From the NCBI RefSeq assembly GCF_008274585.1, contig NZ_VTRT01000003.1, positions 62,001-126,000 of the forward strand: a DNA stretch of 64,000 bases, in the 5' to 3' direction. Each line of letters opens with the position of its first letter. Positions within the stretch are counted from its first letter, which is position 1. Below are positions 1-64,000 of the stretch, one piece after another. Position numbers and translations under genes: made by a program. The stretch is from Pedobacter sp. BS3. Lineage in GTDB: Bacteria > Bacteroidota > Bacteroidia > Sphingobacteriales > Sphingobacteriaceae. Under the pieces are notes generated by a model. That model had not been told where the DNA came from. It did not search any database and saw only the letters and a list, made by a program, of their open reading frames with translations.

Positions 1-23
1 TAAAATAGTAGTTCTATGCTATA

Positions 24-52
24 AAAATAAAAAAGCGCCCGCATTGGCGGGC
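24..52 (-). terminator. Rho-independent terminator of hsp20
   Basis: On the minus strand, 34 bases past the hsp20 stop codon, a 6-bp perfect GC stem (37-42 with 47-52, four-base loop) is followed by a run of T (A-run 25-34 on the plus strand). This is a classic intrinsic terminator. Confidence 0.8.
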
Positions 53-85
53 ACCCTAAACCAAACATCAAACAATCAACAAATC

Positions 86-523
86 TTACTTCACCGCAAT
101 CTCTCTCGGTTGATATTTGGCTTCTTCCTTCTTAGCGACATTGATTTTCAATACACCATCGGTATATTCTGCATCGATTTTAGCATGATCTGCGCTTTCG
201 GGCAAGGTGAATGAGCGTACAAACGAGGTGTAGCTGTATTCCCTGCGTGAATATTTTTTGTTTTCATCGGTAGTCTCGTTCTTGCTTTCTACAGATATAC
301 TCAATACGTCTTTGTCAAGGTTGATCTTAAAATCATCCTTTTTTAAACCCGGAGCTGCCAGTTCAATATGATACTCGTTCTCGGTTTCGGCAATATTAAC
401 GGCCGGAACACGACTGGTTAAACGGTCTGAAACAAATGAATCGTTAAAAAACGAATCAAATACATCATTAAACCAGGTAGCGGGTGTTGAACTTTTAGGA
501 TTAGCAAATTTTACCAGTGTCAT
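86..523 (-). CDS. Small heat-shock protein, Hsp20/alpha-crystallin family
   Basis: ATP-independent cytoplasmic chaperone that holds unfolding proteins until the Hsp70/Clp machinery can refold them. The 145 residues show the usual layout: a Phe/Trp-rich N-terminal arm (1-36), an alpha-crystallin domain starting at VPAVNIAE (39-46) and including the GVLKI strand (123-127), and a C-terminal IAV (142-144), the I-x-I/V anchor used for oligomer assembly. The length is normal for the family. The ATG is preceded by a strong Shine-Dalgarno sequence, unusual in Bacteroidota and consistent with high expression. The gene is divergent from a thioesterase, and the shared gap contains a long palindrome. Family assignment is secure; the inducing stress cannot be read from the sequence. 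Confidence 0.95.
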   Translation of the reverse strand: MTLVKFANPKSSTPATWFNDVFDSFFNDSFVSDRLTSRVPAVNIAETENEYHIELAAPGLKKDDFKINLDKDVLSISVESKNETTDENKKYSRREYSYTSFVRSFTLPESADHAKIDAEYTDGVLKINVAKKEEAKYQPREIAVK

Positions 524-530
524 TTTTATT

Positions 531-538
531 TCCTCCTT
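531..538 (-). promoter_or_regulatory. Strong Shine-Dalgarno of hsp20
   Basis: Read on the minus strand this is AAGGAGGA, seven bases (AATAAAA) before the hsp20 ATG. Most other genes here have only A/T-rich leaders, as is usual for Bacteroidota, so a near-perfect anti-16S match stands out. It also fixes the hsp20 start codon. Confidence 0.75.
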
Positions 539-617
539 AAATTAATTTATCGTTGTTCTGCAAAGAGATAATCAAGCACCATACCATAAACAAAAAGCCT
601 GTAATATTGTTGATATA

Positions 618-668
618 TTAAGACAATTTGACATTAATTCGCGATATGTTAATGACAAATTGTCTTAA
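618..668. promoter_or_regulatory. Long palindrome in the hsp20/thioesterase divergent region
   Basis: Two 20-base arms (618-637 and 649-668) match as reverse complements at 19 of 20 positions around an 11-base spacer. Each arm contains a GACAA(A/T)TTG core that is itself nearly palindromic. It ends 14 bases before the thioesterase ATG and 95 bases from the hsp20 ATG. It is not the HrcA CIRCE element. An operator for a dimeric or tetrameric regulator is my inference; a cruciform or terminator role is less likely because no T-run follows. Confidence 0.5.
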
Positions 669-682
669 TTTAAAACTAACTT

Positions 683-1111
683 ATGAACCTGAAACAGTTC
701 AATTTTAAAGCTTATATTCCCGTAAGGTTTGCCGACCTGGATGTTTCAGGTCATGTAAGTAATGCCACCTGTCTTACTTATTTTGAAATTGCCCGCTGCA
801 ATTATTGGAGAGAAGTGATCAACTGGAACTGGGAAGAAATGGGTATTGTCGTCGCCCGGGCTGAAATTGATTATATAAGCCCGGTAAAATTGTACGATGA
901 GGTCTTTGTGTATGTACGAACCTCGCGGACAGGCAATACCAGCTTTGACCTGGAATATGTACTCACTGTTAAAAGAGGCAACGAAGATACGGTATGCGCC
1001 ACCGGAAAAACGGTTTGTGTAGCATTTGATTATGATCAAAATAAACCGGCCCCTATTCCCGATCACCAGCTTGTGCGAATGAAAAGCTTTGAATTTTTAT
1101 GTAATACCTGA
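683..1111 (+). CDS. Acyl-CoA thioesterase, 4HBT hot-dog fold
   Basis: Predicted cytoplasmic thioester hydrolase of the 4-hydroxybenzoyl-CoA thioesterase/YbgC group. The N-terminal signature RFADLDVSGHVSNA (15-28) matches the family pattern (R/Y)FxDxDxxGHVxNAxY, with the acidic residue of the DLD stretch as the expected catalytic residue and FEIAR completing the central helix. The family usually has Asn where this protein has Ser26 in HVSNA. At 142 residues it is one hot-dog domain, so it should work as a dimer or tetramer. The acyl substrate cannot be predicted. The ATG at 683 is the only good start. It is a single-gene unit divergent from hsp20; no functional link between the two is evident beyond the shared palindrome. 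Confidence 0.85.
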   Translation: MNLKQFNFKAYIPVRFADLDVSGHVSNATCLTYFEIARCNYWREVINWNWEEMGIVVARAEIDYISPVKLYDEVFVYVRTSRTGNTSFDLEYVLTVKRGNEDTVCATGKTVCVAFDYDQNKPAPIPDHQLVRMKSFEFLCNT

Positions 1112-1291
1112 TCATACTGATCGCATTCAGCATTGTAGTCCCCTGCTGACGACAAGAGATTTTTGTAATCCGGGAGAATAAGATGAATATAAAGTGAAAA
1201 TATTATAGATGCGCCTGCGCTACTACACTAACACAGGCTTTAATACTTGAACCAATATCCGGTCATCTAACCAACAACCGCTTTCTTTATG

Positions 1292-1299
1292 TACTTTTG
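1292..1299 (+). promoter_or_regulatory. Candidate -7 box (TACTTTTG) of the YpdA-like gene
   Basis: An exact match to the Bacteroidota -7 consensus TAnnTTTG lies only five bases before the ATG at 1305, which would give an mRNA with almost no leader. No clear -33 element is visible, so this is tentative. Confidence 0.35.
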
Positions 1300-1304
1300 C
1301 CTGC

Positions 1305-2267
1305 ATGGCAACAATCTACGATGTTCTGGTTATTGGCGGAGGGCCTATCGGTCTGGCCTGCGGTATTGAGGCGAAAAAGGCCGGGTTGAATTATATTATT
1401 ATCGAAAAAGGAAGCCTGACGAACTCGCTGTACAAATACCCGGCAAACATGACTTTTTTCTCTACATCCGAACGCCTGGAAATTGGCGGTGTGCCGTTTG
1501 TATCCAATAATCCCAAGCCTACCCGTCCCGAAGCGCTGGAATATTACCGCCGGGTTGCCCTGAAATTTGATCTGGATATCCGCCTGTTTGAAAAAGTGGA
1601 ACAGGTAAGCGGCGAAAAGGGCAATTTCAGCATACAAACCTCAAAAACAACTTACCAGGCCCGGAATATCATCATAGCAACGGGCTTTTACGATATTCCT
1701 AACCTGATGCATATTCCGGGTGAAGATCTGCCGAAAGTGCGTCACTACTATGAGGAACCCCATTTTTATGCCATGCAAAACGTTATTGTAGTGGGCGCCA
1801 ATAATTCTTCGGTCGATGCGGCGCTTGAAACCTACCGCAAGGGCGCCCAGGTAACCATGGTTATCCGCGGAAACGAAATTGGCAAACGGGTGAAATATTG
1901 GGTAAGACCTGATATCGAGAACCGCATAGCCGAGGGCAGCATTAAGGCTTACTTTAATTCAAGCCTCGCTGCCATACGACCAACCGAAGCGGATATCCAA
2001 ACGCCTGATGGGCTTATAACAATTCCTAACGATTTTGTGCTGGCCATGACCGGCTATCAGCCTGACTTTAACCTGCTGGAGCGGTTCGGCCTAACGTTAT
2101 CTGCCGATGAAAAACGGCTTCCGGTACATAATCCCGACACCATGGAAAGTAACCGGGAAGGCATTTACCTGGCCGGTGTGGTTTGCGGCGGCATGGAAAC
2201 GCATATCTGGTTTATTGAAAACTCACGCGAGCATGCCGTAAAAATTATACGGAGTATTGTGGGTTAG
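1305..2267 (+). CDS. ypdA: YpdA-family flavin disulfide reductase (bacillithiol disulfide reductase-like)
   Basis: FAD- and NAD(P)H-binding oxidoreductase of the YpdA family, proposed to reduce bacillithiol disulfide and so maintain the low-molecular-weight thiol pool. It has an N-terminal dinucleotide fold with GGGPIG (11-16), a second nucleotide-binding motif VVGANNSSVDAALE in the middle, and the ATG-like closing segments IIATGFYD and AMTGYQPDF. The 320-residue length and overall pattern (TFFSTSERLEIGGVPF, LPKVRHYY) follow Firmicutes YpdA closely. It has no CxxC motif, as expected for YpdA rather than thioredoxin reductase. The Cys that follows GGGP in staphylococcal YpdA (Cys14) is Ile15 here, so the mechanism may differ. 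It stands alone; no bacillithiol-synthesis gene is in the window. Confidence 0.85.
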   Translation: MATIYDVLVIGGGPIGLACGIEAKKAGLNYIIIEKGSLTNSLYKYPANMTFFSTSERLEIGGVPFVSNNPKPTRPEALEYYRRVALKFDLDIRLFEKVEQVSGEKGNFSIQTSKTTYQARNIIIATGFYDIPNLMHIPGEDLPKVRHYYEEPHFYAMQNVIVVGANNSSVDAALETYRKGAQVTMVIRGNEIGKRVKYWVRPDIENRIAEGSIKAYFNSSLAAIRPTEADIQTPDGLITIPNDFVLAMTGYQPDFNLLERFGLTLSADEKRLPVHNPDTMESNREGIYLAGVVCGGMETHIWFIENSREHAVKIIRSIVG

Positions 2268-2668
2268 TGGATTGTTGAATTGCTCAATTGTTGTATTGCG
2301 GCATTGTTACTCCTCCCGTAACACACAACAATTTAATTGTGAAATTGCGATATTGCTGTATTGTTAGCCACGTTGTATTGCTATTCCACGTAACCCATAA
2401 TAAAACTCAAATCGCCGAAGCACTGAATATAACACAATAGCACTGCCAAGCTCCCTCCCTCAGGGAGGGTTGGGTTGGGCCTTCTTCCTCCTTTCAAAAT
2501 CCGTATTTCTGGGTATATATCCGGCATAGGTACGCTATTACATTTACTTGTCTTTCTGTAATAGCATATCATAAACACTTACTGTTATGAAACCTATAAA
2601 ACAGGGAAAGAGGTAACAATGACACAATGCCCATACATACTATTTATTAACAATCTAAATTTAAAAAA
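2268..2668. other. Intergenic region with AT-rich near-repeats and a GC palindrome
   Basis: No gene is supported. Positions 2270-2375 contain several near-copies of an attgttg/aattgc word. At 2453-2469 an 8-bp perfect palindrome (CCCTCCCT, one base, AGGGAGGG) is followed by TTGGGTTGGG. This looks like a degenerate interspersed repeat. A 65-codon minus-strand reading frame here has no protein-like features. Confidence 0.5.
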
Positions 2669-3685
2669 ATGAACAAAAAAACTATTATCACTTTGGCGGT
2701 ATTATTTGCCCTCAGCACGCCATCAATGGCTCAAAAGAAAAAAGACGACCCCAAGGAGAAGCCCGATGCTACCCAATTTAATTGGGAAAAGTCCAAACTC
2801 ATCCCTAAACTTAAAAAGTTAGCCATTACCGAACTCACGGTTAACTACAAACTGACCACCACCGCAAGAACTGTTGTGCAGGAAAAAGGCTCACGTCAGA
2901 TTGCCGGAGCAAGGGTTACAGCGTATCTTGAAACTACCGATGGTGATCTTACAAACGACGATTTTCAGGGCCTTACCGATCACTTTTATGATTACTTTCA
3001 AAAGAAGCTGAAAGAGAATGGTATCGATACCGTTGGATGGAACCAGGTTACAGCCACCGAATTTTACCAGAAAATTGGCAGTGATGACGAAAAATCAGAA
3101 GATGATTCAAAGAAAGAAACCGGTGGCAACAAATGGGTAGCATCAACCGCACATAAAGGAAAGATCGTGCACTCCGGCATGGCTGGTTTTGCTGGTGGAA
3201 AGGGTAAACGGGCACAGGATTTTGCGAAAGACCTTGACTGTGTAGCGGCAGCCTTCAAAGTAAATGTGGATTTTGCCGATGTAGTGCTTAATCTCGATCT
3301 CAAAACTACGGCCCGCAAAGATCTTTTCGATGGTTGGTACTACCCTGCAACCACCACTAAGAAATACACATGGGCAATCAACCCCGAGTTTCGTGTAGGC
3401 GATCAGGATAATAAACAATGGACTTATGCCTGGGGCTCTAAAGGCTGGCCTGAATACCTGTACCAATGGAATGATATTCCTGCCCCCGGAGCGTATGCAG
3501 AGACCATGACCGAAGACCCTTCGAAAGCCAGAAGCGGCCTTGCTAAGCAATTTGCCTTTGCAAAAGAATTGACACCCGTGCTCATTCAAACTACACGCAG
3601 TAAGTACAAGGCTGCCGCAACACATGCCATTGAAAAATGGGTGGATGCTTTTGTGGCACGTGCAGTGCAAATGCGCAAAGGCTAA
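2669..3685 (+). CDS. Secreted protein of unknown function, 338 aa
   Basis: I do not recognise the family. Residues 1-22 form a clear Sec signal peptide (MNKK, hydrophobic core LAVLFAL, cleavage after SMAQ). The mature protein starts very lysine-rich (KKKDDPKEK) and is soluble-looking, with no transmembrane segment after the signal. There is an acidic/lysine-rich insert at about residues 136-150 (DDEKSEDDSKKE). Aromatic stretches such as FDGWYYPATTTKK and WAWGSKGWPEYLYQW-like text suggest a globular beta-rich domain. No repeat, cysteine pair or known catalytic motif was seen. It is a monocistronic gene by spacing. Periplasmic location is inferred from the signal peptide and the absence of a lipobox. 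Confidence 0.75.
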   Translation: MNKKTIITLAVLFALSTPSMAQKKKDDPKEKPDATQFNWEKSKLIPKLKKLAITELTVNYKLTTTARTVVQEKGSRQIAGARVTAYLETTDGDLTNDDFQGLTDHFYDYFQKKLKENGIDTVGWNQVTATEFYQKIGSDDEKSEDDSKKETGGNKWVASTAHKGKIVHSGMAGFAGGKGKRAQDFAKDLDCVAAAFKVNVDFADVVLNLDLKTTARKDLFDGWYYPATTTKKYTWAINPEFRVGDQDNKQWTYAWGSKGWPEYLYQWNDIPAPGAYAETMTEDPSKARSGLAKQFAFAKELTPVLIQTTRSKYKAAATHAIEKWVDAFVARAVQMRKG

Positions 3686-3776
3686 CTTATAATACTATAA
3701 TTATGGAACGATTTGTATATGTAATAGTCGTTAAAATGCCTGTACTGATGCCCGGGCAGGTTGAAATGAATTAACC

Positions 3777-3817
3777 AATGGTTCAGGATAGTCCTTTTAA
3801 AATTATCCTGAACCATT
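3777..3817. repeat. 14-bp perfect inverted repeat
   Basis: Arms 3777-3790 (AATGGTTCAGGATA) and 3804-3817 are exact reverse complements separated by 13 AT-rich bases. It lies 92 bases after the end of the secreted-protein gene, with no T-run on either side, so it is not a standard terminator. The rest of 3686-4033 holds no supported gene. Confidence 0.55.
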
Positions 3818-4033
3818 AAAATCTCATAAACAAGAGAAACAGCACTCAGGATAATTTGCCTGTTGCTGCCCAAATACAACGCCATTGTTTTTGATGAAAC
3901 TATAATAGAAAAGTCCACATTTAGTAAAGCGGCAGAGCCTTTTTATAGATGAAACCAGCAAAGAAGTGTAATAGACTTCCTGGTTAATCCTGGTTAAGTA
4001 ATAAGTGATTAAAACTAAATTAAAAACAAAACT

Positions 4034-4606
4034 ATGAATACCAGCTATATATTCAGAAAATCAGCGCTCGAAAAAACCCAGTATTGGGAGCTTACAGATG
4101 AAGGTATACTATGCCGGCAGGAAGGCAAAACCGATGCGTTAATTCCATACCAGAAAGTGCAAAGCATCAGGCTAAGCTACCTGGCCAATAACCGTTACCG
4201 GCTTAACAATTACTGCTGCAAAATAACCGCAGGGCAAAAAACAGCCGATATTCTTTCAAGCAGCTACGAAGGTATGGCCACATTTAATAACCAGGCCGAT
4301 ACGTACATACCCTTTGTTAAAGAGCTGGTAAAAAGGGTAAAGAACACAAACCCGTATTGCAATTTGTACGCCGGGCAAACGCCCTTTGTTTTTTATGGCA
4401 ACATAGCGTTTACTTTTGTAATAGTAGTCATCCTGTTCCTGATATTTTATTACCTGCCTATATCCGGCGGGCTCAGCATATTCGTCAGGCTGATGCTGAT
4501 CGGGTATTACGCGATATTTCTTGTCAAATCATTCCGGGTAAATAAACCGCAGCAGATTACGGGTTATGAAATTCCTGCTAATATTTTACCCGAAATCGCT
4601 AAGTAA
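4034..4606 (+). CDS. Membrane protein with N-terminal PH-like domain
   Basis: Uncharacterised 190-residue protein. The first ~105 residues are soluble and have the alternating pattern of a bacterial PH-like/YcxB-type beta domain (YWELTDEGILCR, LIPYQKVQSIRLSY). Two adjacent transmembrane helices follow (about 117-138 and 144-161). The tail NKPQQITGYEIPANILPEI matches the KPxxYxPxxIPxxLLP-like ending seen in small PH-like membrane proteins. The cytoplasmic side for the N-domain is inferred because there is no signal peptide. It is followed after 42 bases by another small membrane protein on the same strand, so the two may be co-transcribed. No function can be assigned. Confidence 0.7.
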   Translation: MNTSYIFRKSALEKTQYWELTDEGILCRQEGKTDALIPYQKVQSIRLSYLANNRYRLNNYCCKITAGQKTADILSSSYEGMATFNNQADTYIPFVKELVKRVKNTNPYCNLYAGQTPFVFYGNIAFTFVIVVILFLIFYYLPISGGLSIFVRLMLIGYYAIFLVKSFRVNKPQQITGYEIPANILPEIAK

Positions 4607-4648
4607 TCCGGGGGTGCTGCATTAACAACCCATTTAATAGCAAAACTT

Positions 4649-4900
4649 ATGGTAACAAAAAATGACATCTGTTTTAGTATTGCCATGCTGTTTGCATGCT
4701 GGTTTGCCGTTACCGGAGTAGTCTGGGTTTACTGGATAGCCTTGGTTGTCGCCTACCCTTTTGGCATTGCCAGCTTTTTTATGTGGAGGGCCCTAAAAAA
4801 AGACAGGAAGAAAAGAAACGTCGCCATACCGGTTATCTTACTTGCAGGGTTGGTTGCTTCTGTCAGCGTATTAATTTACCTGGTTTTGGGCAACAGATGA
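4649..4900 (+). CDS. Small membrane protein, 83 aa
   Basis: Unrecognised protein made almost entirely of hydrophobic segments: about residues 7-22, 24-45 and 56-79, split by a basic loop (KKDRKKRN) that should lie in the cytoplasm. The gene sits 42 bases downstream of the PH-like membrane protein and probably shares its transcript. The coding frame is supported by a good ATG and by the charge pattern between helices; an overlapping frame lacks such a pattern. Confidence 0.6.
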   Translation: MVTKNDICFSIAMLFACWFAVTGVVWVYWIALVVAYPFGIASFFMWRALKKDRKKRNVAIPVILLAGLVASVSVLIYLVLGNR

Positions 4901-4991
4901 TTTATAAACTACCGTTTGTCTAATTCATACAAAAACCAGGTCAACAAACCCCATTTGAAGACAACAGCAGGCCTGAAGGTTTTGCAGTTTA

Positions 4992-5051
4992 ATGGACGGT
5001 GAAGACACCGTCCATGACTTTCCGCCGCTGCTGGTGTCCCCCACCAGCAGC
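4992..5051. repeat. Two consecutive 10-bp perfect hairpins
   Basis: Hairpin A: 4992-5001 (ATGGACGGTG) pairs with 5006-5015 around the loop AAGA. Hairpin B: 5027-5036 (GCTGCTGGTG) pairs with 5042-5051 around TCCCC. They are 11 bases apart in an otherwise empty 465-bp gap (4901-5365). Neither has a following T-run. The pairing of two strong GC stems resembles REP/BIME-type extragenic elements. Confidence 0.6.
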
Positions 5052-5132
5052 TAACTTAACAGACTCTAAAAGAATAGTGCGCTCAAAACACTGGGTCCCC
5101 TTTGCGGACTTGGCGTAAAACCGTCATGAGTT

Positions 5133-5340
5133 TTGCGTGAAGAATATCTGCCGAAAATAGTTATTGACCTGAGTTCCTTTAGATTTACAAAGTATTACAA
5201 TTCAGTTGTTAATATTGCTTTTTCATTTTGCTTCTCTATTCTTTTGTTGACATAGCTTTGTCAGCTTTACTTTGCAACGGTACAGAAAGTTGACAAAGCC
5301 GGTTACTTGCGTGAAGAATATCCATCGAAAATATTTATTG
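5133..5340 (+). repeat. Direct 34-bp repeats flanking an inverted repeat upstream of the antitoxin
   Basis: Copies at 5133-5166 and 5307-5340 start TTGCGTGAAGAATATC and match at 30 of 34 positions in the same orientation. Between them, 5255-5268 and 5286-5299 form a 13-of-14 inverted repeat (GCTTTGTCA core) around 17 bases. The second direct copy ends just before the antitoxin promoter box. A partial duplication of a toxin-antitoxin control region would explain this. Confidence 0.55.
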
Positions 5341-5341
5341 G

Positions 5342-5349
5342 TATATTTG
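5342..5349 (+). promoter_or_regulatory. -7 box (TATATTTG) of the antitoxin gene
   Basis: Exact TAnnTTTG match 16 bases before the antitoxin ATG, giving a leader of roughly ten bases. The -33 element is unclear. The nearby inverted repeat at 5255-5299 could be the operator for autorepression typical of type II systems. Confidence 0.5.
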
Positions 5350-5365
5350 TATAAAACTCACAGGC

Positions 5366-5578
5366 ATGACAACACTAACTATACAGGTACCTGATAAGAA
5401 AGCCAATCTGATTAAACAGCTTTTAAAAGAACTTGATGTTAAGATAGTGACCCCAACTAACGAAGGTTGTGACCTTGATCATACACCTAATACCGAAACT
5501 ATTAAGGCTATAGAAGATGCCCGGAAAGGTAAAACAAAACGGATTACAGACTTAAAGGCGTTTTTTGATGGTATCTAA
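5366..5578 (+). CDS. Type II antitoxin, RelB/DinJ-like partner of a broken YafQ-like toxin
   Basis: Small 70-residue protein expected to neutralise and co-repress with the toxin encoded immediately downstream. It begins with a beta strand (TLTIQVPDKKANL), then a helix (IKQLLKELD), and ends in an Arg/Lys-rich helical tail (TIKAIEDARKGKTKRITDLKAFFDGI region), the segment that in this group wraps the toxin. The stop codon overlaps the toxin ATG as TAATG, the usual arrangement for coupled type II pairs. The reading frame is intact even though the toxin is not. Assignment rests on size, the 5'-3' order and the clearly recognisable downstream toxin; the fold itself is inferred. Confidence 0.75.
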   Translation: MTTLTIQVPDKKANLIKQLLKELDVKIVTPTNEGCDLDHTPNTETIKAIEDARKGKTKRITDLKAFFDGI

Positions 5579-5862
5579 TGTTTGTATTAGACTAATACTA
5601 ACAAGTTTCTTAAAGATTTAAAACTGCTTAAGAAACGGTCTATAAAAGATTTTGGGCTGGTTAAAAATTTATAGAAAAAGAATTAGCGATCGTGGGTTCT
5701 AAAGGGCTTGATAGAAAGTACAAAGTCCATAAGTTATCTGGCAATTATAAAGATAATTGGGAATGCCATATTAAGTCCGACCTGCTTATTATTTGGATTG
5801 AAATAAGTAATGACAATACAATTAAACTAGTGCGATTGGGCTCTCATTCAGATCTTTTCTAA
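5578..5862 (+). pseudogene. Frameshifted YafQ/RelE-family mRNA interferase toxin
   Basis: Conceptual repair gives a ~93-residue YafQ-type ribosome-dependent endoribonuclease. The start ATG (5578) reads MFVLD and hits TAA at 5593. One extra base there shifts into the frame TNKFLKDLKLLKKRSIKDFGLVKN, which stops at TAG near 5675. One missing base leads to the third frame IEKELAIVGSKGLDRKYKVHKLSGNY and on to GSHSDLF at 5862. The residues that correspond to the YafQ catalytic site are all still present: His in KVHKLSG, His and Asp in ECHIKSD, and His in GSHSDLF. Only two single-base indels break it, so inactivation looks recent. Sequencing error is possible but would need two independent indels within 90 bases. 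Confidence 0.85.
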
Positions 5863-5908
5863 GCAAAACAATATTGTTTTAAGCGGAGATGCCTCTACCA
5901 TTCAAACA

Positions 5909-5935
5909 AAAACGCCGGGTAAAGCCCGGCGTTTT
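5909..5935. terminator. Bidirectional terminator between the toxin remnant and the RND operon
   Basis: Perfect 11-bp stem (5909-5919 with 5925-5935, loop TAAAG) with a GC core flanked by A-run and T-run, so it can terminate in both directions. It lies three bases past the RND pump stop codon on the minus strand and 46 bases past the toxin remnant on the plus strand. Confidence 0.85.
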
Positions 5936-5938
5936 CTA

Positions 5939-8900
5939 TTATGCATGTTCAGTTGCTGGTTGCAGCACAGCTTGTTCGTTTGGCTTTTTGCCCAACTTTT
6001 TCCTGATCCAGTTTTTCACATTAATACGTATTAAATACATACATGGAACTAATATCAGGGTCAGGAATGTTCCGAAAGCCAAACCGAATATCATGGTCCA
6101 CGATAATGGCCCCCAGAAAGCTACGTTATCGCCACCCAGGTAAATGTGCGGATTGAGTTCGGTGAACAATGCTACAAAGTCTATATTGAATCCTATTGCC
6201 AACGGCAGCAGACCCAATATAGCGGCAATAGCCGTTAAAATTACCGGCGTCATCCGGGTACGACCGGCCTCTACAGCCGCTTCATAGCCCGACATCCCTT
6301 GCACCATCATATAATCTGAGAACTCTACCAGCAAAATACCGTTACGTACCACCACACCGGCCAGGGCTATAATTCCGACCATGGTCATTACAATCACAAA
6401 GCTCATGTTAAAGATTGACAAGCCTAACAGCACACCGATGATACTAAAGAATATCTCGCTCAGGATGATGAGGGTTTTACCCACCGAGTTAAACAGCAGG
6501 ATCAGGATCAGCACGATCATCCCAATGGCCGAAAGTAATGCTCCAAATAAGAATGAAGCAGCTTCTTTCTGGTCTTCCTGCTCACCGGCCATTTTTATGG
6601 TTACCCCTGCCGGAGCCTTGAAACTGTTGATATTTCGCTGTATAGCGGCTACCACCTCATTGGCGTTATATCCGGTAAGCACGTTTGACGACAATATAAT
6701 GATGCGTTTTTGCTGCTTACGTTTGATGCCGCCATACGAGTTTACATAATTCACATCAGCTACAGCTGAAACGGGAACCTGCCTGATCTGACCGCCCATT
6801 GCCATATCCCGGTAGGTCATTTTCATGTTGCGCAAGGCATCTATACTGTTACGCTGCGATTCTATGGCCCGTACATTGATCGGGTAATCCTCTTTCTGGT
6901 CATGGAATTTGGAAGCCTCGGCACCATATATTGCTGCTCCCAGGTTTTGTGCAATCTGGTTCGATGTAATATTTTGCCGGTTGGCACGCTCACGGTCAAC
7001 ATCGAATACTACTTCGGGCTTATTATTCTGAAAATCAGATTTCAGCTCTTCAACACCCTCAATGTTCTTTTTAACCAGATAGTTTTTTAAACGTTCTGAA
7101 GCTTTGACCAGCGTATCCAGGTTATCGCCTGTAATTTCAATACTGATAGGCTTTTGCGTTGGCGGGCCGCCCTGCTCCTGCGCTACACTGATTTCGGCGC
7201 CAGGTATTCCCTGCACAGCATTCCGTATTTTCGACAAATATTGCTTGGTATCAGCCCCGTTACGCTTGCCGTATTCCACAAAGGCAACAGTCACCTTACC
7301 TTTATTCGGGTAATTTCCCTGGTCTTCATCCTGCGGGTCGGTCACCCCGATAGTCACGTTTGAAATAATGGAAGATACTGCAGGATCGATTTTGCCGTCT
7401 TTATTGGTTACCGCTTTCGTTACGCGATCTTCTACCTGTTTGGTTACCTGGTTGGTGTAAGCCTGATCGGTACCTACGGGCAACGAAATATATACATATA
7501 CAAAGTTAGGGTCTGCCGATGGGAAAAACTCTACTTTGGGATTACGAACAATGGTAAACCCGATGGCAACAAAGAACAGCCCGAACGTTCCTAACAGGGT
7601 TGTCCACGGGCGATGCAGGAACCAAACCAGGCGTTTTACGTACCAGCCCTGGAACTTCGGCCAGGCGTTTTCCTGGAAACGCTTAATAATTCCTTCGAGC
7701 ACAAAATGATGGAGCAGGTACAGCACCAGCATGAAAACCACGAAGTTGCCTATACCTATATTGATCAGGTAACCAATTATTGCGAAAATGGCAAAACCAA
7801 TTACTGTACGTTTCACCTTACGATCAAAGGTCGGTTTGCCATGTTCATGCTCCTGATGAGGCTTCATGAAATCAACGGCAAAAACCGGATTGATGATGTA
7901 GGCCACAATAAGCGACGCGACCAGGGTAACAATCAGGGTTGCCGGCAGGAAGAACATGAACTTACCGATAATACTGTTCCAGAACAGCAGGGGCACAAAC
8001 GGAGCCAACGTGGTCAGGGTTCCCGAAAGTACGGGCATGAACACTTCGCCAGCCGCGATTTTAGCAGCCTTTACAATCGGCACTTCCCCGTTATTAAAAA
8101 TTCGGTGTGTATTTTCAATCACCACAATGGCATCGTCTACCACAATACCCAGAGCCAGCAGCAGCGAGAAGAGCACGATCATGTTCAGCGTAAACGAAAA
8201 CCCGAATATCCCGCCCAGGGCCGGCATGGCAAGGAAAGCCAGGAAGCATGAAATAGGAACAGACAATGCCACAAACACGGCATTAGTTACGCCCATAAAG
8301 AACATCAGGATAACGGTTACCAGTATAAAGCCGATAATAATGGTATTTATCAGATCGTGCAGTGTAACACGGGTCTGGTCAGACTGGTCGCCGGTAATGG
8401 TCACCTTTAAACCTCTTGGAAGTTCGGTTTTCTGCATTTCGGTAATCAGATCCCGTATCTTATCCGATGCCTCGATCAGGTTCTGACCACTGCGTTTTAC
8501 TACGTTCAGCGTGATCACATTTTTGCCATATAACCGGGCATAGCTTTCCTGTGTCTTAAAATCATCCTTTACCTCGGCAATATCACGCAGGTAAATAGCT
8601 TTCCCCGACGGATTTTCAATAACCAGGTTATTGATCTGGTCGGCAGCTTTAAAGTCCATCTTTACGTTAATGGTTCGACGTACACCATCAATGGGCACAG
8701 TCCCGCCAGATGACGTAATATTTTCATTGCCTACAGCCTGAATAATATCGGCGAAGCCCAATTGAGCTGCCGCCATCTTGTTCAGATCAACATTAATTTG
8801 TATCTCGCGGTCAAGCGCTCCCACAATATCTACCTTTGATATTTCGGGGAAGCTTTCAATGCGCTCCTGCAAACCATCGGCATACTCTTTTAACCGTTTC

Positions 8901-9376
8901 AGGTTATAATCTCCCGAAAGGTTAATATACATGATGGGCAAATCCGAAAGGTTAATGTCAATTACCTGCGGCTCCTTAAAGCGGCTGTCGCCTTGTGGAA
9001 GATCCGGCCGGGCTTTATCCACAGCATCCTGCACACGCTGCTTAGCCACCGTTTTATCCACATTAATATCAAACTCGGCGGTAATGAACGAGTAATCCTG
9101 GTAAGAGTTTGAGGTCAGCTTTTTTAGTCCTTGCGTAGACTTTAACTGCTTCTCAATCTGCTTGGTAACCAGCTTCTCCATATTTTCGGGCGATGTCCCC
9201 GGATATACGGTCTGTACAAATACCTTTGGTATCTGCACCTCGGGAAAGTTCTCTTTGGGCAGGTTTACATACCCGATAAGCCCCATAACGGCGATAATAA
9301 ACGTAAGCACATAAATGGCCGTTTTATTATCAATGGCCCAGCTTGACGGCTTAAATTCTTTTTCTATGTCTTTCAT
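5939..9376 (-). CDS. RND multidrug efflux pump inner-membrane protein (HAE-1/AcrB-like)
   Basis: Proton-driven exporter that forms the inner-membrane trimer of a tripartite drug pump. It shows the RND duplication: TM1 at about 20-38, first periplasmic porter domain, TM2-6 at about 341-500 with the proton-relay pair Asp414-Asp415 (GIVVDDAIVVIENTH), then TM7, a second porter domain and TM8-12. At 1145 residues it is about 100 longer than AcrB. Part of the excess is a segment at about 505-570 with two extra hydrophobic stretches (VIGFAIFAIIGYLINIG, FVVFMLVLYLLHHFVL) between TM6 and TM7. It is the last gene of the tetR-tolC-mfp-rnd operon, with a 186-bp gap before it that contains a hairpin repeat. 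Family certain; substrate unknown. Confidence 0.95.
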   Translation of the reverse strand: MKDIEKEFKPSSWAIDNKTAIYVLTFIIAVMGLIGYVNLPKENFPEVQIPKVFVQTVYPGTSPENMEKLVTKQIEKQLKSTQGLKKLTSNSYQDYSFITAEFDINVDKTVAKQRVQDAVDKARPDLPQGDSRFKEPQVIDINLSDLPIMYINLSGDYNLKRLKEYADGLQERIESFPEISKVDIVGALDREIQINVDLNKMAAAQLGFADIIQAVGNENITSSGGTVPIDGVRRTINVKMDFKAADQINNLVIENPSGKAIYLRDIAEVKDDFKTQESYARLYGKNVITLNVVKRSGQNLIEASDKIRDLITEMQKTELPRGLKVTITGDQSDQTRVTLHDLINTIIIGFILVTVILMFFMGVTNAVFVALSVPISCFLAFLAMPALGGIFGFSFTLNMIVLFSLLLALGIVVDDAIVVIENTHRIFNNGEVPIVKAAKIAAGEVFMPVLSGTLTTLAPFVPLLFWNSIIGKFMFFLPATLIVTLVASLIVAYIINPVFAVDFMKPHQEHEHGKPTFDRKVKRTVIGFAIFAIIGYLINIGIGNFVVFMLVLYLLHHFVLEGIIKRFQENAWPKFQGWYVKRLVWFLHRPWTTLLGTFGLFFVAIGFTIVRNPKVEFFPSADPNFVYVYISLPVGTDQAYTNQVTKQVEDRVTKAVTNKDGKIDPAVSSIISNVTIGVTDPQDEDQGNYPNKGKVTVAFVEYGKRNGADTKQYLSKIRNAVQGIPGAEISVAQEQGGPPTQKPISIEITGDNLDTLVKASERLKNYLVKKNIEGVEELKSDFQNNKPEVVFDVDRERANRQNITSNQIAQNLGAAIYGAEASKFHDQKEDYPINVRAIESQRNSIDALRNMKMTYRDMAMGGQIRQVPVSAVADVNYVNSYGGIKRKQQKRIIILSSNVLTGYNANEVVAAIQRNINSFKAPAGVTIKMAGEQEDQKEAASFLFGALLSAIGMIVLILILLFNSVGKTLIILSEIFFSIIGVLLGLSIFNMSFVIVMTMVGIIALAGVVVRNGILLVEFSDYMMVQGMSGYEAAVEAGRTRMTPVILTAIAAILGLLPLAIGFNIDFVALFTELNPHIYLGGDNVAFWGPLSWTMIFGLAFGTFLTLILVPCMYLIRINVKNWIRKKLGKKPNEQAVLQPATEHA

Positions 9377-9403
9377 GCTATACTTAAGTCAAAATTCAAA
9401 AGT

Positions 9404-9466
9404 TGAATCCCGTATCCCGAATGGTCGGGAGAAAAATTCCCCCGAGTAATTCGGGGTTCGGGATCA
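9404..9466. repeat. Hairpin-forming interspersed repeat inside the efflux operon
   Basis: The gap between mfp and rnd (9377-9562) contains CCCGTATCCCGAATGGTCGGGAG-like text and a second hairpin around CCCCGAGTAATTCGGGG (shown here in two separate pieces). The second shares its CCCCCGAG(T/C)AATTCGGG core with 23151-23170, so it is a dispersed element of this genome. It could lower expression of the last gene, which is inference. Confidence 0.5.
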
Positions 9467-9562
9467 AAAGCCAAAACAGATAACAGACTTAAAATCAACA
9501 ATATGAAAACCGATTTTATACATCTGTCTATATTTGACATAATCCTATTGATACCTTTATAA

Positions 9563-10657
9563 TTACTCTACGATATTCACCTGATCGCCTTCTTCCAGCT
9601 CCTGGGCTCCTTCAACAATCACCTTATCGCCGGTTTTTAAACCTGAAAGCACTTCGGTTTTGCCGCCATACGTATTGCCAATTTTTATATCGGCTTTTTT
9701 GGCTTTATTGCCTTCGGCAAGAAATACAAATGTGCCCTGCCCGGTTTTCTGTATCGCTTTAAGCGGAACGGTAATGGCATTAGCTTTCTTATAGCCTACA
9801 ATGTTCAGCTCGGCGGTCATATTAGGTTTCAGATTTTTCTTAGCGGGAAGTTTAACTTCAACATTAAAGCTTCGTGAGCTGGGATCAATTACTTTTGATG
9901 CGTAGCTGATGGTTGTGCTCACCGAATCAGCAGCATCCGGAATTTTAACCAGCACGCGATCGCCCTGGTTCACCATTCCGGCGTACGATTCTGCCACGCC
10001 GGCTTTAACTTTTAGCTTGTTAAGGTTAACAATGCGCAAGCCCTGCATTCCGGGTTGTATTGCCTGGCCTATTTTTAAATCCATCTGGTCTACCGTGCCA
10101 TCAATAGGCGATACCATACGATACATGGATGCCTGTGCCTTTAATGTTGATAGCTGACGTTGTGCAACATCGCGGTTTGTTTTGGCCTGAAGATATTGTA
10201 CTTCGGTGCCTATTTTCTGATCCCACAGGTTTTTCTGACGCTCATACAGGGTATTGGTTAACTGCACCTGGCTTTCGGCCTGGGCTATCTGCTGTTGCAT
10301 GGCCTTGTTATCTAATTGCACCAGCACCTGACCTTTATGTACCTGCTGACCAGCCTTTACATAAATGTTGGTTATTACCCCGCCCATTTCAGCGTTAGCT
10401 GTTACATTCTCGTCGGCATCTATGGTTCCCTGTACCTGGATATAGGTGGTAAACGGAGCCGGTGCAATGGCAATTGCCGAAACATCTATGGTACGCGTAG
10501 AATCTTTAGTGCCCATTTCAGCTTCCAGCTTTTCTATTTTCTGGGCAATTTCGGCTTGCTGCTTTTTGAGCTTAGCCAGCTCTGCCTGTTTATTTTGTGG
10601 CTTATTTCCGCATGAGTAGAGGAAAACAAGCAATAATAAGTAAGTTACGTGTTTCAT
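9563..10657 (-). CDS. Periplasmic adaptor (membrane fusion protein) of the RND pump, lipoprotein
   Basis: Links the RND pump to the outer-membrane channel. The N-terminus is a lipoprotein signal with lipobox LYSC (Cys16), so the mature protein is lipid-anchored. A coiled-coil-like run of Lys/Glu/Gln follows (about 25-48, KQAELAKLKKQQAEIAQKIEKL region). Then come the canonical adaptor parts: a beta-barrel strand set, the lipoyl half-motif (GGVITNIYVKAGQQVHKGQ), an alpha-helical hairpin (MQQQIAQAESQVQL to about 180), the second lipoyl half (YRMVSPIDGTVDQ), and a C-terminal membrane-proximal domain. At 364 residues the length is normal. The gene starts 19 bases after tolC ends and is in the same operon. 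Secure family call. Confidence 0.93.
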   Translation of the reverse strand: MKHVTYLLLLVFLYSCGNKPQNKQAELAKLKKQQAEIAQKIEKLEAEMGTKDSTRTIDVSAIAIAPAPFTTYIQVQGTIDADENVTANAEMGGVITNIYVKAGQQVHKGQVLVQLDNKAMQQQIAQAESQVQLTNTLYERQKNLWDQKIGTEVQYLQAKTNRDVAQRQLSTLKAQASMYRMVSPIDGTVDQMDLKIGQAIQPGMQGLRIVNLNKLKVKAGVAESYAGMVNQGDRVLVKIPDAADSVSTTISYASKVIDPSSRSFNVEVKLPAKKNLKPNMTAELNIVGYKKANAITVPLKAIQKTGQGTFVFLAEGNKAKKADIKIGNTYGGKTEVLSGLKTGDKVIVEGAQELEEGDQVNIVE

Positions 10658-10676
10658 GTTTTTTATTGAGATATGA

Positions 10677-12092
10677 TTATTTAATATTTCCGTATGCTTT
10701 GTTTAAATCAACTTTACTAACCAGTGCATTATATAATGCCTCGATATAGTTTACTTCGGCTGTTTCCAGCGATGTTTGCGCCTGGGTTACTTCAACGCTT
10801 GAACCCACGCCCTGCTGGTATTTGATCTTGGATACCCGCAACACCTCGTTAGCCAGATCCATGTTCTTTTTCTGGTTATTGAGCGAATTGATGTTATTGC
10901 GGAAATTGATCCGGGCCTGCTCTACTTCGAGGTTGATACCATTTTTGGCATTCAGCAGGGTATTTTTACTTTTTTCAACCTCTACTTTGGCCTGCCGAAC
11001 CTGGTTTAAACGCTGTAATCCGCTAAAAATGGGCACGTTTAATTGTAAACCGACAACAGTAGTGGGATAGCTGGTGTCGTACAATTTTTTAAATGAGTTT
11101 TCCTGGTACATTAATGAGCTGCTTCCAAATGCCGCCAACGATGGCAGATACTGGCTTTTATACCGTTTCAGATCCAACTGGTTCAATTTTAACTGAGTTT
11201 CCAATAACTGATACTCTATCCTGTTCCGGTAAGCGGTTGTATCGGTTGTCGCGGCAAGCTCGCCTTCATCCAGTTTGATATCTTCTATCTTTTCCGGGAT
11301 GATCAGCATGTCGGAAACCGGCATACCCATCTGGAATTTGAGCATCTGGTAGCCTAAGGCCATTGACCGTATGGCGTTATCGCGATTGGTTATCAGGTTA
11401 TTGTACTGTACGGTGAGCCTGTCAACATCTACCTTTTCTGCAAAGCCTTGTTTGTTTAACGCGGTGGTTTCGTCAAGCTGCTGCTTCAGCGTTTTAATAT
11501 TAGCATCAAATAACCTGATCTGCTGATCGCTTACCAAAACCTGGTAATAGGCTTTCGATACGGCCGCGTTTGTTTCCACACGGGTACGGGCATAGCTTCT
11601 GCTGGATAGTTCCTTGTATGTTTTTGATGCCTGCAGCCCTACTAAATAACTTCCGTCAAATAGCAACTGCGTTACATTCAATCCTAAGCTTGAATTGTAT
11701 TTCTGCTGGAATGAAACTTCCTGCGTACCGCCTAAGTTGGAGGGCATGGTTATAGGCTGACCGTTAGCGTCGCGGATATCCTCATTTTTAATTACGCCAT
11801 AAATTGCCTGGCTGATAAAATCGGGAAACAAGATGGTAGGACTTTTCACGTAATCCTGAAAATCGGCTTTTCCGCTAATTTGCGGCAGGCCAATGCCAAT
11901 AGTTTCTTTTACTTTATACTCTGCTTTTTTAATATCCAGTGCAGCATTTTTCATATCTACCTGGTGCTCATAGGCGTAATCAATACATTGCTGTAAGTTA
12001 AATGTATGGGTACGGCTGGTATCGGGCTGCTGGGCATATAAACTTATCCCCGGAAGCAGCAGTGAATATGCTATAAGAAATAGTCGCTTCAT
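10677..12092 (-). CDS. TolC-family outer-membrane efflux channel
   Basis: Outer-membrane exit duct of the tripartite pump. A signal peptide (MKRLFLIAYSLLLPGISLYA) is followed by two OEP repeats, each giving long amphipathic helices and a pair of barrel strands. The first starts FNLQQCIDYAYEHQVDMKNA and the second has LNVPIFSGLQRLNQVRQAK. Residue count is 471, typical for the family. The start ATG at 12092 gives the signal peptide directly. It lies between tetR (40 bases upstream) and the adaptor (19 bases downstream), so this operon supplies its own exit channel. Nothing unusual in the sequence. Confidence 0.93.
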   Translation of the reverse strand: MKRLFLIAYSLLLPGISLYAQQPDTSRTHTFNLQQCIDYAYEHQVDMKNAALDIKKAEYKVKETIGIGLPQISGKADFQDYVKSPTILFPDFISQAIYGVIKNEDIRDANGQPITMPSNLGGTQEVSFQQKYNSSLGLNVTQLLFDGSYLVGLQASKTYKELSSRSYARTRVETNAAVSKAYYQVLVSDQQIRLFDANIKTLKQQLDETTALNKQGFAEKVDVDRLTVQYNNLITNRDNAIRSMALGYQMLKFQMGMPVSDMLIIPEKIEDIKLDEGELAATTDTTAYRNRIEYQLLETQLKLNQLDLKRYKSQYLPSLAAFGSSSLMYQENSFKKLYDTSYPTTVVGLQLNVPIFSGLQRLNQVRQAKVEVEKSKNTLLNAKNGINLEVEQARINFRNNINSLNNQKKNMDLANEVLRVSKIKYQQGVGSSVEVTQAQTSLETAEVNYIEALYNALVSKVDLNKAYGNIK

Positions 12093-12132
12093 TGATTATT
12101 TGTTTTAAATAGTTGTGTCTCTGTTTATGCTT

Positions 12133-12756
12133 TTATTGTAGTTTATTAGCTTCAGTATTTTGTTTCAGTTTCTCAATCATTTTATATCCCTTAGCATTGC
12201 AAATGCCGTACAAATAATGCTCCGTTAATTCTACCATAACCTGCAGCACACTGTGTTTGCTGTCGGGATGCAGGCTCTGGTTAAACGCTACGTCAATCTG
12301 CTCAACCCGCATCATGGTTATAATTTCAAGGTTCATTTCAGTCCTGAAATAACCTTCTTTTATTCCGCGTTCCAGGTTAGCATATACTTTATCATACAAG
12401 CACTTTTCCCTGAACCTTTTAAACAGCAACCACGCATCCGGATGATATTTCTGCAAGTCGTAAAATAACATCACATGGGTATTAGACAACAAATGCTGCA
12501 TTTGTGTTACAGACAAATAAATTTCTTCTACCGCGTTGGTCGCAACCTGGCTGTTTTCGTCAATAATGCACATCTGACTTTGCAGCCGATTGTCTATTAA
12601 CTGATAAACCAGGTCACTTTTGTCTTTAAAATGCTGGTATATTGTTTTCTTTGATATGCCCAGATGCCTGGCTATATCATCCATGGTAACACTTTTTATG
12701 CCATAACGGCAAAATAAAGTATCGCATTCTGTCAATATCCGTTCTTTTACATCCAC
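12133..12756 (-). CDS. TetR-family repressor of the efflux operon
   Basis: One-component repressor with an N-terminal helix-turn-helix (about 5-50; VTMDDIARHLGISKKTIYQHF) and an all-helical ligand domain of ~155 residues. At 207 residues it fits the family. The frame opens with a GTG: upstream in-frame codons include no ATG, and the only nearby ATG is out of frame and stops after three codons. It is the first gene of tetR-tolC-mfp-rnd. A perfect palindrome covers the promoter 29 bases upstream, so the protein very probably represses the whole operon including itself and is released by a pump substrate. The last step follows from well-studied TetR/pump pairs, not from anything seen here. Confidence 0.92.
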   Translation of the reverse strand: MDVKERILTECDTLFCRYGIKSVTMDDIARHLGISKKTIYQHFKDKSDLVYQLIDNRLQSQMCIIDENSQVATNAVEEIYLSVTQMQHLLSNTHVMLFYDLQKYHPDAWLLFKRFREKCLYDKVYANLERGIKEGYFRTEMNLEIITMMRVEQIDVAFNQSLHPDSKHSVLQVMVELTEHYLYGICNAKGYKMIEKLKQNTEANKLQ

Positions 12757-12779
12757 ATCGTCAAACTTAAAAAGCGATG

Positions 12780-12820
12780 CAAAACTATGGAAACTTTTTT
12801 CAATTCAAAAGTTTCCATAG
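12780..12820 (-). promoter_or_regulatory. Promoter and 36-bp palindromic operator of the tetR-efflux operon
   Basis: Palindrome arms 12785-12798 (CTATGGAAACTTTT) and 12807-12820 are perfect 14-bp reverse complements around 8 bases. On the minus strand a -33-like TTTTG (12810-12806), an 18-base gap and an exact -7 box TAGTTTTG (12787-12780) lie inside or against the palindrome. A bound TetR dimer pair would therefore block the polymerase. Transcription would start near 12774, about 18 bases before the GTG. Confidence 0.75.
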
Positions 12821-12840
12821 CAAAATCATTAACTTTAGCT

Positions 12841-13209
12841 TTTAATTGCTTTGGTATGAAAAAAGATTGTTTACCTGTGTGAGGTTATCCAGCCCCCGTA
12901 GTCTTTTGCGGAGTAAAAGTCGGAAACTTATGGGTAATAGCCTAAGCCGGAGTTTAGCGTTATCGAACAGAACAACGGTTTTATATGAATTCTATACGGA
13001 GCTAACCAAAAAGCCCTCGTCACCCCTATCCTAAAGTTTCAGGAGAAGGATTTACGCCAGAAGTGCTTAGGAAGAAGATTTTGCTTCGCAGCTACTTCGT
13101 GGTCTCCTCTCCCGAGACTTCGGGATCGTCGAAATGACGCTGCTTTTTGACTTTTGGTCAGCCCTGTATCAGATAAAACCAGAGCAACGCAATAATTATA
13201 TTTGAATTA
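12841..13209. other. Gap between the efflux operon promoter and tatA with no supported gene
   Basis: Nothing protein-like on either strand. Position ~13107-13122 has a short hairpin (CCCGAGACTTCGGG) with trailing text of the kind found in dispersed repeats of this window. A 62-codon plus-strand frame at 12846-13034 looks random in composition. Confidence 0.4.
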
Positions 13210-13458
13210 TTAATCCTGGTTCTCAGGATCTTCCGAAGAAGCTTGTTCAGGGTGCTCATTTTTTGCTTTGTCGGCAAAGTTATTTATCTCTGAGTTCAGA
13301 TCACGCTTAATCCCTTCAGATGCATCCTTAAACTCCCGAATTCCTTTACCTAATCCCTTAGCAATTTCAGGTAATTTTTTACCACCGAATAGCAGCAGCA
13401 CAACAAATAATATCAGCATGAGCTCCGGTGTACCAATGTTTAGAAATAATAATATCAT
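13210..13458 (-). CDS. tatA: Twin-arginine translocase subunit TatA/E
   Basis: Small pore-forming subunit of the Tat pathway, which exports folded proteins across the inner membrane. The 82 residues show the family layout: one short N-terminal transmembrane helix (about 9-24, [13 protein letters not shown]), the [10 protein letters not shown] hinge, an amphipathic helix ([21 protein letters not shown]) lying on the membrane, and a charged disordered tail ([15 protein letters not shown]). The start ATG gives an N-terminal [12 protein letters not shown], typical for Bacteroidota TatA. No tatC is in the window, as is common when tat genes are dispersed. It is downstream of czcA on the same strand but separated by 108 bases that hold repeats, so it is probably transcribed separately. 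Confidence 0.92.
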
Positions 13459-13548
13459 TCTTATTGTTTGTTAGTATTGTTAGAGTATTGAGTATCAATT
13501 ATTTAGTATCGAGTATCAAGGGCTGGGGCTATATTTTAACCTTATATA

Positions 13549-13576
13549 TAACGTACAACGTATAACTTACAACGTA
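13549..13576. repeat. Left copy of the 28-bp inverted repeat bracketing czcCBA
   Basis: Exact reverse complement of 19213-19240. The czcA stop codon (13567-13569) lies inside the repeat, so the repeat encodes the last residues (GTL) of the pump. Just beyond it, 13481-13520 carries gagtatcaa/gtatcgagtatcaag words that are also matched in inverted form next to the other copy. Confidence 0.85.
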
Positions 13577-16500
13577 CCAAGATGATGCTTCTGTACAGCT
13601 TTATTATACGCCCAGTAAAATATTACCGGGAATACAAATAGATTGAACAAAGTACCGCTTATCAGTCCGCTGATAACCACAATGGCTAGGGGTTTAGAGG
13701 CTTCAGAGCCGATACCTGTAGAGATTGCCGCCGGTAATAACCCGATGGCAGCCATCATAGCAGTCATAACAACCGGCCGGATGCGCACCTGCACCCCTTG
13801 CTTCAATGCATCTACCAGCGTAATGCCGGGGTGATGCCTCATCTCTTGTATGTTCGACTTAAATTTAGCGATAAGAATTACGCCGTTCTGTACGCAAATA
13901 CCAAATAACGCGATAAACCCTATCCCCGCCGATATGCTGAAATTAACGCCGGTGAACAGTAAGGCTAATATGCCTCCCATAATGGCAAAAGGCACATTAT
14001 TCAGCACCAGTAACGCGTCTTTCACATTACCAAACAATACAAAGAGGATAAAAAATATAATGAGCAAGCTCACAGGTACTACCTGCGAAAGACGTGCTGT
14101 AGCCCGTTGCTGGTTTTCAAAATCACCGGCCCACTCCAGGTGATAATCTTTATGAAGCTTTATCTGCGCATTAACTTTCTGACGGGCTTCCTGCACAGCG
14201 CTCCCCATATCACGGCCTCTTACCGAAAATTTAATCGCCCCGTAACGCTGGTGCTTATCCCGGTATATCATGCTTAGTCCTGTAATTTTACGGATGGTGG
14301 CAATTTCGCCTAAAGGCACTTTATTGCCGTTAAGGGCGGGTACACGCAGGGCGGCAATAGATTGCTCGTTATTCCTGAAATCTTCGGGATAGCGTATGCG
14401 CAAATCAAATTTACGTTCTCCTTCATAAATCTGTGTCGCGGCCTTCCCTCCTATGGCCATCTCTACTACAGCATTGGCATCGGCAGCCGTTACACCGTAC
14501 AGGGCCATTTTTTGCTGGTCCAGCTCAATACGTAATTCCGGCTGACCCAGGTTCCGCAAAATCCCCAGATCTTCAATACCTTTTACCTTTGCCAGGATAG
14601 CCATTATCTGCTCTTCCTGCTGCTCGATATAATGAAAATCCTCCCCGAACAATTTCACCACAATAGAGCCTTTTACACCCGATACCGCTTCTTCCACATT
14701 ATCCATAATGGGCTGCGAAAAATTCAGGTCGATACCGGGAAAAGCGCTTAATTTTTGCTGCATACGCTCAATAAGCTGCTCTTTGGTCTCCTTGCGTTTC
14801 CAGGTATTCTGCGGATAGATATCTACATGAAACTCTATATTATAAAAGCCGGTGGCATCGGTTCCGTCATTGGGGCGTCCCGTTTGCGATAATACCTGCT
14901 TCACCTCATCGAAGCTCAGAAATATCTTCCGGATATCATCAGCCATTTTTTTCGATTCGTCAAGCGAGATGCTCAGCGGCCCCGTAGCACGCACATAAAT
15001 AGAGCCCTCGTTCAGCTCGGGCAGGAACTCCGTTCCCAGCAGCTTGAAGCAAAACAAGCTGACACCCAGGGTCAATAATGCCACCACAACCACCATTTTC
15101 CTGAATTTAAAGCAGAAATGAGACAGGCACATGGCATTACGGATAAGTCCTTCTACAAAAATGTTGTGCTTCTCCCTGACATTCTTTTTCAGCAATACGC
15201 CGGACAAAGCAGGAACCAGCGTAAACGTAAATATCAACGCTCCAAGCAAGGCAAAGCCCAGTGTCCAGGCCAGGGGCGAGAACATCTTGCCTTCCACTTT
15301 TTCAAATGTAAAAATGGGCATCAGGCCGGTGATGATAATGAGCTTGGCAAAAAATATCCCTTTACCATTCTCCAGACAGGCTTTTTTGATAATGCCGGCT
15401 TTGCTCAGGCGGTTAAACCGTTCCATACCCGTTTGCCGGGCCTTATGGTCTAACGCCACAAATATACCTTCTACCATAACCACGGCCCCGTCTATAATAA
15501 TACCGAAGTCAATGGCGCCCATAGATAACAGGTTAGCCGACATTCCTTTAAGCTTGAGGCAGATAAAGGCAAACAGCAGAGCTAATGGTATGATAACGCC
15601 CACAACCAGCGTAGTGCGCCAATCGGCCATAAACAGGAATACAATCACGGTAACAAACAAAATCCCTTCAAGCATATTATGTATAACCGTATGCGAAGCC
15701 AGGTTTACCAGGTCTTCACGGTCATAAAACGGCTTTATCCTCACGTCATCAGGTAACGTATGCGTATTTAACTGCCTGATCTTTTCCTTGAGATTCCTGA
15801 TCACTTCGCTGGGATTTTCGCCCTTACGCATCACCACAATACCTTCCAGCACATCGGGATCCCTGTCGCGGCCTACCTGTCCCAAACGGGGTAATGATGA
15901 TTCCGTAACTTCGGCTATATTGCTCACATAAACCGGTGTCCCGTTAATGTTATCAACAATAATATTGTTGATCTCGCTGATATTATTCAATACCCCGATA
16001 CCCCGCACCACATACGCCTGACCGCTCTGCACAATAACATCGCCGCCAACGTTTACATTGCTTTTTGATACAGCTTCGTACAGCTCCAGCGGGGTCACAC
16101 CATATTGCATGGCTTTCTGGGCGTCAACAGTGATCTGGTAAGTCTTTACCTCGCCGCCAAAACTCACTACATCTGCCACGCCCGAAACGGACAGCAACTC
16201 ACGTTCTATTACCCAGTCTTGCAGGGTTTTCAATTCGCGTATGGATTTTTTATTACTGGTAAGCGTATAGCGGTAGATCTCACCGGTTGGGCCGGTGTTA
16301 GGCTGAATTTCCGGCTGTATACCTTCGGGCAGGTCGGCATCGGCAATATGATTATTCACCTGGACACGTGCAAACGCATAATCCACATCATCGTCAAATG
16401 CTATTTTAACCACCGAAAGCCCAAACAGCGATGACGACCGGATGGAGATTTTCTTCTCGGCCGGATTAAGCGCTATTTCAATGGGCCGGGTTACAAAACG

Positions 16501-16695
16501 CTCTACCTCTTCGGCGCTTCTGCCAGGCCATTGGGTAATAATGGTTACCGAAGTATTGGTAACATCAGGATAAGCTTCGATGCTTATTTTTTTAAAGCTG
16601 ACATATCCTAAAATGGCCAGCAGGCCTGTTACAAAGAATACAAAATATTTGTTTTTAAGCGCAAAAGCAATTACCGCTTTAATGAATTTGTTCAT
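13567..16695 (-). CDS. czcA: Heavy-metal RND efflux pump (CusA/CzcA family)
   Basis: Inner-membrane proton-driven exporter for metal ions such as Cu(I)/Ag(I) or Zn/Co/Cd. The heavy-metal RND signature in TM4 is present: Asp396, Asp402 and Glu409 in AIDFGIIIDGAVVMVEG; HAE-1 drug pumps have the DD pair instead. The N-terminal start (LKNKYFVFFVTGLLAILGYVSFKKISIEAYPDV) is typical, and two porter domains and twelve helices fit in 1042 residues. Methionine-relay residues that would separate copper from zinc pumps could not be judged reliably by eye. Third gene of czcC-czcB-czcA, starting 38 bases after czcB. The stop codon lies within a repeat. Metal specificity is left open. Confidence 0.93.
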   Translation of the reverse strand: MNKFIKAVIAFALKNKYFVFFVTGLLAILGYVSFKKISIEAYPDVTNTSVTIITQWPGRSAEEVERFVTRPIEIALNPAEKKISIRSSSLFGLSVVKIAFDDDVDYAFARVQVNNHIADADLPEGIQPEIQPNTGPTGEIYRYTLTSNKKSIRELKTLQDWVIERELLSVSGVADVVSFGGEVKTYQITVDAQKAMQYGVTPLELYEAVSKSNVNVGGDVIVQSGQAYVVRGIGVLNNISEINNIIVDNINGTPVYVSNIAEVTESSLPRLGQVGRDRDPDVLEGIVVMRKGENPSEVIRNLKEKIRQLNTHTLPDDVRIKPFYDREDLVNLASHTVIHNMLEGILFVTVIVFLFMADWRTTLVVGVIIPLALLFAFICLKLKGMSANLLSMGAIDFGIIIDGAVVMVEGIFVALDHKARQTGMERFNRLSKAGIIKKACLENGKGIFFAKLIIITGLMPIFTFEKVEGKMFSPLAWTLGFALLGALIFTFTLVPALSGVLLKKNVREKHNIFVEGLIRNAMCLSHFCFKFRKMVVVVALLTLGVSLFCFKLLGTEFLPELNEGSIYVRATGPLSISLDESKKMADDIRKIFLSFDEVKQVLSQTGRPNDGTDATGFYNIEFHVDIYPQNTWKRKETKEQLIERMQQKLSAFPGIDLNFSQPIMDNVEEAVSGVKGSIVVKLFGEDFHYIEQQEEQIMAILAKVKGIEDLGILRNLGQPELRIELDQQKMALYGVTAADANAVVEMAIGGKAATQIYEGERKFDLRIRYPEDFRNNEQSIAALRVPALNGNKVPLGEIATIRKITGLSMIYRDKHQRYGAIKFSVRGRDMGSAVQEARQKVNAQIKLHKDYHLEWAGDFENQQRATARLSQVVPVSLLIIFFILFVLFGNVKDALLVLNNVPFAIMGGILALLFTGVNFSISAGIGFIALFGICVQNGVILIAKFKSNIQEMRHHPGITLVDALKQGVQVRIRPVVMTAMMAAIGLLPAAISTGIGSEASKPLAIVVISGLISGTLFNLFVFPVIFYWAYNKAVQKHHLGTL

Positions 16696-16733
16696 GCCGT
16701 TTGAAATGATTTGGGCAGATGTAGGTTCTTACT

Positions 16734-17840
16734 TTAGTTTTTTAATGATTCATACAAAAATACCTGCCGCGATGCAATGATCCTGTCGCCGGGATGAAGC
16801 CCTTTGCTGATAAAGACCTTATCGCCGGCTTTTCGGTCTATAACCACGGGCTGCACCCGCACATGGTTGGCGGTATCAACCGCCACCACATAACTTTTAT
16901 CATCATCAAACACCAGGCAACGTGCATTAATTACCGGGAGTGTTTGCCGTTCGCGGGTCGTAATGGTCACCGTGGCAAACATACCGGGCTTCAGCAGCAA
17001 TTGCGGATTATTTACCCGGATACGGGCTCCCATAACCTTGCTTTGCGGGTCAATAACGTTATAAACCTTGTCTATTTTCCCTTTAAATACTTTATCGGGG
17101 TATGACAGTGTGCTTATCCATACATCATCGCCCGTCTTTACTTTGGCAATATCAGATTCATACACGTTAGCCATTACCCACATATCCGAAAGGTTGGCCA
17201 CGGTAAACAGGTTTTCCGCGTTATCGCTCCTTACCTGCATGTTATTGGTAATATTTTTCTCGATAACAAAACCTGATACCGGCGATTTAATTACATAACT
17301 CATACCCTTTGAGGGATTCAGCTGCATAGTAGCCTTTGCCCGCTGATACTCGGCTTCGGCTTTGCGGTATTCATCGGCAGCCAGCTCTACATCACGGTCT
17401 GAAGCTAACCCGCTTTTACTCCAATCGGCTGTTACCTGCTGATTACGCTGCGCTGTTTTTAACGCGGCTTCGGCGCTTATAAGTTCGGTAGAAAAACCGG
17501 CAACCTCGGCGCTTTGCAGGGTAGCCAGCACCTGTCCCCGGTTAACAAAATCGCCCGATTGCACTTTCACATCCTGCACTAATCCGCTTACCATAGGATA
17601 TATTTTAACCATTTTATCTTCATCGGGAGTTACCTTACCGGTCAATGTAAGCTCTGAAACGGCTGCCTCACGGGCAACGGTATCAATAAGCAGCTGCTTT
17701 AACAAGGAATCTGTTACGGTAAACTTCTGGTCCGTTTTTTCCTGGATGGTGTTATTATCGCCAGTTGAGCAAGCGCTGAACAGCGAAACAATAATGGCTG
17801 GCATTATGATGACATATAAAAACAATCGTAGATTTTGCAT
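16734..17840 (-). CDS. czcB: Heavy-metal efflux periplasmic adaptor, lipoprotein (CusB/CzcB family)
   Basis: Membrane-fusion protein coupling CzcA to CzcC. The signal peptide ends in lipobox FSAC (Cys24), giving a lipid-anchored mature protein. The order is lipoyl half (MVSGLVQDVKVQSGDFVNRGQ), helical hairpin (about 120-170), second lipoyl half (YVIKSPVSGFVIEKNI), beta-barrel (MWVMANVYESDIAKVKTGD) and a C-terminal domain with DRKAGDKVFISKGL. The length of 368 is usual for adaptors without the extra N-terminal metal-binding domain of E. coli CusB. It starts 4 bases after czcC ends, so it is translated from the same mRNA. Confidence 0.92.
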   Translation of the reverse strand: MQNLRLFLYVIIMPAIIVSLFSACSTGDNNTIQEKTDQKFTVTDSLLKQLLIDTVAREAAVSELTLTGKVTPDEDKMVKIYPMVSGLVQDVKVQSGDFVNRGQVLATLQSAEVAGFSTELISAEAALKTAQRNQQVTADWSKSGLASDRDVELAADEYRKAEAEYQRAKATMQLNPSKGMSYVIKSPVSGFVIEKNITNNMQVRSDNAENLFTVANLSDMWVMANVYESDIAKVKTGDDVWISTLSYPDKVFKGKIDKVYNVIDPQSKVMGARIRVNNPQLLLKPGMFATVTITTRERQTLPVINARCLVFDDDKSYVVAVDTANHVRVQPVVIDRKAGDKVFISKGLHPGDRIIASRQVFLYESLKN

Positions 17841-17844
17841 GGCT

Positions 17845-19128
17845 TTAGCGGTTGAATGAAGAGTTGCCTGTTACATAGTTTATATTTTCAAGACTGGTTA
17901 GATAATTGAGCCTTGTTGTATTAAACTGGATAGCATTTTCTTTATAGGAATCATAAAAATCAAGAAATTCCAGTAAGCTGATGGTACGTTTCTGATAACT
18001 CCGGCCTACTTCGGCGATCAGGCGGTTATAGTCATCATTAAAATTTTTGTCAATACCTTCGTAAGCCTGTTGCATACGTACAGCATTCAGGTAGCTGCCC
18101 GATACCTCGTTCTCAATTAGCTGCTGCTGTTTCTGCTCCTGTATGCTGCCTGCATCCGCATCTATCCGTGCCTGCTTAATAGCTCCCTGGTTACGGTTAA
18201 ACAAAGGCAAAGGCAGGCTTATACCGATGCCGGTATAATGTTTAATATAGCTGCCCTGTAGATCTGTGGTAAGCGACAGGGTAATATCGGGCACAGCCGA
18301 CGCCTTTTGCAGGTTAAGATTTGCCCGGGCATATTGCAGGTTCAGCTTAACAAGCTGCATATCCGGACGGTGTAACATGGCCGAATCTACGAGCGCCTGG
18401 TACGAAATACCTGTTAACGAGGGGATATGATCAAAATCGGGCTGACAGGAAGCCTGAATACATGCCGGGGGCGCTATACCAACCAACTGTCGTAATTCTG
18501 CCTGGGTATCTTCAAGAGCAGCCAACGCTTCATTGTATTCTGATTGCAGGCTGTACAGCATAGATTGGATCCGCAGCAGATCCTTCAGCGCAATATTTCC
18601 TTTGCTGTATTGCTGCCGGAACGCCGCTAGTATTTCCTTTAGTGATTCTATCTGCCGAACATATACATCGGCGGTCTGCTGCTGGTAATATAGCTTATAA
18701 AAATCGGTGCGCAGGGTATAACGAAGCGTACGCAGCAAATCGTAAAAGCGGGCTTCGGCCATACGTGCATCGGTTTTTGCCAGCTGTATATTTTTATTGC
18801 GTTTGCCGGCAAGCGTGATCAGCTGCGAGAGCTGCGCTGAGTACTGCCCGTCGGGATATGATGATTGAAAGAATTTCTTCGTTTCTGGATTATAAAGCGC
18901 ATTTTCAAAGCTAAGCTCCGGATTGTCGAACAACCGGGCGGTAATGATGCCGGCTTTTGCCCGGTCAATATCATAACGGCTTATTATTAAATCAAGATTA
19001 TTGGCTAAAAAGCGTTTTTCCGCCTCACTAATAGTTAGGGTAACCGTGTCCCTGACCGGTATACTGGCCAATAATACAGACGGCATCAGGATGAATATTC
19101 CAACAAGATAGCGCTTTGCAAATAACAT
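17845..19128 (-). CDS. czcC: Heavy-metal efflux outer-membrane channel (CusC/CzcC, TolC family)
   Basis: Outer-membrane factor of the metal pump. The start is ATG at 19128: six extra in-frame codons upstream begin only with TTG, and the ATG places the signal peptide (MLFAKRYLVGIFILMPSVLLA) at the N-terminus. Two OEP repeats follow, with the typical SEAEKRFLANNLDLIISRYDI opening and a second half starting LPLFNRNQGAIKQAR. The 427-residue protein fits the family. It is the first gene of czcCBA, and a -7 box lies 16 bases upstream. The preceding inverted repeat separates it from the sensor kinase gene. Confidence 0.92.
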   Translation of the reverse strand: MLFAKRYLVGIFILMPSVLLASIPVRDTVTLTISEAEKRFLANNLDLIISRYDIDRAKAGIITARLFDNPELSFENALYNPETKKFFQSSYPDGQYSAQLSQLITLAGKRNKNIQLAKTDARMAEARFYDLLRTLRYTLRTDFYKLYYQQQTADVYVRQIESLKEILAAFRQQYSKGNIALKDLLRIQSMLYSLQSEYNEALAALEDTQAELRQLVGIAPPACIQASCQPDFDHIPSLTGISYQALVDSAMLHRPDMQLVKLNLQYARANLNLQKASAVPDITLSLTTDLQGSYIKHYTGIGISLPLPLFNRNQGAIKQARIDADAGSIQEQKQQQLIENEVSGSYLNAVRMQQAYEGIDKNFNDDYNRLIAEVGRSYQKRTISLLEFLDFYDSYKENAIQFNTTRLNYLTSLENINYVTGNSSFNR

Positions 19129-19143
19129 AGTATCGTTTGCAGG

Positions 19144-19151
19144 CAAAGCTA
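19144..19151 (-). promoter_or_regulatory. -7 box (TAGCTTTG) of czcCBA
   Basis: Exact TAnnTTTG on the minus strand, 15 bases before the czcC ATG; the transcript would start around 19138. No convincing -33 element is seen, which would suit a promoter needing an activator such as the upstream response regulator. It lies inside the inverted-repeat bracket. Confidence 0.5.
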
Positions 19152-19212
19152 CCGGGGCAACATTGGAGACGGATTAAAAGCAGATTAGAATTCCATTAGA
19201 TTTATTACGTTA

Positions 19213-19240
19213 TACGTTGTAAGTTATACGTTGTACGTTA
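19213..19240. repeat. Right copy of the 28-bp inverted repeat bracketing czcCBA
   Basis: Reads TACGTTGTAAGTTATACGTT plus 8 more bases and is a perfect reverse complement of 13549-13576, 5.6 kb away. It has internal TACGTTGTA sub-repeats. The adjacent 19248-19278 carries ttgatacttgatactc words that mirror 13481-13520, extending the symmetry imperfectly. Confidence 0.85.
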
Positions 19241-19290
19241 GACCAGTCCTTGATACTTGATACTCACTACTTGATACCCAACACCCCAAA

Positions 19291-20661
19291 CTAACCGGCA
19301 CAAACGGCTGTAAACCTCACTGTAATAACGGTTCCTTCATGAACAACAGACGATACCTGTATTGTACCTCTGAACAGGTGAACTATTTTACCGGTAACAT
19401 ACAAACCGATACCGCTGCCTGAGTAAGTCCTGGCATTCGGAGCCCGGTAAAACGGTTCAAATAAATGCGTTATATCGCTTTCGCGGATGCCTATTCCCTG
19501 GTCACGAATGGCTATTTCAATAATATCGCCGGCAATAGTTAATGATAAGGTTACAGGCTGATGATTTGAAAACTTCAGGGCATTGCCAATAATGTTATTG
19601 AATGCAATGACAAGCAGTGTTTTGGTAGCCTGTATAGTTAACCGTTCTTCTTCGCTGGGCAGGTCATTCATTTCAACAAGTAGCAGTGGTTTTTCCTGCT
19701 TACTGTTCCATTCATCCTGCAACTGCCATACAACATCATCAATCCGTATATCCGAAAACGTCGCGGCAGTAAAGTTCATGTCAATCTGGGCCAGCTCCAT
19801 CAGGCCGCTGATGGTTTCCTGTAAAACATCAGCTTCTGCCAATATCGCCTGCAGCACTTGTTTATATTCGTCAACATTGCGCTCTTTGAGCAAGGCTACA
19901 TCGGCCTGACCGGTAATAGTGGTTACCGGCGTACGCAGCTCATGCGACGCATTGGCCACAAAAGTACGCTGCATTTCAAAGGCGTTCTGCAAATGGTCTA
20001 ACAAGTGGTTAAAATCCTGCGCCAACATACCGATCTCATCGTGCTGATTGCTGACGTATATCCGTGTATCAAGGCTGCTTACCCGGATATCACGTATTTT
20101 TTTAATGAGCACCTGTAAAGGCGATAGCATTTTCCGGGCCAGCCACCTTCCGCTAATAAAAATCAGGATGCTAACCAGCACAAATACCAGCGCCATGACC
20201 CTGACCAGCCTGTTCAATCGCCACACGGTTTCGGCATCGCTGGCCGAGGCCAGTATCACAAAATTGCCTTGGTTATCATGATAATAAATGCCTACCACCT
20301 GCCGGGTATTATCACTGTATTGGATATAACCCTTTTTCCGGACTTCCTCGATAATACGCTGATCCCAGTATTGCTGCTTATCGGGGATGAAAGCGGCGGC
20401 ATTCCTCGAATCATAAATGCGGATAACTTCGCCGGGGATTTTAATCAGGTAACGCTCCCTGATTTTATCTAACGAATCGCTGGATATTTCATCCGCTTCC
20501 AGGTAAAGCCGGGCGGCCACCATTGTACGGTCTTTCAGGCGGTGTGAAAATTCATTTTTCATGCTGCTTGAGAACACGAAGTAAATGACAATCATTGCCC
20601 CCACCATAATTCCCCCGCATAACAGGGTAAAATACAGCGATAATCGATCTTTAATTTTCAT
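19291..20661 (-). CDS. Two-component sensor histidine kinase (CusS/CzcS-like)
   Basis: Membrane sensor that phosphorylates the adjacent response regulator. Layout: TM1 (about 9-30), a periplasmic domain of ~115 residues, TM2 (about 150-170), HAMP, then a HisKA domain with the phospho-acceptor in NASHELRTPVTTI, and an HATPase domain with N-box (IIGNALKFS), G1 (IRDQGIGI) and G2 (GSGIGLYV). The ATG at 20661 is preferred to a TTG three codons upstream. Length is 456. It starts 13 bases after the response-regulator stop, with which it is an operon, and precedes the metal-efflux genes, which makes metal or envelope-stress sensing the likely signal. No clear metal-binding His/Met/Cys cluster was seen in the periplasmic part, so the ligand is open. 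Confidence 0.92.
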   Translation of the reverse strand: MKIKDRLSLYFTLLCGGIMVGAMIVIYFVFSSSMKNEFSHRLKDRTMVAARLYLEADEISSDSLDKIRERYLIKIPGEVIRIYDSRNAAAFIPDKQQYWDQRIIEEVRKKGYIQYSDNTRQVVGIYYHDNQGNFVILASASDAETVWRLNRLVRVMALVFVLVSILIFISGRWLARKMLSPLQVLIKKIRDIRVSSLDTRIYVSNQHDEIGMLAQDFNHLLDHLQNAFEMQRTFVANASHELRTPVTTITGQADVALLKERNVDEYKQVLQAILAEADVLQETISGLMELAQIDMNFTAATFSDIRIDDVVWQLQDEWNSKQEKPLLLVEMNDLPSEEERLTIQATKTLLVIAFNNIIGNALKFSNHQPVTLSLTIAGDIIEIAIRDQGIGIRESDITHLFEPFYRAPNARTYSGSGIGLYVTGKIVHLFRGTIQVSSVVHEGTVITVRFTAVCAG

Positions 20662-20674
20662 TGCCGGCAATACG

Positions 20675-21367
20675 CTACTTCTTTGATTTCAGAATATAAC
20701 CCATACCAATCACCGTATGTATCAGCTTATCACCGAAGCTTTTATCCACCTTATTCCTCACGTAATTTACATACACATCGATAATATTGGTGCCGGTATC
20801 AAAATGTATTCCCCAGGCCTTATCTGCAATATATTGGCGGGACAAGAGCTTATCCGGGTTTTTAAGAAACAGCTCCAGCAGCACATATTCTTTAGCCGTC
20901 AATGCAATACTTTTACCGGAACGCTGCGCCGTTTTATTCCAGGTATCTAATGTCAGATCGGCATAGCTCAGGTAACGACTTTGCTTTTCTTCTGCCCTAC
21001 GCCGGCGCAACAATGCTTCAATACGGGCAAGCAATTCGGCAAAATGGAAAGGTTTAACCAGGTAATCATCCGCCCCGGCCTTCAGGCCCGCAACCTTATC
21101 GTCTGTAGTTCCCAGCGCTGTGAGCATCAAGATAGGCAAGGTATCATCCTGCTGCCTGATATAACGGCAAAGCTCAATACCATTACTGCCATTGGCCAGC
21201 ATAATGTCAATCAGCAACAACTGGAACGCTGCATGCTGAACCAGCTTTTTAGCGGATTCAACGTCGGGAGCATGCTCCACTTCGTACCCCTGCTCCGTAA
21301 GCCCTTTTTTTACAAATGATGCTACCTGCTCATCATCTTCAACCAAACAGATACGGACTTCTGACAT
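20675..21367 (-). CDS. OmpR/PhoB-type response regulator (CusR/CzcR-like)
   Basis: DNA-binding partner of the kinase. The receiver domain (1-120) has the acidic pair DD at 11-12, phospho-acceptor Asp54 (LLIDIML), switch Thr83 and Lys105 (VKPF). A winged-helix DNA-binding domain follows (about 130-230), with the GYILK end of the wing. All active-site residues are present, so it should be functional. It starts 3 bases after the dsbD stop and ends 13 bases before the kinase start. Targets are inferred to be the promoter of this operon and of czcCBA; no duplicated operator was pinned down. Confidence 0.94.
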   Translation of the reverse strand: MSEVRICLVEDDEQVASFVKKGLTEQGYEVEHAPDVESAKKLVQHAAFQLLLIDIMLANGSNGIELCRYIRQQDDTLPILMLTALGTTDDKVAGLKAGADDYLVKPFHFAELLARIEALLRRRRAEEKQSRYLSYADLTLDTWNKTAQRSGKSIALTAKEYVLLELFLKNPDKLLSRQYIADKAWGIHFDTGTNIIDVYVNYVRNKVDKSFGDKLIHTVIGMGYILKSKK

Positions 21368-21370
21368 AAA

Positions 21371-23068
21371 CTAAAGGACTGTATTTTTCTTTTTAAATGC
21401 CTCCAATCCCTGATCTAAAAAGGCTGTAAAGCTTTTTACGTCGTAATCAGCGCCCCGAGGTTCAACAAGCAAATTACCCTGTGTATCCAGTAGCACATAA
21501 AATGGCTGCGAGTTGGCATGAAAACGACTAGCCTGATAATAGCTCCACTTTTTACCAATAGTAGTTAACTTTCTTCCATCGGGCATTACCAGCTCATCGC
21601 CGGGTAACAGGTCGGTTTTATCGTCTACATAAAGCTGGATAAGCACATAATCCTGGCTAATGCGTTTATATACTTCCTTATCCGGCCAAACGCTTGCTTC
21701 CATTTTCCGGCAATTTACACAGGCATGCCCGGTAAAATCAATCATTACCGGCTTATTTACTTTGCGGGCATAAGCTAACCCTTCATCGTAATCAAAAAAA
21801 GGTTCCAGGCCAAGTGGCTTGTCAAACCGGCCTGCATACTTACGTGAAGCTGTTTGTCCGGACGGTGAAGCACCTGATTTAAAACTGCTGGTGTATAAAT
21901 CAAAATCCTGCGTTGCCTGCGGCGGTAAAAATGCAGCGATCGACTTTAACGGTGCTCCCCACAAACCCGGAACCATATATACTACAAAGGCAAATACAGC
22001 AATGGCCAAAAAGGTACGCGGGACAGAAAGATAAGGCGGCCCGCTGTCATGGGCAAAACGAATTTTTCCTAACAGGTATAATCCCATCAAGGCAAAAATA
22101 ACGATCCAGAGCGCCAGAAATATTTCGCGGTCAAACCAATGCCAGCGATAAGCTAAATCAACATTGGATAAAAATTTCAGCGAAAGCGCCAGTTCCAGGA
22201 AGCCCAGCACGACTTTAACGCTGTTCAGCCATCTGCCTGATTTAGGCAGGGATTGCAACCATGAAGGGAACATGGCAAATAAAGTGAACGGAATGGCCAA
22301 TGCCAGCGAAAAACCAAGCATACCCACCACCGGACCTAAAATGGCTCCTTTTACGGCCGCATCAACCAACAGGTAACCGATAATGGGGCCGGTGCAGGAA
22401 AACGATACCAATGCCAGCGTAGCTGCCATAAAAAATATACCGCTCAGGTTTTGCGCATTTGACTTTTCATCCATCTTGTTTACCCATTTGGATGGTAGCG
22501 TTAATTCAAAAGCCCCCAGAAAAGAGGCCGCAAATACTACGATAATCAGGAAGAAAATAAAATTGAATATCCCGTTCGTGGATAAATCGTTCAGGCTGTC
22601 GGCACCGAACAATACGGTGATCAGCAGCCCCAGCACAACGTAAATTACAATAATGGAAACCCCGTATAGTGTGGCTTTGCCTATAGCGCCGCTTTTTGAT
22701 TTGGCTTTTTTAGTGAAATAACTAACGGTTAAAGGCAGCATGGGGAAAATACAAGGCATGATAAGCGCTGCAAAGCCGCCTAACAACCCGGCTATAAATA
22801 TGCCCAAAAGTGATTTCTGTGAATTACTTTTTGTTTCTGTGTTTGTACCTGAAACCGCCGCTACAACCTGTTTTGAACTACTATCTGCCTTCGAAAGCGA
22901 TGTATCTCCCTGCGTTGCGCTATCCGGATTGATCTCGGTAAACTCAATGCCTTCTGTTGAGATAGTATCCGGAACTTGTTGTGCTGTTGCCCAGGTAACT
23001 GTGCAAAGCGTGAAGAATATCACTAAAAAAAACAAAGGTATGTTGACAAGTTGAGGTTTTATCTGCAT
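21371..23068 (-). CDS. Thiol:disulfide interchange protein, DsbD/ScsB-like
   Basis: Moves reducing power from cytoplasmic thioredoxin across the inner membrane to periplasmic proteins. After a signal-like N-terminus comes a Ser/Thr-rich linker (to about 85) that replaces the usual folded DsbD-alpha domain. A CcdA-type membrane domain follows (about 88-385) with the redox cysteines Cys106 (MPCIFPMLP) and Cys225 (FSCTGP), and then a C-terminal thioredoxin domain with Cys450-x-x-Cys453 (CVNC). All four core cysteines are intact. At 565 residues it resembles the short Bacteroidota form. It is the first gene of dsbD-RR-HK, 3 bases from the regulator gene. Co-occurrence with a metal-type two-component system suggests thiol repair under copper or oxidative stress, which is inference. 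Confidence 0.9.
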   Translation of the reverse strand: MQIKPQLVNIPLFFLVIFFTLCTVTWATAQQVPDTISTEGIEFTEINPDSATQGDTSLSKADSSSKQVVAAVSGTNTETKSNSQKSLLGIFIAGLLGGFAALIMPCIFPMLPLTVSYFTKKAKSKSGAIGKATLYGVSIIVIYVVLGLLITVLFGADSLNDLSTNGIFNFIFFLIIVVFAASFLGAFELTLPSKWVNKMDEKSNAQNLSGIFFMAATLALVSFSCTGPIIGYLLVDAAVKGAILGPVVGMLGFSLALAIPFTLFAMFPSWLQSLPKSGRWLNSVKVVLGFLELALSLKFLSNVDLAYRWHWFDREIFLALWIVIFALMGLYLLGKIRFAHDSGPPYLSVPRTFLAIAVFAFVVYMVPGLWGAPLKSIAAFLPPQATQDFDLYTSSFKSGASPSGQTASRKYAGRFDKPLGLEPFFDYDEGLAYARKVNKPVMIDFTGHACVNCRKMEASVWPDKEVYKRISQDYVLIQLYVDDKTDLLPGDELVMPDGRKLTTIGKKWSYYQASRFHANSQPFYVLLDTQGNLLVEPRGADYDVKSFTAFLDQGLEAFKKKNTVL

Positions 23069-23091
23069 GCCGGTTTTAAAAGTTAAAAGTC

Positions 23092-23142
23092 AAAATTATC
23101 TTCGATGAGCTCGCTAAAGCTTGGTTAAAAGTCAAAAGTTGC
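23092..23142 (+). repeat. Dispersed repeat, copy 1
   Basis: Shares an identical 18-base core (AAAATTATCTTCGATGAG) with 28008-28025, followed by ~35 bases of strong similarity (TCGCnAAAGnnTnGGTTnAAAAGT). Same orientation in both places. Nearby, 23151-23170 repeats the CCCCCGAG-AATTCGGG hairpin found at about 9440. The gap 23069-23306 holds no gene. Confidence 0.6.
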
Positions 23143-23306
23143 ATAAAGCGAAATCCCCCGAGCAATTCGGGATTTGTGATTAAAAATCAAGATCTGCAAA
23201 GTTTATTGTCATCTTTAATGAAATAAATACAAATTGACAATTTAAAACTCTGAAAGATTATATTTTCACAAAGTTATATTCTACAACTTACTTATCAGCC
23301 TGGAAT

Positions 23307-23921
23307 CTATTCTTTTACAAAACGATGAGGCATACCGCTCACTCCACCTGAAACTACGAACTTCATCGCATCGGGGCCACTCATACTCAGCGGCTTTACT
23401 TTCTCCCTGCGCACCACACAAAGTTGTCCTGCAAATGAATAGCTGTAAGGAAAATATACAGCTACCTCGCCGGGAAGATTTAATACGGTCAGATCTTTCT
23501 GTGTAAGAAAGCCGATCTGTTTCAAGCCTGTCTCGTTAATTTCTACCAATACCGGCTCACTGAACTTTTTCTCATCCCCTACAAAAGCTTCTGTAAGGTC
23601 TTTAATGGACGAGTACAAGAAATTAAACAAAGGCAGGCGATTTAGCCAGCGACCTGCCCACTGTTTGATCGGGTCGGTTACAAAATTGGTAACAATAATA
23701 CCGGCAAGTAAGATGATAAATAATACCGTAAGAATACCCAGACCGGGAATGTATATCGGCTTACGGGTTTTAGGGTCGACCCACAGCACATCACTTAAAT
23801 TAAGCGATGAGTCCAGCGTAGCCATGATCCAGTATATCAGGAAGATAGCTGCACCTATAGGCACTACTACTAAAATTCCTTTAACAAAATAATTGAGTAA
23901 GGCCCTGAATACCCTGTTCAT
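23307..23921 (-). CDS. DUF502 family inner-membrane protein
   Basis: Membrane protein of the widespread DUF502 family with no established function. Two transmembrane helices are visible (about 12-32, YFVKGILVVVPIGAAIFLIYW; and about 58-80, LGILTVLFIILLAGIIV), then a soluble domain with the conserved patches PLFNFLYSSIKDLTEAFVG and FPYSYSFAGQLCVVRREKV. At 204 residues it has the normal length. It lies 58 bases downstream of murF-alr on the same strand and may be in its transcript. No function should be read from that position alone. Confidence 0.88.
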   Translation of the reverse strand: MNRVFRALLNYFVKGILVVVPIGAAIFLIYWIMATLDSSLNLSDVLWVDPKTRKPIYIPGLGILTVLFIILLAGIIVTNFVTDPIKQWAGRWLNRLPLFNFLYSSIKDLTEAFVGDEKKFSEPVLVEINETGLKQIGFLTQKDLTVLNLPGEVAVYFPYSYSFAGQLCVVRREKVKPLSMSGPDAMKFVVSGGVSGMPHRFVKE

Positions 23922-23979
23922 AGTTTTCGCAGCAATTTCTAACCCACGGCAAAGATAAGCTATTTAAGTGGCATATTGC

Positions 23980-26445
23980 TTACTCGTAATAATAAACGCG
24001 TTTAACCCGCTGCGAAATGCCGGTCAGGATTTCGTACGGAATAGTTCCAAGCTGATCTGCCAGTTGCTGAACGGGTACAGATTCGCCAAAAACAATCACT
24101 TCATCACCTTCTTCCGCATGAACGCCGGTAATATCCAGCATGCACATATCCATGCAAATGCTGCCAATAGTGGGTACAATATGACCGTTTACCTGCATTT
24201 TACCAACTCCATTGCCCAGCTTACGATTATAACCATCGGCATACCCGATTTTAACGGTGGCAATTTTTCCGCCTTCGGGCAATTTCCCGCGACGGTTATA
24301 ACCTACGGTTTCTCCGGGCTCAATATGTTTGATCTGCGAGATGCTGGTTTTAAGCGTAGTTACCGTTTCTAAGGGTGATTTTTGTTTTATGGAGCTATCT
24401 ATACCATACAGACCGATACCCAAACGCACCATATCCAACTGGGCTTCGGGCCAGCGACTTATGCCTGAAGTATTAGCGATATGGCGTAAAAACTGATATC
24501 CTATTCCCTTTTCTATATGATGGGTTGTTTCCGCAAATAATTGTACCTGTCGCTGGGTAAACTCATCTTCCACAGGATCTTCGCTTGCCGCAAGATGCGA
24601 AAACACGCTCTTGACAAGGACATCGTCCGAACTGTTCAGGATACTTACCAACGCTTCCACCTCATGTGGCATAAAACCTAACCGGTGCATGCCTGTATCT
24701 ATTTTCAGGTGAACAGGATACCGGGTTTTATTTTTCTGTTTCAGTATCGTTATAAAATCATGTAAAATCCTGAAGCTGTAAATTTCAGGCTCTAACCGGT
24801 GCTCAATTAACGTATCATACGCAGCTTCTTCGGCATTCATTACCATAATGGGCAGCGTGATACCAGCCTTACGTAGGGCAACACCTTCATCGGCAAAAGC
24901 CACAGCCAGGTAATCTACCTTATTAAACTGCAACAGGTTGGCAATCTCAAAGCTGCCGCTGCCATACGAGAAGGCCTTGACCATTACCATCAGCTTTACG
25001 TTCGGGTGAAGTAATGATTTGTAATAATTCAGATTATGCTCTAACGCGTTCAGGTTAATTTCCAGAACAGTTTCGTGCACTTTCTGAATAAGTTGTTTAC
25101 TGATTTTTTCAAATTCAAAGACTCTTGCGCCCTTTAACAGGATGGTTTCATCGCTAAAATTCAAGCTGCTCCAATTATTCAGCAATTCTTCCGTCGAAGA
25201 ATAAAACTGCTTATCGATTGGAAATGATTCAGCGCAAGCGCTTATTTGCGGTCCCACACCTATCAAACGATCAACCTGTTTACTTTCAAGCAGATGTGCC
25301 ACCTGTTGATAGAGCTCCTCCGGCTTTATACCGGCCTGAGGAATATCCGACAGGATAAGCGTTCTCCGGGGATGCTGATTTTGCTGTTTCAGAAAATCGA
25401 GCGCAATAGTTAAAGATGCCAAATCAAGACTATACGAATCGTCAATCACAGAACAATTATTAATGCCGGTTTTTAGTTCCAGCCGCATGGTTACTGGTTG
25501 GAGTTTCTCCAGTCGCTCATCGGGAATTGCCGGATGATAACCCAAAGCCAGCATTACCGCCCAACAGCAAACCGCGTTTTCTACCGAAGCGGCATCGGCA
25601 AACGGAACAAGGCACTGCACATCGTTATGCTGATAAATGCCACGCAGGTAGCGATATCTATTTTCCAGCACCTCCTCGCCTATTACTTCCAGGTCGGCAG
25701 GAGCATTAATGCACCAGGTAAACTGCTTTTTTCCGGGAATTTTGCCGCTGTAAGCCTGTAAGTATTTCGGCGAATAAATAAACAGATCGGCCTCCTGAAA
25801 TAACGTCAGCTTTTCGGCGATCTTATCCTGCAGGGTTAAAAAACCCTCGTTGTGTGCATCGCCAATATTGGTCAATACGCCAATAGTTGGCTGAATGATA
25901 TGGGCCAATGCGGCCATTTCATCGGCTTTGGAAATTCCGGTTTCAATAATGGCCAGCGTATGGTCATCGGTCATTTGCCATACCGACAAGGGCACGCCGA
26001 TCTGTGAGTTGTAACTTTTCGGACTCCGGATAATGGTGTACTCCGGCGAAAGCAGCTGGTATAACCACTCTTTGACAATAGTTTTGCCATTGCTGCCGGT
26101 TATCGCAATCACCGGGTAAGTGAATTGCCGGCGATGATAAGCTGCCAGATCCTGCAACGCTTTCAGCGGGTTATTTACAACCAGGAAATTAGCCCCGGGA
26201 TATGCTTGCCGGTCAATTTTCTTATCGGATATGACGAAATTCCGCACACCACTCCGGTAGGCATCCGGAATATACGTATGTCCATCCCGGCGACCATGCA
26301 AAGCAAAGAACAGGTTATGTTCCGTGTCCGATAATTTCCGGCTATCGTAGCTTAACGTTTGAATGACAGCTTCAGGAACAGTGATATATGCCGTTGCGCC
26401 TGCAATTTCAGCAACCTGCGTAATGGGATAAGGTTTGTGACTCAT
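23980..26445 (-). CDS. Bifunctional MurF-Alr: UDP-MurNAc-tripeptide:D-Ala-D-Ala ligase fused to alanine racemase
   Basis: Makes and uses D-alanine for peptidoglycan in one polypeptide, a fusion typical of Bacteroidota. The N-terminal ~450 residues are MurF, with the ATP loop AITGSNGKTIVKEW and the Mur ligase central and C-terminal domains (VTMRLELKTG, DDSYSLDLAS). The C-terminal ~370 residues are a fold-type III PLP racemase with the PLP lysine in VKAFSYGSG and the closing GSICMDMCMLDITG segment. Of the possible starts I prefer ATG at 26445 (MSHKPYPI), giving 821 residues: a longer in-frame extension to 26544 would run into the divergent recX gene and is not conserved-looking. Cytoplasmic enzyme, essential by pathway. 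Confidence 0.93.
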   Translation of the reverse strand: MSHKPYPITQVAEIAGATAYITVPEAVIQTLSYDSRKLSDTEHNLFFALHGRRDGHTYIPDAYRSGVRNFVISDKKIDRQAYPGANFLVVNNPLKALQDLAAYHRRQFTYPVIAITGSNGKTIVKEWLYQLLSPEYTIIRSPKSYNSQIGVPLSVWQMTDDHTLAIIETGISKADEMAALAHIIQPTIGVLTNIGDAHNEGFLTLQDKIAEKLTLFQEADLFIYSPKYLQAYSGKIPGKKQFTWCINAPADLEVIGEEVLENRYRYLRGIYQHNDVQCLVPFADAASVENAVCCWAVMLALGYHPAIPDERLEKLQPVTMRLELKTGINNCSVIDDSYSLDLASLTIALDFLKQQNQHPRRTLILSDIPQAGIKPEELYQQVAHLLESKQVDRLIGVGPQISACAESFPIDKQFYSSTEELLNNWSSLNFSDETILLKGARVFEFEKISKQLIQKVHETVLEINLNALEHNLNYYKSLLHPNVKLMVMVKAFSYGSGSFEIANLLQFNKVDYLAVAFADEGVALRKAGITLPIMVMNAEEAAYDTLIEHRLEPEIYSFRILHDFITILKQKNKTRYPVHLKIDTGMHRLGFMPHEVEALVSILNSSDDVLVKSVFSHLAASEDPVEDEFTQRQVQLFAETTHHIEKGIGYQFLRHIANTSGISRWPEAQLDMVRLGIGLYGIDSSIKQKSPLETVTTLKTSISQIKHIEPGETVGYNRRGKLPEGGKIATVKIGYADGYNRKLGNGVGKMQVNGHIVPTIGSICMDMCMLDITGVHAEEGDEVIVFGESVPVQQLADQLGTIPYEILTGISQRVKRVYYYE

Positions 26446-26509
26446 GCTATGCAAATTTCTACATTTTTTTAGGATATAGTCCGGTTTTTCACAACTTTGA
26501 ACGGTTGTT

Positions 26510-26983
26510 ATGAATTGTAAATCCCTCACCAAAAACCAGGCCATTGAAAAAGCCGAGCATTATTGCGCTTACCAGGAACGCTCTCAACAGGAAGTGCGGG
26601 ATAAATTGTATGATTTGGGCATGAACACATCCGATGTTGACGACATTATCAGTTACCTGATATCAACAAATTTTCTGAATGAAGAACGCTTCGCATTGGC
26701 TTATACCCGCGGTAAGCTGCGGCAAAAGCATTGGGGGCGATTAAAAATCAAACAAGGATTAAAATTAAAAAAGGTCTCTGAACCGTTAATCCGCAAAGCG
26801 ATGCGGAGCATAGATGCTGATGAATACATGGATATTCTGAGCCAAATATTACAGAAAAAAGCATCGCTATTACACGAAAAGGATACGTTTAAACGCTATT
26901 ATAAGCTCATGCGTTTTGCCTTATCCCGCGGTTTTGAAACCGACCTGATTTCTGATGCACTGAAACAGAATAACTTAGCCTGA
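26510..26983 (+). CDS. recX: Regulatory protein RecX
   Basis: Inhibitor of RecA filaments that limits recombination and SOS activity. The 157 residues are the normal three-helix-repeat RecX module: AEHYCAYQERSQQEVRDKL (first repeat), LISTNFLNEERFALAYTRGK with the conserved F-L-N/D-x-x-R-F signature, and RLKIKQGLKLKKVSEPLI. It is divergent from murF-alr with a 64-bp gap. No recA is nearby, so it is regulated separately. Family assignment is straightforward. Confidence 0.93.
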   Translation: MNCKSLTKNQAIEKAEHYCAYQERSQQEVRDKLYDLGMNTSDVDDIISYLISTNFLNEERFALAYTRGKLRQKHWGRLKIKQGLKLKKVSEPLIRKAMRSIDADEYMDILSQILQKKASLLHEKDTFKRYYKLMRFALSRGFETDLISDALKQNNLA

Positions 26984-27007
26984 AAACAAAAATATTTTAA
27001 AAAAATA

Positions 27008-27037
27008 TTGACAGATTTGCTTTTCTGCCTATATTTG
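27008..27037 (+). promoter_or_regulatory. tRNA operon promoter
   Basis: TTGACA at 27008-27013 serves as -33 element (TTG at 27008-27010), with 19 bases to an exact -7 box TATATTTG (27030-27037). The transcript would begin near 27042, 36 bases before tRNA-Gly. This is the best full promoter in the window. Confidence 0.75.
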
Positions 27038-27077
27038 CACTCACCAAAACGCAAGAAACATACTATATCTTGCAGAT

Positions 27078-27153
27078 GCGAAAGTAGCTCAGTTGGTAGA
27101 GCGCAACCTTGCCAAGGTTGAGGTCGCGAGTTCGAACCTCGTCTTTCGCTCCA
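27078..27153 (+). tRNA. tRNA-Gly (anticodon GCC)
   Basis: Complete cloverleaf with the acceptor stem GCGAAAG/CTTTCGC, anticodon stem CAACC/GGTTG and loop TTGCCAA, so the anticodon is GCC at 27111-27113. The T arm contains GTTCGAA. The terminal CCA (27151-27153) is encoded in the DNA. Confidence 0.96.
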
Positions 27154-27202
27154 CAAGTCCCTTCCACGTGAAGGGATTTAATGTTTTAAAAGGTAATCAC
27201 CT

Positions 27203-27288
27203 GCCTGGGTGGTGGAACTGGTAGACACGCAGGACTTAAAATCCTGTTCGCCCTAAAGCGAGTGCGGGTTCGATTCCCGCCCCAGGTA
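27203..27288 (+). tRNA. tRNA-Leu (anticodon TAA)
   Basis: Class II tRNA with a long variable arm (GTTCGC/GCGAG pairing). Acceptor GCCTGGG pairs with CCCAGGT (G-U at the end). The anticodon loop CTTAAAA has TAA at 27237-27239. The T arm contains GTTCGAT. The CCA end is not encoded here, unlike the upstream tRNA-Gly, so it must be added enzymatically. Both tRNAs share the upstream promoter. Confidence 0.95.
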
Positions 27289-27315
27289 CTAAGCGGGACT
27301 TCTGTCCTGTTTTTG

Positions 27316-27346
27316 AAAGACTCCTCTACACAAAGGAGTCTTTTTT
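27316..27346 (+). terminator. Terminator of the tRNA operon
   Basis: Stem AAAGACTCCT (27316-27325) with AGGAGTCTTT (27334-27343), an 8-base loop, and a run of six T from 27341. It lies 28 bases past tRNA-Leu. Confidence 0.85.
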
Positions 27347-27447
27347 CATTGCTGGGTTTGAAATTCTATACATCTGCATACCAGTTCATCAGCGTCAAGC
27401 AGAATAATTCGTTTCACTATGTACTGGCACGAGAGTGCCAAAAATAG

Positions 27448-27486
27448 AAACGGGAACCCGCCTCTGTTCGATTTGGATTCCCGTTT
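27448..27486. repeat. 9-bp inverted repeat after the tRNA operon
   Basis: AAACGGGAA (27448-27456) and TTCCCGTTT (27478-27486) are perfect reverse complements around 21 bases. A smaller hairpin, TGGCAC/GTGCCA, is at 27425-27440. They may be secondary terminators; no gene overlaps them. Confidence 0.45.
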
Positions 27487-27532
27487 ACTTTCACTTAAAC
27501 CGTAGTTTAAATGAAAAATATCAAGTGTTCTG

Positions 27533-27540
27533 TATCTTTG
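27533..27540 (+). promoter_or_regulatory. -7 box (TATCTTTG) in front of a candidate RNA gene
   Basis: Exact TAnnTTTG in a region with no protein-coding frame. The -33 element is weak. It lies right before the structured block 27541-27795, which is the reason to take it seriously. Confidence 0.4.
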
Positions 27541-27795
27541 GCAGATTATCCGGATTACCCCGGTGGGCATCCTCGTAATCCTTATGAGCTGGCCTGTCTC
27601 CTATGAAACAGCTCGTCTCATAATTCCTGTTTAATCCCGCTGCATCAAAACCCGTAGGTTGCATGCTGCTTTGTTAACTTGAAAGTCCGAAACTGCTTTC
27701 CCGTAGGCGCTGGCTTCTTTTGGTCTTTCAATATCAGGCTGTCAAAGTACTTCCTTCTTGATATATACTAAGGTAGCACATTATCCCGGAACTGC
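27541..27795 (+). ncRNA. Candidate structured non-coding RNA
   Basis: This ~255-base block has no convincing protein frame and is GC-richer than its flanks. Outer segments can pair to close it: GCAG (27541-27544) with CTGC (27792-27795), and TCCGG (27549-27553) with CCGGA (27787-27791). Inside are a perfect 7-bp stem GGATTAC/GTAATCC (27552-27558 with 27575-27581), directly followed by TTATGAG/CTCATAA (27582-27588 with 27617-27623), and two copies of CCCGTAGG. It follows a -7 box. A 6S-like regulatory RNA is one possibility from size and closed-rod layout; it is not tmRNA, SRP RNA or RNase P by the motifs I looked for. The rest of the 909-bp gap (27796-28197) shows only a dispersed repeat. Confidence 0.35.
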
Positions 27796-28007
27796 AAAGA
27801 AAAAAAGGACATTTTTATAAACAGCTTATTAACAGCAATCCACATCCGTGATAATTACTAAATCAACGTCATATTATACTATAACTTGCTTATATTGAGT
27901 AAACTATAGGTCTTGTTTTTGACTTTTAATTGTTGAGTCTTGACTTTACAACGGGTTATCCACATCCAGTTGAAATCGGTTTTCCACCTGTTGCTAAGTA
28001 AAAAGTA

Positions 28008-28058
28008 AAAATTATCTTCGATGAGTTCGCCAAAGGCTCGGTTCAAAAGTAAAAACCT
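28008..28058 (+). repeat. Dispersed repeat, copy 2
   Basis: Same orientation and sequence family as 23092-23142, with an identical 18-base core at 28008-28025. Similarity continues weakly to about 28090 (ttaatgaaa words). Not associated with a coding frame. Confidence 0.6.
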
Positions 28059-28197
28059 GCAAGGGTTCATTGGATACCTTAATGAAAAATTAAAAGTGTA
28101 TCCATAGGTCCTGCTGCTCAACCTATATTTTTTGGACGTTTGAGTAAGATATTCGTAGTCACGACATTACCCTTTGATTTAGGGCAAAATTCTGCCG

Positions 28198-28584
28198 TTA
28201 CTTTTTAGCCGTAACACGGGTAGATTGCTGTTCCATGTTCTGAAATACCAACTCATCGGGGGTAAGTTTTTGCACCAGGAACGGAAATTCGCGTATGCGT
28301 CCGCCGTCTAAAATTTCCTGGTAGCGTATCAGGTTGTCTGCTATGGTATATTTTCCGTGCGATAGCACTTTTCCGTTCCATACCATAATCAGGTCGCCAT
28401 TCCTGGAAAATTCAATATACGGTTTGTTAGCCGCCACTTCCTGCGCATCCATTGCTTTTGCTTCAGGATTATTGAGGTATTCTACCTTAACATAATGCCA
28501 CCGTCCGTATAGTAGCTCAGGCTTTATGCTGCTGTTGCAGGACACCAATACCAGACTGATGATTATCCAAATAAGATATTTCAT
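28198..28584 (-). CDS. Small lipoprotein, lipocalin-like size, function unknown
   Basis: A 128-residue protein with a lipoprotein signal (MKYLIWIIISLVLVSC, lipobox LVSC, Cys16). The mature part starts with GRWHYVKVEYL and contains alternating strands (YIEFSRNGDLIMVWNGKVLSHGKYTI), the pattern of the small lipocalin-like/DUF4488-type lipoproteins common in Bacteroidota. Location should be the periplasmic face of the inner or outer membrane. It lies 40 bases downstream of the LysR gene on the same strand, so co-transcription is possible. No functional prediction is justified. Confidence 0.75.
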   Translation of the reverse strand: MKYLIWIIISLVLVSCNSSIKPELLYGRWHYVKVEYLNNPEAKAMDAQEVAANKPYIEFSRNGDLIMVWNGKVLSHGKYTIADNLIRYQEILDGGRIREFPFLVQKLTPDELVFQNMEQQSTRVTAKK

Positions 28585-28624
28585 TTTTTTAATGTCAAAT
28601 GCTTAACGATGTAAAGCTATAAAA

Positions 28625-29509
28625 CTATGGTAAAAGCACACAATCCGCATAGCGTTTGGTAAACCAGCGGATAGCCTCGTTACTGTGCCGGCTGGCCAGT
28701 ACCACTTCTGTAGAAACCGGGATGTCATCCAGGTTATAATACCGCAATTTCAGGTACGGATATTGCCATTGAAGCGATTTGGGTAAGATGGAAACTCCTA
28801 TCCCACTCTCTACCAGCCGCAAAATAGAGTGCACGTTGTTAGCTTCGTGACTGATATCGGGCTGAAAGCCCAATCGCTGACAGATTTCAACCAGCTTCCG
28901 GTGATAATCAGGCGCATAATCACCGTTGAAAAATATAAAAGGCTGCTGTTGCAGATATTCGCTCAAGGCTTCAGTGGTAGTAAACCCGCCGGTTTCCTGT
29001 GGCATAACCACTACAAACGGGTCATGAAAAAGCGACGTCAGCTTTAGCGTTTCCGTATTAACCGGCGTACGCATAATGCCTACATCAAGCTTATTACTGT
29101 TGAGCGCCTGCACCTGCTTAACGGTTGGAACCTCAAACAGCCTGATTTTGAGGAACGGAAATTCCTGGCGCATCTCTTTCAACACAGTAATTAGTTGTGT
29201 ATGATACGTCGAGCTAATGTAACCGATGTTGAACTGTCCGCTTAGGTTATGGTGAATCTGTTTTACCATGTTCTGACTGTCGGTCAGTCGCCCCAGAATA
29301 GCATCCACTTCCTTTTTAAAATACAGGCCAGCGTCCGTGAGCTTCACCCGCTTATTGTTCCGTTCAAATAATTGCACGCCAAGCTCTTCTTCCAACTCAC
29401 GTATCTGCCTGCTTAACGGCGGTTGCGAAATAAATAAACGTGAAGCCGCTTTCCTGAAATGCAGTTCCTCGGCCACAGTTTTAAAATAAAGCAGGTGTCG
29501 TAATTCCAT
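28625..29509 (-). CDS. LysR-family transcriptional regulator
   Basis: A 294-residue LTTR. The N-terminal winged helix (1-60) reads ELRHLLYFKTVAEELHFRKA followed by SRLFISQPPLSRQIRELEEE, the recognition helix. Residues ~90-290 form the periplasmic-binding-protein-like effector domain (QFNIGYISSTYHTQLITVL). Spacing to the divergent methyltransferase gene is 86 bp, and that gap contains a palindrome. By LTTR precedent it regulates itself and the divergent gene in response to a small molecule. The effector domain resembles the BenM/CatM-like subgroup only loosely, so the ligand is not predicted. Confidence 0.93.
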   Translation of the reverse strand: MELRHLLYFKTVAEELHFRKAASRLFISQPPLSRQIRELEEELGVQLFERNNKRVKLTDAGLYFKKEVDAILGRLTDSQNMVKQIHHNLSGQFNIGYISSTYHTQLITVLKEMRQEFPFLKIRLFEVPTVKQVQALNSNKLDVGIMRTPVNTETLKLTSLFHDPFVVVMPQETGGFTTTEALSEYLQQQPFIFFNGDYAPDYHRKLVEICQRLGFQPDISHEANNVHSILRLVESGIGVSILPKSLQWQYPYLKLRYYNLDDIPVSTEVVLASRHSNEAIRWFTKRYADCVLLP

Positions 29510-29521
29510 TGATACCTAATT

Positions 29522-29549
29522 AATATCAATTATTAACAAAATTGATATT
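29522..29549. promoter_or_regulatory. Candidate LysR operator
   Basis: Perfect 10-bp inverted repeat AATATCAATT (29522-29531) / AATTGATATT (29540-29549) around 8 bases, containing the AT-rich T-N11-A type dyad bound by LTTRs. It sits 12 bases upstream of the LysR start codon and over the -33 region of the divergent methyltransferase promoter. Confidence 0.6.
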
Positions 29550-29571
29550 TTACAAATATCATACTTCCGGT

Positions 29572-29579
29572 TAACTTTG
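29572..29579 (+). promoter_or_regulatory. -7 box (TAACTTTG) of the methyltransferase gene
   Basis: Exact TAnnTTTG, 16 bases before the ATG at 29596. The -33 region falls in the LysR palindrome and lacks a TTTG match, as expected for a promoter that needs an activator. Confidence 0.55.
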
Positions 29580-29595
29580 ACAAAAACAAAACAAC

Positions 29596-30318
29596 ATGGA
29601 AACAGATTATTCGTCAAAATCCTCTTTAGAAGAAATCAGGGAACGGTTTGATAACGATGTGGAACGTTTTTCAAACCTTGAGACGGGGCAGCAAACTACA
29701 CTCGATGCTGTTTTAAGTATGGAACTCATTACCGATGCCGCCAAATACATCAATCCACAGGCAACCGCGGTATTAGATATTGGCTGTGGCGCCGGAAACT
29801 ATACCCTAAAGCTGCTTTCCAAAATTCCAAACCTGAACTGTACCCTGATTGACCTTAGCTTGCCAATGCTGGAACGGGCCCGGCAACGGGTTTTGGAAGC
29901 TACATGGGGGACTGTTGAAACAATTCAAACCGACATTCGCGAGGCGAATTTGGGCGACCAGCAGTTTGATGTAGTGCTTGCGGCCGCCGTATTGCATCAT
30001 TTACGCGGCGATAACGATTGGGAGCTGGTATTCGCTAAGATATACCAGGCGCTTAAACCCGGCGGCAGCTTCTGGATTTCAGATTTGATTATTCACGACA
30101 CTCCCGAACTTGATAAATTGTTCACCGACCGGTTTGCAACTTACCTGGAATCGCTTGGCGGAGCTGAATACCGGCAAAAAGTGTTCGATTACATTGAACA
30201 CGAAGACACCCCTCGGTCTGTAAATTACCAGCTGAACCTGATGAAACGTGCAGGCTTCAGGCATACCGAAGTGCTGCACAAAAACGGATGCTTTGCCGCT
30301 TTTGGCGGAGTGAAGTAA
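29596..30318 (+). CDS. Class I SAM-dependent methyltransferase
   Basis: A 240-residue Rossmann-fold methyltransferase. SAM-binding motif I is LDIGCGAGNYTLKLL (about 60-74), the motif II acidic residue is in LIDLSLPMLERAR, then FDVVLAAAVLHHL and LKPGGSFWISDL. The C-terminal part (about 165-240) is a small substrate cap. This overall type (UbiE/Trans-aconitate-like) includes many small-molecule methyltransferases, so the substrate is open. It is divergent from a LysR regulator with an operator-like palindrome between them and is thus probably the regulated target. Confidence 0.88.
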   Translation: METDYSSKSSLEEIRERFDNDVERFSNLETGQQTTLDAVLSMELITDAAKYINPQATAVLDIGCGAGNYTLKLLSKIPNLNCTLIDLSLPMLERARQRVLEATWGTVETIQTDIREANLGDQQFDVVLAAAVLHHLRGDNDWELVFAKIYQALKPGGSFWISDLIIHDTPELDKLFTDRFATYLESLGGAEYRQKVFDYIEHEDTPRSVNYQLNLMKRAGFRHTEVLHKNGCFAAFGGVK

Positions 30319-30628
30319 GTTTAGTTTCAAACGAAAAGCAGAAGGCCTAAAGCAGAAAGCATTTTTTAGAAAAGCAAAGTTCTGTAATAATGGGTTCCGG
30401 TAGTCAGGCTGTACGCTCATACGCCTGCAACCTGCCCCCATACCTCGTGGGGCATTACACTCAAGGCCGGTATCCGCTCCCATCCTGTTTAGATTGGCCG
30501 GGATAGTGCTGTAAACTCAGTTCTGACTTAGTTTTGCCAACTTTTAAAAAGTTGGCAGAACTGTTAATATCACAAAGCAGTCTATTAATAAATTTTTAAC
30601 TGTTGCAATACAGTTAAATTGAAAATTG
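30319..30628. other. Intergenic region with two hairpins
   Basis: No gene is supported. A GC-rich block (about 30390-30510) contains hairpin TGCCCC/GGGGCA (30433-30438 with 30449-30454). Further on, 30535-30544 (TGCCAACTTT) and 30548-30557 form a 10-bp perfect stem around TAA, with an outer bulged pairing CAGTTCTG/CAGAACTG (30518-30525 with 30556-30563). The second hairpin is upstream of the antitoxin gene and could be its operator. A 134-codon minus-strand frame overlaps the methyltransferase and is not believable. Confidence 0.45.
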
Positions 30629-30835
30629 ATGAAACTACTGCTGGAGATAAAAGACGATAAGGCCTCATTTATAATGGAAGTTTTAAAAAACTTTAAGGAC
30701 ATAAAAGTTAAGCCTCTTACAGCTCATAAAGCAGACGTGCTGGAAGGTTTAAAAGAAGCTGTTAACGAAGTTAACCTTATAAAGCAGGGAAAGTTAAAAG
30801 GTATTTCAGCTAAAGAGTTACTAAATGAACTATGA
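30629..30835 (+). CDS. Type II antitoxin-like protein with truncated toxin partner
   Basis: A 68-residue protein; ATG at 30629 is preferred over a TTG one codon earlier. It starts with a beta strand (KLLLEIKDDKASFI) and a helix (MEVLKNFKDIKVKPL), and ends in a basic-acidic helix (ALKEAVNEVNLIKQGKL-like segment, KELLNEL). This is the size and layout of Bacteroidota antitoxins found before RelE/ParE-type toxins. The start of just such a toxin overlaps its last 11 bases. It is an orphan antitoxin in effect, since the toxin is broken. Confidence 0.65.
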   Translation: MKLLLEIKDDKASFIMEVLKNFKDIKVKPLTAHKADVLEGLKEAVNEVNLIKQGKLKGISAKELLNEL

Positions 30836-30890
30836 AGTTATAGCCACTCCACGGTTTAGAAAAGACATTAAAAGTATCCGTAATATTTAA
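30825..30890 (+). pseudogene. 5' remnant of a RelE/ParE-type toxin
   Basis: From ATG at 30825 the frame reads MNYEVIATPRFRKDIKSIRNI and then stops. This is the conserved beginning of RelE/ParE-family toxins (beta strand 1 followed by the F-x-K/R-x-x-K helix). The family length is ~95-110 residues; only 21 remain, and the downstream bases to the PPK2 gene show no continuation in any frame. A deletion after the first helix therefore removed the catalytic part. Confidence 0.7.
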
Positions 30891-30972
30891 TCCCGAAATT
30901 TCAGCACAATGCCAGATTGAAGCCCCGTAACACTTAACTCACAACACATAACAATCAAACAATCCGGCAATT

Positions 30973-31863
30973 CTACCCCTCCCCTTCCAACAACCGCTTA
31001 CTTTCGGCTAATGCTTCGGTTTCTGATGCGGATAATTGAGGCATTTGAATATCCAGCGCTTTTAACCGTTCCGTAATAACCTGGCTGATGGCTATCCGGG
31101 TAAACCATTTTTTATCAGCAGGTACAATATACCAGGGCGCATGTTCAGTCGCAGTAGCGTTAATGGCATCTTCGTATGCGTTCATGTAATCATTCCAGTA
31201 CGAACGTTCCTGCACATCAAACGAAGAAAATTTCCAGTTTTTTGCCGGGTCATCAATCCGTTCCAAAAAACGCTCTTTCTGCTCCTTTTTAGACACATGC
31301 AAAAAGAACTTGATAATTATCGTACCGTTACGGGCAAGATGCTTTTCAAAATCACGGATGCTTTCGTAACGCTGCTCCCAGAATTTCTTATCAACTTTAT
31401 CAACATCTGTATAATCATGCAGACGCTCTTTCAAAACAATTTCCGGGTGAACCCTGCATATCAGCACATTTTCGTAGTGCGAGCGGTTATGTATCCCAAT
31501 ACGGCCTTTTTCGGGCAACGCCTTATAATGACGCCATAAAAAATCATGGTCATATTCTTCGACCGAAGGTTGTTTAAATGAATACACCTGGCAGCCCTGT
31601 GGATTCAGACCGCTCATGACATGCTCAATGGCGCTATCCTTACCGCCAGCATCCATTGCCTGAAAAAGTATCAGCACCGCATATTGATTGGCGGCATACA
31701 ATTTCTCCTGTATTTCGCTAAGCTCTTTTTTAGCGGTATCCAATACCGATTCAGCTTCATCCTTATCATAATCGGCTGTAAAATCGGTATCAAACTGCTT
31801 TAGCGAGATTTTTTGTTTGCCGTCAACGGTTAGTTTCTCAATAAATTTATCTGGCTTGCTCAT
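30973..31863 (-). CDS. ppk2: Polyphosphate kinase 2 (PPK2 family)
   Basis: Transfers phosphate between polyphosphate and nucleotides. The Walker A-like loop DAGGKDSAIEHVM (after ILFQAM) and the Walker B/lid region HNRSHYENVLICRVH are diagnostic for single-domain PPK2; the NRSHYE(N/D)VL wording resembles the class I group that phosphorylates NDPs. The start used is ATG at 31863 (MSKPDKFIE), nine codons inside the longest open frame, because the upstream codons add only a short hydrophobic stretch not expected in this cytosolic enzyme; the result is 296 residues, the usual size. It is divergent from PBP1A. The direction of the reaction (ATP-forming or polyP-forming) is not visible. Confidence 0.92.
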   Translation of the reverse strand: MSKPDKFIEKLTVDGKQKISLKQFDTDFTADYDKDEAESVLDTAKKELSEIQEKLYAANQYAVLILFQAMDAGGKDSAIEHVMSGLNPQGCQVYSFKQPSVEEYDHDFLWRHYKALPEKGRIGIHNRSHYENVLICRVHPEIVLKERLHDYTDVDKVDKKFWEQRYESIRDFEKHLARNGTIIIKFFLHVSKKEQKERFLERIDDPAKNWKFSSFDVQERSYWNDYMNAYEDAINATATEHAPWYIVPADKKWFTRIAISQVITERLKALDIQMPQLSASETEALAESKRLLEGEG

Positions 31864-31955
31864 AAGCAGTGCTAAAATTTTTACAATCAAAATTCGTTAT
31901 CATCCGTATTTATCAATAATTCCCCGTTATATTCGCATTTGAATAATACGATACA

Positions 31956-34427
31956 ATGTTTAAAGAGATTAAGAATAAACCCCTGCGTTATATTATTATT
32001 TTTCTATACGCAGTTATACTATTTTTCTGTGCGCTTGAACTAAACTTTCTTGGCTTATTCGGCTACTCTCCTACCATCAAAGATATTAAATCGCCCAATA
32101 TGCGCATAGCATCCGAGCTGTATACTGCCGACGGTAAACTAATTGGCCGGTATTATAAGGAAAATCGCAGCCCGGTAAGCTTTAATAAAATAGCCCCCAG
32201 CGTATTAAATGCTTTGGTAGCTACCGAAGATGTGCGCTTTTATCAGCATAGTGGTATCGATTTGCGTTCACTGATATCGAGCACTATTTCTACCGCTTCT
32301 GGCGATAAACGCGGCGCCAGTACCATTACACAACAGTTGGCCAAAAACCTGTACCGTACCCGTTATAATAAATCGCAGGGATTGGTAAAATATATTCCCT
32401 TAGTGCGCACTGTTGTGTTTAAGCTAAAAGAATGGATGACCGCCTTAAAGCTGGAACGGCAATACACCAAACAGGAAATCATCACCCTATATCTTAATAC
32501 CGTTCCGTTTGGCAATAATACTTACGGTATTAAAACGGCGGCAAAAAAATACTTCAATAAAGAGCCTGATAAATTAAGTGTGGAAGAATCGGCATTGCTG
32601 GTAGGCATGCTAAAGGCAACTACTACCTATAACCCGGCACGTTATCCCGAAAAATCGCTGGAAAGGCGTAACACCGTGTTATCCCAAATGGAAAAATACC
32701 ATTATATAACACCGCAGCAATATAAACAATACAGCGCCAAACCTTTGAAATTGTCGATGGGGCAGTTGGAGGACGACAACCAGGGAAACTCTTATTTACG
32801 TGCCGCCGTTGCCCGCTACCTGGATAAATGGTGCGAAGATAATAACTACGATTTGTACGAAGACGGCTTGAAAATATATACTACCATCGATTCTAAGCTC
32901 CAGCAATACGCAGAGGAAGCCGTACATGAAAAAATGAAAATGCTGCAACGACGCTTTGATAATGTGTGGGGCAATGAAATTCCCTGGCGGGATTCGCAGG
33001 GCAATGTTATTGCTGATTTTGTGGAAAAGGCCGTACAACGATTGCCTTTATATGAGCAGCTGCAAAAACAATATCATGGCAATAAAGACTCTATTGATGC
33101 CTGGTTGAACAGGAAGAAAAAAATGAAGGTTTTTACCTGGGATGGTGAGAAAGAAGTTGATTATTCTACCATTGACTCAATAAAATACTATGCCAAATTA
33201 CTGAATACCGGTATGATGACGCTGGACCCATTTTCCGGAAAAATCAAGGTGTGGGTTGGCGGCATCGACTTCAAATATTTTAAATACGACCATGTGAACC
33301 AGGCCAAACGTCAGGCTGGCTCAACATTTAAACCATTTGCTTACCTGGCTGCGTTGGAAAGCGGCATGAGCCCTTGCGATAAGTTTGTAGATAAGCCGGT
33401 AAAAATAGCTTACCAGGAAGATGGGCAAACCAAATACTGGGAACCTAAAAACGCTGATTTTTCCTTTTCCGGCCGTGAGATGTCATTACGCTGGGCTATG
33501 GGAAAATCGGTCAATTCCATAACGGCACAAATTACCGAGAAGGTTGGCTGGGATAACGTAGTAAAATATGCCCATGAGTGCGGTATTGAAAGTCCGCTGA
33601 AGTCAGTGCCGTCTGTTAGCTTAGGTTCAAACGATGTGTCAGTGTACGAAATGGTAAAGGCTTACGGCACATTCCTAAACAAGGGAAATCGCGTTGAGCC
33701 TATATTGGTTGAAAAAATCACCGATCGCGAGGGCAATGTTCTTGCCAGCTTTAAACCCAAAACCCACCGGGCAATCAGCGAAGAAATAGCCTGGCTGATG
33801 TTGTATATGTTCCGTGGCGGCATGGACGAACCCGGAGGCACCTCGCAATCACTTTGGGAATACGACCTCTGGAAAAAGAACAACCAGATTGGCGGCAAAA
33901 CCGGTACATCGTCTGACTACGTAGATGGCTGGTATATGGGTATCACCAAAGATCTGGTAACCGGTGTTTGGGTGGGCTGTGATGACCGGAGTATACATTT
34001 CCGTACGTCGGGTACCGGCGAAGGCGCACATACAGCCTTACCTATTTTCGGTCGGTTTATGGAAAAAGTTTACCACGATGCTTCAAGCGGTTATACCTAT
34101 GGGCCTTTCCCGAAACCGGATGTTAAAATCACCCGCGAATACAATTGTCCAAGCCCGCGTATTGTAATCGATACAACAAGTGTAGATAGCACAGATATAG
34201 ACTCTCTGGTAATACCACAGGAATTGACCGTGCCAGACATGGAAGAGCCAACATTTGATAATAATAAATCCGCTAAACCATCTAAAGTATCGCCACAGCA
34301 GCCTGCAGAAAAACAACCTGCAGAACAGGTAAAACCTCAACAGGATAATACTGTTGATGATAAGAAAACCCGGCGGGAAAAACGACAAGAAGCCAGAAGA
34401 TTGCGACGAGAGGGTGCAGCTAATTAG
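31956..34427 (+). CDS. Class A penicillin-binding protein (PBP1A-like)
   Basis: Bifunctional peptidoglycan synthase in the inner membrane. One N-terminal transmembrane helix (about 10-33) is followed by a GT51 glycosyltransferase domain with TEDVRFYQHSGID and GASTITQQLAKNLYR. The transpeptidase domain has the three active-site motifs: Ser456-T-F-Lys459, Ser518-V-Asn520 and Lys648-T-G-T. All catalytic residues are in place. The length of 823 is ordinary. The C-terminal ~70 residues are low-complexity, Pro/Gln-rich and end strongly basic (KKTRREKRQEARRLRR), a tail of unknown use in the periplasm. It stands 92 bases from the divergent ppk2. Confidence 0.95.
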   Translation: MFKEIKNKPLRYIIIFLYAVILFFCALELNFLGLFGYSPTIKDIKSPNMRIASELYTADGKLIGRYYKENRSPVSFNKIAPSVLNALVATEDVRFYQHSGIDLRSLISSTISTASGDKRGASTITQQLAKNLYRTRYNKSQGLVKYIPLVRTVVFKLKEWMTALKLERQYTKQEIITLYLNTVPFGNNTYGIKTAAKKYFNKEPDKLSVEESALLVGMLKATTTYNPARYPEKSLERRNTVLSQMEKYHYITPQQYKQYSAKPLKLSMGQLEDDNQGNSYLRAAVARYLDKWCEDNNYDLYEDGLKIYTTIDSKLQQYAEEAVHEKMKMLQRRFDNVWGNEIPWRDSQGNVIADFVEKAVQRLPLYEQLQKQYHGNKDSIDAWLNRKKKMKVFTWDGEKEVDYSTIDSIKYYAKLLNTGMMTLDPFSGKIKVWVGGIDFKYFKYDHVNQAKRQAGSTFKPFAYLAALESGMSPCDKFVDKPVKIAYQEDGQTKYWEPKNADFSFSGREMSLRWAMGKSVNSITAQITEKVGWDNVVKYAHECGIESPLKSVPSVSLGSNDVSVYEMVKAYGTFLNKGNRVEPILVEKITDREGNVLASFKPKTHRAISEEIAWLMLYMFRGGMDEPGGTSQSLWEYDLWKKNNQIGGKTGTSSDYVDGWYMGITKDLVTGVWVGCDDRSIHFRTSGTGEGAHTALPIFGRFMEKVYHDASSGYTYGPFPKPDVKITREYNCPSPRIVIDTTSVDSTDIDSLVIPQELTVPDMEEPTFDNNKSAKPSKVSPQQPAEKQPAEQVKPQQDNTVDDKKTRREKRQEARRLRREGAAN

Positions 34428-34591
34428 TTAAAAAATTGCAATATTGTTATGTCAATATTCACCGGAACATATAAACTGTATCAAATCAGCTGTAGAAAAC
34501 GTTATTTGCTTCTAATTAACAACAATTACATTTTTTAACATTTGCTTAGGCAGGAATTCCATAAATTTAGAATCTGTTAACAATCTGATAA

Positions 34592-37500
34592 ATGAAACAA
34601 CCAAACTTTTTTTTAAAAAAACGGTCGCTGAAACTCTTTGGGTATCTTTTGATCCTGATTTTCAGCACGTATTCTAATCAGGCTGATGCCCAATACTTCG
34701 GACAAAACAAGGTTCGCTATAAAAACCTGAAATTTAAGGTTTACGAAACACCACACTTCAATATTTACTATTATTTGCAGAATGATAGCTTATTAAAACG
34801 TTTCGCCAAAGAAAGTGAAGTTTGGTACGATTTACATCAGCAGGTATTTCGTGATACGTTCAAAAAGAAAAACCCGATCATCCTGTATGCCAATAGCCCT
34901 GATTTCCAACAAACTACCGCTATAGAAGGCGAAATCGGTGTTGGAACAGGCGGTGTTACCGAAGGAATGAAAAACCGTGTGGTCATGCCAGTGATGCAGA
35001 TAAATCAGCAAACCCGTCACGTATTAGGACATGAGTTGGTACACGCGTTTCAATATCATTCGTTGATAGAAGGCGATTCTACAAACCTTGAAAATATCGG
35101 CAATCTGCCTTTATGGATGGTTGAAGGTATGGCCGAATATCTTTCTATCGGTAAAAAGGATGCTTATACCGCCATGTGGATGCGTGACGCCTACCTGAAC
35201 AAAGACATTCCTTCGTTAAAAGACCTCACTACATCCAATAAATATTTCCCTTACCGTTACGGACAAGCCTTTTGGGCTTACATCGGTTCTACGTATGGCG
35301 ATACGGTAATTGTTCCGTTTTTCAAGGCTACCGCTAAATATGGTTATGAAATGGCCATCAGGCGAACCTTTGGTTACGATGAACGCACATTATCCAATTT
35401 ATGGAAAACAAGTATTGAAAATACGTATCGTCCCTTGTTAAAAGACACAGCCCAGGTTCCTATAGGACGCAAACTAATTGATGAAAAGAACGGCGGCGAA
35501 ACGTATAACCTGGCTCCAGCGATATCGCCGGATGGCAAATATGTCGCTTTTTTATCAGAGCGTGATTTACTCAGCATCGACTTGTTTCTTGCCGATGCCC
35601 AGACGGGCAAAGTGATACGAAAACTTACCAGTAAGGCCCGTGACAGCCACATTGATGAAATAAGTTTTATTGAATCAGCCGGAGCATGGTCGCCGGATGG
35701 CTCAAAATTTGCCTTTGCCATTTACAGTGCCGGGCGCATCAAAATGCTGGTTGTAGATGCTAAAACAGGTCGCACACTGTTGACCCAAAGTATGGGTGAT
35801 GTTGGTGAGTTCGGCAATCTTACGTGGTCGCCAAACGGTAGGGATATTGCTTTTGCCGGTTTGAAAAATGGTCAGAGCGATTTGTTTATGTTCAATTTCG
35901 ATACCAAAAAAGTAACCCAGCTTACTAATGATGTGTATTCGGATTACCACCCGGCCTTTTCTAATGACGGAACTAAGATTGTTTTCAGCACCGACCGTAA
36001 AAGCTACGACCGCTCCGGAAAAAGCGCTGAAATTCCGTTTAACCTGGCCGTTATCGATGTAAATACCAAACAAATAACCAATATCGACGTATTTCCGGGA
36101 GCCAATAACCTGAACCCGCAATTTTCAGGAAATGACCAACAAATCTACTTCCTGTCAAATCACGATGGTTTCCGCAACCTGTATCGTTATACATTGGCTA
36201 ATGGCAATTTAGAGCAGCTAACTGATTATTTTACCGGCATCAGTGGTATTACAGAATATTCGCCAGCATTGAGTATATCCCGTAATGATGATGTAGTGTA
36301 TTCATACTACAGAGCCCAGAAATACCGGATATACAGCGCCAAAGCCAGCGATTTTAAGGCCGTTACTACACAATACAATGCCGTAAACTTTGATGCGGCT
36401 CTCTTGCCTCCGCAAAAATCGTACGGGGTTGACCTGATAAATGCCAATCTCAAAAACTTTGAACGCTTTGAACAGATACCCACATCCTCTATTCAGCAGA
36501 TTCCATACAGGCCTTACTTCAAATTAGACTATATTGCAAGTAATGGTGTTGGTGCTTCTGTCGGACAGTTTGGAACAGGTTTGTCCAGCGGTATACAAGG
36601 TATATTCAGTGATATTTTGGGACGTAACCAGATTTACGCGGCAGCAGCCGTAAACGGCGAAATTTACGATTTTGGCGGACAGGTCGCTTATCTTAACCAG
36701 GAAGGCCGTATTAACTGGGGAGGTGCTATATCACATATCCCCTATTTATCGGCTTACTCATCCTATACTCCTGCAACCACTGATTCTTACGCGTCTATCA
36801 ATACCGACCTGATACGAACTTTCGAAGACCAGATACAGATTTTGGGAAGTTACCCCTTTTCACGGATACATCGTTTTGAAGTTGGCGGTTCTTTTGCCAA
36901 TTACAGTTACCGTATTGACCGTTATAGCGATTATTATGATTTGGCGGGGTATTATGTTGGAACAGAACGGCATAAGGTATCGTTGGATGAGGCAAACCAG
37001 TTTTATGAGCAATATTATGGCTTCGGCTTCAGAAGCTTTAAAATATTTGGTACCAGCGCCGCTTTTGTGGGTGATAATTCATTTTTCGGCGTTACAGCTC
37101 CGCTTAGCGGATTCAGGTACCGTTTAGGTTATTCCAACTATGCCGGCGATTATAATTTCGGTGAGATCATAGCCGATTTCAGGAAATATGTCCGTTTAAA
37201 GCCGATCACTATTGCCGGACGTATTTACAGCGACACACGTGTGGGAAGGGATCAGGACAGGTTATATTCCAATTTTGTGGGTTATCCTTACCTGATACGT
37301 GGATATGAATATAATTCGTTTTACAAAAACGGCAACCTGCAACAGACCGGCTCCGGATTTGACCTGGATCAGTTGATAGGTTCTAAAATCGCGGTAGCCA
37401 ATTTTGAAGTACGCTTACCGTTTACCGGTCCTAAAAAACTGGCCGCCATAGAATCTAAGTTCCTGTTTACCGATTTGAACGCCTTTTTTGATATCGGTTT

Positions 37501-37750
37501 AGCTTATAACAAGGGCTCGAAAGTCGCGTTTCGGTCTAAACCTCGTGTAGTCGGTAAAACAGATTACATAAATCCTAATACTGGAGAACCTGATGATGTT
37601 TACGAACGAGTGCCGGCAATGAGTGCCGGTTTGTCGTTACGGGTTAATGTATTTGGTTATTTCGTACTGGAACCTTATGCGGCCTTTCCATTCCAGCGTA
37701 CCGATGTTACCGGACCAGTATTCGGACTGACATTTGCACCTGGATGGTAG
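34592..37750 (+). CDS. Outer-membrane protein: metallopeptidase-like domain, TolB-type propeller, C-terminal barrel
   Basis: A 1052-residue secreted protein with a signal peptide (to about residue 34). Three parts can be seen. First, a gluzincin-like peptidase domain: His147-E-L-V-His151 (GHELVHAFQY) and a downstream EGMAEYL helix with Glu178/Glu182 as candidate third zinc ligand. Second, a PD40/WD40-like beta-propeller (about 290-590) with repeated SPDGKYVAFLSERD, SPDGSKFAFAIYS, SPNGRDIAFAG and SNDGTKIVFSTD blades. Third, a C-terminal ~370 residues rich in aromatic alternation, ending LTFAPGW, as in an Omp85/BamA-like barrel. It is monocistronic. Zinc-dependent proteolysis is plausible from HELVH but unproven; substrate unknown. 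Related long proteins are usually just labelled TolB-like. Confidence 0.8.
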   Translation: MKQPNFFLKKRSLKLFGYLLILIFSTYSNQADAQYFGQNKVRYKNLKFKVYETPHFNIYYYLQNDSLLKRFAKESEVWYDLHQQVFRDTFKKKNPIILYANSPDFQQTTAIEGEIGVGTGGVTEGMKNRVVMPVMQINQQTRHVLGHELVHAFQYHSLIEGDSTNLENIGNLPLWMVEGMAEYLSIGKKDAYTAMWMRDAYLNKDIPSLKDLTTSNKYFPYRYGQAFWAYIGSTYGDTVIVPFFKATAKYGYEMAIRRTFGYDERTLSNLWKTSIENTYRPLLKDTAQVPIGRKLIDEKNGGETYNLAPAISPDGKYVAFLSERDLLSIDLFLADAQTGKVIRKLTSKARDSHIDEISFIESAGAWSPDGSKFAFAIYSAGRIKMLVVDAKTGRTLLTQSMGDVGEFGNLTWSPNGRDIAFAGLKNGQSDLFMFNFDTKKVTQLTNDVYSDYHPAFSNDGTKIVFSTDRKSYDRSGKSAEIPFNLAVIDVNTKQITNIDVFPGANNLNPQFSGNDQQIYFLSNHDGFRNLYRYTLANGNLEQLTDYFTGISGITEYSPALSISRNDDVVYSYYRAQKYRIYSAKASDFKAVTTQYNAVNFDAALLPPQKSYGVDLINANLKNFERFEQIPTSSIQQIPYRPYFKLDYIASNGVGASVGQFGTGLSSGIQGIFSDILGRNQIYAAAAVNGEIYDFGGQVAYLNQEGRINWGGAISHIPYLSAYSSYTPATTDSYASINTDLIRTFEDQIQILGSYPFSRIHRFEVGGSFANYSYRIDRYSDYYDLAGYYVGTERHKVSLDEANQFYEQYYGFGFRSFKIFGTSAAFVGDNSFFGVTAPLSGFRYRLGYSNYAGDYNFGEIIADFRKYVRLKPITIAGRIYSDTRVGRDQDRLYSNFVGYPYLIRGYEYNSFYKNGNLQQTGSGFDLDQLIGSKIAVANFEVRLPFTGPKKLAAIESKFLFTDLNAFFDIGLAYNKGSKVAFRSKPRVVGKTDYINPNTGEPDDVYERVPAMSAGLSLRVNVFGYFVLEPYAAFPFQRTDVTGPVFGLTFAPGW

Positions 37751-37768
37751 TTGGATTTATGAATTACG

Positions 37769-37985
37769 ATGTTAGATTTACGAACCTGAGATTATCCGCT
37801 CATCGGGATTTGTAATCCCGATGCTCATAACCCCGGATTTATAATCTGGCATTATCTATATCTATACTATTACAATAAATCAAAACAATAAAAGCCCATT
37901 ATTATCGGCGTTACAAACGCCGGAGATTGATGCGCTCGTTTTGCAAACGAGCGCAAACAGAAATCGTAATTCGTAAATCTAACAT
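37769..37985. repeat. Cluster of four tri-loop hairpins bracketed by a 16-bp inverted repeat (REP/BIME-like)
   Basis: Outer arms 37769-37784 and 37970-37985 are perfect reverse complements. Inside are four hairpins, each with a three-base loop: 37801-37823 (10-bp stem, loop TGT), 37833-37849 (7 bp with one wobble, loop TAT), 37906-37922 (7 bp, loop ACA) and 37931-37955 (11 bp, loop TGC). The first two share GATTTnTAATC at the tip and the third has the complementary sense (GTTACAAAC), so the set is arranged head-to-head. No transposase is encoded here. Confidence 0.7.
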
Positions 37986-38006
37986 TATAAACTCCACAGC
38001 TATTTC

Positions 38007-38375
38007 CTACGCTGTTTTTCTTACAATCAACGTATCTCTAATCAATTTATGTGAAGGAATAGTTTCTAATTTGCGGTAAACCACATGCTCAAAATCCAGC
38101 CCGATAGTTAAATCAATCCAATCAGGATTTACCTGGCGTATAAGCCTCTCCTTTTGAGTGCGGGTATAGGTGCTGATCAATTGAAATCGATCTAAAGCGG
38201 CTTGTTCCGTATTCAACTCTTCAAAATATACCAACCGGGTAGCGTGGTTGCTTGTATCGAAAAATAAACTGGGCATATCCCGGTAAAACTTTACCGTTTT
38301 AATCAGATCTGTGCTGGTACCTACATGCAATGAATTTCTGTTGCGGTCTGTAACGATATAAACATATTTCTTCAT
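38007..38375 (-). CDS. GIY-YIG domain protein with altered active site
   Basis: A 122-residue single-domain protein of the UvrC/SLX1-type GIY-YIG superfamily. The two-strand signature reads YVYIVTDRNRNSLHVGTSTDL (4-24) in place of GIY..YIG, and the end matches the small-subfamily pattern KERLIRQVNPDWIDLT. In active members the helix before that carries A-x-x-R-E with the catalytic Glu; here it is ALDRFQLIS, with Phe64 in the Glu position. The usual Arg ten residues after YIG also is not evident. It may therefore bind DNA without cutting, or be diverged. It is divergent from a LexA-like repressor with a 128-bp gap between the starts. Confidence 0.75.
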   Translation of the reverse strand: MKKYVYIVTDRNRNSLHVGTSTDLIKTVKFYRDMPSLFFDTSNHATRLVYFEELNTEQAALDRFQLISTYTRTQKERLIRQVNPDWIDLTIGLDFEHVVYRKLETIPSHKLIRDTLIVRKTA

Positions 38376-38417
38376 AATAATAAACTTATCGGCTCTTGGA
38401 TAACTAAGTTAATTAGC

Positions 38418-38425
38418 TATATTTG
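38418..38425 (+). promoter_or_regulatory. -7 box (TATATTTG) of the LexA-like regulator
   Basis: Exact TAnnTTTG, giving a ~70-base leader before ATG 38504. The surrounding TTAGCT (38413-38418) and AGCTAA (38442-38447) are reverse complements and, with GCAATTGC (38480-38487), are possible operator sites. Confidence 0.5.
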
Positions 38426-38503
38426 TTTTGTATTTTATTAAAGCTAAATTTATGAGCATAAAGTTACTAATAATATTAGCAATTGCAAATTAATTTTAAA
38501 ATT

Positions 38504-39277
38504 ATGAGCAACATCTCGCAAAACCTCAAATATCTGCGCAAAAAACAAGGGTTAACCCAGCAGCAATTCGCCGATAAAATGGATATCAAGCGTTCGTTGG
38601 TAGGCGCCTATGAAGAAGATCGTGCCGAACCAAGATATGAATTGCTAAAAAAATTCGCCGACTTCTATGACCTGAGCATGGACGAACTGGTTAATGAAAA
38701 GATCACGGATAAATGGAAACCCAAACCAAAAAATGATGGCAGTAACCTGCGCATTTTAAGTGTTACAGTAGACCGGGATGAACGCGAAAATATTGAGCTG
38801 GTTCCGGTTAAGGCCAGTGCCGGGTATTTAAACGGTTACGCAGATCCGGAATATATCAGCGAGCTGCCTAAATTTCATCTGCCCATGTTCAAACAAGGGA
38901 CTTACCGGGCATTTGAAATTAAAGGCGATTCCATGCTTCCGTTGCAGTCGGGCACCATTATTATTGGCGAATATCTTGAGAACTGGAATGATATAAAGAT
39001 CGGTGATACGTATGTTATTATCAGTAAAACCGAAGGTATTGTATACAAACGTGCCGGCAGCAAGCTAAAAGGTAACAAAAGCCTGAAACTGGTTTCGGAC
39101 AATACAGTATATGGGCCCTACTCTATTCCGGCAGAAGATGTACTGGAAATATGGAAATCCAAGGCTTATATCTCGACATCGTTCCCTGAGCCAAGTCCGG
39201 AACCAACCATGGAAAGCCTGACCAGCATGATGGCACAAATGCAGAAATCGCTTTCACAACTGCAAGGCAATAAATAA
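38504..39277 (+). CDS. XRE-family repressor with S24 (LexA-like) autocleavage domain
   Basis: A CI/LexA-like regulator. The N-terminal helix-turn-helix (about 4-60; LRKKQGLTQQQFADKMDIKR) is followed by a linker, a putative Ala106-Gly107 cleavage site (KASAGYLNGY), and a S24 peptidase domain with Ser143 (GDSMLP) and Lys182 (VYKRA), the Ser-Lys dyad. The ATG at 38504 is preferred over a TTG seven codons earlier. The product is 257 residues. In phage and SOS systems such proteins self-cleave when RecA filaments form, relieving repression. The divergent GIY-YIG gene is the most obvious target. Nothing else phage-like is adjacent, so a chromosomal damage-response switch is more likely than a prophage repressor. 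Confidence 0.88.
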   Translation: MSNISQNLKYLRKKQGLTQQQFADKMDIKRSLVGAYEEDRAEPRYELLKKFADFYDLSMDELVNEKITDKWKPKPKNDGSNLRILSVTVDRDERENIELVPVKASAGYLNGYADPEYISELPKFHLPMFKQGTYRAFEIKGDSMLPLQSGTIIIGEYLENWNDIKIGDTYVIISKTEGIVYKRAGSKLKGNKSLKLVSDNTVYGPYSIPAEDVLEIWKSKAYISTSFPEPSPEPTMESLTSMMAQMQKSLSQLQGNK

Positions 39278-39344
39278 AATTTATAAGTCGCATTAAACTA
39301 TTTGCCATTGTCCATCTCTAAGCTACATTAAACTTAATAATGAG

Positions 39345-39746
39345 ATGAAAAAATTAGCAATTATCTGCGCTTTTATGCTTGGAATAGTTTCCTTAAGCAA
39401 CGCCCAAAACCGTAAAATGCCCTCTCCCGAAGAACGGGCAAAAAGAAACACCGACATGCTGGCAAGTAAATTGAACCTTTCTGATGATCAGAAAGCCAAA
39501 GTAATGGCCATCAACCTGGAACAAGCTACCCGTGTAGACAGTCTGATGAAAGCCTCGACCGACATGAAGGCAAATCGCAGCGCTATGAAAGGCATCCGCG
39601 AAACCGCTAATACCAAGATCAAAGCTGTTTTAACCGATGATCAGAAAAAGCAATACGAGACCATGCAGGAAGAAATGCGCAACAGAATGCAGAACCGGCA
39701 AGGCGGCGGCGCTCCCCGTCCGGCTGGACAAGCAGAAGAGAATTAA
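39345..39746 (+). CDS. Spy/CpxP-like periplasmic protein
   Basis: A 133-residue secreted protein. The signal peptide (MKKLAIICAFMLGIVSLSNA) is followed by helices with the Spy-type LTxxQ-like pattern LSDDQKAKVMAINLEQ and LTDDQKKQYETMQEEM, and a basic, Gly/Met-rich tail (RNRMQNRQGGGAPRPAGQA). Short all-helical proteins with two such motifs act as periplasmic chaperones or stress sensors in better-studied bacteria. The match is to the LTxxQ style rather than to a specific member, so the role is inferred. It has its own terminator. Confidence 0.75.
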   Translation: MKKLAIICAFMLGIVSLSNAQNRKMPSPEERAKRNTDMLASKLNLSDDQKAKVMAINLEQATRVDSLMKASTDMKANRSAMKGIRETANTKIKAVLTDDQKKQYETMQEEMRNRMQNRQGGGAPRPAGQAEEN

Positions 39747-39766
39747 CGATTATTAAATTGTTTAGC

Positions 39767-39800
39767 AAAAGCCCCGGAGATTTTTCTTTGGGGCTTTTTT
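39767..39800 (+). terminator. Terminator after the Spy-like gene
   Basis: Stem AAAAGCCCC (39767-39775) with GGGGCTTTT (39790-39798) and T-run to 39800; the 14-base loop can add AGA/TCT pairs. It also marks the left edge of the AT-rich sugar region. Confidence 0.85.
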
Positions 39801-39814
39801 GTTTGAATAAATAA

Positions 39815-39822
39815 TATATTTG
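39815..39822 (+). promoter_or_regulatory. -7 box (TATATTTG) of the sugar gene cluster
   Basis: Exact TAnnTTTG between the terminator and the GT11 gene; a transcript from ~39829 would carry a ~50-base leader and could cover the three plus-strand genes to 43252. Confidence 0.45.
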
Positions 39823-39878
39823 GAATAATATATTTAAATCAATGCCAGTTAATAATATCTAAAGTTATAGATCTGACT

Positions 39879-40724
39879 ATGATTATTTCAAATGTTATGG
39901 GTGGATTGGGCAATCAACTGTTCCAATATGCTTTAGGCAGACATTTATCATTAAAAAATAATACTATTTTATTACTTGATATATCAGATTATAACACAGA
40001 TTCTCGGAAGTTCGAATTACATAATTTTAATATAACTTTAAATATTGCCAGGCAAGAAGACTTACCATATAGTAAACGAAAGTCCAATACAAATAAATAT
40101 AAAGCATATATTTACGATATGCTCTTTTCTAAACTCAAAGTTAGGCATGAACAATTTTTTCATTTCGACCCCACCGTTTTATATTATCCAGATAATACAT
40201 ATTTATATGGTTATTGGCAAAGTGAAAAATATTTCAGGTCTATCGAAGATACACTTAGACGAGATTTAACCTTCGTCAATAGATTAAGTAAAGAGCAACT
40301 ACATTTAGAAGAGAGAATCAAAACAGAAAACTCTATTGCATTACATGTACGTAGAGGCGATTATATAAACCACATGCTTCACCCCACTTGTTCTCTGGAA
40401 TACTATACGGATGCAATAACTATTATTACACAACAAATACCTAATCCAATATTTTATATTTTTTCCGATGACATAGAATGGGCTCAAAGAAATTTAAAAA
40501 TCAGGCATCCGCATCAGTTCATAACAAATAATAATGCCATTACTGACCTGAGATTAATGAGTGCTTGTAAACATTATATCATAGCTAATAGCACCTTTAG
40601 TTGGTGGGGAGCTTATTTGGGCTCATTTGAAAAGAAAATAGTAATTGCTCCTAAAAAGTGGTTTAATGACACTGTAAACTATAGTATTCGAGATTTATTA
40701 CCCAAGCATTGGATCAAAATATGA
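39879..40724 (+). CDS. GT11 alpha-1,2-fucosyltransferase-like glycosyltransferase
   Basis: Cytoplasmic transferase that adds a sugar, typically fucose from GDP-fucose, in alpha-1,2 linkage to a glycan. All three GT11 blocks are present: GGLGNQLFQYALGR at the N-terminus, LHVRRGDYI (GDP-binding HxRRxD motif) in the middle, and NSTFSWWGAYLG near the end. At 281 residues the length is normal. It is the first gene of an AT-rich plus-strand run with the flippase (21 bases downstream) and a GT2. The genes for GDP-fucose synthesis are not in the window. Confidence 0.9.
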   Translation: MIISNVMGGLGNQLFQYALGRHLSLKNNTILLLDISDYNTDSRKFELHNFNITLNIARQEDLPYSKRKSNTNKYKAYIYDMLFSKLKVRHEQFFHFDPTVLYYPDNTYLYGYWQSEKYFRSIEDTLRRDLTFVNRLSKEQLHLEERIKTENSIALHVRRGDYINHMLHPTCSLEYYTDAITIITQQIPNPIFYIFSDDIEWAQRNLKIRHPHQFITNNNAITDLRLMSACKHYIIANSTFSWWGAYLGSFEKKIVIAPKKWFNDTVNYSIRDLLPKHWIKI

Positions 40725-40745
40725 TATATATTTTGACTTATTGAC

Positions 40746-42287
40746 ATGTCAAGAGTTAAAAATACCCTGTTAAATTCAAAGGTTAATCTAATATTTTATA
40801 CGTTAACAACCTTAATTAGTATATATTCCAGAAAAATATTTTTAAACTATTTAGGAGCGGAATATTTAGGGCTGGGCACAACTGTAGGAAACCTACTTTC
40901 ACTTTTAAACCTTGCTGAATTAGGTATGGGAACAGCTATTGCTTATTCCTTATACACCCCTCTGTATAATAATGATAAGCAACAGATAGAATATATAGTT
41001 TCAATATTAGGATATCTTTATAAAAGAATAGGTATATTAATCACTACCCTGGGAATTATTCTTAGCCTATTTCTCCCTCATATATTTAAAAAATCACAAA
41101 TTTCGGAAACAGCCATTTATGCTACGTTCTTTTCTTACTTATTGGGTTCCACTATTAGTTATTTTATCAATTATAAACAGCTATTACTCATAGCTGACCA
41201 GAAAAACTATTTAGTAACAGTTTACTTAAATAGCACTACTATATGTAAAATTATGGTTCAGATCTTAGTTGTTATATATTCAAAGGGAAACTTCTATTTC
41301 TATCTTATCATAGAAGTTATATTTACATTAATTCAAGCACTCTTAATAAATCACAGAGTATCAAAGGAATATAATTGGCTAAAGCCACAACTTATAACCA
41401 GAAAAATCATTATCCATAAATACGATAAAATTTTATCAAATGTCAAACAGATATTTTCTCATCATTTAGCAAGCTTTGTATTAACTCAAACAGACCAACT
41501 TCTCATTTTTGCCTTTTTATCTTTAAAAATGGTTACATATTACTCCAATTATCTTCTTGTGATTCAGAAACTAATTATCTTATCTAACCAGATTCTGAGC
41601 AGTAATCTTGCGGGTATTGGACATCTGATAGCTTCCAATAATTATAGCAAAATAAAAGGTGTCTTTCAAGAATTATTGGTATTAAGATATTGGGCCGCAG
41701 GAATAATAATATTTTGTTTATATCAATTTCTTCCTTTATTTATAAACTTGTGGATAGGCCCTCAATTTATATTAAATAAATATATACTCGTTTTATTATT
41801 AATAAATTCATTTATTATAATTACAAGGCAAACTGTAGATAATTTCCTTACCGGGTATGGTATATTCAAGGATACCTGGGCTCCATGGACAGAAGCCGGC
41901 TTAAACATTATATTTTCAATTGCTTTAGGCTCTAAATTTGGCATAACAGGTATATTAATGGGTACAACAATCAGTTTGATTGCAATTGTTGTTATATGGA
42001 AACCTTGCTTACTTTATAAAAGTGGGTTTAAAGAAAGTGTACGTAATTATTGGACTTCAATTACAGGTTATATCATTTTATGTTTTACATGCATGATATT
42101 TATGAATTATTTTCTATCTCATACCTTTATCAAAATTGACAATAAATATTTTCTTTTTATCATACAAGTAATTATAGGTATATGTGGTTATAGTTTATTA
42201 TATACAAGTTCCTTATATGTTACATCAAAGGCAATGCGTACATTATTACTTAGGTTTTGGAATTTGATAAAAAATGATAGCAAATGA
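40746..42287 (+). CDS. Polysaccharide flippase (Wzx/MATE-like, oligosaccharide export)
   Basis: A 513-residue integral membrane protein with about 12-14 hydrophobic helices separated by short basic loops. It moves lipid-linked sugar units across the inner membrane. The opening VNLIFYTLTTLISIYSRKIFLNYLG and GLGTTVGNLLSLLNLAELGMG follow the pattern of Bacteroidota/Firmicutes Wzx proteins in capsule and O-antigen loci. Its stop codon overlaps the next ATG by 4 bases (ATGA), so it is translationally coupled to the GT2 gene. No polymerase (Wzy) or initiating transferase is visible nearby, so the pathway must be completed elsewhere. Confidence 0.88.
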   Translation: MSRVKNTLLNSKVNLIFYTLTTLISIYSRKIFLNYLGAEYLGLGTTVGNLLSLLNLAELGMGTAIAYSLYTPLYNNDKQQIEYIVSILGYLYKRIGILITTLGIILSLFLPHIFKKSQISETAIYATFFSYLLGSTISYFINYKQLLLIADQKNYLVTVYLNSTTICKIMVQILVVIYSKGNFYFYLIIEVIFTLIQALLINHRVSKEYNWLKPQLITRKIIIHKYDKILSNVKQIFSHHLASFVLTQTDQLLIFAFLSLKMVTYYSNYLLVIQKLIILSNQILSSNLAGIGHLIASNNYSKIKGVFQELLVLRYWAAGIIIFCLYQFLPLFINLWIGPQFILNKYILVLLLINSFIIITRQTVDNFLTGYGIFKDTWAPWTEAGLNIIFSIALGSKFGITGILMGTTISLIAIVVIWKPCLLYKSGFKESVRNYWTSITGYIILCFTCMIFMNYFLSHTFIKIDNKYFLFIIQVIIGICGYSLLYTSSLYVTSKAMRTLLLRFWNLIKNDSK

Positions 42288-43252
42288 CTTTTGTTAGCAT
42301 AATAATGCCCGTCTATAATGCAGAAAAGTATTTAAAGGAGTCCATTGAGAGTATACTAAACCAATCTTATCCAGACTTTGAGTTTATTATTATAAACGAT
42401 GGCTCTACTGACGATAGTTTAAATATTATTCAGAGCTATCAAGAGCAGGATAAACGGATTAAAATAATCAATCAAAGTAATCAAGGCATTTCAAAAGCCT
42501 TAAACAATGGCATCAGTATAGCTAAAGGTAAATATATAGCTCGCATGGATGCTGACGATATCTCAATGCCTCATAGATTAAAAGTACAAATAGACTTCCT
42601 TAATAAAACTTCTAAGGCTTTAGCGGTGGGTTCAAATGCTATGTATATAGATGTTGATGGTAACTATCTCTATACTTCCAGTAGTGCTGTTTCATGGTTC
42701 GCAATACAAAGAGAATTGCCTCAAAATCCATTTTTCCATAGTTCTGTTATGTTTAAAAAAGCCGCTTGGAGCCAAGTCGGTGGATATAGAGAAGATATTG
42801 TGCATTATTTTGAAGATAAAATATTATGGAATCAATTTGCCCAAATAGGTGAACTACATAACATAAAAGAACCATTAATATATTATAGACTCAACCCTGA
42901 ATCAGTATCGAACAACACTACATATACTATAAAATTATTAAGAGAGATATATGATAAAGTGATTAGAACTGGTAATTTATCTCAAAAACAGTTCTATGAG
43001 CTTAAGAAAATTACCTCAGTAAGTAAAAAAAAGAAACTTAGTAATTATTATTTACTGCTGGGAAGCATATATCTCAATCAAAATTTCAATAAAAATCTTG
43101 CTATTAAAAATTTATTACAAGGTCTTTATCATACTCCTATAAATATGTCTCTTTGGCTGAGAATCGGCATTTCGATTTTGCCTAAAACAACTATTCTATT
43201 TATAAGAAGGTTGAAAAACAGAATGGGAATAATCATTAACAGCTTAACTTAA
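42284..43252 (+). CDS. Family 2 glycosyltransferase
   Basis: A GT-A fold transferase of 322 residues. The nucleotide-sugar-binding start MTFVSIIMPVYNAEKYLKES, the NDGSTDDSL segment, and the metal-binding ARMDADDISMPHRL (DxD-like) are all present. The final ~100 residues are helical and basic (KKITSVSKKKKLSNYYLLLGS), which in such enzymes lies near the membrane. It overlaps the flippase gene by 4 bases and its 3' end overlaps the convergent GT4 gene by 17 bases. Acceptor and donor sugars are not predictable. Confidence 0.9.
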   Translation: MTFVSIIMPVYNAEKYLKESIESILNQSYPDFEFIIINDGSTDDSLNIIQSYQEQDKRIKIINQSNQGISKALNNGISIAKGKYIARMDADDISMPHRLKVQIDFLNKTSKALAVGSNAMYIDVDGNYLYTSSSAVSWFAIQRELPQNPFFHSSVMFKKAAWSQVGGYREDIVHYFEDKILWNQFAQIGELHNIKEPLIYYRLNPESVSNNTTYTIKLLREIYDKVIRTGNLSQKQFYELKKITSVSKKKKLSNYYLLLGSIYLNQNFNKNLAIKNLLQGLYHTPINMSLWLRIGISILPKTTILFIRRLKNRMGIIINSLT

Positions 43253-44402
43253 TAACCTTTTTATATATTTCACAAATAGATCGAGTAACATTATTATAAT
43301 TAAATTTTTTTATAGCTTCCTTTGATATTTCTTCCCTATTGTAGGTATCAATGTTATCAATCATCGCACCTATTGCTTCGTTTAATGCGGTCTCACACTC
43401 AGATTTAATTAAAATGCCATTATATTGGCTTATCACCTCTCTTATACCACCTACATCTGTAGCAATTACAGGCAGACCGCAACACAATGCTTCTAATATT
43501 ACACAAGGTAGGCTCTCATACCTGCTAAACATAACCAAGCAATCATGTTCTTTCATGTAATGAGAAACCTGGTTATATGCAATTTCCCCTTTATAGTCTA
43601 TAACTGATTGTAGTACTCTTGACCCATTAATGATATGCCTAATATGATCAGGCATATACCCAATTAAACTCAATTCAACATTATCTCGTTCTATTGCGAT
43701 ATTCTCAAATACCCGCAACAACCCTTCGACATTCTTAGCATAGTACATAGATGATATATGCAAAAATTTAAATGTCTTCCCTCTATTTTCGTAACTATAG
43801 TTAAACGAAGATGTATCTACTACATTCGGGATCACTGTTTGTGGAATGCCGGGAGCCCATTGTTTTATAAAATATCCTAATTTATGAGCTACTGGTATAA
43901 TATGATTAACGGATTTCAATAAATTTCTGATAAGCAGCCTTTTTAGAATGGAAGATCGCATAAAGCTATCTTTAGCTTCAGGATAATAGGCAGACCAATG
44001 TTCGGTAAGAATGATTGGAATTTTATATCGCCATTTAACGAACTTTGCCATTATACCTGCGGGAAATATCACATAACAATGAATAAGCTTAGGTAATCCA
44101 AATTTTCGGATTATTATGTTAGTATATTTTATGCTGATATAAGCATATCTACAGAATAAAAAAAACTTACTAATTATCGAGTTTCCTTTAGCAGGATAAT
44201 AAATTATATAGGTAATTATTTTATCATCTTCCTCAACCTCAATTTGTGTTTCCTTAATAGTAGCATCCTTTATCACATACAATACTATTTGTTTAATATA
44301 CTTTGATGTAGCATTAACCAAACGTTCATTGAAATCACCATTAAAACGATGAACCCTGCTTGGGTACCAACTTGGCAACACTAATACATAATCTTTATTC
44401 AT
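43236..44402 (-). CDS. Family 4 glycosyltransferase
   Basis: A GT-B fold transferase of 388 residues with the GT4 C-terminal signature EALCCGLPVIATDVGGIREVI (Glu and Gly-rich loop that bind the donor nucleotide) and the mid-protein IPNVVDTSSFNY. The N-terminal half starts VLVLPSWYPSRVHRFNGDF, as in many capsule and lipopolysaccharide enzymes. It lies on the strand opposite the other three sugar genes and converges on the GT2 gene, so it is transcribed separately from a promoter in the 64-bp gap shared with the C25 peptidase gene. Visibly AT-rich, as are the neighbours. Confidence 0.9.
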   Translation of the reverse strand: MNKDYVLVLPSWYPSRVHRFNGDFNERLVNATSKYIKQIVLYVIKDATIKETQIEVEEDDKIITYIIYYPAKGNSIISKFFLFCRYAYISIKYTNIIIRKFGLPKLIHCYVIFPAGIMAKFVKWRYKIPIILTEHWSAYYPEAKDSFMRSSILKRLLIRNLLKSVNHIIPVAHKLGYFIKQWAPGIPQTVIPNVVDTSSFNYSYENRGKTFKFLHISSMYYAKNVEGLLRVFENIAIERDNVELSLIGYMPDHIRHIINGSRVLQSVIDYKGEIAYNQVSHYMKEHDCLVMFSRYESLPCVILEALCCGLPVIATDVGGIREVISQYNGILIKSECETALNEAIGAMIDNIDTYNREEISKEAIKKFNYNNVTRSICEIYKKVIKLSC

Positions 44403-44451
44403 TTAGAACAATATTGATAAAATTATTTAATATACAACAAACAGAAACTTT

Positions 44452-44459
44452 TATATTTG
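44452..44459 (+). promoter_or_regulatory. -7 box (TATATTTG) directly before the C25 peptidase gene
   Basis: Exact TAnnTTTG only 7 bases before ATG 44467, implying an mRNA leader of about four bases. No -33 element seen. The same arrangement occurs before the YpdA-like gene. Confidence 0.4.
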
Positions 44460-44466
44460 ATGTAGA

Positions 44467-47400
44467 ATGAAATATTTATTGGTCTTTATTTGCTTATTTG
44501 CAATCCTGCCAACAAACGCTCAAACTCCGTACGGTAACGATTGGATAAACTTTACTCAAACCTACTTTAAAATTAAAGTAGCTGAAGATGGCATTTACCG
44601 TATTAATCAGTCTCAGTTACAGCAAGCGGGGGTTTCTATATCGTCCATAAATCCAAAAAACATACAAATGTTTTATCGCGGGAAGGAAATAGCTTTATAT
44701 GTTTCAGGAGAAGATGATAATCAATTTAACAATCAGGATTTTATTGAATTTTACGGTAAAAAAAATGACGGTGGCTTAGATAAACCTTTGTATAGTAATC
44801 CTAATGATCAACCACACGATTATTATAGTTTATATACAGATACTTCGGCCTATTTTTTAACCTGGTCCGCTACTACTCAGGGTAAACGTTATCAGAATGT
44901 TCGCTTAAGTAACGTAGGCCTGTCTCCCGAGCCATATTTTATGTACCAGGCTTATACCTATTTTACCGATGGGGGCTATTATCCGGGGAATTATATTTTA
45001 GCAGCCTTAAGTTTGTCAGAATATACGGAAGGTGAAGGTTTTTTGGGCGCATTAATCTCTAAAGGCACCTCTCAAATTAAAACGTTATCTACTCCAGGAC
45101 TATATACAGGAACAGTTCAATCAATTCAAGCCGAAACTTATGTGGCGGGCAGGTCAAACGCCGGAACGTCAAATAGCCAAGGCATGAATCATCATTTCCG
45201 TATTGAGGTTAGCAATAATGGTTCTGTATTTAAAACCAGGAAAGATACATTATTTAAAGCATATCAAGTGGCAAAGAATAAGTTTCAGTTAGACTTATCG
45301 GATATTGGAACAACGACTTACTTTCGACTTTCATCCATTGATGATTTAGGGGCGGAGACAGATTACCTGGCACCTGGATACATAAAGGTTAGTTATCCAA
45401 GACAATATAATTTGCAAGGTGTTACTAACCTGAAATTTACTTTAAAAGGATTAAATACAGGCGAGAATTCATTTGTCCGTTTTAATAATTCGAGTCTTGC
45501 CAATCCTGTTTTACTGGATTTGACCAATGCCAAGCGAATTTATGTGAATAATATATCTAACACAATAGAAAGCGTCATTCCAGGAGCTGGTACGGAAAAA
45601 GACATTTTTCTATATGATAGTCTACAATACAGAACCACTACACTTATACCTGTTAATTTTACAAATTTAAATCCCTCAACCTCTGATAAAAATTTTATAA
45701 TAATAACAAACCAATCTTTATTATCAAAAGCCCAGGAATATGCAGATTATAGAGATCAAACCGGATACAAAACCTTATTAATAACAACAGATCAGTTATA
45801 TGATCAATTTTATTATGGTGTACATCATGCACTCGCTATTCGCAATTTTGCTAAATTTTTATTAGATAAAGCCGGCACAAAACCACAATATCTCTTACTT
45901 CTCGGAAAGGGATACTCTCATAGTTATTTGCGATCACCAACGGGATTAGCTAACGATCTGGTGCCTACAATTGGCAACCCGCCATCGGATAATATGTTTA
46001 CCAGCGGTTTAAATGGAACTACATGGGAACCTGCTATCCCAACCGGGCGTGTATCGGCAAGAACGGTTAATGATGTTGAAGTGTATCTGCAAAAGCTAAA
46101 AATGTATGAACAACAGCCGGACTCATTATGGCGTAAAAATATTATTCATGTAAGTGGTGGTGGCCAATTATCAGAAAATCTGCAATGGTCTGGTTATCAA
46201 AAAAACTTTGAAAATATTTCCAAAGGGCCTTATTTCGGATCAAATACCATAAACTTTCACAAATTTGTTAATGAACCTATTTCAGATAATCTTCAAACAA
46301 AAATAGCAGGAGCAATTAATAACGGTGTAGCCTTCCTATCCTTTCTGGGACATGGTAGCACACAGGCAACTGAAGTAAATCTGGGAGAACCGGAAGAACT
46401 TCGTAATCAAAATAAGCTTATGGTTTATCAGATTAATGGATGCAGTGCTGGAAATGCATTTGTGGAAACATCTATTGGTGAAAAATTTCTTCTGCTGCCC
46501 CAAAAGGGTGCTATTGGATGGCTCGCTACTACAGACGAAGGAGTTGCCAGTTATCTTGCTTCTTTTACCATGATTTTTTATAACAATGCCTTCAATATTG
46601 GTTATGGTAAGCCAATAGCAGAAAACATTAAAGATGCTATAAAAGCATATCAACGATCTGGAGATCAATTAAATCAGGCACATTGCAGGGAATATCTGTG
46701 GCAGGGAGACCCGGCTTTGAAATTTTATAGTCCTGCCAAACCAGATTATTATATTGAGAACAAAGATCTGTTCATATATCCTGAAAACGCTACAGCAGTA
46801 AGCGATTCATTTGCAGTTGCTATTATAGCCAAAAATCTGGGCAAAGCGTTAAATGATTCATTATCCGTGTCTGTTAAACGCACTTTACCTGATAATAGTA
46901 TAGTAACGTACACTATTAAGAATTTCAAGCCAGTATACAATACAGATACATTATTTTATTGGATAAAATCCAACGATGTTAAAACCGGAGGAAATAATAA
47001 GTTTAGTGTTACTCTTGATGCGAATAATCACTTCGATGAACTTTCAGAAGCTAACAATACAGCGTCTTTCGATTTTCTAATGCCTTCCAACGGGGTTAAT
47101 ATTTTGTATCCTAAATTATATAGCATCGTCGGCACCCCAGATATAGAGCTACAATGTGGTTCCAATAATCTTTTATCTCAAAATGCAGAATATTTGTTTG
47201 AAATAGATACAGTAAAGAATTTTAATAGCAGTTGGAAGAAAAGCTCAGGAGTTATTAATCAGGGCTTTATTGCAACATGGAAACCATCATTTACCCCCGA
47301 AAATAATAAAGTTTACTATTGGAGAGCAAAACTTAATAATTCAGGCCAATCGGAGCAGAGTTGGCAAGAGGGATCATTTACTTATATAACGCATAGTCCT

Positions 47401-49383
47401 GATGGTTGGAATCAATCGCATATACAACAATTTGACAATGTCGATTATAAATTTATTCATCAGGATAATATAACAAAGAAATTTAAGTTCGATAATACTT
47501 CGTTTAGTATTTCTGTACAGACTCGTGGTGACGATGCGTCAACCGCAGATGAACGGACCATACGGGTAAATTCAGGAGGACGAGTTGGATTTCAGGGATA
47601 CGAATTTACCGGCTTATCATTAACAACGTTTATTCCAGAAAATTTTGATACCTATTCATATCCTTCCCCATACAATGTAGATGGTTACAAGACACCTTCC
47701 GGTGAATTTATCTTTAATATAAACAATAGCGTTGAAGTTGATAGCTTAATACGTTACATCAATAACATTCCCAATGGATATTTTGTTGTAGGGTACAATG
47801 GGAGGAATATATCATTAAAAGACTTGCCAGACGCAGCTAAAACAGCATTATCTCAATTAGGATGCTCATTATTTAGCACTGTTGGCCCTGGTGAGCCTTA
47901 TATGTTCTGGGGGCAGAAAGGAAGTGCACCGGGATCGGCAATGGAAAGGACAGCAGATTATTCATCTATAGTCCCGGCACGAGGCCAACTTATAAAAGAC
48001 CGATATGAATATCCATATCCATTCGATAGTGGAGGTTATGTCTCAGAAAAAGCCGGCCCTTCACAAAAATGGACAAAAGCTTATTATGAATTTGAGAAGG
48101 ACGACGCCGATCAAATATCATTGTCATTAATGGGAATTAACAGAACCGGAACAGAAAGTACACTAATATCATCTCTACCTGCTGATTCAGTAGACCTGAG
48201 TAACATCGACGCAAATATTTATCCTTATTTAAGAATAAAGGCGGATGTTACAGATAATATAAATAGAACACCAGCCCAACTAAAGTCTTGGAAATTTCTA
48301 TATGACGAATATCCGGAAGGAACAATAAATCCACTTATTAAAAATAATTTTTATTCAAAAACAGTGCAAGAGGGGGACTCTATTAAATGGGAACTCAGCT
48401 ATCAGAACATTTCAAAGTATATTACAGATTCTATTCAAGCTTATTATACACTTACTAAAAGCGATCGAAGTGTCTCCCGTAGCTATTTAGGCACATATGG
48501 CCCGCTTAAAATAGACGAAAGTTTAACTTCAATGCTTACACTATCAACCCGTGGATTGCAAGGAATCAATAGTTTAAAATTTGAATTTGTTCCTAAAAAT
48601 AATCAAGACTCTTATGTATTCAATAACATATTAACTCAAACGTTTACTGTTGAAACCGATAAAAAGACGCCGTTAGTTGATGTTCTATTTGATGGGAAGC
48701 ATATTATTAATGGAGAAATTATATCTCCAAGGCCAAGTATCAATATAAACTTGACCGATGAGAACCAATATATCTTGTTAAACGATACTAGTGTAATTAA
48801 TGTATATCTGAAAAGACAGGATGATGTTAGTTTTAAACGGATTAATTATTCTGATAATAAACTAATGTTTGTAGCAGCCGAATCAACCTCGAACAATAAA
48901 GCTTCGGTAATTTATCAGCCAGATAAGCTCGAAGATGGTATTTATACATTAAAAATACAGGGAAAAGATTCATCAGGAAATACTAATAATGTAAATGATT
49001 ATCTCACTGATTTTGAGGTAATCAATGAGTCCTCCATCACAAACTTCTATCCATATCCTAATCCGTTTACTACAAAAATGAAGTTTGTATTTACATTAAC
49101 CGGTGAGAAGGTCCCTGATAAAATAAAAATTCAGATTATGACTATAAGCGGTAAAATAGTTCGTGAAATTTTTAAAGATGAACTAGGCCCTGTACATATC
49201 GGCAATAACATATCTGAGTTTACCTGGGATGGAACGGATCAATATGGAGACAGATTGGCTAATGGTGTTTACTTTTATCACGTTATTACTGAAAATTCAG
49301 ATAATTCAGAATTAAAGCACAGGTTTACCGCAGGCGATGCGTTTTATAAAAAGGGGTTTGGTAAAATTTATTTGATGCGCTAA
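44467..49383 (+). CDS. C25 (gingipain/PorU-like) cysteine peptidase, exported
   Basis: A 1638-residue protein with a Sec signal peptide (to about residue 19). The caspase-like C25 domain has the dyad His629 (FLGHGSTQ) and Cys659 (INGCSAGN). Upstream is a PorU-like propeptide-like region (FKIKVAEDGIYRINQSQL). After the protease domain come a CARDB-type Ig domain (KNLGKALNDSLSVSVKR) and further beta domains, ending in a FlgD-like Ig domain with YPYPNPFTTKMKF and NGVYFYHVITEN, a common C-terminal type IX-secretion ending. PorU, the type IX sortase, is usually ~1100-1200 residues, so this is a larger relative rather than a sure orthologue. The last base of the stop codon overlaps the asnB ATG. 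Confidence 0.82.
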   Translation: MKYLLVFICLFAILPTNAQTPYGNDWINFTQTYFKIKVAEDGIYRINQSQLQQAGVSISSINPKNIQMFYRGKEIALYVSGEDDNQFNNQDFIEFYGKKNDGGLDKPLYSNPNDQPHDYYSLYTDTSAYFLTWSATTQGKRYQNVRLSNVGLSPEPYFMYQAYTYFTDGGYYPGNYILAALSLSEYTEGEGFLGALISKGTSQIKTLSTPGLYTGTVQSIQAETYVAGRSNAGTSNSQGMNHHFRIEVSNNGSVFKTRKDTLFKAYQVAKNKFQLDLSDIGTTTYFRLSSIDDLGAETDYLAPGYIKVSYPRQYNLQGVTNLKFTLKGLNTGENSFVRFNNSSLANPVLLDLTNAKRIYVNNISNTIESVIPGAGTEKDIFLYDSLQYRTTTLIPVNFTNLNPSTSDKNFIIITNQSLLSKAQEYADYRDQTGYKTLLITTDQLYDQFYYGVHHALAIRNFAKFLLDKAGTKPQYLLLLGKGYSHSYLRSPTGLANDLVPTIGNPPSDNMFTSGLNGTTWEPAIPTGRVSARTVNDVEVYLQKLKMYEQQPDSLWRKNIIHVSGGGQLSENLQWSGYQKNFENISKGPYFGSNTINFHKFVNEPISDNLQTKIAGAINNGVAFLSFLGHGSTQATEVNLGEPEELRNQNKLMVYQINGCSAGNAFVETSIGEKFLLLPQKGAIGWLATTDEGVASYLASFTMIFYNNAFNIGYGKPIAENIKDAIKAYQRSGDQLNQAHCREYLWQGDPALKFYSPAKPDYYIENKDLFIYPENATAVSDSFAVAIIAKNLGKALNDSLSVSVKRTLPDNSIVTYTIKNFKPVYNTDTLFYWIKSNDVKTGGNNKFSVTLDANNHFDELSEANNTASFDFLMPSNGVNILYPKLYSIVGTPDIELQCGSNNLLSQNAEYLFEIDTVKNFNSSWKKSSGVINQGFIATWKPSFTPENNKVYYWRAKLNNSGQSEQSWQEGSFTYITHSPDGWNQSHIQQFDNVDYKFIHQDNITKKFKFDNTSFSISVQTRGDDASTADERTIRVNSGGRVGFQGYEFTGLSLTTFIPENFDTYSYPSPYNVDGYKTPSGEFIFNINNSVEVDSLIRYINNIPNGYFVVGYNGRNISLKDLPDAAKTALSQLGCSLFSTVGPGEPYMFWGQKGSAPGSAMERTADYSSIVPARGQLIKDRYEYPYPFDSGGYVSEKAGPSQKWTKAYYEFEKDDADQISLSLMGINRTGTESTLISSLPADSVDLSNIDANIYPYLRIKADVTDNINRTPAQLKSWKFLYDEYPEGTINPLIKNNFYSKTVQEGDSIKWELSYQNISKYITDSIQAYYTLTKSDRSVSRSYLGTYGPLKIDESLTSMLTLSTRGLQGINSLKFEFVPKNNQDSYVFNNILTQTFTVETDKKTPLVDVLFDGKHIINGEIISPRPSININLTDENQYILLNDTSVINVYLKRQDDVSFKRINYSDNKLMFVAAESTSNNKASVIYQPDKLEDGIYTLKIQGKDSSGNTNNVNDYLTDFEVINESSITNFYPYPNPFTTKMKFVFTLTGEKVPDKIKIQIMTISGKIVREIFKDELGPVHIGNNISEFTWDGTDQYGDRLANGVYFYHVITENSDNSELKHRFTAGDAFYKKGFGKIYLMR

Positions 49384-51188
49384 TGTGTGGAATTACCGGA
49401 TTTGTTGATTTTGAGAATATATACGACCTAAATGACTTAAGACTTATTACGGATAGCATCAGGCATCGCGGACCGGATGATTCAGGCTATATATTTGAGC
49501 AAACAGATAGTTTTTCAATAGGTTTCGGTAACCGGAGACTATCTGTTATTGACTTATCAGAAAGAGGACATCAGCCATTTTGCAGTCCATGTGGTAATTA
49601 TGTACTGGTTTTTAACGGGATGATCTATAATTACCGGCAACTACAGGTTGAGCTTATACAACTCGGCATACAGTTTCGTTCAAATTCAGATACTGAGGTG
49701 TTATTACAAGCCATTCTCAACTGGCCCGATAATTACCTGACCAAAATTGAAGGAATTTTTTCGTTTGCTTTTTATGATAAGCCTAAAGCTGAAGTCCATT
49801 TAGTACGTGATCCTATCGGTGTTAAACCGCTATTTTACACTTATACCGGTAACACACTGGTATGGGGGTCTGAGTTAAGAACCTTTCTAATAAACAGACA
49901 CTTTAGAAAGCAACTTGACATACCTTCATTAAACTTATATTTTCAGTATGCTTATTTTCCAGGGAATAGCAGCATACTAAAGCATGTAAGGAAAATACTT
50001 CCGGGCGAAAAGTTGGTTTTTAAAATCAGAAACAGAGAACTAAAGGCAAATAAATACTGGCAGTTTTGCGGACAATCTATTACAAATCAGCTTCCTGAAA
50101 AAGAAGTTATTAACCGTACACACCAATTATTAAAGCAATCTATTGGCCAAAGATTGGTTGCCGACGTTCCCATCGGTGTGCTATTAAGCGGAGGCTATGA
50201 TAGCACAACTGTTGCCGCTATTGCCAGAAACATCTCTGATAAAGTAATTAAAACGTTTACCGTTGGGTTTGAAGAAGATAAATTTAATGAAGCGCATTAT
50301 GCGAAAGTAATAGCAAATTATTTAGGTACGGAGCACCATGAAATCTATTTCACACAAAAAGATGCAACAGACATTATACACAATATAGGAGAATACTTTG
50401 ATGAGCCTATGGGCGATAGTGGGGCTGTATCGGTAATTCTTGCTGCACAGTTAGTTAAACCTTATGCAAAGGTAGTATTATCTTCAGAAGGTGGCGATGA
50501 ACTTTTTGGCGGATATACCGGTTATTTCAAAGCGCTAAATGCAGCCAAACTTACATCATTTATTCCACAGGTTCCCCAGTTTAATAACAGGAAACTCTAT
50601 CTTCTGAACCAGAAGAACGCTTTAGATTTATATGATGCCATAACACATTATTTCCCTCCTAATGAAGCTTTCCGACTTACCAATGTTCATGCGAAACGTT
50701 CATTATTAAAATCCACTCACCAAGGCCTCAATCAGTTACTTTATTATGATTTATCTTATTACTTGCCAGATGATTTATTAATGAAAACCGACCGGGCAAT
50801 GATGCATTTCGGCATTGAAAACCGGGATCCCCTACTTTCACCTCAACTTGTTCAGTTTCTGATGCAGTTAGATGCGAAATTAAAATGTCCTCAACTTTCC
50901 CCTAAAGGATTACTGAAACAAATTACCCATCAATACATTCCTCAAGAGCTACTTAGCAGACCTAAAATGGGATTTTCTATTCCACTGCAAATATGGCTAA
51001 CTACACTCCTTAGGGACTTTGTATCTGACAATATTTCATATCTAAAACGTACCAATTTACTGGATTCAAAGGTTATAGACAGGATATTGAGAAGTTCTCA
51101 AAATAAACCGGATTATCACATAATCAAAAAAGTATGGGCATTACTCGCTTTCTCATTATGGTATCAGCGCTGGTTTGTTGCAGATTAA
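49383..51188 (+). CDS. asnB: Asparagine synthase (glutamine-hydrolysing) family
   Basis: A 601-residue amidotransferase. The N-terminal glutaminase domain has catalytic Cys2 (MCGITGF) and the RHRGPDDSG and NGMIYNYRQL motifs. The synthetase domain has the ATP pyrophosphatase loop LLSGGYDST, where Tyr replaces the usual Leu/Met. It shares one base with the preceding peptidase stop (TAATG) and so is translationally coupled to it. In surface-polysaccharide loci such enzymes often amidate a sugar or peptide carboxylate rather than make free asparagine; that reading fits this neighbourhood but is inference. Ends 4 bases inside the convergent FemAB-like gene. Confidence 0.88.
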   Translation: MCGITGFVDFENIYDLNDLRLITDSIRHRGPDDSGYIFEQTDSFSIGFGNRRLSVIDLSERGHQPFCSPCGNYVLVFNGMIYNYRQLQVELIQLGIQFRSNSDTEVLLQAILNWPDNYLTKIEGIFSFAFYDKPKAEVHLVRDPIGVKPLFYTYTGNTLVWGSELRTFLINRHFRKQLDIPSLNLYFQYAYFPGNSSILKHVRKILPGEKLVFKIRNRELKANKYWQFCGQSITNQLPEKEVINRTHQLLKQSIGQRLVADVPIGVLLSGGYDSTTVAAIARNISDKVIKTFTVGFEEDKFNEAHYAKVIANYLGTEHHEIYFTQKDATDIIHNIGEYFDEPMGDSGAVSVILAAQLVKPYAKVVLSSEGGDELFGGYTGYFKALNAAKLTSFIPQVPQFNNRKLYLLNQKNALDLYDAITHYFPPNEAFRLTNVHAKRSLLKSTHQGLNQLLYYDLSYYLPDDLLMKTDRAMMHFGIENRDPLLSPQLVQFLMQLDAKLKCPQLSPKGLLKQITHQYIPQELLSRPKMGFSIPLQIWLTTLLRDFVSDNISYLKRTNLLDSKVIDRILRSSQNKPDYHIIKKVWALLAFSLWYQRWFVAD

Positions 51189-52099
51189 AATTTTCTGATA
51201 ACCCTTAGCAATATCCTAAGCAAAGGATTAGCAGGAGAATATGATACATAAAAATGATTCTCCAACTTTGGATTAAAAAATGCTTTAAACCGGGATATTC
51301 CTTCCATGTCTGCACCACAAAGATCCATATAGGTAAAATCGTTATTGCACATCCAGTCTATCCTTCCCTGATATAATAGTGTGTGCGCATAAGCATGCTC
51401 CCTATTTATTTTATTCGACAATAGTGTATATGATTTATTTTTTTTCTTATCCAGCAACACCAAGCTTGAACAGATATGCTTTTCTTCATAAAAAACATTA
51501 AAGGCTTGCAAATAACCTTTTATTGTAAGAAGCTGCATCAGCTTAATAAAGCTAACAGCTTTAATTTTGAAAAAAAACAGTTCGGATAAAAAAGCAACAT
51601 TAATATCAATCGATTTATCGTCGGGGAAATGAGTTTCTAAGGTATAATGTGTTGCCTTATTCAAATTCTTATATATGCTTGGATGTACCGGTTCATCCGT
51701 TTTTTTGATATAGGTATATCGTATATCGGCTACAAACCCTTGCCATAAAAATGGACGGATATCTTTAATATCTACATCTAATTTAAGTGCTATTTTCCGG
51801 TACTGCCTTTTGAGGTGGGTAATAATTTCTTTTAAAATGTCATTACATTTTACCTCGCTCAACCCCTCCTCTACCCAAAAAGGTGTATAAGTAAACTGTT
51901 CAGGCATAACAATATTTCGGCCTTTTTTAAATACTGCGAGGGCTGCAAGAACCTTACCTTTTTTAGTATAAATATAATACTTGACCGAAACACGAAAGGC
52001 TTCTGCAACCGCGTTCAGGTAATCCGGTTGAAAGAAAATAGAATGCTGCTCCAGGTTTAACGCGGTTTTCCAGCCTGCTTCGTCAACTTCGGTTAGCAT
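51185..52099 (-). CDS. FemAB/GNAT-like acyltransferase, function unknown
   Basis: A 304-residue soluble protein. The two-part organisation (FFQPDYLNAVAEAF near the start; NVFYEEKHICSSLVLLDKKK with later YTLLSNKINREHAYAHTLLYQGRIDWM) follows the double-GNAT FemAB-like fold, in which the late segment F-x-x-D-L-x-G (here YMDLCGADMEGISRFKAFF) is characteristic. Such proteins add amino acids or acyl groups to peptidoglycan or cell-surface sugars. The gene is convergent with asnB, overlapping by 4 bases. An acyl- or aminoacyl-transfer role in the same surface pathway is possible but not shown. Confidence 0.65.
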   Translation of the reverse strand: MLTEVDEAGWKTALNLEQHSIFFQPDYLNAVAEAFRVSVKYYIYTKKGKVLAALAVFKKGRNIVMPEQFTYTPFWVEEGLSEVKCNDILKEIITHLKRQYRKIALKLDVDIKDIRPFLWQGFVADIRYTYIKKTDEPVHPSIYKNLNKATHYTLETHFPDDKSIDINVAFLSELFFFKIKAVSFIKLMQLLTIKGYLQAFNVFYEEKHICSSLVLLDKKKNKSYTLLSNKINREHAYAHTLLYQGRIDWMCNNDFTYMDLCGADMEGISRFKAFFNPKLENHFYVSYSPANPLLRILLRVIRKF

Positions 52100-52198
52100 A
52101 TTAATAGTTGTTCGTTTTTTGTTGTTCAGTTCAACTCTCTCAACCCGGGCATTATTGTCAGTTATTCTAATTGTCCATTATCAACTATACACTGTCAA

Positions 52199-53101
52199 TT
52201 ATCCCCATAACTCCTCCCCGATTTTGAAAGTATTACAGTGAGCGTTAACAATATCGCGAATGTCGGGTGAGTAACCTCCGCCCATGCTCACCTGAACCGG
52301 CACATCATAGCGCTTGCAATATTCAAGTACCAGTTTGTCACGTTGTTTACAGCCATCTGTGCTAAGAGCTAGCTTTCCCAACTTGTCAGTAGCAAGCACA
52401 TCCACTCCCGAAAGATAAAAAACAAAATCGGGTTTTACATCCTGAAATAATGTTGATAAGGTATTTTGTAAGATTTGCAGGTATTCTTCATCGCCAATAA
52501 CAGCCGGCAGACCAATATCCCAATCGGATTTTTCCTTACGGAACGGGAAATTATGCTCGGCATGCATGGAAAAGGTAAACACTTGTGGATTTTGTTGAAA
52601 AATTTCGGCAGTGCCATTGCCCTGATGCACATCCAGGTCAATAATCAATACCGATGTTGCCAGGTTTTGAGATAGTAAATAATTAGCTGCAATAGCCTGA
52701 TCGTTTAACAGGCAAAAGCCTTCGCCCCAGTTGCTTCCGGCATGATGCGTGCCACCTGCAACATTAAACGCTATCCCCTCATTGAGCGCATAAACGGCTC
52801 CTTCAACCGTTCCTCCGGCTATTAACCGTTCCCGCTCAACTAATCGCGGTGATAATTTAAACCCTGTACGACGCTCTTCATCGGCAGTAAGCTGTAAATC
52901 GCGTAGGCGCCGCCAATAATCCATTTCGTGCGTAAGCAGGATAATTTCCTCATCAACCGGCTGTGGCTCAAAAAAATGATTTCGGCTGACAATACCTTCG
53001 TATAACAATTGCTCCGGGATAAGTTCATATTTCAGCATAGGAAAACGGTGTCCGGCCGGCAAAGGATGTACATACAACGGATGATAAGCTATCTTCAGCA
53101 A
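52199..53101 (-). CDS. Histone-deacetylase-family amidohydrolase (class IV HDAC-like)
   Basis: A 300-residue zinc amidohydrolase of the arginase/HDAC fold. Catalytic text is intact: GGTHHAGSNWGEGFCLLND (tandem His pair), IDLDVHQGNGT (zinc Asp and His), and SGVDVLATDKLG (second zinc Asp), ending MGGGYSPD with the loop Gly/Tyr. Bacterial members deacetylate acetylpolyamines or protein lysines; the substrate is unknown. The start is an uncommon TTG at 53101: the next in-frame ATG would remove the conserved LKIAYHPLYVHPLPAGHRFPM beginning, and upstream codons run into a stop. It is not linked in an operon with neighbours. Confidence 0.9.
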   Translation of the reverse strand: MLKIAYHPLYVHPLPAGHRFPMLKYELIPEQLLYEGIVSRNHFFEPQPVDEEIILLTHEMDYWRRLRDLQLTADEERRTGFKLSPRLVERERLIAGGTVEGAVYALNEGIAFNVAGGTHHAGSNWGEGFCLLNDQAIAANYLLSQNLATSVLIIDLDVHQGNGTAEIFQQNPQVFTFSMHAEHNFPFRKEKSDWDIGLPAVIGDEEYLQILQNTLSTLFQDVKPDFVFYLSGVDVLATDKLGKLALSTDGCKQRDKLVLEYCKRYDVPVQVSMGGGYSPDIRDIVNAHCNTFKIGEELWG

Positions 53102-53235
53102 GATTATTTAACAAATTTTAGGCACGAATATACAAAGACACTGCCTATAGCAGCCCTAAGCATGTAAAAATAACATCACAAGTTTGTAGGATAAGATTTT
53201 GATTTGCATATTGGCAACATAAAAAGACAATTAAA

Positions 53236-54024
53236 ATGATGAAAATGGCATTTAAATCCGCCGTGCTGCTTTTAGCCCTGACTTGTATTGGCAGTGCTCA
53301 GGCCCAGGTAGTAACCCTCGATTATTTTTTCAATCATGAAACCCGTAAAAGTAAAACCGGCGAAATGGTTCAGTATCATTACACCTGGGAAGATAAAACC
53401 AATACCGGCTATTCGGTATGGGGCGACATTTTCAAACAAAACGGGGCTCAGCTAAAATCATTGAGCGAAGCGCCTGCTGCCGCCAATTTGAAAGGAACGG
53501 ATATCTATATCATCCCTGACCCGGACACAAAGAAAGAAAGCCCATCGCCTAATTATATTGAGCCAGCCCATATTAAGGCTATTTCGCAATGGGTAAAAGC
53601 CGGTGGTGTATTGGTAATGCTGGCTAATGATAGTGCCAACGTAGAATTACAGCATTTCAACAATCTTGCCGCAGCGTTCGGTATGCATTTCAACACAGAC
53701 CTGCAAAATCATGTAATTGATGATAACCATTTTGAAGACGGAGCTATTGTAACAACCGGCAACCCTGTTTTTAAAACTGCAAAGAAGATCTTCATGAAAG
53801 ATGTTTGCTCCATTTCGGTGCAGCGTCCGGCTCAAGCCGTTTTGAAGAATAAACAAGGAGCTATTGTTATTGCTTCGGCTAACGTTGGCAAAGGTAAAGT
53901 TGTTGCTGTTAGCGATCCCTGGATATACAATGAATATTGTAACGGGCGGCTACCTGCTCAATATGAGAATTACAAAGGTGCCGAGGATTTTTCGAAATGG
54001 CTGATTGGTTTGGCTAAGAAATAG
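53236..54024 (+). CDS. Secreted protein resembling the accessory domain of GH88-type hydrolases
   Basis: A 262-residue protein with a signal peptide (cleavage after AQA, about residue 24). The mature part (VVTLDYFFNHETRKS ... YHYTWEDKTNTGYSVWGDIF, LKGTDIYIIPDPDTKKE, WVKAGGVLVMLANDSAN) closely follows the extra domain that I know from the C-terminal side of Bacteroidota unsaturated rhamnogalacturonyl hydrolases (GH88/GH105), a ThuA/class-I-glutamine-amidotransferase-like fold. Here it occurs without the catalytic domain. It lies next to the pectin-type utilisation locus but on the opposite strand. The similarity is from memory, so the link is moderately certain and any enzymatic activity is unknown. 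Confidence 0.6.
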   Translation: MMKMAFKSAVLLLALTCIGSAQAQVVTLDYFFNHETRKSKTGEMVQYHYTWEDKTNTGYSVWGDIFKQNGAQLKSLSEAPAAANLKGTDIYIIPDPDTKKESPSPNYIEPAHIKAISQWVKAGGVLVMLANDSANVELQHFNNLAAAFGMHFNTDLQNHVIDDNHFEDGAIVTTGNPVFKTAKKIFMKDVCSISVQRPAQAVLKNKQGAIVIASANVGKGKVVAVSDPWIYNEYCNGRLPAQYENYKGAEDFSKWLIGLAKK

Positions 54025-54025
54025 G

Positions 54026-54163
54026 TAAGAGAGTATCCGAAAAGTAATATTTTGCCACAAAGGCTCTAAGGCATAAAGAAAATCAACATTGACAATCAAG
54101 CCTTTTGCATTCTCGTACCTTGGTGGCATCTTTTTAAACCAGGCCTTTTCGGACAATCTCTTA
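54026..54163. repeat. 138-bp MITE-like inverted-repeat element between convergent genes
   Basis: Terminal arms 54026-54044 (TAAGAGAGTATCCGAAAAG) and 54145-54163 are inverted copies matching at 17 of 19 positions. The interior has ccacaaaggctctaaggcataaag, of a type often seen as dispersed repeats in Bacteroidota. No reading frame. It could form a long hairpin and end transcription of both genes. Confidence 0.5.
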
Positions 54164-54172
54164 TAATCACCT

Positions 54173-55321
54173 TTACTGCTTCACAAAAGTAGAACAACCT
54201 GATTTTCCGCCTGCCTTAAAAAACAGTATATATACTCCTGGTGCAAGAGCCGATACATCTGTTGATGCGCTTGTTGAGCCCGTTAAAACCAGCTGACTAC
54301 TTAGCAGTTTTCCCTGGGTATTCATGATTTTTATTTCGCCGTTTGCGCTTGTTTCAGGGTAAGCTACAGTTACGTTCTGCAATGCAGGATTAGGATATAA
54401 CGATATGGCTTGTACCCCAAGCTTATTATTAATGCTTTTTACATCACTGTACGTGAATTTGCCATCAATATCCAGTTGTCTGATACGATAATAATTCATT
54501 CCTGCCAAAGGATGATTGTCTGCAAATGTATAGCTGTGAGCACCCGGAGTATTTTTAGCAGGAATATTGCCTATGGTATAAAAAGCACCACTGTCATTAG
54601 CCCGTTCTATTTCAAACGTACGGGTATTCACTTCATTCGCGGTTGTCCACGACAGGTTAGTCTGATTACCGGTTGGGTTTAATTCAGCATCAAAGGATGT
54701 AAAATTCAGCGGCAGGGTGCCTTCGGCGCCGGTAAAGCCGCTAATAATAACATTTTTGCTGACAAAAAATTTATCAGCCTGAACTGAAGTAACCCACGGA
54801 GAAATACGAATAGTTAGCGATTTACCGGCAGGAGTAAACAAATTCAAATCATTAAAGGAATAATTTACTGTTGAATTGTTTGTACCATACGAAGCAATAG
54901 CATAATCTGTTACAATATTATTAAAATCAACTCCATCTATTGACCATGAAATGTTCACCTTACAGGCTGAACTTGAATTGAAGGCCATACCAATGGAAAG
55001 AGAGGTTATTAACATTTCGTCAGAGCTATTAGGGGCAAGGATATAATCGATATGCCTGCCAGCCTGTGGCCCTGTTTCTGCCGGCCAGTTAGCGTATGTA
55101 TCACTTAATCTCTGCCCTTTTTCGCCATTTATATAAGCAGATACAGCCATTCCTGTTGGGGATTGTACCTGCGCTGTTATATTGCCTGTTGTTGTAGGTG
55201 TTCGTGTGGCTTCAGAAACTAAGCCCCAGGTTGCACTTGCCGCTGTTTGCGCATAAAGTTGTGCTGTGGTTAATACGATTATACCTGATAAGAGTGCCGA
55301 ATACATACTTTTCTTTTTCAT
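54173..55321 (-). CDS. Type IX-secreted protein with one CBM-like module
   Basis: A 382-residue secreted protein: signal peptide (to about 25), then one copy (about 28-195) of the module that is tandemly repeated in the adjacent pectate lyase (TASATWGL start, NWPAETGP, FNSSSACKVNISWSIDGVDF, SKNVIISGF end). A fibronectin-like link region follows (LNFTSFDAEL... NLSWTTANEVNTRTFEIERA), and a type A type IX C-terminal domain (YPNPALQNVTVAYPE ... APGVYILFF). There is no catalytic domain. It begins 46 bases after the lyase stop codon and is most likely the last gene of the susCD-lyase operon. A glycan-binding role on the cell surface is inferred. Confidence 0.75.
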   Translation of the reverse strand: MKKKSMYSALLSGIIVLTTAQLYAQTAASATWGLVSEATRTPTTTGNITAQVQSPTGMAVSAYINGEKGQRLSDTYANWPAETGPQAGRHIDYILAPNSSDEMLITSLSIGMAFNSSSACKVNISWSIDGVDFNNIVTDYAIASYGTNNSTVNYSFNDLNLFTPAGKSLTIRISPWVTSVQADKFFVSKNVIISGFTGAEGTLPLNFTSFDAELNPTGNQTNLSWTTANEVNTRTFEIERANDSGAFYTIGNIPAKNTPGAHSYTFADNHPLAGMNYYRIRQLDIDGKFTYSDVKSINNKLGVQAISLYPNPALQNVTVAYPETSANGEIKIMNTQGKLLSSQLVLTGSTSASTDVSALAPGVYILFFKAGGKSGCSTFVKQ

Positions 55322-55367
55322 AATTGCTGATTATTAGTGATTTTTAATTTGGTTTTTTAGTTTTTGC

Positions 55368-58300
55368 TCATCTCTTTACAAACATTATCTGCTGTTTAGC
55401 AGTAACATTATTTAATTCAAGAATATATACCCCGGACGCAAGCGATGCTGTACCGACTTGTGTCTGTGTAACGCCTTGTTGAAGCGTTTGCCGGTACAAT
55501 TGTTTGCCATCGCGGGTATAAATAATGATCTCTGCCGAAGCATTAGCATTGGAGTGGTTTACAGTTAATAAGCTGTTTACCGGGTTTGGATAAACTACCA
55601 GTTTTTTTACATCAGCCTGGTTTTTCACGGCAGTAGCGTTTTTTGAGGAATCTGCCACCAGGTTTAAAACAAGCAGGTCATCTGTGTTTACGGTTATTAC
55701 ATCGCTATAAACAGTATTCCCGCTTCCATCAGACCTATAGCTTCCTACTTTGTAATACACTAATCCTGCAGGTGCAGAAAGATCAGTGATAACATACCGG
55801 GTTTTGTTAATATCCGGAAAGATCTCTGTGATTTTGGTAAATGTGCTGTCATCCGTTGAGCGGTATAAGGCAAATTTGAACTGATCCTTCGCCCAATCGA
55901 TAGTAAAATCCACGCTAACAGCATCGCCACTAAGGTGTGTACCGTTGATCTGTTCAAACGTAACAGGCTTATCGGGGGAAGGTATGGCATTCAGGTATTT
56001 TTCCAGCATGGTATAACCGTCATCGGCGTAGCTGGTTGCATTCACACTGGTGGAATCGGTTCCGCCGCCGTTAATTTTAGCTTCCCACCAATCCGGCATA
56101 CCATCGTTATCGCTGTCGTTTGGATATGTGGTACTATTTAAGGCCGGCCATCCCCCTACCGTTTCCTGGCTATCTATAATGCCGGATGGGTTGCTTATTC
56201 CTGCCGGGTGATAGCTAGTATCGGCGTAGGTAGCTGTACCGGTACGGGTCTCACGGATAATACGGCGATCAAGCGTATCCCTGCGAGGCAAAATGGCCCC
56301 GGCGCTATCTGTTACCAATAAATAAGCGTTCTCTGCTGTTTGTGTGGTAACCGGGGTATACGGAAAAGGCGTATCCACACGGGCATTGATCACATCCTGT
56401 GAGGTTCCGTTAGCATCCGGATACACACCATACGTCCAGTTATTATCATCCGTATCACTTGCTTCTGTTACACACGAATAGCCCGGAACATAATTTCCTT
56501 TGATGTAAAATTTGCCCCCTCTTACGGTATCGCCCGAAGTATTTATACTATACGTTGTGTACGAAAGAATACGATGGCGATGGTTACCAATAGTACAGAA
56601 CGCACTACCGGTAGTTGCAGGACCCGGCTTGTAATAATTATTAACCATGTTGATATGTCCCCCTTCGCCGCCATACGATGAACCGCCCCAGTTATAAATC
56701 ACATTATTCCTAAAATCGACATACTCCAGCTCAGGCTGCATGGTAGCAAGGCTTCCCGAAAACCGGGGATTACGATTAGTGTTGCTGGCCAATAGATTGT
56801 GATGAAATGAAGCATTCTGCCCACCCCAGATACCGCCATATCCATGCCCGGTATGGTCGCCGCCGGTTGTTTTATGATGATATGAGTAATACAGGCTTTC
56901 GCTTAACAGGCTCCATTGAAGCGTAAAATCAGAAACAGCGTAAAATGATCCTATTTCGTCTGTTGACCAGCTCAGCGAACAATGATCTATAATAATATTG
57001 GAATAAGGATGTGTCAGCGGCACGCCAAATCCATTTCCCATGGCATCCAGATCGGTATGAGCCGGGTCGCCCGGACGTAAACGGATATAACGGATAATGA
57101 TATTGTTGGCTTTAATGGCAATTCCCCATTTTTTCAGGCAAATGCCATCGCCCGGAGCCGTTTGCCCGGCTATGGTAATATTATCTTTGATGATATTAAT
57201 CCGGCTTTGCAGTTCGATAGTCCCCGAAACCTTAAATAATACCGTCCGGAAAGGCTGACTGACAGCATCACGTAAGCTGCCCGGGCCGGAGTCGTTCAGG
57301 TTGGTAACATAGTAAACACTTCCTCCCCGCCCACCTTTGGCAAAGCGTCCTCCTCCTTCGGCTCCGGGAAACGCTACCTGCCGGAAAGGTTCTGTAAGAC
57401 CGCTAATCACTACATTTCTTGATACCAGGTAACGGCCATCGCTAATCAAAGCGCCTGTCCAGGGAGAAACCTTCAGGTAAAGGGTTTTCCCGGTAGGGAT
57501 TTCAATATTCAGGTTATCAAATGTATAGCTGTGCGGTACAGATCCTGATGCTAAAGGCTGGTCGGCCACCAGGTTAGTATAACTTACGTTATCCAGCGAC
57601 CAGGAAATGCGGACATGGCCATAGCCGGATGAATTGAAGCTTAACGGTACCGTGATTTGATTAACGGTAAAGTTATTCCCGGCAACGGGAGAAACTGTGT
57701 ACAGCACATAACGGCTATTGTTCGGGCCGGTTTCCGCGGGCCATATTCCTCCCGATGGCAGTAAGCGTTGTCCCCCATTTCCGGGAATGTAATTATTCAC
57801 AGTCAAACCGGTCAGGGCCTGGTCTGTCGCAGCAATATTACCACTAACCGTAGCCGACTGGTTTGCGGTTAATGCCCAGGTGGCTACGGGAACGCTCCTG
57901 GCATAACCCGAAACGGTTACATTTTTTGAAACAAGGTATTTACCACTAATGGAGGCTGTTGTCCAGGGAAATACCCGCAGGTACAATGTTTTTCCTTCGG
58001 GGACATCAATATCCAGGTCGCTCCTGGTAAGTAATGTGGCATCTGTACCTGATGATAGCGTAACGGGCGCTCCCAGTTGTTCAAAATGAATACCATCGGT
58101 TGAGTATGCAAGCTGCGCCCTTGCCGCGGATGAGCTGTTAAAGCTTAGATAAAGCGAAATGTCGGTAACCGTTAATGCCTTGCCGCTGGTTGGAGAAACC
58201 GTATATTGCAGGTACCGGTTACTATTCGGGCCCGTTTCTGCAGGCCATGTTCCGGTGCCGTCTGTTACCTGCTGACCTTTATTCCCGGAGATATAACTGT

Positions 58301-58970
58301 AAACAGACAGGCCGGTTACTGTTTGTGCACCGGCAGTAATATCGCCGCTGGTTGTAACCTGCTGATTTGCTGTAAGCTGCCAGTTTGCAACCGGTGCTGT
58401 TGTAGTTGTACCGGAAATTGTTATCCCCTTAGTAACCAGGTATCTGGAATTGATTACCCCGGTTGTATACGGAGAAATCCTGAAATATAACGTTTTGCCA
58501 CTCTGAACGGTAATATTCAAATCACTGAACGTGTATTCTGTTGGTGTGGATGAAGAAGTCAGCCAGAAATCGGGCGTGATACTGGTAAAATGAACACTAT
58601 CTGTAGACCACGACAGGTTTGCCCGGGCCGCCCCGGAACTATTGAAACTCAACGCGATCTTAATTTCATCAACCAGCAGGTTATTGCCATTAACCGGGGC
58701 CACACGATATTGTAAAAAACGGGTACTATCCGGCGCTGTTTGCGCCGGCCATGAATTACCGGGCGGAATAGTCCGTTCGCCGCCGCTGATGTAATCGTAA
58801 TGATTTAATCCTTCCAGTTGCCCGGCGGAAGCCGTAATATTACCAGTAACAATCGCATTATGATTAGCAGTAAGCGCCCATGTTGCACTGGCAGCAGTTT
58901 GTGCCATCGCATAAAAACAACTGCTGGTTAGCAGGCAAATAATGATTAGGCTGAGTAAAACTTTGTTCAT
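55368..58970 (-). CDS. Secreted pectate lyase (PL1-like) with three tandem N-terminal modules
   Basis: A 1200-residue type IX-exported lyase; ATG at 58970 is preferred to a GTG two codons earlier. After the signal peptide come three copies of a ~167-residue module (about 29-188, 195-356, 363-525), each with ATWALTAN-type opening, WPAETGPNxxRY, FNSSGxARAxLSWSTD and a (T/K)NVTVSG end. A right-handed beta-helix lyase domain follows from AFPGAEGGGRFAKGGRGG (about 532) through NLNDSGPGSLRDAVSQ, IAGQTAPGDGI and IRYIRLRPGD to about 960, the pattern of bacterial pectate lyases. Then a linker, and a type A type IX domain (YPNPVNSLLTVNHS, SGVYILELNNV). It cleaves pectate by beta-elimination by family precedent. 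It lies 79 bases after susD in the same operon. Confidence 0.87.
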   Translation of the reverse strand: MNKVLLSLIIICLLTSSCFYAMAQTAASATWALTANHNAIVTGNITASAGQLEGLNHYDYISGGERTIPPGNSWPAQTAPDSTRFLQYRVAPVNGNNLLVDEIKIALSFNSSGAARANLSWSTDSVHFTSITPDFWLTSSSTPTEYTFSDLNITVQSGKTLYFRISPYTTGVINSRYLVTKGITISGTTTTAPVANWQLTANQQVTTSGDITAGAQTVTGLSVYSYISGNKGQQVTDGTGTWPAETGPNSNRYLQYTVSPTSGKALTVTDISLYLSFNSSSAARAQLAYSTDGIHFEQLGAPVTLSSGTDATLLTRSDLDIDVPEGKTLYLRVFPWTTASISGKYLVSKNVTVSGYARSVPVATWALTANQSATVSGNIAATDQALTGLTVNNYIPGNGGQRLLPSGGIWPAETGPNNSRYVLYTVSPVAGNNFTVNQITVPLSFNSSGYGHVRISWSLDNVSYTNLVADQPLASGSVPHSYTFDNLNIEIPTGKTLYLKVSPWTGALISDGRYLVSRNVVISGLTEPFRQVAFPGAEGGGRFAKGGRGGSVYYVTNLNDSGPGSLRDAVSQPFRTVLFKVSGTIELQSRINIIKDNITIAGQTAPGDGICLKKWGIAIKANNIIIRYIRLRPGDPAHTDLDAMGNGFGVPLTHPYSNIIIDHCSLSWSTDEIGSFYAVSDFTLQWSLLSESLYYSYHHKTTGGDHTGHGYGGIWGGQNASFHHNLLASNTNRNPRFSGSLATMQPELEYVDFRNNVIYNWGGSSYGGEGGHINMVNNYYKPGPATTGSAFCTIGNHRHRILSYTTYSINTSGDTVRGGKFYIKGNYVPGYSCVTEASDTDDNNWTYGVYPDANGTSQDVINARVDTPFPYTPVTTQTAENAYLLVTDSAGAILPRRDTLDRRIIRETRTGTATYADTSYHPAGISNPSGIIDSQETVGGWPALNSTTYPNDSDNDGMPDWWEAKINGGGTDSTSVNATSYADDGYTMLEKYLNAIPSPDKPVTFEQINGTHLSGDAVSVDFTIDWAKDQFKFALYRSTDDSTFTKITEIFPDINKTRYVITDLSAPAGLVYYKVGSYRSDGSGNTVYSDVITVNTDDLLVLNLVADSSKNATAVKNQADVKKLVVYPNPVNSLLTVNHSNANASAEIIIYTRDGKQLYRQTLQQGVTQTQVGTASLASGVYILELNNVTAKQQIMFVKR

Positions 58971-59049
58971 GCGCACCGTTATTAAAAGTTCAATAAAACT
59001 TCCGGTAACAGGCGCTTATGTATCGACCTGTTCCCGGAAGCCTGAGTTA

Positions 59050-60813
59050 TCAATACCCGTAATCCTGGGTTATTAGCGGATTCGCGTCCCGTGCCGATTG
59101 CGGTATGGGCAGCAGTTCACTGTGATTTGGCCGAAACAACTGTGCCAGATTGGTTATCCAGGTGGTGGTTATTGAGGCTACCCAATTTACCCGTGTATAG
59201 CCTGTTGGTGCGGTAGCCGGCGATGGTTCATACAATGAATTACCCCATATAACTTCTGTAGATCCCGGTTTATAATACATGTATTTCGGAAGCTTATCGT
59301 AAGGCGCCTCCTGGTTTAACATTTTGGTATAATTATCCCGGGCTTCCTGTATTTTCTGTCCCAGCAAATTCCACCGGATGAGATCGTACTTTCGTATACC
59401 CTCGCCCCCAAACTCAAAATAACGTTCATTTACAATAGCGTTAAAAAAATCTTCTTTGGTTGATGGCGTTACACCGATTTCTGTTTCATGGCCTTTAAAA
59501 GCCCGTTTTCTTACTTCTTCATACGCGTTTTTAGCATCAGCCGTAGGCCCATTGTTCAGCTCATTTTCGGCTTCGGCAAACATCAGCAGCACATCAGAAA
59601 AACGGATGATCGGCCAGTTAATACCGGTTGCCTGTATAGCTGAGGTTAGTGCCGGATTGATCCAGTCTGACCGGAATTTCCCGCTGGTCATATTTACCAG
59701 TGTTTGTACAGCCTTGGTTTTATCGGCATTATTGTAATACGGAGTTGTAGTTACATCGCGACGGGTATCCAGCGAATTAAAGGCGTAAAAATATACGGGA
59801 ACAACACGTACCGAACCATTACCTAGTAAAGCAGTATTACCGGGAATGTAAAACCTCGGACCATCGTAATATCCCAGTTTACTGTCCACCTCACGAGCCA
59901 TCGCTACCTCGAACATGACTTCGCCGTGAGGCTCTATTTTATAGGAATCTATACCATCTTTAAATACAGCCTGGAAACTTGGGTTCAGGGTATGCTGATC
60001 GCGATGCTGCATAATATCATAGCACTCATCGCGTGCAATCTGGTAATAGGTAAGATAGTCTGGCCGGCGCTCCATAACGCCGGATTCGCGGCGCAGCGAA
60101 TATCCCCCACGGTACAGCGCCATGCGGGCACGCAAAGCCTTCACAGCCCCTTTGGTGATGCGTTCATCCGAAGCTACTTCTGTACGCCAGGGTACCAAAT
60201 CTTCGGCAGTTTTCAGATCGGCTATCAATCGGTCGTAAATCTCATCGCGATCTGTTTTTGGCAGGAACAGATCCGGCTGATCGATAGATGGCTCAAACTG
60301 GGCCGGAATATCTCCCCAATTTCGGATAAGTTCAAGATAAAACTGGGCCCTGAGGGTAAGCGCCTCGCCATACAGGCGCTGCAACTGTTTTTTATCGTCA
60401 GCACTGCCATTGGTGTACAGATCCATGGCTGGTATATTCTTGATACAGATATTAGCCCGTTCTACCCCGGCATACAATTGGTTAAATGGTGCAGATAATT
60501 GGGCATTACTGGGTTGCAGATTATATCGCGAAAGATCCCGTGAACTGTTATCTGGTGAAGCTGCATTAGTAACACCGATCATTTCGTCGGTATCATAAGG
60601 ATACATCATGCTGAGACGGCTGCCATAAGCCTGGTCGCCGGCAAGCCGATCATAAACGCCCAGAACAGCGCTTGTTGCACTGCTAACACTGCTGAACACG
60701 TATTTTTCGTCAAATGCAGATGGCGGTTCCAGGTCGAGGTATTTTTTACATGCGCTGCTCAATGTAATTAAGGCTGCAACCATCAGTACCAGGTAATATC
60801 TTGTTGTTTTCAT
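59050..60813 (-). CDS. SusD/RagB-family outer-membrane glycan-binding lipoprotein
   Basis: Surface lipoprotein that captures oligosaccharides and hands them to the SusC transporter. Signal with lipobox LSSAC (Cys at about 22) and the mature CKKYLDLEPPSAFDE typical of SusD. Four TPR-like helices form the scaffold, and conserved pieces are ERANICIKNIPAM, YGEALTLRAQFYLELIRNWGDIP, YEEVRKRAF and NERYFEFGGEGIRKYDLIRWN. ATG at 60813 is used instead of the GTG one codon before. Length 587 is normal. It starts 12 bases after susC, so the two are co-translated as usual. Confidence 0.95.
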   Translation of the reverse strand: MKTTRYYLVLMVAALITLSSACKKYLDLEPPSAFDEKYVFSSVSSATSAVLGVYDRLAGDQAYGSRLSMMYPYDTDEMIGVTNAASPDNSSRDLSRYNLQPSNAQLSAPFNQLYAGVERANICIKNIPAMDLYTNGSADDKKQLQRLYGEALTLRAQFYLELIRNWGDIPAQFEPSIDQPDLFLPKTDRDEIYDRLIADLKTAEDLVPWRTEVASDERITKGAVKALRARMALYRGGYSLRRESGVMERRPDYLTYYQIARDECYDIMQHRDQHTLNPSFQAVFKDGIDSYKIEPHGEVMFEVAMAREVDSKLGYYDGPRFYIPGNTALLGNGSVRVVPVYFYAFNSLDTRRDVTTTPYYNNADKTKAVQTLVNMTSGKFRSDWINPALTSAIQATGINWPIIRFSDVLLMFAEAENELNNGPTADAKNAYEEVRKRAFKGHETEIGVTPSTKEDFFNAIVNERYFEFGGEGIRKYDLIRWNLLGQKIQEARDNYTKMLNQEAPYDKLPKYMYYKPGSTEVIWGNSLYEPSPATAPTGYTRVNWVASITTTWITNLAQLFRPNHSELLPIPQSARDANPLITQDYGY

Positions 60814-60825
60814 CACGCTGAGTTT

Positions 60826-63800
60826 TTATAATGAAAGATTTAATCCTAAAATAAAGCTCCGGCTTCTGGGATATGCCGACCAGTCAACTCCCGGTGTAAC
60901 CGGTGTAGTTCGCCGTGTATTCACTTCGGGGTCATACCCGGAATAACCGGTAATCACGGCCAGGTTATTGACTGTACCGTAAACCCGCAGATTTTTTATT
61001 TTCAGCGGGCTTAACAAACGGACTGGAAAAGTATAGCCGAGTGTAATGTTATTGATCCGCAAAAACGAGCCGTCTTCCATAGCCCATGATGTAGGATACC
61101 AGGCTCCCACGCCGCTTATCGGCATCCATATCGAAGCGTTTTTGTTAATGGCAGCCAATTCTTCCGGCGGCACACCGGTTACTACCTGCTGGCCTGAAAT
61201 GGTAACTACCTGCTGAATAACATTACCATTATTATCAATGGTGCGCCAGCGGTTATTCATGATGGCCAGCGAATTGTTATTCCGGCTGTATCCGTTTGTA
61301 AATTCAATTTTATTGGCATTATACACTTTATTGCCGTACACAAAGTTTACGAATACGCTTAAATCGAAATTTTTATACGTAAACTGTTGGTTGAGGCCAC
61401 CGGTAAACTTGGGATTGGCGTTACCGATAATAGTTTTGTCGCTTTCATCGATAACCTGGTTGCCATCCAGATCTTTCAGTTTCATCCATCCTGGCTGAGC
61501 AATACCTATTGCATTCGAAACATCGGTTACGCCGGGTTTGAGTGTGTACTGACTTGTTGCCGCATCGTAGTTAAAATCATCAACAGTATAAAACCCGTCG
61601 GAAACAAAGCCGTACATGGTTCCTACCGGCTCGCCTACTTTTACAATATAGTCTGCCGGCTGCCCCGATATTCCGAACCCTGAATTTGTAAGATAACTGT
61701 TTTGCTGATTGGATAGCTTTTCAATCTTGTTGCGGTTAAAAGCCATGTTGAAGTTAGTGCTCCAGGTAAAGTTTTTATGCCGGATGGCCACTGCATTTAG
61801 CTGAAATTCCAGTCCACGGTTGGATGTGCTTCCCACATTCTGCATTTGAGTAGTATAGCCAGCTGTGGGTGGTATGGGAACAAGGATCAGCAGATCACGC
61901 ACAGAATTTTTATAGGCATCAACGGTTAGTTGGATACGGTCTTTAAGTAACGACAGGTCAAGCCCGATATTCCGCGATACGGTGGTCTCCCATTTCAGGT
62001 TCTTATTAGCCAGGCTGCTTACGGTATATCCCGGCACTACCTGCTCATTAAGCGCATATTTAACCGGCAGATCATTATACGTGCTGCTAAAAATATTCAT
62101 GTACAAATAATCGTCCATACGGTTATTACCGGATGTACCGTAGCTGGCACGAAGTTTCAGATCGGATATTACCGGGATATTTTTCATAAAATCTTCCTGC
62201 GATATACGCCAGGCGACTGCTCCCGACGGGAAATAACCCCAGCGCTTATCGGGTGCGAATTTTGACGATCCGTCTGCACGCATACTGAATGTAGCCAGGT
62301 ATTTGTCTTTGTAGGCGTAATTGGCCCGGCCAAAGAACGATACAATACGGCTCTCGTAAGCTGTTGCTAAAGGATATGAAGGAACAGATGTACCAATATT
62401 CAGCTGATTCAGCGCTTTTTCGGCCGTGATACCAACCGGAAAATTTTTCAGCTCGTTATCCAGGCTTTTTGCCGATACATTATAAAATTCGTTTCCAAGC
62501 AAGGCATCAAAATGATGATCTGACTTTTTTGAATTAGTATAAGAGAACACATTGGAATTGGTTAAGCTGCTGATATTATTGGTTACCACGCTAACCATCG
62601 GCATGCCGGCACCCTGGTTTCTTGCCTTCGATGTGATATAATCATAGAAGCTGTTTAGCGTTTGATTCGTATAATTTACGCCCAGTGTTGACTTGAATGA
62701 AAAGTGTTTATTAAACGTATAGTTGATATAGCCGTTCAGGTTGGTAACTTTAGTATACCGTTTACGGTACATGGCGTCACTTAATAGCACCGGATTAATA
62801 ATGCCCACACCGTTACCGGTATTGGTTTCCTCATAATAGGCCTCGTCCAGATCTTCGGGCGATAAATTACCAATGAGCAAAGGCCGGTATTTAATGGTAT
62901 GCCGTAACAAGTTATATGACACCGCTCCTGCATCAGATGTACCTGCGCCCGTAATAACCTGGTTGTTGTACCGTATATTAAAGCCTGCTCTTAACGCGTT
63001 ACTTACGTGGGTATCAAACCTGAAATTAACAAGCTTACGGTCAAAATCAGAGTTGAGCATGATACCATCTTCGCCATTGCTGGTCATGCTCAGGTTAAAT
63101 TGCGTGGTTTTGGTTCCGCCTACAATGCTTACATTATGGGTCTGGGTGATGGCATCGTTACCAAATGTTTTTTTCTGCCAGTCTATAAACGGTACACTTT
63201 TATACTGATCTAAATCTTCCCAATTGCCATACGTTTCGGCAAAACCGTTTTCTGTAGTGGTTAATCCGCGTGATCTTTCATATTGGCTGATCACGAAATC
63301 ATAAGGATGCATAACATCAAGCTCATTAGCCAGGCTTTTAAGACCTACCAGGCCATTATAATTTACCCGTGTTTTCATCACCTTCCCTCCTTTGGTCGTG
63401 ATAATAACCACTCCATTGGCCCCACGTGCACCATATATGGAAGTTGCCGAAGCATCTTTCAGTACATCCACAGATTCTATATCCTGCGGCGACAGGCTGG
63501 ATAAACCATCATCCACAACAATACCATCTATAACATATAACGGTGAATTGTCCTGGGTAATTGAACCACCGCCCCGCACTTTAATCTGCACTTCAGAGCC
63601 CGGCGCTCCTTCGGAAGAAGTAACCTGTACACCAGCCAGCCGGCCGGCCAGCGCCTCGGCGGCAGAGTTAATGGGAATATCTTTTAACTGCTTTTCGCCA
63701 ACTGAAGAAACCGAGCCGGTCAGATCTCTCCGGTTTACCGTAGCGTATCCGATAGCTACCACTTCATTGAGCTGAATATTATCATTTTTTAGCCGGAAAT

Positions 63801-64000
63801 GAGCAGTATTCTGGTTACCGGTAACAGTAATTTCCTGTGTTTTATAACCTATATAACGTGCTACTAACGTAATGTTGCCCTTAGCAGAAGTAGTTATGCT
63901 GAAATTGCCATTCGCATCGGTCTGTGTGCCTTTTGTCTCCCCTTTTATTACAATACTTACGCCAATCAATGACTCGTTGGTATCTGCATCTTTTACATTG
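60826..64000 (-). CDS. SusC/RagA-family TonB-dependent transporter, 5' end outside the window
   Basis: Outer-membrane transporter for oligosaccharides. The open frame continues through position 64000, so the N-terminal signal peptide and the start are missing; about 1,058 residues are visible. An N-terminal carboxypeptidase-like domain (LIGVSIVIKGE to FRLKND) is followed by a TonB plug (VSSVGEKQLKDIPINSAAEALAGRLAGVQV, VRGGGSITQDNSPLYVIDGI) with the SusC signature DVLKDASATSIYGARGANGVVIIT, and a 22-strand barrel with the C-terminal Phe-x-Leu-Gly-Leu-type end (FILGLNLSL). With the downstream susD, pectate lyase and module protein this is a polysaccharide utilisation locus; pectin is the likely substrate from the lyase. 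The regulator would be upstream, out of view. Confidence 0.95.
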   Translation of the reverse strand, partial: NVKDADTNESLIGVSIVIKGETKGTQTDANGNFSITTSAKGNITLVARYIGYKTQEITVTGNQNTAHFRLKNDNIQLNEVVAIGYATVNRRDLTGSVSSVGEKQLKDIPINSAAEALAGRLAGVQVTSSEGAPGSEVQIKVRGGGSITQDNSPLYVIDGIVVDDGLSSLSPQDIESVDVLKDASATSIYGARGANGVVIITTKGGKVMKTRVNYNGLVGLKSLANELDVMHPYDFVISQYERSRGLTTTENGFAETYGNWEDLDQYKSVPFIDWQKKTFGNDAITQTHNVSIVGGTKTTQFNLSMTSNGEDGIMLNSDFDRKLVNFRFDTHVSNALRAGFNIRYNNQVITGAGTSDAGAVSYNLLRHTIKYRPLLIGNLSPEDLDEAYYEETNTGNGVGIINPVLLSDAMYRKRYTKVTNLNGYINYTFNKHFSFKSTLGVNYTNQTLNSFYDYITSKARNQGAGMPMVSVVTNNISSLTNSNVFSYTNSKKSDHHFDALLGNEFYNVSAKSLDNELKNFPVGITAEKALNQLNIGTSVPSYPLATAYESRIVSFFGRANYAYKDKYLATFSMRADGSSKFAPDKRWGYFPSGAVAWRISQEDFMKNIPVISDLKLRASYGTSGNNRMDDYLYMNIFSSTYNDLPVKYALNEQVVPGYTVSSLANKNLKWETTVSRNIGLDLSLLKDRIQLTVDAYKNSVRDLLILVPIPPTAGYTTQMQNVGSTSNRGLEFQLNAVAIRHKNFTWSTNFNMAFNRNKIEKLSNQQNSYLTNSGFGISGQPADYIVKVGEPVGTMYGFVSDGFYTVDDFNYDAATSQYTLKPGVTDVSNAIGIAQPGWMKLKDLDGNQVIDESDKTIIGNANPKFTGGLNQQFTYKNFDLSVFVNFVYGNKVYNANKIEFTNGYSRNNNSLAIMNNRWRTIDNNGNVIQQVVTISGQQVVTGVPPEELAAINKNASIWMPISGVGAWYPTSWAMEDGSFLRINNITLGYTFPVRLLSPLKIKNLRVYGTVNNLAVITGYSGYDPEVNTRRTTPVTPGVDWSAYPRSRSFILGLNLSL

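Follow-up and report, generated by a model that had tools for sequence, protein, structure and literature searches.

The window (the whole stretch of 64,000 nucleotides of Pedobacter sp. BS3 DNA that was analysed) carries on its minus strand four consecutive genes: a SusC-like TonB-dependent transporter gene (60826..63999, running off the window), a SusD-like gene (59050..60816) directly upstream of the lyase, the gene of a secreted PL1-type pectate lyase (55368..58976) and that of a non-catalytic secreted partner (54173..55321). The SusC- and SusD-like genes were assigned by sequence (by eye) and by synteny, the SusD-like gene being 71–74% identical to the gene at the same position in relatives. 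The gaps between the four genes, in the order given, are 9, 73 and 46 bases, and such spacing on one strand makes an operon likely, so that the four would be co-transcribed. The order SusC–SusD–[module]n–PL1, the module being the repeated unit described below, is kept in five other genomes; beyond the window lie two GDSL-type esterase genes in divergent orientation to SusC, and GDSL esterases divergent to SusC were also found in those syntenic genomes that were checked.

Past the GDSL pair, just outside the window (L134:8805-12244, G000:C21), GHL15-like, glucosamine-6-phosphate isomerase family and GH109-like genes were found; the latter two indicate that the surroundings of the locus are not devoted to pectin alone. 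In another Pedobacter locus (L022) the lyase is likewise followed by a glucosamine-6-phosphate isomerase family gene, and a link to aminosugars may therefore be conserved. Downstream of the partner gene and convergent with it lies a gene (53236-54024) that matches DUF4350 over the cut-off and, marginally, the central domain of lacto-N-biose phosphorylase.

The lyase comprises 1202 aa with GTG as start codon; a start at the ATG two codons further in places its end at 58970, as adopted in the original prediction. It consists of a signal peptide (by eye), three module copies (M1, M2 and M3), a PL1 domain (ca. residues 530-920) and a T9SS type A sorting domain (residues 1128-1201). Within the PL1 domain, I-I-I-D-H is found at residue 661 and N-R-N-P-R-F-S at 734; the solved pectate lyase PDB 9buj matched residues 533-790 (E 1e-53), and the NCBIfam equivalog PelZ (NF041900) matched at E 9e-25, far under the cut-off of that narrow model. 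No match to Pectate_lyase_4 was returned in the lyase by the Pfam scan. Judged by sequence, the catalytic part was confirmed as a PL1 pectate lyase in which the catalytic arginine region is present. The partner (382 aa) consists of a signal peptide (by eye), one module copy (S1), a linker domain (ca. 199-300) that is common in T9SS proteins of this genome, and a T9SS sorting domain (308-382). Its middle and end resemble dozens of the genome's other T9SS proteins, and its first half alone is the module. In both lyase and partner the T9SS tail scored over cut-off with PF18962 and TIGR04183.

A unit of 163–170 residues (ca. 165 aa) is thus present four times, all on the minus strand: M1 (58410..58898; lyase residues 27-189), M2 (57906..58400; residues 193-357) and M3 (57399..57896; residues 361-526, adjoining the catalytic domain) in tandem at the N-terminus of the lyase, and S1 (54737..55246; partner residues 26-195) in the next gene. 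The spacing of the lyase repeats is 166 and 168 residues; pairwise identity is 48–51% among M1–M3 and 39–40% between the lyase copies and S1; alignment scores among the four copies are 311–420, against shuffle maxima of 53–62. The repeats of ca. 167 residues that had been read by eye, three in the lyase and one in the next gene, are therefore real. The motifs that had been ascribed to every copy fared unequally: F-N-S-S occurs in all four; the A-T-W-x-L start reads A-N-W-Q-L in M2; M2, M3 and S1 all have W-P-A-E-T-G-P exactly, where M1 reads W-P-A-Q-T-A-P; and the C-terminal end of M1 is G-I-T-I-S-G, differing from the N-V-x-(I/V)-S-G proposed.

Known families were searched with single copies and with profiles of 4 and 43 rows, and the module gave no credible match in Pfam or NCBIfam (scans) or among PDB sequences. 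The sole Pfam match within the copies was DUF6385 (one copy, E 0.044), and none of the four copies matched the CBM profiles held in Pfam (CBM6, CBM32, CBM35, CBM77 and others). Designed beta-trefoils, returned by the 43-row profile against PDB at E 3e-5, were rejected: each of three repeated stretches scores just 6–10 bits over 24–37 residues. By such comparison the module is unnamed in the Pfam, NCBIfam and PDB sequence libraries, and the earlier remark that it was not recognised as a named CBM family stands for these three, Pfam including many CBMs; among open-licence papers, no description of a pectin CBM of this kind was found.

In the same genome, clear copies occur in the lyase and the partner only; diverged ones were found in a CE8 protein and in frames of 1175 aa and 221 aa. 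The CE8 protein (L159:4092-8483, G000:C1) is a CE8–T9SS protein of 1464 aa with a strongly diverged copy at residues 630-772. A second pectate-lyase cluster of this genome (L163; G000:C24:51000-61500) encodes a module-free PL1–T9SS enzyme (664 aa), with I-I-I-D-H and a similar S-R-S-P-R-F, and a non-catalytic protein of 372 aa, the C-terminal half of which is 43% identical to the window partner and the N-terminal half of which shows no match to the module; the pairing of enzyme and partner recurs there, with a different first domain.

The four-copy window profile was searched in a family sample (201 genomes) and a phylum sample (296 genomes); relatives were found in 16 and 24 genomes, respectively, and a wider profile raised the latter number to 29 of 296. 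Three matches carry names: Sphingobacterium phlebotomi, a Pedobacter sp. and a Pseudobacter MAG. The module had been proposed as specific to this utilisation locus; relatives turned up in 29 of 296 phylum-sample genomes and across many Bacteroidota families, attached to CE8, PL9 and GDSL enzymes besides PL1, and a minority sit in adhesin-like proteins with no pectin link, all of which rules this out.

With a strong match defined as E 1e-20 or better, 25 distinct open frames were obtained from the 296 genomes. A firm pectin-enzyme domain is present in 13 (4 PL1, 8 CE8, 1 PL9), and two more are probably pectin enzymes: L107 with a sub-threshold PL1 match and L096, in which NCBIfam found no PL1 and which was judged by module and length to be a near-twin of a PL1 protein. 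One has a GDSL esterase (L099); three others, without catalytic function, are encoded next to pectin genes (the window partner, a 311-aa protein of genome G234 and a triple-module protein of G413); for the remaining six no pectin link was found, four of them forming one adhesin-like clade. The family sample adds two CE8 enzymes (L091, PemA E 2.6e-25; L120, E 9.4e-41). The catalytic domains of module carriers thus come from several unrelated pectin-active families: PL1 (L093, L094, the second gene of L101, L089, L022), CE8 (L095, L097, L098, L101, L103, L109, L102, L106, L091, L120), PL9 (L100) and the GDSL esterase (L099). It precedes the enzyme domain in most carriers and follows it in L089 and L120; a variable side is what an accessory module would show. 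Similarity to the module was the sole criterion for choosing the matches, and the search had started from a PL1 enzyme; the CE8 and PL9 links are therefore independent evidence. CE8 was found in 14 of the 18 strong-module genomes vs 43 of the 278 others (Fisher p 3.8e-8; p 1.5e-7 minus the window's genome; genome kinship ignored in both).

The non-catalytic members keep similar company: the G234 protein sits with GH28, CE8, GDSL and GH88-family genes, a 410-aa protein (G018) lies near a module-bearing CE8, and the G413 protein adjoins PL9-like and UxaC genes. Two secreted proteins contain a single module: one of 199 aa (Sphingobacterium; signal peptide and one module), encoded behind SusC and SusD where the lyase gene would otherwise stand, and one of 194 aa (G053), a stand-alone module protein that follows the lyase; both suggest that the module is autonomous. 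As read from these sequences, it is a contiguous non-catalytic unit, found on PL1, CE8, PL9 and GDSL enzymes and in single-module proteins, that would fold autonomously.

Larger and more diverged relatives were also observed. Three large T9SS-type proteins (L161, L162, L113; 1400–1700 aa) contain one to three diverged copies each, two of them together with Big_9, cadherin-like and PA14 domains. Proteins of 1170–1210 aa (L119, L121-L124) show three diverged, partial matches at ca. residues 440-1000; in the two that were scanned (L119 and L122) no catalytic domain was recognised, and L119 weakly matches F5/8 type C.

An unrooted tree of 43 module rows was computed. M1 clusters with the first-position modules of the syntenic lyases (support 99/97); M3, the second-position modules and the stand-alone Sphingobacterium module form another group (91/92); M2 falls outside both and is missing from the two-module orthologues. 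This position-wise grouping across species implies that the two-module plan is probably older than the species and that M2 is an additional, middle copy. Recent duplication was ruled out as the origin of the tandem, the first and second modules of two-module lyases separating across species. The adhesin-like proteins fall into a single clade (100/99), which is joined to a module of a PL1 protein (100/96), and in this unrooted tree they may be an offshoot.

Structure prediction, which the original prediction had proposed along with the search for known domains, was run with AlphaFold on alignments of 4 and 9 rows (pLDDT 67 and 68). Both models show a predicted beta-sandwich (jelly-roll) within the final 120 residues, and both are unreliable over the first 45. 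Structural matches include CBM4-2 (Z 9.4, 3.0 A, 125 residues), BT SGBP-B (Z 9.3, 2.7 A, 123 residues), BT0996-C (Z 8.2, 3.5 A, 118 residues) and, at Z ca. 7.4–8.5, CBM35, CBM36, CBM22 and CBM32; xylan, xyloglucan and galactan binders are among them, and Foldseek TM-scores were ca. 0.4. CBM77 was absent among the listed fold matches, an absence that proves nothing. The CBM matches reach Z ca. 7.4–9.4, but non-glycan domains score alike: human meprin MAM (Z 9.6, rmsd 14.2 A), reelin and IFT25 were also returned, so the fold class is compatible with a CBM but does not prove function.

Conserved across the 43 rows (M3 numbering) are W52 (43/43), an aromatic residue at 146 (42/43), R142 (41/43; K in the other two), R44 (39/43), Y36 (39/43) and K/R155 (38/43); such basic and aromatic residues would suit an acidic glycan if exposed. 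The pI of the pectin-linked modules ranges from 4.1 to 9.8, a charge range so wide that no simple electrostatic mechanism fits.

Taken together, the module is probably a carbohydrate-binding module of an unnamed family, with a galactose-binding-like jelly-roll fold, that binds pectin and most likely its galacturonan backbone. Its recurrence throughout Bacteroidota, for the most part on pectin-degrading enzymes of different kinds, points to a module that grips pectin, and the CBM role suggested originally is retained as putative, with several unrelated pectin-enzyme families, the single-module proteins and the jelly-roll model in its favour. The wider proposal, a new homogalacturonan CBM family common to Bacteroidota lyases, methylesterases and non-catalytic T9SS-exported proteins, by which the whole pectin set would recognise the polymer via one domain, is regarded as an evenly balanced proposition.

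Three other readings were weighed. The module could have a structural part in T9SS-exported proteins, as a spacer or a stabilising beta-sandwich that distances the enzyme from the cell surface, or protects it, with no glycan binding. The fold is common to non-glycan domains, the module's relatives are also met in long adhesin-like T9SS proteins that contain Big_9, PA14, SdrD or cohesin domains, and tandem arrays are common among spacers. Such a spacer, however, should be spread over T9SS proteins generally, and this genome has 56 T9SS-tail matches with clear copies only in lyase and partner; it would explain the adhesin-like members, but neither the small one-module proteins nor the bias to PL1, CE8 and PL9, and it is considered unlikely.

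CBMs often bind a wall polymer other than the one their enzyme cuts, as with cellulose- or xylan-binding CBMs on pectinases and esterases. The module could likewise bind another plant-wall glycan (arabinan, galactan, RG-I side chains or cellulose) and bring pectin enzymes near their substrate; the frequency of such mismatch among known CBMs and the xylan, xyloglucan and galactan binders among the structural matches speak for this. The attached PL1, PL9 and CE8 domains nevertheless converge on galacturonan chemistry, as do the known genes beside the non-catalytic members, and another glycan as the ligand appears improbable. That the module binds protein, tethering the lyase to its partner or to SusD/SusC, or else pairing with itself, in a surface pectinase complex, is very unlikely: the enzyme and its non-catalytic neighbour do share copies, such pairs recur (L087, L091, L102) and one copy lies in a cohesin-domain protein, but in several genomes just one protein with the module was found, a CE8, PL1 or PL9 enzyme, and the fold search favours CBM-like sandwiches.

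If the module is a pectin-binding CBM, the three serial copies would hold the surface-attached lyase on pectin by multivalent binding, and the PL1 domain would cut the polymer with the enzyme held there. The partner would be displayed at the surface as a T9SS-exported, non-catalytic glycan-binding protein that gives extra grip near the SusC/SusD port, through which the resulting oligosaccharides would be imported. Few pectin CBMs have been characterised; a module common to PL1, CE8 and PL9 enzymes would serve well as a pectin probe, and as a marker for pectin-active proteins of unassigned family. The surface glycan-binding role is usually assigned to lipoproteins; with the present finding it can be tested whether, in environmental Bacteroidota, non-catalytic proteins exported by the T9SS also take it on.

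Of known systems, NF041900 PelZ and PDB 9buj are alike in the catalytic domain of the lyase, and the match leaves out the module region. CBM4, CBM22, CBM35, CBM36 and CBM32 are of like predicted fold class (Z ca. 7.4–9.4), but no sequence relationship to the module was detected with Pfam or PDB profiles. CBM77 is a pectin-binding family of ca. 110 aa that is linked to PL1 and PL9 in Ruminococcus; like the module it is an accessory unit on pectate lyases, but it is shorter (ca. 110 vs 165 aa) and neither Pfam nor the PDB sequences gave a CBM77 match to the module. Functionally, the closest characterised counterpart is BT0996-C (PDB 7zvo), the C-terminal module of an RG-II enzyme and, like the module, a beta-sandwich in a pectin-active Bacteroidota enzyme, which was reported to bind polygalacturonic acid through a lysine-rich surface (pI 9.43; PMC9843283). 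It comprises 122 aa, with no sequence match found and 5% identity in the structural alignment; the window modules are near-neutral to acidic (pI 4.9–6.7), so the mechanism would differ, and a positive-charge mechanism of that type was set aside as a poor fit to these copies. BT SGBP-B of Bacteroides thetaiotaomicron (PDB 7kwb/7kwc) is a non-catalytic surface glycan-binding protein with a similarly folded domain; it differs in that no sequence match was found and in that the window partner is T9SS cargo and follows the lyase, but by analogy the partner may work in the same way.
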